22,754 nt of DNA from Betaproteobacteria bacterium (GTDB taxonomy: Bacteria > Pseudomonadota > Gammaproteobacteria > Burkholderiales > SG8-41): contig JAJTHX010000100.1 of the NCBI GenBank assembly GCA_021300125.1, positions 1-22,754 of the forward strand. Direction: 5' to 3'. The stretch's first letter is position 1, and every line of letters begins with the position of its first letter. The notes under the pieces are model-generated. The model did not search any database. It saw nothing but the letters and a program-made list of their open reading frames with translations, and was not told where the DNA came from. Both the position numbers and the translations under genes were made by a program. Shown piece after piece: positions 1 through 22,754 of this stretch.

Positions 1-987
1 CACCGCGATATCAAGCCCGCCAGTATTTTCATCCGCAGCGATGCGCAGCCCGTGCTGCTGGATTTTGGCGCGGCGCGCGCCGTCGGCAGCGCGACGCGCA
101 GCCTGACCGCTGTGCTGACGCAGGGTTACGCGCCCCTCGAGCAATACTCGCCCGACGGCAAACCGGGACCATGGTCGGACCTGTATGCCCTGGCGGGGGT
201 GCTCTTCCTCATGGTAACCGGCCGCAATCCGCCGGACGCCGTGACACGGCTGCAACTCGATACGGTGCCTGCAGCACTGCATGCTGCGCGAGGCCGCTAC
301 AGCGCGGTACTGCTGCAGACCATCAGCCGAGGGCTGACGGTGAATGCGGGATCACGGCCACAGAGCGTGGCCGGTTGGCGCGCGTTGCTGGAACCCGCGC
401 CAGTGCATGGCCAGGCGGGTACTGCCCCGACCACGGCAGTTATCGGTGCGGCCTTGAAGACTGTCGTCAAGAGTCCGGCGGCAGGCGCCCAGACCACGGT
501 GCGCACTGCGGTGTCCGTGCCCGACCACAGCGAGGCGTGGAAGCGCCTGACCCGGGCGGTTTTCTGGCTGCTCGCCATCAGCATTGGCATCAGCTGGTAC
601 GTGAAGCGCGAAACCGATCCGGCACCAGCACCCGCAATCGCTGCGCCTTCGGCGAAACGCGCGCCGGTGCAAGTCGAGGTTGTGCAGGCCCCGGCTCTCG
701 AGGAGCTTCCGGTGTCACCTGCGATCGCAGCCCCTCCGGCTGATGTCGTGTTGGTGAAACCGGTCGAACTGTCCCAGGGGCGTGTACCCGAGCGTATGGC
801 CAGCGAATTCCGCGGTGCAGACCGTGACGGCGACGGTTATCTTGCGCCCGCTGAAGTGGAGGAACGTTTTCCGCTTATCGCGAAAGAACTCGCTAAAGTC
901 GATCGCGATGGCGACGGCCTAATTTCGATCGAAGAATTCGCTGAGTGGCGCCTTCAGCCGGTCGAACGCCGGCCGCTGCGCAAATAG
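1..987 (+). CDS. Membrane-anchored Ser/Thr protein kinase with two C-terminal EF-hands (5' end outside window)
   Basis: The frame is open from base 1, so the start and most of the N-lobe lie outside the window. The first residues carry the Hanks-kinase catalytic loop HRDIKPAS, followed by DFGAAR (metal-binding loop, 61-78) and GYAPLEQY (activation segment end). The usual HRDxKPxN asparagine is Ser here (codon agt, bases 22-24). After the kinase lobe come a low-complexity Ala/Thr linker, one hydrophobic segment at about 553-606 (FWLLAISIGISWYV) and a Pro/Ala-rich stretch. Two complete 12-residue calcium loops follow, DRDGDGYLAPAE (about 820-855) and DRDGDGLISIEE (about 901-936). The family phosphorylates Ser/Thr of protein partners at the inner membrane. 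With one membrane span, the EF-hands would lie on the periplasmic side if the kinase is cytoplasmic; that is inference. Kinase identity is secure; substrate unknown. Confidence 0.9.
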   Translation, partial: HRDIKPASIFIRSDAQPVLLDFGAARAVGSATRSLTAVLTQGYAPLEQYSPDGKPGPWSDLYALAGVLFLMVTGRNPPDAVTRLQLDTVPAALHAARGRYSAVLLQTISRGLTVNAGSRPQSVAGWRALLEPAPVHGQAGTAPTTAVIGAALKTVVKSPAAGAQTTVRTAVSVPDHSEAWKRLTRAVFWLLAISIGISWYVKRETDPAPAPAIAAPSAKRAPVQVEVVQAPALEELPVSPAIAAPPADVVLVKPVELSQGRVPERMASEFRGADRDGDGYLAPAEVEERFPLIAKELAKVDRDGDGLISIEEFAEWRLQPVERRPLRK

Positions 988-1112
988 CGCCGGGTATCGC
1001 AGTCCTCGCTGCGCCCATCAAACTGCCGCAAAGTTGACGTGCAAACCTTCATCCTTTGTGACTTTTTGCCATCGGAAAGGTGCTGTAATGACAGCGGGTT
1101 GAGCAGGGTAAG

Positions 1113-1141
1113 CGGGTTGCGTCGCGCCTCAACGCAACCCG
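1113..1141. repeat. Perfect 10-bp inverted repeat (hairpin)
   Basis: CGGGTTGCGT at 1113-1122 is matched by its reverse complement at 1132-1141 with a 9-base loop. It lies 126 bases after the kinase stop and could act as a transcript-end structure or protein site. The lack of a T-tract argues against an intrinsic terminator. Confidence 0.6.
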
Positions 1142-1216
1142 ACTGCGCCGCCAGGGCCATGATGTCGCGAAGCTCGCCCGAGCACTGCAAAAGGCCAGGC
1201 AGGCGGGATGCAGCCC

Positions 1217-1324
1217 TCACGTTATCTGCGCACCGTCCTCCAGCGCCAGTGGAGCCCAGGCTCCGGGCGTATCGCCGAAGTCGCCACGGCTCTGCGCCTT
1301 GGTGATCTGGCGTTCGCTCTGCAG
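1217..1324 (-). pseudogene. Remnant of a DUF1992 (DnaJ homolog subfamily C member 28-like) gene
   Basis: The minus-strand frame reads SERQITKAQSRGDF, then TPGAWAPLALEDG, and stops at 1217-1219. DUF1992 proteins begin with an AERxIxxAxxxGxF helix followed by LPGxGKPLxLxD, so order, spacing and most key positions match over about 30 residues. The Gly-Lys of the motif is replaced by Trp-Ala. No proper start codon or ribosome site precedes the match, and the rest of the family (normally over 100 residues) is missing after the stop. This looks like a decayed fragment rather than a working gene. The match is from memory of the family pattern, so confidence is moderate. Confidence 0.4.
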
Positions 1325-1361
1325 GTTTGGCAGGTATGCGGCGACGGGTATTGCGGACACA

Positions 1362-2216
1362 TCAGCGGTGCAGCAGGAAATCACGAACTGCTGCGATCTG
1401 GTCGCTGGCCATGAGGGCGGGCGCATGTCCCACGCCGGAGAATTCGACCAGCCGTGATCTGGGGCCGCGCAGTGTCATGTCCCTGGCGGTTTCGCGCAGC
1501 AACAGGTCGGATTCGGCGCCGCGCAACAGCAGCGTCGGACAGGTGATTGCGTCGTAAACGTTCCAGAGCAGGATATCCTGCGCTGCGGCCTTGCGGAGGG
1601 CTAAGGCGATGTCAGGGTCATAGATTACCCCCCAGCGACCATCAGGGTGCCTCCGCGCATTGTGCTCGGCGAGGTGGCGCCATTGGGCGTCGTTCAGCGG
1701 ACCAAAGCTTGCAAATACCCGGCGAATGTAACGCTCGAAATCCTCGATGCATTCAAAACGCGGATCCTCGCCGACATATCTGCCAATGCGTTCCATCGAG
1801 ACTTTCGGGATCATCGCGCCGACGTCATTCAGCACCAGGCGGCGTATCGGGGTGCCAGGGCGGGCAGCCAGCAGCATGCCGAGCATGCCGCCCATCGAAG
1901 TGCCAACCCAGTGAATTTCACGCGCGCCCTGCGCGGTGACCCGCGCGATCAGCGCGGTCATGTCGTTCATGTATTGCGGATACCCGTAATCCTCGGGCTG
2001 GGGCAGCCAGTCGCTGCGGCCGCGGCCGGCGATGCTGACGCAGACCACGCGCAGGTCATCCTCAAGCGCTTCGGCCAGGGCATCGAAGTCGCGGCAATTG
2101 CGCGTCAGGCCATGCACGCAGATCAGCACGCGCGGATGATTCATATCTCCCCAATCAGTGTAATGCAGCCGGTGGAAACCGGCGCGGTTCAGGCAGAGCA
2201 GTTCACCGTTTCTCAT
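1362..2216 (-). CDS. Alpha/beta-fold hydrolase
   Basis: A 284-residue single-domain serine hydrolase. The visible catalytic set is the HG oxyanion motif (residues 35-36, VHGLTRN), nucleophile elbow GTSMGG with Ser107, probable acid Asp237 (RGAESD) and His264 (GVGHAP). No signal peptide or membrane span is seen, so it should be cytoplasmic. I chose the ATG at 2216, preceded by GAAAAG. The open frame runs upstream to 2285, but the extra N-terminus is Cys/Gly-rich and overlaps the end of the neighbouring GIDE-domain gene, whereas the family normally begins close to the GFHRLHYTDWG segment. The gene follows the GIDE gene with a 31-base gap and may be cotranscribed with it and lemA. The substrate (ester, lactone or other) cannot be inferred. 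Confidence 0.88.
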   Translation of the reverse strand: MRNGELLCLNRAGFHRLHYTDWGDMNHPRVLICVHGLTRNCRDFDALAEALEDDLRVVCVSIAGRGRSDWLPQPEDYGYPQYMNDMTALIARVTAQGAREIHWVGTSMGGMLGMLLAARPGTPIRRLVLNDVGAMIPKVSMERIGRYVGEDPRFECIEDFERYIRRVFASFGPLNDAQWRHLAEHNARRHPDGRWGVIYDPDIALALRKAAAQDILLWNVYDAITCPTLLLRGAESDLLLRETARDMTLRGPRSRLVEFSGVGHAPALMASDQIAAVRDFLLHR

Positions 2217-2247
2217 CCGCTTTTCGATGGCTGTTGTATTTGAAAAA

Positions 2248-3219
2248 TTACCTGAGGCCGAGCAACAACAGCCCCCAGGACCCAAGGCCCAGGAAGGCGA
2301 TCAGGTGAACCCAGGCCCAGATCCGGTAGCGCCGCCCCAGGTTGTCTGGCATCTCATTGGCGAGCAGGAACAGCCGGCGGTCGCGCGGCTTGCGCAACAG
2401 GTGCACGCCTTCGGTCTGCGCGCCAAACTGCTCGTGGTGGCGCTTGCGCACCTCTCCGATAGCGGCCAGCCGCGCCTGCCCCCACTCTTCCAGGCTGATC
2501 TTGCCGTCGCGGTCGGCATCAAAACGCTGCAGCAGCATTTGCGGAGTGTTTTTCCACTCCGTGATCAGCGCGCTGACATCGAAATTCTCGTCGGCGGCGC
2601 TCAGCACATTGCCGCTGTGCGTGGTGAATTCACCGATCGCGTACACCGGGCCTTCGGGCAGCAGCAGCCATTCGGTATAGCGGCGACCGCTCTCCTTCCA
2701 CTGCTTGCGATGGCTGCTTACCACCTCGGCGCCGTCAGGCGAGATTACACAGGCACCGGTGGCGTCCACCAGCAGGAAGTGATCGATGCTGGTGTTCTCT
2801 TCAACCGTGCTCCACTTGTTATTGCTGTCCTGTTCTTCGACGGTGTAGTGATACCAGCAGCAGGCCCGCAAACTGACTGGTGAGCGTACGGTTGAACCGT
2901 CGAGCAGGCGGCCCACGCCGAAGAGCTCGACATACCCTTGAGCGGCAGAGGCAATATGCGATGTCGGCAGGTCGTGAATGGCACGGTAGCGGCGGGTGTT
3001 GCCGATCCAGGCAAAAAAGCTGACCACACTCATCGCCAGCAGTGCCCAAGGCCAGCTTTGGGGGTTCTGGTTTTGCAGCGCGATGGCCAGGATGATCGCG
3101 TGCAGCCCGCCGGAGAGCAGGATCGGCCCGCGGCCGCGGTAACCCGCGAGGCTGAAGGCTGAGGCGTTCAAGTGGAGACGGATTCGGGCAAGATGCGTAT
3201 CCGGGGGCAGAAAGATCAA
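2248..3219 (-). CDS. GIDE-domain (MULAN-like) membrane protein with one EF-hand
   Basis: A 323-residue membrane protein. Two hydrophobic segments lie near residues 31-48 and 54-72. The region from about 75 to 230 resembles the GIDE/BAM domain shared with mitochondrial MULAN E3 ligases (TSHIASAAQGYVELFGVGRLL, then SPVSLRACCWYHYTVEE). A perfect 12-residue EF-hand loop follows at 234-245 (DADRDGKISLEE), and a C-terminal membrane segment lies at about 300-322. No RING domain is present, so ubiquitin ligase activity is not implied. An in-frame TAG lies two codons upstream of the TTG at 3217-3219. That TTG is the only start that keeps the first membrane segments, and GAGGGG sits unusually close to it. 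lemA lies 91 bases upstream in the same direction. GIDE and LemA genes are often neighbours; the shared role is unknown. Confidence 0.75.
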   Translation of the reverse strand: MIFLPPDTHLARIRLHLNASAFSLAGYRGRGPILLSGGLHAIILAIALQNQNPQSWPWALLAMSVVSFFAWIGNTRRYRAIHDLPTSHIASAAQGYVELFGVGRLLDGSTVRSPVSLRACCWYHYTVEEQDSNNKWSTVEENTSIDHFLLVDATGACVISPDGAEVVSSHRKQWKESGRRYTEWLLLPEGPVYAIGEFTTHSGNVLSAADENFDVSALITEWKNTPQMLLQRFDADRDGKISLEEWGQARLAAIGEVRKRHHEQFGAQTEGVHLLRKPRDRRLFLLANEMPDNLGRRYRIWAWVHLIAFLGLGSWGLLLLGLR

Positions 3220-3310
3220 ACCCCTCTACCCGATCAGCGGGGAGAGGGTTGGGCTCAAGTGACGGCTTGGGCCGGAGCAGAGGGTCGGCTATCAGCCTTC
3301 AATTGCGCGA

Positions 3311-3886
3311 TCACGCGCTGAATAGCTGCTTGAAATCCACGTCCTTGCGTTCTTCCTCGCTGAACTCGAGCAGTTGCGCGGCCTTGAAGCCGAGCAGGCG
3401 GGCGACGATCAGGTCCGGAAACTGGTCGATGCGAACGTTGTTGATGTTCACCGACTCGTTGTAGAACTCGCGGCGGTCGGCGATGGAGTTTTCCAGCGCC
3501 GAGATGCGCGTCTGCAGCTGCTGGAAAGTCTGGTTGGCCTTCAGGTCGGGATAGGCCTCGGCCAGCGCGAACAGGCTTCCAAGTGCAGCCCGCAATCCGC
3601 CCTCGGCCTGGCCAAGCGCCGGGATGTTCTGCGTCTCACGGGCGGTAAACACCTTCGAGCGTGCTTCGATCACCCGCGTCAGGGTGTCCTGCTCGAATTT
3701 CATGTACTGTTTGCAGGTCTCCACCAGCTTGGGCAGCTCGTCGTGGCGCTGCTTGAGCAGAACGTCGATATTGGCCCAGGCCTTTGATACGTTGTGCTTG
3801 ATCTGCACCAGCGCGTTGTAGATGGTGATGCCGTAGACCAGCACGACGACAACGACGGCGAGGCTTAGGATGGTGACAAATTCCAT
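3311..3886 (-). CDS. lemA: LemA family protein
   Basis: A 191-residue protein with a hydrophobic N-terminal anchor (residues about 3-23) followed by the long alpha-helical LemA domain. Recognisable blocks are YNALVQIKHNVSKAWANIDVLLKQRHDELPKLV (as short blocks YNALV, KAWANIDVLLKQR, DELPKLVE), then LKANQTFQQLQ and ENSIADRREFYNESVNINN near the C-terminus. The length is typical of the family. The start at 3886 is supported by AGGGAG eight bases upstream. LemA proteins are membrane-anchored with the helical part thought to lie outside the cytoplasm; their biochemical role is not settled. The gene lies 79 bases after the DUF4139 gene and 91 bases before the GIDE gene, which suggests a shared envelope role. 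Confidence 0.93.
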   Translation of the reverse strand: MEFVTILSLAVVVVVLVYGITIYNALVQIKHNVSKAWANIDVLLKQRHDELPKLVETCKQYMKFEQDTLTRVIEARSKVFTARETQNIPALGQAEGGLRAALGSLFALAEAYPDLKANQTFQQLQTRISALENSIADRREFYNESVNINNVRIDQFPDLIVARLLGFKAAQLLEFSEEERKDVDFKQLFSA

Positions 3887-3965
3887 TCGAGTTCTCCCTG
3901 GATGACTTCCGCGGACAATTGTATAGCAGCCCCGGGGACTAATTGCACTCCAGCCGGCAACCCCT

Positions 3966-5477
3966 CTACCAGCTGTAGCCGACCGAATAGCGGACGATAG
4001 CTTCGGCTCCTGCCGCCACGCTCACCGGAAACGTCACGGTCCGCGCATCAACCTTGCGGTAGTCGTGACTCTTGCCGGTGATCTGCCAGTGGCTCCAGCG
4101 GTAGAGTTGTTCGCGCACCATCACGGTGACGGCTTCCTTTTTCTGGTTGCGCACCCTGACTTCGATCTCCTCGGTCATGGTCTTGCGTGTGCTGTCGATG
4201 CTGAAATTGACTTGCCGCCGCTCGCCAACCACATCGAAGGCCGAGCCCATCCGGATCAGCACATTTTCGTTGCGCGGGGTGTGGTCGAGGCTGTCTTCGC
4301 CGATGAACTCCAGCGTCTGGTCGGCGGGGTCGAGCTTGGACACGCGGATGCGGCCGGCGGGCAGGGGCTGGCCGAGGTTCTGTTCCTTGCCGTTCTTGAA
4401 GCTGATGAATACATCAACCTTGCGGTTGCCGGTCTCGCCATGGTTGCGGTCGGTGACCGGGCCGCCATGGCCTCGAAAGCCCGGGGTGCCCTGATAGACC
4501 AGGGTTTTCTCGCAGGGCACGCCGCGCGCCACCGGGAACAGCTCGAGCTGCTGGGTCGAATTGTCGGGCAGCGTCACCGGACGGCCGAGGGTGTAGAGGT
4601 GGTATTCGAAGAATTCCTTGTCCCCGAAACCGGGCGCGGCCTCGGCGGCGAGGCTGGCGCGGGCCATCATGGCTGGCGCGACACGGCCGGGTGGCTGCAC
4701 GCGGTTGACGTCCCCAGCGACGAGTTTCAATCGTGCATCATTGTAGCTGGCGCCGGACTTGTTGATGATGCTGACCCAGGCGCCGACATCGAGTTTGCAG
4801 GTGCTGGCGTCCGCGCCGTCCTGGTAGGTCAGGTTGTAATCGGCCCACCAGGTCATGCCGCCGGTCTGGTACGACACGCGGCTGGCCTGGTTGCCACCGC
4901 GGCTGGCGTGGAGGTCCCAGACCAGTGTCGGCCGCGTGATCAGGCCGCCGGGCAGGTCGGGCAGGCGCACGCCGGCGTTGTGCGGCAGGGTCTGGATGCC
5001 GCCGTCGTCGCGCTTGAGCACGAGGCCGCCGTTGGTGGAGAGCAGTGTGCCGCTGAAGCTTTCGACGCCGCTGCCGCGCACCTGGTCCACGCTGATGCGG
5101 CGGTCGAGGTATTTCTCCAGCAGCTTTTGCGTGTTGACCAGATCGAACTGGAAATTCTGTTCCAGCACGCGGGTGCCGGCGGGGTCGGTCAGCGAATCGA
5201 AGCGCACCGTGGTCGGGTCGATCAGCGCGGCGACATCGCTGAAGCGCACGCTGTTGTGGCCGCGCTGCAGGGCCAGTTCACGCTGCTGGCGGACGATGGC
5301 GTACCCGGGAATCGCGGCGCCGCTGCCGCCGCCGCGATACAGCTCCGGCGGCAGGGCGCCGGGGCGGGCTGTGCTGTAGATGGTGACGGCCTGACCGCTG
5401 CCTTCGCCCTGGGCGGTGGCGGTGGCGGCAAGCGCGGCGAGGGTCAAGGCAAGCAGCGGGCGGATGGCGGGGTTCAT
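3966..5477 (-). CDS. Secreted DUF4139 domain protein
   Basis: A 503-residue exported protein. Residues 1-22 form a Sec signal peptide (short basic start, Leu/Ala-rich core, likely cleavage after ATA-22). The mature N-terminal region carries strand-rich sequence (ELALQRGHNSVRFSDVAALID), and the body matches the DUF4139 layout with PTLVWDL, the WWADYNLTY block and GASYNDARLKLVAGDVNR. The C-terminus is rich in beta strands. AGGAG lies just upstream of the ATG at 5477. It is the first gene of the minus-strand group DUF4139 - lemA - GIDE - hydrolase and faces the LOG gene across a 121-base divergent promoter region. DUF4139 has no assigned biochemical function; an envelope location is the safe inference. 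Confidence 0.85.
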   Translation of the reverse strand: MNPAIRPLLALTLAALAATATAQGEGSGQAVTIYSTARPGALPPELYRGGGSGAAIPGYAIVRQQRELALQRGHNSVRFSDVAALIDPTTVRFDSLTDPAGTRVLEQNFQFDLVNTQKLLEKYLDRRISVDQVRGSGVESFSGTLLSTNGGLVLKRDDGGIQTLPHNAGVRLPDLPGGLITRPTLVWDLHASRGGNQASRVSYQTGGMTWWADYNLTYQDGADASTCKLDVGAWVSIINKSGASYNDARLKLVAGDVNRVQPPGRVAPAMMARASLAAEAAPGFGDKEFFEYHLYTLGRPVTLPDNSTQQLELFPVARGVPCEKTLVYQGTPGFRGHGGPVTDRNHGETGNRKVDVFISFKNGKEQNLGQPLPAGRIRVSKLDPADQTLEFIGEDSLDHTPRNENVLIRMGSAFDVVGERRQVNFSIDSTRKTMTEEIEVRVRNQKKEAVTVMVREQLYRWSHWQITGKSHDYRKVDARTVTFPVSVAAGAEAIVRYSVGYSW

Positions 5478-5598
5478 GGAGGAGCTCCTGGGTTGTCCTG
5501 CTGTTTAAACGCCGGAACTGGCCGGATGGGGTTAAGGCCCGCGGTGCCGGCGCGTACAATCCCGGCTGCAAGCGTCATCCACAGAAAACGGGACGGGC

Positions 5599-6177
5599 AT
5601 GAACAACATCTGCATTTTTTGCGGTTCGAACAGCGGTCGCGGCGAGACCTACGCCGAATCAGCGCGGGCGATGGTGGCGGCAATCGGCGAGGCGGAGCTG
5701 GGCATCGTCTTCGGCGGTGGCAACATCGGGCTGATGGGGGTGATCGCCGAGGCGGCGCTGGCGCAAGGCGTACGTGCGGTGGGTATCACGCCGCGGCGCC
5801 TGCTCGAGCGCGAGGTGGTGCATACCGGCCTGAATGAGCTGCACGTGGTCGAATCCATGCACGAGCGCAAGGCGCTGATGCGCGCGCAGTCCGATGCCTT
5901 CATCGCGTTGCCGGGCGGGCTGGGCACGCTGGACGAACTGTTTGAAGTCGCGGCGCTGACCCAGCTCGGCGAGCATCACAAGCCCTGCGGCCTGCTCAAC
6001 ACCTCGGGCTATTTCGACGGGCTGCGCGGTTTTCTGGACCATGCCGTGGCCGAGCGCTTCGTGACCCCGGTGCACCGGGACCTGCTGGTGGTGGAGTCGG
6101 ACCCGCGGCGGCTGATTGCCGGACTGCGTGCCTGGAAACCGGCACAGTCCAGTAAATGGATGGACCGCAAGGCCTAG
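5599..6177 (+). CDS. LOG family nucleoside 5'-monophosphate phosphoribohydrolase
   Basis: A 192-residue protein of the LOG/TIGR00730 family, which removes ribose 5'-phosphate from AMP or cytokinin nucleotides. It shows the Rossmann-type start ICIFCGSN, GGGNIGLMG at about residue 39, the arginine-bearing MHERKALM segment, and the signature PGGLGTLDELFE from residue 105, whose glutamates are catalytic in the family. No signal peptide. The ATG at 5599 is preceded by GGGACGGG. It is transcribed away from the DUF4139 gene; 92 bases and an inverted repeat separate it from soeA, so it is probably not part of that operon. In bacteria that do not make cytokinin these enzymes probably act in nucleotide salvage; that part is family knowledge. 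Confidence 0.92.
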   Translation: MNNICIFCGSNSGRGETYAESARAMVAAIGEAELGIVFGGGNIGLMGVIAEAALAQGVRAVGITPRRLLEREVVHTGLNELHVVESMHERKALMRAQSDAFIALPGGLGTLDELFEVAALTQLGEHHKPCGLLNTSGYFDGLRGFLDHAVAERFVTPVHRDLLVVESDPRRLIAGLRAWKPAQSSKWMDRKA

Positions 6178-6189
6178 GTCCTGCCGGTA

Positions 6190-6235
6190 ATGGGGGCATA
6201 AGAAATTTTGAGTCTGGCCCCGTGGTGGCCCCCAT
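6190..6235. repeat. REP-like inverted repeat upstream of soeA
   Basis: ATGGGGGC at 6190-6197 is matched by its reverse complement at 6228-6235. The interior contains GAAATTTTGAGTCTGGCCCC, which resembles the short GGGGTCAGACTC-type palindromic (REP) elements scattered through many proteobacterial genomes. The resemblance is from memory, and only one copy is present in this window. Confidence 0.4.
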
Positions 6236-6269
6236 AAAATCCGCCAGCCACCATGCACCGGGGAATCCC

Positions 6270-9152
6270 ATGAGCGCCAGCGCCGAGACCGTCGTCCGCA
6301 GCGAAACCCGCAACACCACCTGTTACATGTGCGCCTGCCGCTGCGGCATCCGCGTGCATCTCAAAAACGGTGAAGTCCGTTACATCGAGGGCAATCCCGA
6401 GCACCCGCTGAACCAGGGCGTGATCTGCGCCAAGGGCGCCTCGGGCATCATGAAGCAGTATTCGCCGGCGCGCCTGACCCAGCCGCTGAAGCGCAAGGCC
6501 GGCGCCGAGCGTGGCGCCAACGCCTTCGAGCCGATCAGCTGGGATGAAGCCTTCCGCATCATGGAGGAACGGCTGCGCAAGATCCGCTCGACCGATCCGC
6601 GTAAATTCGCGCTGTTCACCGGCCGCGACCAGATGCAGGCCCTGACCGGCCTGTTCGCCCGGCAGTTCGGCACCCCGAACTACGCCGCCCACGGCGGCTT
6701 CTGCTCGGTGAACATGGCCGCGGGCATGATCTACAGCATCGGCGGCAGTTTCTGGGAGTTCGGCGGGCCCGACCTCGACCGCGCGAAGCTGTTCGTGATG
6801 ATCGGCACCGCTGAGGACCACCATTCCAACCCGCTCAAGATCGCAATTTCAAAGTTCAAGCGCAGCGGGGGCAAGTTCATTTCCATCAATCCGGTGCGCA
6901 CCGGGTACTCGGCGGTGGCCGACGAGTGGATCCCGATCCGCCCCGGAACCGACGGCGCGCTGCTGCTGGCGCTGAACCACGAACTGCTGCGCCAGGGCCT
7001 CTACGACCGCGACTTCATCGCCCAGTACAGCAACGCCGGCTATCTGGTGAACCTTGACGAATCCAGCGACCAGTTCGGCATGATCGTCTGCGATGAACAG
7101 GCCGAGGAGAAGAACCCGCACCGCAAGCACCAGCAGCTGTGGTGGGACCGCCATTCCAACCGCGCGGTGATCAACCACACGGCAGGCAGTGACCCGGCAC
7201 TGACCGGCAGCTACCGCCTGCCCGACGGCACACCGGTGAAGCCGGCTTTCGAGCTGCTGCGCGAACGCCTGGCCGGCTATACGCCGGAATGGGCCGCCGG
7301 CATCACCGGCATTGATGCCGAGACGATCCGCCGCCTGGCCAGGGAAATGGGCATCACCGCGCGCGACCAGAAGATCGAACTGCCGATTGCCTGGACCGAC
7401 AGCTGGGGCCGCAAACACGACAAGGTCACCGGCAACCCGGTGGCCTTCCATGCGATGCGCGGACTGGCGGCGCATTCCAACGGCTTCCAGACCATCCGCG
7501 CGCTGTCGGTGCTGATGTCGCTGCTCGGCACCATTGACCGGCCGGGTGGCTTCCGCCACAAGGCGCCGTTCCCGCGCAGCACGCCGCCGGTGTATGCGCG
7601 CAATCCTAACGATCCGGCGGCCGTGAAGCCGGACACGCCGCTGGGCGGCGCGCCGCTGGGTTTCCCCGGCGGTCCGGAGGACCTGTTCGTGGACGAACAG
7701 GGCGGTCCGGTGCGCATCGACAAGGCCTTCTCCTGGGAGCATCCGCTGGCGGTGCACGGGATGATGCACAACGTCATCACCAATGCCTGGCGCGGTGACC
7801 CGTACCGCATCGACACGCTGCTGATCTTCATGGCGAACATGGCGTGGAATTCGACCATGAACACGGTCGAGGTGCGCAAGATGCTGAACGACAAGGACGC
7901 GTCGGGTGAATACAAGATCCCGTTCCTGATCGTCTGTGACGCCTTTCAGTCAGAGATGACGGCTTTCGCCGACCTGATCCTGCCCGACACCACCTACCTC
8001 GAGCGCCATGACGTGATGTCGATGCTCGACCGGCCGATTTCGGAATTCGACGGACCGGTGGATTCGGTGCGGGTGCCGGTGGTGCCGCCCAAGGGCGAGT
8101 GCAAACCCTTCCAGGAGGTGCTGGTGGAGTTGGCGGGGCGGTTGAAGTTTCCGGCCTTCACCAAACCTGACGGTTCGCGCAAGTTCAGGGACTATCCGGA
8201 TTTCATTGTCAATTTTGAAACCGAGCCGGGATCGGGGCAGGGCTTCCTGATCGGATGGCGCGGCAAGGATGGCGACAAGGCACTGGTCGGTGAACCCAAT
8301 CCGAAGCAGTGGGAGATGTACGCGAACAACAACTGCGTGTTCCACCATGTGATGCCCGAGTCGCACCAATACATGCGGAACTGGAACCTCGGCTATTCCG
8401 AGTGGGCGCAGCAGATGAAACTGCGCCGCTTTGCAGACCCGGTGATCATCCAGCTCTACGCCGAGGTGCTGCAGAAATTCCGCCGCGCCGCCAAAGGCCA
8501 CGGCAAACGCGTGCCGCCGTCGCAGCTGCGCGAGCGCATCCTGACCTATTTCGACCCGCTGCCCTTTTATTACACGCCGCTGGAGGTGCAGGCTTCGGAC
8601 ACGGCGACCTATCCGCTGGCGGCGATCACCCAGCGGCCGATGGCGATGTATCACTCCTGGGATTCGCAGAACGCCTGGCTGCGCCAGATTCATGCGCATA
8701 ACTATCTGTTTGTAAACGAAAAAACGGCACTGGCCGAGGGTATCGCCGACGGCGACTGGATCTGGGTGGAGTCCGCCCACGGGCGCGTGCGCTGCCTGTG
8801 CCGCCACAGCAACGCGGTGGAGCCGGGGACGGTGTGGACCTGGAATGCCATCGGTAAGGCGCAGGGCGCCTGGAACCTCGCACCGGAAGCAAACGAGGCC
8901 CAGCGCGGCTTTCTCCTCAACCACCTGATTACCGAGGAACTGCCGGCAGGCGAGGGACGGACGATTTCGAATTCCGATCCGGTGACCGGACAGGCCGGCT
9001 GGTATGACGTGCGGGTACGCATCCGCAAGACCGCTGCGGACGAGCCGGCGGAAACCTTCCCGCAGTTCGCGCCGCTGACGCCGCTGCCGGGCATGAATCC
9101 GGTGCGCCGGCTGTGGCAGGGCTTTGTTGCGGGGACAGGTGAATTCAAATGA
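6270..9152 (+). CDS. soeA: Molybdopterin oxidoreductase, probable cytoplasmic sulfite dehydrogenase subunit SoeA
   Basis: A 960-residue catalytic subunit of the DMSO-reductase superfamily. The N-terminus binds a [4Fe-4S] cluster through Cys18, Cys21, Cys25 and Cys53 (CYMCACRCG and ICAKG). FCSVN with Cys145 is the likely molybdenum ligand. The rest shows the bis-MGD fold, with WIPIRPGTDGALLLAL, FADLILPDTTYLERHDV and a C-terminal dinucleotide-binding domain around YLFVNEKTALAEG. There is no Tat signal, so the enzyme should stay in the cytoplasm. The ATG at 6270 has GGGGA nearby; an open frame reaches back to 6156 but runs through the end of the LOG gene and the inverted repeat. With an Fe-S subunit and a DmsC-like anchor it matches SoeABC, which oxidises sulfite to sulfate and passes electrons to quinone. 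A related tetrathionate, polysulfide or thiosulfate-type enzyme cannot be fully excluded. Confidence 0.8.
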   Translation: MSASAETVVRSETRNTTCYMCACRCGIRVHLKNGEVRYIEGNPEHPLNQGVICAKGASGIMKQYSPARLTQPLKRKAGAERGANAFEPISWDEAFRIMEERLRKIRSTDPRKFALFTGRDQMQALTGLFARQFGTPNYAAHGGFCSVNMAAGMIYSIGGSFWEFGGPDLDRAKLFVMIGTAEDHHSNPLKIAISKFKRSGGKFISINPVRTGYSAVADEWIPIRPGTDGALLLALNHELLRQGLYDRDFIAQYSNAGYLVNLDESSDQFGMIVCDEQAEEKNPHRKHQQLWWDRHSNRAVINHTAGSDPALTGSYRLPDGTPVKPAFELLRERLAGYTPEWAAGITGIDAETIRRLAREMGITARDQKIELPIAWTDSWGRKHDKVTGNPVAFHAMRGLAAHSNGFQTIRALSVLMSLLGTIDRPGGFRHKAPFPRSTPPVYARNPNDPAAVKPDTPLGGAPLGFPGGPEDLFVDEQGGPVRIDKAFSWEHPLAVHGMMHNVITNAWRGDPYRIDTLLIFMANMAWNSTMNTVEVRKMLNDKDASGEYKIPFLIVCDAFQSEMTAFADLILPDTTYLERHDVMSMLDRPISEFDGPVDSVRVPVVPPKGECKPFQEVLVELAGRLKFPAFTKPDGSRKFRDYPDFIVNFETEPGSGQGFLIGWRGKDGDKALVGEPNPKQWEMYANNNCVFHHVMPESHQYMRNWNLGYSEWAQQMKLRRFADPVIIQLYAEVLQKFRRAAKGHGKRVPPSQLRERILTYFDPLPFYYTPLEVQASDTATYPLAAITQRPMAMYHSWDSQNAWLRQIHAHNYLFVNEKTALAEGIADGDWIWVESAHGRVRCLCRHSNAVEPGTVWTWNAIGKAQGAWNLAPEANEAQRGFLLNHLITEELPAGEGRTISNSDPVTGQAGWYDVRVRIRKTAADEPAETFPQFAPLTPLPGMNPVRRLWQGFVAGTGEFK

Positions 9153-9180
9153 CGCAATTCGTTGGCAGGGAGTGTGCGCA

Positions 9181-9882
9181 ATGACCCAGCTCGCGTTGGT
9201 GATCGATCTGAATGTCTGTGTGGGCTGCCATGCCTGTGTGACCAGCTGCAAGGAATGGAACACCTCGGGGGAAGCCGGCTTCATGGCCGACGACAACCCC
9301 TACGGCCGTGATCCGACCGGGACCTTTTTCAACCGGGTGCAGACCTTCGAGGTGGGCGAGTTCCCGGACACGCAGACCGTGCATTTCCCCAAGTCCTGCC
9401 TGCATTGCGAGGACCCGCCGTGCGTGCCGGTGTGTCCGACCGGCGCCAGCTACAAGCGGCCGGAAGACGGCATCGTGCTGGTGGATTACGACAAGTGCAT
9501 CGGCTGCAAGTACTGCGCCTGGGCCTGTCCCTACGGCGTGCGCGAACTGGACGAACACCAGAAGGTGATGAAGAAGTGCACGCTGTGCGTGGATCGCATC
9601 ACTGACCAGAGCCTGCCCGAAGCCGAACGCAAGCCCGCCTGCGTGCTGGCCTGTCCGACCAACGCCCGGCTCTACGGCGACATCCATGACGAGGAATCGA
9701 TCGTGTCGAAGGCGATCCGTGAAGCCGCGGGCTACCAGCTGATGCCCGAGTGGGGCACCAAGCCGGCCAACCATTACCTGCCCCGGCGCGCCCCTGCGCT
9801 GCAGACCGCTGGCGTCGGCGCCACGGCCAATCCGCTCGATATCGACGGCCCGATGCCGCAGGCCACGGAGGGCCGGCCATGA
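9181..9882 (+). CDS. soeB: Four-cluster ferredoxin subunit, probable SoeB
   Basis: A 233-residue electron-transfer subunit. Four cysteine groups are visible: CVGCHACVTSC near the N-terminus, CLHCEDPPCVPVCP, CIGCKYCAWACP, and CTLCVDR paired with CVLACP. This is the DmsB/PsrB/SoeB pattern for four [4Fe-4S] clusters. No signal peptide, in line with a cytoplasmic complex. The ATG at 9181 is chosen for the AGGGAG upstream and because it starts directly before the first cluster; a frame upstream overlaps the end of soeA. The stop overlaps the start of the next gene as ATGA, indicating translational coupling. It would carry electrons from the molybdenum subunit to the membrane anchor. Confidence 0.88.
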   Translation: MTQLALVIDLNVCVGCHACVTSCKEWNTSGEAGFMADDNPYGRDPTGTFFNRVQTFEVGEFPDTQTVHFPKSCLHCEDPPCVPVCPTGASYKRPEDGIVLVDYDKCIGCKYCAWACPYGVRELDEHQKVMKKCTLCVDRITDQSLPEAERKPACVLACPTNARLYGDIHDEESIVSKAIREAAGYQLMPEWGTKPANHYLPRRAPALQTAGVGATANPLDIDGPMPQATEGRP

Positions 9883-10817
9883 ATCCCGCATTCTCGGTGG
9901 TGTTCCTGACCACGCTGATCGGCGCGGGGCAGGGGCTGTTCCTGGCGATGGTGGGCGTGGAGGCGGCGGCTGCCGCGCACTGGCTCGACGCGCCGGGCAC
10001 GGCGTTTTATGTCACGGGCAGCGTGCTGTCCGTGCTGCTGCTGGGCTGCGGACTGCTCGCGTCGTTTTTCCACCTCGGCCATCCCGAGCGCGCCTGGCGC
10101 GCGATCGCGATGTGGCGGACTTCCTGGCTGTCGCGCGAGGTGATCGTCCTGCCGGCCTTCATCGCCGCGGTGGCGCTGTACGGGCTGCTGCACCTGCTGG
10201 ACCACGATGCCACGCTGGCTGTGGCCGGTCCCGGCGTGCTGCTGTGCCTGCTGCTGTTCTGGTGCACCGGCATGATCTACGCCTGCATCAAATTCCTGCA
10301 GGAATGGGCAACGCCGCTGACGCTGGTGAATTTCACGCTGCTCGGTTCCGCTTCCGGCCTGATGCTCGCCGCCGCGCTGTCCGCACTGCGCGGCGATGGT
10401 CATGCCGAGGTGCTGGCGGGCTGGGCCCTGGGCCTGACCTTCGCCGGCTTTTTCACCCGGGTTGCGGCCTTGCTGCGCAATGACCGGCTGCGTCCGAAAT
10501 CGACCCTGCAGAGCGCGATCGGCGTGAACCATCCGCGGGTGGTGCAGAAGTCGCAGGGTTTCACGGGCGGTTCCTTCAACACCCGCGAGTTCTTCCATGG
10601 CCGGGGGCCGGGCACGCTGCGTGCGGTGAAGTGGCTGTTCCTGGTGGCGGGCTTCATCCTGCCCGCGCTGCTGGCGGCGTCCTACCTGGACGGCGGCAGC
10701 AACTGGAAGCCGGTGGCGGCCACACTGATCCAGTTTGCTGGGCTGGTTGCCGAGCGCTGGTTTTTCTTTGCCCAGGCCAACCATCCGCAGAACCTTTATT
10801 ATCAGGCGGTCTCCTGA
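9879..10817 (+). CDS. soeC: DmsC-family membrane anchor, probable SoeC
   Basis: A 312-residue protein with about eight hydrophobic segments, for example FLTTLIGAGQGLFLAMVGV at the N-terminus and FLVAGFILPALLAASYL near the C-terminus. The FHLGHPERAWRA block after the second span is typical of the DmsC family, the quinone-interacting anchor of the molybdoenzyme complex. The start overlaps the soeB stop (ATGA), which fixes it. It should sit in the inner membrane and pass electrons from SoeB to the quinone pool. The operon order catalytic - ferredoxin - DmsC-type anchor, rather than an NrfD-type anchor, supports the Soe assignment. Confidence 0.87.
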   Translation: MNPAFSVVFLTTLIGAGQGLFLAMVGVEAAAAAHWLDAPGTAFYVTGSVLSVLLLGCGLLASFFHLGHPERAWRAIAMWRTSWLSREVIVLPAFIAAVALYGLLHLLDHDATLAVAGPGVLLCLLLFWCTGMIYACIKFLQEWATPLTLVNFTLLGSASGLMLAAALSALRGDGHAEVLAGWALGLTFAGFFTRVAALLRNDRLRPKSTLQSAIGVNHPRVVQKSQGFTGGSFNTREFFHGRGPGTLRAVKWLFLVAGFILPALLAASYLDGGSNWKPVAATLIQFAGLVAERWFFFAQANHPQNLYYQAVS

Positions 10818-10830
10818 ACGACCGCCGGAC

Positions 10831-11151
10831 ATGCCGCTCGACGGATCCCCCCGATTTGCCGCCTTTCGCGCCTACACCTATGTGCGTGAACTGACCCTGC
10901 GTGAGAAGCAGCGGCTGATTGCGGAGATCCAGCAAACCCGCGGCCTGATGCCGATCCTGATGAAACCGCGCAACGGTCAGCGCTGGAGCGCCGACGACCG
11001 GGCGCAACTGCGCGATCACCTTGGCCGGCTGACGCGGCTCAGCCCCTATCTGGTGCTGGTGGTGATGCCCGGCGGTTTTTTCGTGTTGCCGGTATTCGCC
11101 TGGTGGCTGGATCGCCGGCGCGACCGCAACCGCATCCGTTTCGAGGGCTGA
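10831..11151 (+). CDS. Small membrane protein, LETM1-like domain
   Basis: A 106-residue protein starting 13 bases after soeC. The first two thirds are charged and helical (ELTLREKQRLIAEIQQTRG), followed by LRDHLGRLTRLSPYLVLVVMPGGFFVLPVFAWWL, which I quote only by its parts LSPYLVLVV and MPGGFFVLP. That mix of a Leu-rich helix, LSP and a Pro-Gly-rich hydrophobic segment resembles the core of LETM1-like domains; the similarity is weak and from memory. One membrane span is likely, with a basic C-terminal tail (DRRRDRNR). No good ribosome site is seen, so translation is probably coupled to soeC. The tight spacing suggests cotranscription with soeABC, but no role in sulfite oxidation is shown. Confidence 0.65.
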   Translation: MPLDGSPRFAAFRAYTYVRELTLREKQRLIAEIQQTRGLMPILMKPRNGQRWSADDRAQLRDHLGRLTRLSPYLVLVVMPGGFFVLPVFAWWLDRRRDRNRIRFEG

Positions 11152-11160
11152 GGGCGGTCC

Positions 11161-11751
11161 TTGGTTGCCCTGTGGTATCTGCTGCTGCTCGCCCCCTTTG
11201 TTGCACTCGCGGTGCTGTGGCTGAACTACCGGCGCAAACAGGCGGCGCGTGAACGTGAGTCGATGCAGCGCTGGCAGCGCGTGGTCGAGGCACGGCCTGC
11301 AATCAGCGGCGAGCCTTCAGTCCCTGCGCCAGCCACTGCCGCCCACCGGCTGCGGCCGCGTTTGCTGGAACCCGCCGATACCCTGCTGTTCCGCCTGCTT
11401 GCACTGAGCTTGTCGGATCACGACGTGTTTGCCGGGGTTTCGGTCGACCAGATCCTGGTGCCAGGGACCTCGCTCACCGGGCTGGAGCGCGAAGCCCGCT
11501 TGCGCGCCTGGTCGCGGATGCGCATTGATTTCCTGGTCTGCGACAAGGGGCTGCAGCCGTGCGTGGCGGTGCTGGTCGATGCCGTTGACGAACGCATGGC
11601 CCTGGTCGAGGTCCTGCGGGCTTCGGGCTTGCGCTATGTGACCCTGACCCGCAGCAGCCTGCCGGGCCGCCACCAGATGCGCGCAGTGGTCCTGGGAGAG
11701 GGCACACCGGCGGCCTCCCGTTCCAGCCCGAATTCCAACCCGGATTCATAA
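11161..11751 (+). CDS. DUF2726-like protein with N-terminal membrane anchor
   Basis: A 196-residue protein. Residues about 3-20 are hydrophobic (LWYLLLLAPFVALAVLW) and are followed by a basic, helical stretch. The C-terminal part (LLFRLLALSL, DHDVFAGVSVDQIL, RIDFLVCDKGLQPCVAVLVDAVD) follows the DUF2726 layout, a nuclease-fold-like domain in which an acidic residue in IDF and one in the VDAVD strand would sit at an active site. The TTG at 11161 is chosen because AGGG precedes it and it lies nine bases after the previous gene. It is probably the last gene of the soe transcription unit. The target and activity are unknown. Confidence 0.65.
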   Translation: MVALWYLLLLAPFVALAVLWLNYRRKQAARERESMQRWQRVVEARPAISGEPSVPAPATAAHRLRPRLLEPADTLLFRLLALSLSDHDVFAGVSVDQILVPGTSLTGLEREARLRAWSRMRIDFLVCDKGLQPCVAVLVDAVDERMALVEVLRASGLRYVTLTRSSLPGRHQMRAVVLGEGTPAASRSSPNSNPDS

Positions 11752-11800
11752 CCGTTTGATTCAAAAAGGGTAATAAATCGGGCAGGGCGCCATAAAGCGC

Positions 11801-11829
11801 TTGACGGCGACTTTAGGTCCCCGTATAAC
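11801..11829 (+). promoter_or_regulatory. Near-consensus sigma70 promoter of the cold-shock gene
   Basis: TTGACG at 11801-11806 and TATAAC at 11824-11829 are separated by exactly 17 bases. A start around 11836 would give a leader of roughly 140 bases before the cold-shock ATG. Confidence 0.75.
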
Positions 11830-11835
11830 GGCAGC

Positions 11836-11974
11836 GCGTGTTTGGTTTCAAGTGCTTGAAAGTCAGCGGTTTCCGGTGTTTCAGTGGCTGGTGTGCGTGC
11901 TTTTGGGGCTGTGAGATTTAAATACGATATCCGGCTTGATGCCGGTTTAATCCAACCTCAAAAGGAACAGCAAC
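11836..11974 (+). promoter_or_regulatory. Long 5' leader of the cold-shock gene
   Basis: About 140 untranslated bases lie between the promoter and the ATG. The leader contains a TTTCAAG/CTTGAAA inverted repeat near its start and a CCGGC-TTGAT-GCCGG hairpin at 11931-11945, about 16 bases before the AAGGA ribosome site (11962-11966). Long structured leaders act as temperature-responsive switches in cspA-type genes; that this one does so is inference. Confidence 0.55.
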
Positions 11975-12181
11975 ATGGCAACTGGTACCGTCAAATGGTT
12001 TAACGACGCCAAAGGTTACGGCTTCATCACCCCCGACGGCGGCGGTGAAGACCTCTTCGCCCACTTCTCGGGCATCAACATGAACGGCTTCAAGACGCTG
12101 AAGGAAGGCCAGAAGGTCACCTTCGACGTGACCCCGGGCAACAAGGGCAAGCAGCAGGCCAGCAACATCCAGGCCGCCTGA
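11975..12181 (+). CDS. cspA: Cold-shock domain protein (CspA family)
   Basis: A 68-residue single cold-shock domain, the standard length. RNP1 is KGYGFI and RNP2 is DLFAHF; the start [10 protein letters not shown] is typical. These proteins bind single-stranded RNA or DNA and act as RNA chaperones or antiterminators. AAGGA sits about eight bases before the ATG. The gene is a single-gene unit with its own strong promoter, long leader and intrinsic terminator. Which Csp paralogue it is cannot be told from sequence alone; some members are constitutive rather than cold-induced. Confidence 0.96.
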
Positions 12182-12200
12182 TCTTCCCGACCCAGGGTTG

Positions 12201-12230
12201 AAAAAACCGGGCCTCGGCCCGGTTTTTTTT
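12201..12230 (+). terminator. Intrinsic terminator after the cold-shock gene
   Basis: A GC-rich inverted repeat (CCGGGCC ... GGCCCGG) flanked by six A's on the left and eight T's on the right, starting 20 bases after the stop. The A-run would let it work on the other strand as well. Confidence 0.93.
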
Positions 12231-12274
12231 CGCCGCAGACGTGCTGGTCATTGCATGAGTATTCCCGGACCCTG

Positions 12275-13417
12275 ATGAGCTTCGGCGATCAACATTCCGG
12301 CTGGGATCTGCATTGCCGCGTCGTCGACAATTTCGGCGATGCCGGCGTGTGCTGGCGCATCGCGAGGATGCTCGCGAACGAGCATGGCCTGCCGGTGCGG
12401 CTGTGGATCGACCGGCCACAGACGCTGCAGGCCCTGTTGCCCGGGCTCAATGCCGCTGCCGCGGTGCAGTACATCGACGGCGTCACCGTCTGCGATGTCA
12501 CGCGCATCGCGCCGCAGCCGCAGGCTGCCGCGGTGGTGGTCGAGGCTTTCGGCTGCGGCCTGCCCGAGGACTATGTCGTGGCCATGGCGGCGATGCCGCG
12601 GCCACCGCAATGGATCGTGCTCGAATACCTGAGCGCCGAGGACTGGGTGGACGGCCACCATGGGCTGGCCTCGCCGCACCCGCGACTGCCATTGCAGCGC
12701 TGGTTTTTCTTTCCGGGATTCGGCGGCGGCAATGGCGGCCTGCCGCGCGAGCACGATCTGCTGGCACGGCGCGGGGCTTTTGATGCCCCGGCCTTCTGGC
12801 GCGAATTTGGATTTGCCCCGCCACACAGCGACTGCCTCACAGCTTCGGTTTTCGCCTATCCCGATGCGCCTCTGGCGCCGCTGATCGATGCCTGCGCTGC
12901 GGCGCACGAGCCCGCCTTGCTGGTACTGCCGGAGGGCGCAATGGCCGTGGCGGCGCGCCGGCTGCTTGGGGCGGGTGAAAGCGTCCAGTCCCTGCAGCGC
13001 GGCGCGCTCGAACTGCGCTGGTTGCCGTTCCTGCCGCAGCGCCGCTATGACGAGCTGCTGTGGGCCTGCGATCTCAATTTCGTGCGCGGCGAGGATTCCT
13101 TTGTCCGGGCACAGTGGGCGGGGCGGCCCCTGGTATGGCAGCCCTATCGGCAGGAGGATCAGGCCCACCGGCGGAAGCTCGCCGCGTTTGCCCGGCGCTA
13201 CGCCGAGGGCATGGACGCCGCTGCAGCGGCAGCCTGGAACCCGTTGGTTCAGTGCTGGAACGACAGCGACGCCGGGGGTCTGGCCCAGGCCTGGCTGGCC
13301 TGGCGTGCGCAGGGCGCCGCGCTGCAAAAGCATGCGCTGGAATGGTCGGCACGGCTCGCTGCCGGGCCTGAGCTGGTCGCGGCACTGGTCGAGTTTGTCC
13401 GCGGCAAGGTAAAATAG
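12275..13417 (+). CDS. earP: EF-P arginine rhamnosyltransferase EarP
   Basis: A 380-residue GT-B glycosyltransferase that transfers rhamnose from dTDP-rhamnose to Arg32 of EF-P. Family marks seen are the N-terminal WDLHCRVVDNFGDAGVCWRIAR (with the DNFGD aspartates), VVEAFGCGLP, YLSAEDW, and the C-terminal nucleotide-sugar site RGEDSFVRAQWAGRPLVW. Length agrees with the family. The ATG at 12275 (MSFGDQHS) is preferred; a TTG at 12251 would add eight residues without a better ribosome site. The gene lies 60 bases before efp, its substrate, the usual EarP arrangement. Confidence 0.95.
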   Translation: MSFGDQHSGWDLHCRVVDNFGDAGVCWRIARMLANEHGLPVRLWIDRPQTLQALLPGLNAAAAVQYIDGVTVCDVTRIAPQPQAAAVVVEAFGCGLPEDYVVAMAAMPRPPQWIVLEYLSAEDWVDGHHGLASPHPRLPLQRWFFFPGFGGGNGGLPREHDLLARRGAFDAPAFWREFGFAPPHSDCLTASVFAYPDAPLAPLIDACAAAHEPALLVLPEGAMAVAARRLLGAGESVQSLQRGALELRWLPFLPQRRYDELLWACDLNFVRGEDSFVRAQWAGRPLVWQPYRQEDQAHRRKLAAFARRYAEGMDAAAAAAWNPLVQCWNDSDAGGLAQAWLAWRAQGAALQKHALEWSARLAAGPELVAALVEFVRGKVK

Positions 13418-13477
13418 CGTGTTTCGCTTCTGGTGTTTACCCCGCGAATTTATTCAGCTTAATCAAGGATGTAGTTC

Positions 13478-14038
13478 ATGAAAATCGCACAGGAAATCCG
13501 CGCCGGCAATGTCATCATGGTCGGCAAGGACCCGATGGTGGTGCTCAAGGCCGAGTTCAGCAAATCCGGCCGCAATGCCTCCGTGGTCAAAATGAAATTG
13601 AAAAACCTGCTCTCCAACGGCGGCACCGAAACCGTGTACCGTGCCGACGAGAAATTCGATGTGGTGATGCTCGAGCGCAAGGAGGTGACCTACTCCTATT
13701 TCGCCGAGCCCTCCTATGTGTTCATGGATGCCGAGTTCAACCAGTACGAGGTGGACAAGGAAAACATGGGCGACGCCCTGAATTACCTCGAGGACGGCAT
13801 GCCCTGCGAAGTCACGCTCTACGAGGGACGCCCGATTTCGGTCGAGATCCCGCAGACGCTGGTGCGCGAGATCGTCTATACCGAACCCGCGGTGCGCGGC
13901 GATACCTCGGGCAAGGTGCTGAAGCCGGCGAAACTGGCGACCGGTTACGAGATCCAGGTGCCGCTGTTCTGCGCCACCGGGGACAAGATCGAGATCGATA
14001 CCCGCACCGGCGAATACCGCAGCCGCACCAAGGGCTGA
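13478..14038 (+). CDS. efp: Elongation factor P (Arg32 type)
   Basis: A 186-residue EF-P with the three-domain layout. The loop SKSGRNAS places Arg at position 32, the residue rhamnosylated by EarP, in place of the lysine used by the EpmA/EpmB pathway. EF-P binds the ribosome next to the peptidyl-tRNA and relieves stalling at polyproline motifs. The ATG at 13478 has AAGGA eight bases upstream. It follows earP in the same direction, and an intrinsic terminator lies about 40 bases after the stop, so earP-efp is a likely transcription unit. Confidence 0.98.
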
Positions 14039-14080
14039 GTCTCAAAAAATAAACCAATAAAAACAATAAGTTATATGAAA

Positions 14081-14107
14081 ACGCCGCAGTGACCCTGCGG
14101 CGTTTTT
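14081..14107 (+). terminator. Intrinsic terminator after efp
   Basis: ACGCCGCAG (14081-14089) and CTGCGGCGT (14095-14103) form a perfect 9-bp stem with a five-base loop followed by a T-run. A's upstream could also help it end rlmJ transcripts on the other strand. Confidence 0.92.
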
Positions 14108-14136
14108 GCTGGCAGCCGTGACCAGCGGCAGGCCGG

Positions 14137-14979
14137 TCATTCCCCGATCAGCCATTCACAGCGCACGCCCCCTTCGCCGGCCGGTGACAGTGCCCGCCAC
14201 AGCCAGTCGAGCAACTGCGGGGCTTCAAGGTCCAGACCGAACGGTGGATTGATCACCAGCAGGCCGCTGCCGCGGATGTGTTCGTTCCAGTCCTCGCCAT
14301 GCACCGCGAGTTCCAGCTGCAGCGTCTTCGGCAGCCCGGAAGCCTGCACGCTGCGCGCAAAGGCGGCCATGGCCGAGGGCGCCATCAGCGGATACCAGAC
14401 CGCGATCATGCCGGTGGCGAAGCGGTTGTGCGCCTCCTTCGCGGTGCGCAGCACGCGGGCGAATTCGTCAGCCTGGTCGAAGGCGGAGTCGATGAAGGTC
14501 AGTCCGCGGCGTTCGCGCGGTGGCAGGAAGGCCTTGATCGAGGTGAAGCCATCCTGGTTGTGGATCGCGGTATGGCGCGCGCCCTGCATCGCCGCCTGCA
14601 GCGCCGCGCAGTCGTCGCGGTTCAGCTCGCACAGCGCGAGCCGGTCGTTTTCGCGTATCAGCCGGCGCGCGATGCGCGGCGAGCCGGGATAGAAACGCAG
14701 GCCGCCGCCGGGATTTTCGGCGCGAACCGCATCGAGGTAGGGCTGCAGTGCCTCTGGGGCATCGCTGCGGTCGAACACGCGGGCGATGCCCTTGCGCCAT
14801 TCACCGGTTTTTTCCGACCAGGCGTGATTGAGGTCGTACAGCCCGATCCCGGCATGGGTGTCGAGGACAAAGTACGGCTTGTCCTTGCGTCCAAGCGCAA
14901 GCAGCAGCCGGCAGAGCAGGGCATGCTTGAATACATCCGACACGTTGCCGGCGTGAAACTGGTGGCGATACGAAAGCAT
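14137..14979 (-). CDS. rlmJ: 23S rRNA (adenine-2030-N6)-methyltransferase RlmJ, altered motif IV
   Basis: A 280-residue protein matching RlmJ along its full length: the N-terminal MLSYRHQFHAGNVSDVFKH, FVLDTHAGIGLYDL (SAM-binding motif I), ALCELNRDD, the AVWYPL segment and GSGLLVINPPFGL near the end. The family methylates A2030 in free 23S rRNA. The catalytic motif IV, normally (D/N)PP(Y/F), reads IDSAFDQ here, so both prolines are replaced while the Asp is kept. No clear ribosome site precedes the ATG at 14979. It converges with efp at the terminator and diverges from the RidA-family gene. The identity is firm; whether the altered motif still catalyses is uncertain. Confidence 0.93.
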   Translation of the reverse strand: MLSYRHQFHAGNVSDVFKHALLCRLLLALGRKDKPYFVLDTHAGIGLYDLNHAWSEKTGEWRKGIARVFDRSDAPEALQPYLDAVRAENPGGGLRFYPGSPRIARRLIRENDRLALCELNRDDCAALQAAMQGARHTAIHNQDGFTSIKAFLPPRERRGLTFIDSAFDQADEFARVLRTAKEAHNRFATGMIAVWYPLMAPSAMAAFARSVQASGLPKTLQLELAVHGEDWNEHIRGSGLLVINPPFGLDLEAPQLLDWLWRALSPAGEGGVRCEWLIGE

Positions 14980-15048
14980 GGGGCGGATTACATCACAACC
15001 GCGGTGCCGGCTGTGTAATCATGCGCTTTTTGCGGATGGGAGCCGATC

Positions 15049-15408
15049 ATGGGATTGCAAAGACTGCATGTCGCCGCACGCTACAGCGAGGCGGCGATTT
15101 TCAACGGCGTGGTGTACCTGGCGGGCATGGTGCCGGAGTGCGAGGCGAAGGACATCCGCAGCCAGACTGCGGACGTGCTCCAGCAGATCGACACGCGTCT
15201 TGCTGAAGCCGGCAGCCACAAGGGCCTGATCCTGCGCACGCAGATTTTTCTCGCCGACCTGCAGGACTTCGCCGGCATGAACGAAGTCTGGGACGCCTGG
15301 GTCACTCCCGGCACCGCGCCGCCGCGCGCCACCGTGCAGGCTGCACTGACCAATCCGGACTGGAAGATCGAGATCGTGGTCACCGCGGCGCAGGCGGCGA
15401 TGGCCTGA
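15049..15408 (+). CDS. RidA family protein
   Basis: A 119-residue YjgF/RidA-fold protein. Visible marks are VYLAGMVP, the central QTADVLQQIDTRLAEAG helix, and the C-terminal PPRATVQAAL with the arginine used to bind substrate carboxylates in deaminating members, followed by KIEIVVTA. GGGAG lies about nine bases before the ATG at 15049. RidA hydrolyses reactive enamine/imine intermediates, but this sequence is closer to the wider RidA subfamilies than to archetypal RidA, so its exact substrate is open. It diverges from rlmJ, and its 3' end overlaps the remnant frame of the endonuclease pseudogene by 29 bases. Confidence 0.9.
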   Translation: MGLQRLHVAARYSEAAIFNGVVYLAGMVPECEAKDIRSQTADVLQQIDTRLAEAGSHKGLILRTQIFLADLQDFAGMNEVWDAWVTPGTAPPRATVQAALTNPDWKIEIVVTAAQAAMA

Positions 15409-15865
15409 AGGAAACGCAGGCTGTTTTTCCCGGGGCAATAATCCTCAGAAATTCACATTCAAAGACGGCTCTTTCGGCCAGTAACTGCGGCGTGTATTTG
15501 CAGTTGCGTGGTGTCAGCCTCAGGTAATGTGTCAAGGCCATGTCCGCGCGCTGCTTTTTTTATGTTCGCAGATAGGGCGCGATAGCCTTCAGCAATTCCA
15601 GGGCTTGGCGGCTGCTGAGTGCGTAGGTGTGGCTCGGTGCGTGTCTGCTGCTGTAGGCGCGTTTGGCTGTAATCTTGCCAATGCCGGTCAGATCCCTGAT
15701 GAAATGGAGTAGCGTGGGCTCGGTGCTGGCTACCGACACTACCAGGCGGCGGTGCTCGCCTTTGTGCTGCGCGGTCAGTGTGATCGTTCCTTCGCCGTCG
15801 ATGATGCCGGCGATATAAGCAGTCGCCCAGTCCGGAAGCTGTTTCATGCGAGTGGCATCAGCCAT
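15380..15865 (-). pseudogene. LAGLIDADG homing endonuclease gene with internal stop codon
   Basis: The frame from the ATG at 15865 encodes the single LAGLIDADG motif as YIAGIIDGEGTITL, then a beta-strand region and QALELLKAIAPYLRT, and meets TAA at 15560-15562. In the same frame after the stop it continues KKQRADMALTHYLRL, then YTPQLLAERAVF, to TGA at 15380-15382. That is the C-terminal helix pattern expected of this family. Without the TAA the protein would be about 161 residues, a normal single-motif (dimeric) size. The TAA lies next to a run of A's and could be a TAC/TAT to TAA change. A TTG start at 15883 would overlap the ssrA terminator T-run, so an ATG (15865 or 15847) is preferred; no ribosome site is clear. 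The gene lies just beyond the ssrA terminator, outside the ssrA intron. Confidence 0.78.
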
Positions 15866-15876
15866 GGATCGAGCAT

Positions 15877-15914
15877 AAAACAAAATGGCCGCCGGACGTG
15901 AATCCGGCAGCCAT
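15877..15914 (-). terminator. Intrinsic terminator of ssrA
   Basis: On the minus strand a 12-bp stem (arms 15914-15903 and 15896-15885, one G-U pair, six-base loop) is followed by TTTTGTTTT. It begins nine bases after the tmRNA CCA end. Confidence 0.92.
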
Positions 15915-15939
15915 CGGCCAATTGGTGGAGGCGGCGGGA

Positions 15940-16208
15940 CAGCTTGTCCATGCCTTTCGGCACGGGCTGGACTATGCCTTCATCCCGGTTGCACGGGATG
16001 CGGAGCGTGTTATCCGCTTGCGCGAATCCTAGTATCTGCCCCCCGGATGCAACCCGGTCGGCAGATCTATGAGTCTCTACAGGGCAGGCCTGAAGTTGGC
16101 CCTCTTCCTACCCCTCGGCGTTGCCATGCCGTCCTTGGCGAGACGGTGCAGGTTTCACCGATGTGAGCTCCGTTTACATTCTGCTCTTGCGAACAGACGC
16201 GACCATTG
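15940..16208 (-). mobile_element. Group I intron (probably IA type) in the ssrA T-loop
   Basis: About 269 nt separate the two parts of the tmRNA T-arm. The 5' exon ends in U (16209) and the insert ends in G (15940), as group I splicing needs. The exon end CGAU pairs with GUCG at 16203-16200 with a U-G pair at the splice site (P1). Further helices on the minus strand are P2 (16196-16181, GCAA loop), P3 (16172-16167 with 16006-16001), P7 (16075-16072 with 15973-15970, beside a CATAGTCC S-type element), P7.1 (16066-16060 with 16040-16034), P7.2 (16027-16012, GCAA loop), P8 (16000-15994 with 15987-15981) and P9 (15963-15950, GAAA loop). P7.1/P7.2 point to subgroup IA. It has no internal ORF. The fold was drawn by hand; P4-P6 are not fully resolved. 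Confidence 0.88.
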
Positions 16209-16432
16209 ATCGAACCCGCGTCCGCAAGCCCTCCACAGTCAGGACTACATGCTTAGCCTGGTTGTTTGGGTTTCGCCTCGCACCCGCCAGCCGGCAGGCT
16301 GATGTTTGGCTAGTCGCTTCGACGGATCCGCAGGATTAAGCGACCAAACCCTGCAGAGAGGCTGATGTGAATGACGTTGCACCCCTTTCGGGGCCTGACC
16401 CATCAGCAGATCAGTGCAACGTCTAGCCGGTG

Positions 16433-16465
16433 TTAGGCGGCTAGAGAATAACGCTCGTCGTTGGC
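16433..16465 (-). other. ssrA: tmRNA proteolysis-tag reading frame
   Basis: Eleven codons inside ssrA: GCC AAC GAC GAG CGT TAT TCT CTA GCC GCC TAA, encoding ANDERYSLAA. With the alanine delivered by tmRNA the tag on rescued proteins would be AANDERYSLAA. The terminal LAA is the usual protease-recognition end. Confidence 0.95.
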
Positions 16466-16568
16466 GTGTATAGATTTCCAGCGGATTTACAAGGTGACTG
16501 GACCTTGGCATGCCCTGTGCTGCTTTGTGACCCACGTCGAAACCAGGTCGCCCCCAATCTGACGCTTC

Positions 16569-16600
16569 GACATTATCGCACGGCAGGGGTTCCCTGCCGG
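16569..16600 (-). promoter_or_regulatory. Probable ssrA promoter region with overlapping hairpin
   Basis: GATAAT at 16577-16572 lies 16 bases before the tmRNA 5' end, a good distance for a short leader removed by RNase P. No convincing -35 is seen. A perfect 8-bp inverted repeat (16581-16588 with 16592-16599) sits immediately upstream, just after the stop of the gene at 16609. It has no T-run, so it may be a weak transcript end or a regulator site. Confidence 0.4.
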
Positions 16601-16608
16601 ATCGAGTG

Positions 16609-17415
16609 TCAGAGACGGCGGTTCTGCTGCTTGCGCACGGCAATCCGGGAGGACGGGCGCTGCGGGGCCGGTTTTTCGGCCAGGCTCTGGGCGGTTTCGC
16701 GTTGGGCGCGCAGCATGTTGGCAACATCCTGATGCAGCGTAGCCGGCAGATCGAGGCTGGCCAGCCGGTTCATCCGCGACCGGTAGTCGGGCAGGGTATG
16801 CAGCCCGAGCATGTAAGTGAGCAGGTCGTCCGTGGTCGGGGTCGCACCCGTGGTGCGCAGGAAATCGCGCGGGAAACTCGCGCTGACACCATTGGGCGAG
16901 GGAAACAGCAGGCGGATCACGAAATCGCCGCAACTGAGGCAGAAGGGTTGGTCGGGCTCGCGAAAAACGCAATATGGGGTTTCGCTGTCGACCCAGATTG
17001 CCACCCGGCGCACGAGATCCTGGCGCAGTGCCTGCATTTCCCGGGCGGTGCGGAAAGGACGCACGCCATGCAGGTGTTCCACCCGGTAGAGTGTGCCGCC
17101 GGCTTCGATCGCGCCCAACTTGATGAAAGGGCTGACCATCACGCCAGCGCCGGGGAAGGACCAGGCAATGCGCTGATCTTCCATCTCGATGCCCACCTGG
17201 TCTTCGAGCGTGCCATCCGGGTAGGTGATCACGAAGTAATGCACATAGCCGGCCTGTCCACGGCCCGTGTTGCTGACTGCCAGCGGGCCTGCCGCGCGGT
17301 CTGCGGTGGCGTAGATCCTGGAGCCCGGTTTATGCGGCGCGGCTGCTGCGAGTGCAGGCAGCAGCGCGATCAGTGCGGCTGCAAGCAGGCCGGAAAACTG
17401 GGCAAGGTTTGGCAT
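16609..17415 (-). CDS. Exported protein of unknown function
   Basis: A 268-residue protein that I do not recognise. The ATG at 17415 gives a clear Sec signal peptide (residues about 1-26, LLAAALIALLPALAAA, cleavage near AAA-PHK). An upstream ATG at 17508 would place 31 unrelated residues before it. The mature part has strand-rich segments (HYFVITYPDGTLEDQVG, RIAWSFPGAGVMVSPF), a Cys pair in FCLSCGDFVIRLLFP next to another Cys in PYCVF, and a basic, Gln/Arg-rich C-terminus. Three cysteines close together could form a disulfide or bind metal in the periplasm. No ribosome site is obvious. It lies between ssrA and the HAD phosphatase gene on the same strand; the context does not give its job. Confidence 0.75.
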   Translation of the reverse strand: MPNLAQFSGLLAAALIALLPALAAAAPHKPGSRIYATADRAAGPLAVSNTGRGQAGYVHYFVITYPDGTLEDQVGIEMEDQRIAWSFPGAGVMVSPFIKLGAIEAGGTLYRVEHLHGVRPFRTAREMQALRQDLVRRVAIWVDSETPYCVFREPDQPFCLSCGDFVIRLLFPSPNGVSASFPRDFLRTTGATPTTDDLLTYMLGLHTLPDYRSRMNRLASLDLPATLHQDVANMLRAQRETAQSLAEKPAPQRPSSRIAVRKQQNRRL

Positions 17416-17522
17416 GAAATCGGGCAGGGAAGGCTGACAGCAAGCAGCTCGGGGAGATGCCCAACTGTAGCGTGCTTGAAAATATCCTGAAAATAACAAT
17501 TTATGCATTAATAATCAATTGG

Positions 17523-18170
17523 TTATGTAACTAAGCCAAAGATATCGAGCGCGGTGTCGACAACATGGTCGGCCCCCCAATCTTCGGGCTTGCTACCGTT
17601 GAGGTAGCCAAAACGCACGGCAATGGTGGTCATCCCGGCGGCACGGCCGGCGATGATGTCGCGCTCGTCGTCACCGACATAGGCGCAGCGCGATGGCGGC
17701 ACGCCGATGGCGGCTGCTCCGGCCAGCAACGGTGCCGGGTGTGGTTTCATGTGTGCTGTGGTGTCGCCGCCGATGAGGCAGCCCGCGCGTTCAGCGTAGC
17801 CCAGCTGCAGCAGCAGCGGCAGGGCCAGTTGCTCGGATTTGTTGGTCACGATACCCCAGCACAGGCCGGCGGCTTCGAGGCGGTCAACCAGCTCGGCCAT
17901 TCCCGGAAACGGGGTGCTGTGGATGCAGAGGTTGCGCCGGTAAAGATCCAGGAATTCCTCGCGCATGGCGGGGTAGTCCGGATGATCGGGGCCGATGCCG
18001 AAACCGGCGCCGAGCAGTCCGCGAGCCCCCAGCGAGGTGACGCGCCGGGTTTCGCTGAGGGGCACCGGAGACAGTCCGCGGTCGGCCCGCATGCGGTTGA
18101 CCGCGGCACCGAGGTCGGGGGCGGTATCGGCGAAGGTGCCATCGAGGTCAAACAGGACGGCGCCAATCAT
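17523..18170 (-). CDS. gph: HAD-family phosphatase (Gph / MupP type)
   Basis: A 215-residue HAD-IA phosphatase. Motif I is DLDGTFADT (nucleophile Asp8, acid Asp10), motif II is in IVTNKS, motif III Lys in MKPHPAP, and motif IV is VGDDERD. The ATG at 18170 overlaps the ubiG stop as ATGA; a longer frame to 18296 runs inside ubiG. Generic annotation is phosphoglycolate phosphatase. In Pseudomonas the gene beside ubiG and an MTA/SAH deaminase, near gyrA, is MupP, the MurNAc-6-phosphate phosphatase of cell-wall recycling. This neighbourhood matches, so MupP is a serious alternative. Sequence alone does not decide. Confidence 0.9.
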
Positions 18171-18871
18171 GGTCCGGGCTTGCGTGCGGCAAGGATGTAG
18201 TTGACGTCGGTATCGGGCCCGAGCGCATAGACGCGCGTCAGCGGGTTGTAGGTCATGCCGATCAGGTTCACGGTATCGAGTCCGGCGCGACGGCAATCGG
18301 CGGACAGTTCGGAGGGTTTGATGAAGCGTGCGTAGTCGTGGGTGCCCCTCGGCAGCAGGCGCAGCACATATTCGGCGCCGATGATTGCGAACAGATAAGA
18401 CTTCGGATTGCGGTTCAGTGTCGCGAAAAAGGCATGCCCGCCGGGTTTGAGCAGCATGGCGCAGGCCTTCACCACCGAGGCAGGGTCGGGCACGTGCTCC
18501 AGCATTTCCATGCAGGTCACCACGTCGAAGCTGGCGGGCCGTTCTGCGGCCAGGTCCTCGACGGCGATGCTGCGGTAATCCACTTTAATTCCGCTTTCCA
18601 GCAGGTGCAGCTGGGCCACCTTCAGCGGTTTTTCGGAAAGATCAATGCCGGTCACCTGGGCGCCGCGGGCGGCCATGGCCTCGGCGAGGATGCCGCCGCC
18701 GCAGCCGACATCGAGCACCATCTTCCCGTTCAGCGACGCGATGCGGTCAATATGTTCAAGCCGCAGCGGATTGATTTCGTGCAAGGGCCGGAATTCGCCG
18801 TTGCGATCCCACCAGCGGTGGGCGAGTTCGCCAAACTTGTCGAGCTCGGCCGGGTCGGCATTGATGCTCAT
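18167..18871 (-). CDS. ubiG: Ubiquinone biosynthesis O-methyltransferase UbiG
   Basis: A 234-residue class I SAM-dependent methyltransferase that performs both O-methylations of ubiquinone synthesis. Family marks are the N-terminal [23 protein letters not shown] (as [10 protein letters not shown]), [12 protein letters not shown] (SAM motif I), [19 protein letters not shown] and the C-terminal [12 protein letters not shown]. Length is typical. Its start overlaps the stop of the deaminase gene (ATGA at 18871-18868) and its stop overlaps the phosphatase start, so the three genes form one coupled unit. Confidence 0.97.
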
Positions 18872-20181
18872 GCGTTACCTATGCGTTGGCGCCAGCTTTC
18901 GGCGCGTTGCTGAAGGGCTTCGATGTCGAGGCCTGTGACGCGGCCGGATGTGACCCGGCGCTCGCCATGGACCCAGACATCGCTGACATGCTCGCGCCCC
19001 GCGGCATAAACCAGATGCGAAAGCGGGTCGTAGCACGGAGACAGCTCGGGGGCGTCGAGGTTCACCGCGACGAGGTCGGCCAGCTTGCCGGGCGTGATCG
19101 AGCCGATGCGGTCCTGCAGGCCCAGTGCACGGGCGCCACCCAGCGTGGCCGCCTCCAGCGCGCGCGCCGCGGGAAGCACCGGAGCCGATCCGCTGGCGCC
19201 CTTGGCCAGCAGCGCGGCCAGACGCATTTCTGCAAACAGGTCGACGCGGTTGTTGCTGGCGGCGCCATCAGTCCCCAGGCCGATGTTGACGCCGGCCGCG
19301 AGCAGTGCTGCCACCGGCGCAATGCCGCTGCCCAGCTTGAGGTTGGAGCTCGGGCAATGCGCAACCGAGCTGCCATGCCTCGCCAGCGAGAGGATTTCGG
19401 CGGCTTCCAGATGCACGGCGTGCACGGCAATCAGGCCGGGACCCAGCAGGCCCAGGCGCTCCAGTCGCGCCAGGGGGCGCGAACCGTGGCTGGTCAAGCT
19501 TTCGGCCACTTCGGTGGCGGTTTCATGCAGGTGGATATGTACCGGCAGATCGAGTTCGCCGGCATAGGTGGCAATGCGGGAGAAGGTGGCATCGGAAACC
19601 GTGAACGGGGCGTGCGGAGCGAGGCAGAAACTGAGCAGCGGTTCGCCGCGCAGCCGGTCGCGCAAAGCCATGCCTTTGCTCAGGTAGTCCTCGGCATCAC
19701 TGGCATAAGCCGATCGGAATTCCAGCGCGATGATCCCGATTGCCGCACGCATTCCCGCTCGAAGGGCGGCGCGTGCGGCGGCTTCGGGGAAAAAATACAT
19801 GTCGTTGAAGCAGGTGATACCGCCGCGCAGCATTTCTGCGCAGGCGAGCAGGGTGCCGTCGTAGACGAACTCGTCGCTGACCACGCGGGCCTCGGCCGGC
19901 CAGATGTGGTTTTGCAGCCAGTCCATCAGCGGCAGATCGTCGGCAAGGCCGCGCATCAGGCTCATCGCAGCATGGGTATGCAGGTTGACCAGGCCGGGTA
20001 TCAGGGCATGGGTCGGCAGTGCCACGCGGGCTGCGTCCGGATGGCTGGCCCAGGCTTCGGTCAGGGGCTGTACCGCGACAATCCGTTCCTCGCGGATGAC
20101 GACGGCGTGGTCGCTGAGGATGATGCCTGAGGGTTCAGCCGGAATGATCCATCGCGGTTCAATGATCGTGGCCGGTGTCAT
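18868..20181 (-). CDS. mtaD: TRZ/ATZ-family amidohydrolase, probable 5-methylthioadenosine/S-adenosylhomocysteine deaminase
   Basis: A 437-residue metal-dependent amidohydrolase. Metal and catalytic residues are visible in NLHTHAAM (HxH), [30 protein letters not shown] and the Asp of GTDGAASNN. The C-terminal beta-sandwich holds [14 protein letters not shown]. Members at this locus deaminate methylthioadenosine or S-adenosylhomocysteine, by-products of SAM use, which fits the coupling to the methyltransferase gene ubiG. The ATG at 20181 follows the ompA terminator region; no strong ribosome site is seen. The exact substrate among purine or triazine compounds is inferred from family and context. 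Confidence 0.9.
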
Positions 20182-20212
20182 GGCTCAGTTGGTACGTAAG
20201 GCATTGGGCATT

Positions 20213-20244
20213 AAAAAAAAAGCCCTGCCGAAGCAGGGCTTTTT
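20213..20244 (-). terminator. Intrinsic terminator after the OmpA-family gene
   Basis: AGCCCTGC (20221-20228) and GCAGGGCT (20233-20240) form a perfect stem with a CGAA/TTCG loop. On the minus strand it is followed by about nine T's and begins 19 bases after the ompA stop. Confidence 0.93.
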
Positions 20245-20262
20245 GGACTTCTTGCTTGCCAA

Positions 20263-21039
20263 TCAGGGCTTGGCGGCCGGCTTGGCTTCCGGCTTCGCTT
20301 CCGGCTTGGCTTCGGGTTTCGGAGCCGGCTTCGGAGTCGGATCGGCCTGGCCGACGATTTCAACCGTAACGCGGCGGTTCGGCGACAGGCACTCGATGAG
20401 TTGCTTGCGCTTCATCTTGTTGTCGCAGAACTTGGTCACGGGGATCGGCTGTTTCGGACCTTTGCCTTCCCAGAAGATCAGTTTCTGGTCGTAGCCCTTG
20501 GAGACGATGTAGTCCTTGACCGTGATCGCACGCTTCTCTGACAGCGCCATGTTGTGCTTCATGCTGCCGATGCGATCGGTGTGGCCGGTAACGATGATCG
20601 CGCCGAAGCGGACCGCGCTACGCTGCTTGTTGGCCTTGCTCAGGACGCCGAGGAAATCGTCAAGATCCTTCTTGTTGTCGGCAGTCATTTCAGCCTTGTT
20701 GAATTCCATGCCCTGGAGCTCAATTTTCTCTTCGATATTCAGGGGCTGGGGTTTCTTGGGCTTGGCGGCCGGTTTGGCTTCCGGTTTGGCTTCCGGCTTG
20801 GCTTCCGGTTTGGCGGCGGGTTTGGCGGCGGGGGGGGCCGGCTTCTTGACCAGATCCGGATCGCACTCGGCGATCGCGAGAGCCGGGGTCCACTGGCTGG
20901 TGCGCACGCACACGCCGGCGCCAGGAGCGCGCACGACGCTGCCGTCCCCGGTCGTCAGGTAACCGTCTCTGGCCTGCGCGAACGCCAGGGCGGGTATGAA
21001 CGCCGCAGCGACGACAGTGATGCTAAGAGCTGAACGCAT
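20263..21039 (-). CDS. ompA: OmpA-family outer-membrane/peptidoglycan-linking protein with KPEA repeats
   Basis: A 258-residue exported protein. A Sec signal peptide (residues 1-22, cleaved near AFA-QAR) leads into a short N-terminal segment (DGSVVRAPGAGVCVRTSQWTP). A Lys/Pro/Glu/Ala repeat linker follows (AKPEAKPEAKPEAKPAAKP), then the OmpA C-terminal domain with GHTDRIGS and CLSPNRRVTVEIVG, whose Asp and Arg bind diaminopimelate in peptidoglycan. A second block of the same repeat forms the very C-terminus. There is no room for an eight-stranded barrel, so a periplasmic or lipid-facing tether is likelier than a porin. AGGAGG nine bases before the ATG at 21039 fixes the start; a longer frame reaches 21171. 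Confidence 0.92.
   Translation of the reverse strand: MRSALSITVVAAAFIPALAFAQARDGYLTTGDGSVVRAPGAGVCVRTSQWTPALAIAECDPDLVKKPAPPAAKPAAKPEAKPEAKPEAKPAAKPKKPQPLNIEEKIELQGMEFNKAEMTADNKKDLDDFLGVLSKANKQRSAVRFGAIIVTGHTDRIGSMKHNMALSEKRAITVKDYIVSKGYDQKLIFWEGKGPKQPIPVTKFCDNKMKRKQLIECLSPNRRVTVEIVGQADPTPKPAPKPEAKPEAKPEAKPAAKP
20266..20330 (-). repeat. KPEA-coding repeats at the OmpA C-terminus
   Basis: Tandem 12-base units (GGCTTCCGGCTT-like on the plus strand) encode the Lys-Pro-Glu-Ala tail. The same unit appears in the linker at about 20758-20834, so the two blocks could recombine or slip. Confidence 0.8.
20758..20834 (-). repeat. KPEA/KPAA-coding repeats in the OmpA linker
   Basis: Tandem near-identical 12-base units encode the linker between the N-terminal segment and the OmpA domain. 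Copy number is likely to vary among strains. Confidence 0.8.
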
Positions 21040-21544
21040 GTTTTTAATCCTCCTGTTTTGCGAAAAAGTAGGGATGTGTGCCGGACAGCCCGGTAAACCT
21101 GAAATCTCCCCGAAGGCCACTAGATACCACATCCCTGATATCCGAGTAAACCTTACACGGCATAGTAACATGATTTCTCAAAAAAAAGCACGCTTCTGTT
21201 GCTCAAAAGCATCACCCTCGACCGCCCGATTTCATCTTGTGGAACAACGCTTTTCTGTACTGTCCTGCGCAAGATTCCGGAACTGGGGGCAACGTCTTGC
21301 GCAGGCTCTTGCGCAGGCCGAAATACAAGCGATATTCGGTGCGGGTCCCACAGCCATGAGGACTGACATTCAGGGCGTCAAGCCGGGGTTTCAGGTGCAC
21401 TGCATGGCCTCTGCTTGACGGCAGTAGTGAGCGTCGGGTTGGGCGTGGGCGCAACAATGCCACATGCTAAAATTCCACGCTTTGCAATCATCCCGAGCGG
21501 GATTCCGCGCGTGACCCGCGGTCAACCGTTCCATAGTGACCTCC
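21040..21544. other. Divergent intergenic region between ompA and gyrA
   Basis: About 505 bases without a supported gene. On the minus strand TACTAT at 21167-21162 is a possible ompA -10, giving a leader of over 100 bases. On the plus strand TAAAAT at 21468-21473 is a possible gyrA -10 without a clear -35. Between them lie three copies of an 11-base element, listed separately. Small open frames here (for example 21212-21463 minus) show no family features. Confidence 0.5.
21264..21317. repeat. Three copies of TCTTGCGCAGG, one inverted
   Basis: TCTTGCGCAGG occurs at 21295-21305 and 21307-21317 (12-base period) and as its exact reverse complement at 21264-21274. Each copy contains the palindrome TGCGCA. 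The layout resembles a multi-site operator or a hairpin between two divergent promoters. Confidence 0.65.

Positions 21545-22754
<1,210 letters not shown>

Follow-up and report, generated by a model that had tools for sequence, protein, structure and literature searches.

A T-loop group I intron and a separate downstream LAGLIDADG gene at a betaproteobacterial tmRNA locus as a likely collaborative homing unit

Introduction

Some tmRNA genes carry a group I intron at position 7 of the T-loop, as reportedly described by Williams (2002). The accessible part of a recent survey (Nawrocki, Petrov and Williams 2025; PMC11915505) counts 883 unique forms of tmRNA introns in 21 phyla, mostly at position 7. 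A homing endonuclease gene (HEG) lies inside 36 of these 883, as against 54% for archaeal rRNA introns. The word "rare", used for tmRNA introns in a preliminary description of the locus studied here, calls for revision in view of these numbers. Since HEGs are found inside so few of the introns, the spread of HEG-less introns to 21 phyla needs explaining.

Phages offer a precedent in collaborative homing, described, in the available excerpts of the sources, for F-CphI with the psbA intron of cyanophage S-PM2 (PMC6083498) and for T3/T7-like phages and ICP1 (PMC10448857), with a similar trans homing of the T4 nrdB intron by mobE (PMC2988022), further phage cases in PMC3984707 and PMC4227781, and a general mention in PMC2814812. 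In these pairs, as far as the excerpts go, an intron with no HEG or a dead one interrupts the target, and a free-standing HEG adjoins the intron-bearing gene.

Here, we analyse a tmRNA locus in a 22,754-nucleotide stretch of betaproteobacterial DNA (the window). It resembles the published position-7 introns in gene, site (TTCGAT^T), short intron, 5' U-G and terminal G, and it resembles the phage pairs in having a free-standing HEG beside an intron without a HEG of its own. It differs from the former, for which the accessible part of PMC11915505 reports HEGs only inside introns, because the window HEG lies outside the gene, past a terminator-like hairpin. It differs from the excerpted phage pairs in involving bacterial chromosomes, an RNA gene, a LAGLIDADG enzyme and several phyla, and in that here we infer cleavage. 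We recognised no report of a HEG outside the tmRNA gene among the papers listed on tmRNA/ssrA introns, LAGLIDADG and homing endonucleases and free-standing endonucleases (including PMC8172020 and PMC1995217), a body covered mostly as titles and abstract openings and restricted to papers outside subscription. Within that literature, T-loop tmRNA introns are known already, and the external, recurrent HEG beside them appears to be new. The preliminary description had seen the intron and missed this more novel part, 57 nt downstream.

Results

The tmRNA gene is split in its T-loop

The tmRNA gene has the following parts.

16555-15923, minus strand: ssrA (tmRNA), standard one-piece order (direct sequence reading)
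16209..16555, minus strand: tmRNA 5' exon, through T-loop nucleotide 6 (RF00023 match, direct reading, pairing script)
15923..15939, minus strand: tmRNA 3' exon, with T-loop nucleotide 7, the 3' strands of T-stem and acceptor stem, and the encoded CCA (direct reading)
16433..16465, minus strand: tag-peptide frame ANDERYSLAA-stop (translation; resume codon probably GCC)

By direct reading, the tmRNA 5' end and the 5' strand of the acceptor stem correspond to GGGGGCG at 16555, the 5' part of the T-stem and loop to GCGGGTTCGAT, whose last nucleotide is 16209, and the 3' exon to TCCCGCCGCCTCCACCA (15939-15923). Once the exons are joined, the T-stem has 5 bp, its loop 7 nt (TTCGATT) and the acceptor stem 7 bp, one of them a G-U pair, and a script demanding those pairings alone returned the same boundaries. 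Both approaches thus agree with the preliminary description, which had the gene split in the T-loop by 269 nt (16208-15940) and the T-arm and acceptor stem restored by their removal. The Rfam tmRNA model that it proposed as a check (RF00023) matched 16547-16207 with 139.2 bits (E 7.2e-55; cut-off 47 bits), omitting just the acceptor stem and the 3' strand of the T-stem, i.e., the parts separated by the intron. ARAGORN reported no tmRNA at the split gene. We rejected a two-piece or permuted tmRNA because the gene order is standard and the match to the tmRNA_permuted model, whose alignment ends at GCCUAA of the tag frame, is below the cut-off. Also rejected was an integration element with a second 3' exon beyond the HEG, since the 3' exon occurs in the window once without mismatch and has only one other copy, with three mismatches.

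Elsewhere in the window, 12251-15408 contains genes for EarP and EF-P, then for RlmJ and a RidA-like protein; EF-P also aids stalled ribosomes. Two short stretches in or beside an OmpA-family gene (20267-20334 and 20758-20832) have more than one matching place in the DNA of relatives.

The insert folds as a group I intron

The elements of the insert are as follows.

15940..16208, minus strand: group I intron, 269 nt, lineage A (39-intron alignment, pair counts, empty site in G015, relative in G027)
16200..16203, minus strand: internal guide GUCG, pairing with exon CGAU (16212-16209), U-G at the splice site (39-intron alignment)
16167..16172, minus strand: P3 5' strand, partner 16006-16001 (paired in 39/39)
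16072..16075, minus strand: P7 5' strand GACU, partner 15973-15970 AGUC (paired and invariant in 39/39)

The preliminary description had beforehand staked the intron on a match to the Rfam model Intron_gpI (RF00028), and this check went against it: the window gave no match even at E ≤ 10, nor did 20 relatives at the gathering cut-off, and the model does detect other group I introns, at non-tmRNA loci. We therefore dropped such a match as proof of identity and used comparative folding instead, setting the structure from the window sequence and then counting pairs in an alignment of 39 homologous introns. This alignment omitted 10 of the 49 eligible introns (three from Bacillota and seven others by choice, several being near-duplicates) and, additionally, four longer inserts.

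Ten helices (P2, P3, P4, P5, P6, P7, P7.1, P7.2, P8 and P9) paired in 93.7% of 2183 cells, versus 72.2% in shuffled controls and at most 44.3% when partners were slid. The covariation score was 0.594, compared to 0.209 for shuffles and at most 0.185 with slid partners, and cells changed on both sides numbered 494 versus 184; these cells are not independent events because much of the covariation is one split between two intron lineages. Two further measures barely exceeded shuffles: pairs changed on both sides (35/56 versus 32.0; 3/500 shuffles as high) and pair types (90 versus 86.0; 54/500 as high). The P3 pseudoknot helix is paired in all 39 introns; two neighbouring pairs have changed in concert in 16 of them and a third pair has changed on both sides in 10. 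P7, being invariant, is uninformative for covariation. P8 (75%) and P7.1 (82%) pair less well than the other helices, and P2, P7.2 and P9 vary also within intron lineages. In the guide region, G5, G6, T7, G9 and C10 are invariant and C8 is kept in at least 90%. An exon U forms a U-G in P1 at the 5' splice site, the terminal nucleotide is G, and GNRA-type loops cap P2 (GCAA), P7.2 (GCAA) and P9 (GAAA), all as had been described from the sequence, and the P3 and P7 segments are paired as claimed. The subgroup IA proposed with them fits the P7.1/P7.2 insertions, its sole basis.

A covariance model built from the 3' half of the intron weakly matched four loci away from tmRNA genes. Three of them are Rfam Intron_gpI matches, which ties our model independently to group I introns, and the fourth lies within a 23S rRNA match. 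These four loci are all from Gammaproteobacteria (L202:1361-1645, L203:1323-1587, L204:1472-1726 and L205:1-2247). We hold that the comparative evidence outweighs the missing Rfam match, which bears on detection and does not define the class, and that the identification of the window insert as a group I intron in the tmRNA T-loop, with 39 aligned homologues sharing a covarying fold that includes the P3 pseudoknot, is supported.

It is fair to suppose, as had been proposed, that ribosome rescue here would depend on self-splicing. Alternatively, the insert may no longer splice, ssrA being a pseudogene and rescue being left to other factors. This seems to us very improbable: the window intron keeps every core helix and invariant letter of the 39-intron alignment, the exons keep the tag frame, T-stem and acceptor stem, and no second tmRNA exceeds the cut-off in the genome. 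In its favour are the broken HEG (see below), the fact that splicing is predicted from sequence, and a genome only ~80% complete (422 contigs), in which a further tmRNA copy or rescue system may have escaped notice.

Relatives carry an empty site

A genome of the same genus (G015) carries an uninterrupted TTCGATTCCCGC at ssrA, i.e., an empty site. Its DNA is colinear with both flanks of the site (window 16209-20828 and 12297-15408), and it gave no match to either intron or HEG. When the intron with its exon ends was compared to 100 genomes, the intron was matched in two, the window's own and G027 of the same family (87% identity across the intron plus exon ends), whereas in 68 the match was confined to the exon part and 30 had none. 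The script found an intact T-arm in 27 of 28 fetched intronless relatives, with the T-loop TTCGATT in 17, TTCAATT in 9 and TTCGATC in 1; the remaining one (L033) has a T-arm that is intact on reading and a CCA end that is one base short.

In G027, an open frame of 211 aa from GTG runs from inside the intron via the 3' exon into the HEG (L039:5466-6101); it is probably due to chance because the window is without it.

A probably decayed LAGLIDADG gene lies downstream

Past the tmRNA gene, we found the following features.

15884..15915, minus strand: terminator-like hairpin between ssrA and HEG (hairpin search)
15560..15865, minus strand: LAGLIDADG HEG, ATG to in-frame TAA (15562-15560), motif IAGIIDGEG (PF14528)
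15437..15559, minus strand: HEG frame past the stop, still matching the family (profile match)

The ATG of the HEG is 57 nt past the tmRNA CCA, beyond the hairpin. Two hairpins were found in the region versus 1.4 expected by shuffling, and across relatives a hairpin follows the CCA in 41/47, versus 5/47 shuffled. PF14528 matches the window HEG barely over its cut-off (1.2e-4, 22.7 bits; cut-off 22.5), the intact neighbour HEG of G027 is 55% identical over 85 residues, and our family profile covers positions 1-143 of 147 with one TAA inside; Pfam gave no match for the 15437-15559 piece alone. The window's genome thus lacks an uninterrupted full-length frame, and the HEG looks inactivated. Because of this in-frame stop the unit is probably in a decay phase. 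The window, like many of its relatives, comes from a draft or metagenome assembly, and the stop may possibly be a sequencing error.

The predicted structure of an intact homologue has the I-MsoI/I-CreI fold, with the best likeness to single-motif DNA endonucleases, at 16-21% identity to I-MsoI and I-CreI in the aligned part. Those two enzymes are encoded inside group I introns, unlike the window HEG. The dN/dS of the HEGs is mostly low, at 0.05-0.23 for eight of the 12 pairs compared; one pair gave 0.58 and three were saturated. These ratios are rough because dS exceeds 1.7 in five of the eight.

Intron and HEG are linked across genomes

We classified the best 80 of 156 genome loci of the HEG family. 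A tmRNA gene lies within 3 kb in 75, with a T-loop insert in 65 of those and an intronless tmRNA in 10; of the others, two are cut by contig ends (L091 and L115) and three have no tmRNA within 3 kb (L074, L124 and L126). The intron model is present at 64 of the 80, and the 65th insert, of 375 nt (L119), is not matched by it. Because the loci were found through the HEG, the share with an intron should not be extended to introns in general. A tmRNA 5' part was identified at 63 of the 64 intron-model loci (50 by the pairing script and 13 by Rfam), and at L123 it would fall outside the fetched stretch. In all 64, as in the window, the HEG lies outside the intron, past the CCA, which led us to reject a HEG inside the intron. 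At 53 loci it is on the tmRNA strand and starts 46-187 nt past the CCA. At the other 11 the two genes converge, nine times across 21-52 nt and twice across longer gaps of 605 and 2615 nt. Among 52 script-placed inserts (51 HEG loci and G027), TTCGAT precedes the insert in 52 and T follows it in 51.

Co-occurrence was then counted by genome, in samples chosen independently of the HEG apart from the two genomes named below. Among 369 genomes of the window's class (Gammaproteobacteria), 22 have a strong intron match (E below 1e-15), 19 a HEG and 17 both, so that a HEG is downstream in 17/22 intron genomes versus 2/347 others (Fisher p 5e-23). This count includes the window's genome (16/21 without it) and drops four weak matches, out of 26 genomes matched, because none of the four is at the genome's tmRNA. 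The 17 HEGs are on the same strand, their matches starting 47-173 nt after the CCA; eight are full length, eight broken or truncated and one split by a contig end. Both HEGs without an intron are decayed and just follow an intronless tmRNA. In the five intron-bearing genomes without a HEG, a search for remnants gave only short matches to the first 35 residues of one predicted protein, which, lying over the tmRNA 3' end, we took for a mispredicted start. Genome G113 has a 680-bp block in two copies of 99% identity ~8.4 kb apart (L200:2426-3105 and 10821-11499); the block begins at the tmRNA 3' end and contains a decayed HEG, a layout that would fit an island whose attachment region was duplicated.

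Within the window's own family (74 genomes), the intron occurs in three, with no second carrier seen in any of their genera, and the HEG is beside it in the same three; G024 has one weak HEG match. Among 198 Nitrospirota genomes, leaving out five with weak intron matches, four have strong introns, three with a HEG and the fourth at a contig end; G552 has a decayed HEG 90 nt after an intronless tmRNA, and the sample holds one further weak HEG match. Nine of 289 Bacilli genomes have introns, two with an adjacent convergent (opposite-strand) HEG and one with a HEG fragment 1.2 kb away, and two more genomes have HEG matches elsewhere. As G481 (Nitrospirota) and G482 (Bacilli) were picked for having a HEG, the fractions without them are 2/3 and 1/8. 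Intron and HEG are thus strongly associated in Gammaproteobacteria, occur together in a few Nitrospirota and show a weak association in Bacilli.

These counts bear on a different role for the protein. Some LAGLIDADG proteins are maturases, and a maturase (2ab5) and a bifunctional protein (1p8k) are among the structural matches of our model, so the downstream gene could aid folding or splicing of the intron. A maturase is hard to reconcile with 8 of 17 adjacent HEGs being broken, 5 of 22 introns having none, HEGs persisting beside intronless tmRNAs at dN/dS 0.05-0.06 in the Seongchinamella group (dS > 1.7), and a structure closest to single-motif DNA endonucleases, and we give this explanation hardly any credence.

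Intron and HEG are not tightly congruent

We built trees for 44 of 46 eligible loci (42 in the last exon tree). A fully supported branch, at which long branches meet, divides the intron tree into two lineages of 28 and 16 loci. Mapped on the HEG tree, the lineages require 8 changes, of which supported branches force only 1; on the exon tree they require 10, with 4 forced, and shuffled labels gave as few in 63/500. Intron and HEG distances, with exon distance removed, correlate weakly (partial r 0.11, p 0.004), which does not support tight coevolution. The introns and exons of the window and G027 group together and their HEGs do not, in a poorly resolved HEG tree. Judging by these sequences, intron and HEG look like exchangeable allies at one site and not like a fused element.

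Intact HEGs beside intronless tmRNAs have unusual T-arms

Of the ten intact HEGs beside intronless tmRNAs, six come from candidate phyla, one from an unclassified organism and three from organisms closely related to each other. In nine the T-loop is other than TTCGATT, and the tenth (L086) has this standard loop and an altered stem; next to the three decayed HEGs at intronless tmRNAs, the T-arm is in each case exactly the consensus GCGGGTTCGATTCCCGC. The altered arms may reflect self-protection, which is suggestive only because the T-arms of candidate phyla and the unclassified organism may differ anyway, the other three loci are close kin, and stems vary in intron-bearing loci too (GCGGG in 42/52). 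The close relatives (L094, L095 and L098; Seongchinamella and an uncultured gammaproteobacterium) combine an intact HEG of low dN/dS with an intronless tmRNA whose T-loop is TTCGAGA or TTCGAAA.

Such loci could also mean that an ordinary tmRNA intron and a free-standing HEG, each independent of the other, have settled at one hotspot, the HEG homing to a site of its own in the flank and leaving the intron unmoved. The tmRNA 3' end attracts many elements, and ten HEGs beside intronless tmRNAs, differing HEG and intron trees and a weak partial correlation would fit a shared hotspot. It accounts poorly for a HEG so much commoner with the intron in Gammaproteobacteria and for T-arms that are altered beside all ten intact HEGs and consensus beside the three decayed ones, and we regard it as unlikely, while giving it more weight than a dead gene or a maturase.

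Phages carry distant relatives

Phage records contained no DNA match to the window element and HEG relatives in nine, at 28-33% identity; plasmids contained no HEG relatives. We therefore rejected a phage or plasmid origin. On viral contigs, the best HEG identity among the matches listed was 42%. Of 80 viral loci, ARAGORN found a tmRNA in three and Rfam, run on 10 of the 80, in two more, compared to 75 of the 80 chromosomal loci, and the intron model matched in seven viral loci (8 matches). In L262:2867-3882 and L271:2899-3979, a LAGLIDADG frame lies on the opposite strand between a tmRNA 5' part and an intron 3' part. These HEGs, distant relatives (39% and 31%) likewise at tmRNA genes with an intron-model match, are apparently inside a phage tmRNA intron, unlike the window HEG outside its gene, and phages of this kind are a possible vector. 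In L267:2568-3381, L264:2589-3393 and L261:3001-3699, HEG relatives adjoin phage tmRNA genes, two of them permuted, in which no intron was detected.

Discussion

The anatomy, the covarying fold, the HEG family with its predicted fold, the recurrent linkage, the patchy presence, the empty sites and the HEG decay are shown at these loci. The position of the HEG, its co-occurrence with the intron, their joint empty site, the low dN/dS and the frequent HEG decay, which is expected as sites become filled, lead us to judge it likely that the T-loop intron and the separate downstream HEG form a collaborative homing unit at the tmRNA locus. The intron should self-splice and so restore the tmRNA. The neighbouring gene would encode a single-motif endonuclease, I-CreI/I-MsoI-like, that most likely binds the uninterrupted T-arm, whose T-stem is a natural inverted repeat fit for a homodimer, and cuts close to where introns insert; by splitting this target, the intron would protect its own chromosome. 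When intronless ssrA DNA meets the locus, the break would be repaired from it and the intron copied, and co-conversion over ~100 bp would carry the HEG along.

Several findings count against such a homing unit. The window HEG is interrupted, 5/22 intron genomes are without a HEG, adjacency in Bacilli is 2/9, and ten intact HEGs lie beside intronless tmRNAs. Intron and HEG distances correlate weakly with exon distance removed, and intron types are scattered over the exon tree about as much as shuffled labels are (63/500 as low). The window HEG does not group with that of G027 in the poorly resolved HEG tree, and two of five pair measures barely exceed shuffles.

We conclude that many tmRNA introns probably move by collaborative homing, of which we infer the cleavage, splicing and joint transfer. 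With less assurance, we lean towards the broader view that tmRNA introns owe much of their spread on bacterial chromosomes to collaborative homing. Homodimeric LAGLIDADG enzymes of one dedicated clade would read the inverted repeat that no tmRNA T-stem can do without, live beside the gene and serve at least two separate intron lineages at one site. A single homing cycle would then run through the states seen here, namely a HEG alone with an altered T-arm, a HEG outside plus intron, a HEG inside the intron and a decayed HEG. A palindrome built into the T-arm would explain why known tmRNA intron subsites fall in the T-loop.

For annotation, these loci mean that a description ending at the CCA of the gene can miss half of the element. 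For the biology of tmRNA introns, they represent what looks like collaborative homing outside phages, with many natural snapshots of an intron and an endonuclease becoming, or failing to become, one mobile element, and an external, recurrent HEG is a directly testable answer to how HEG-less tmRNA introns have spread.
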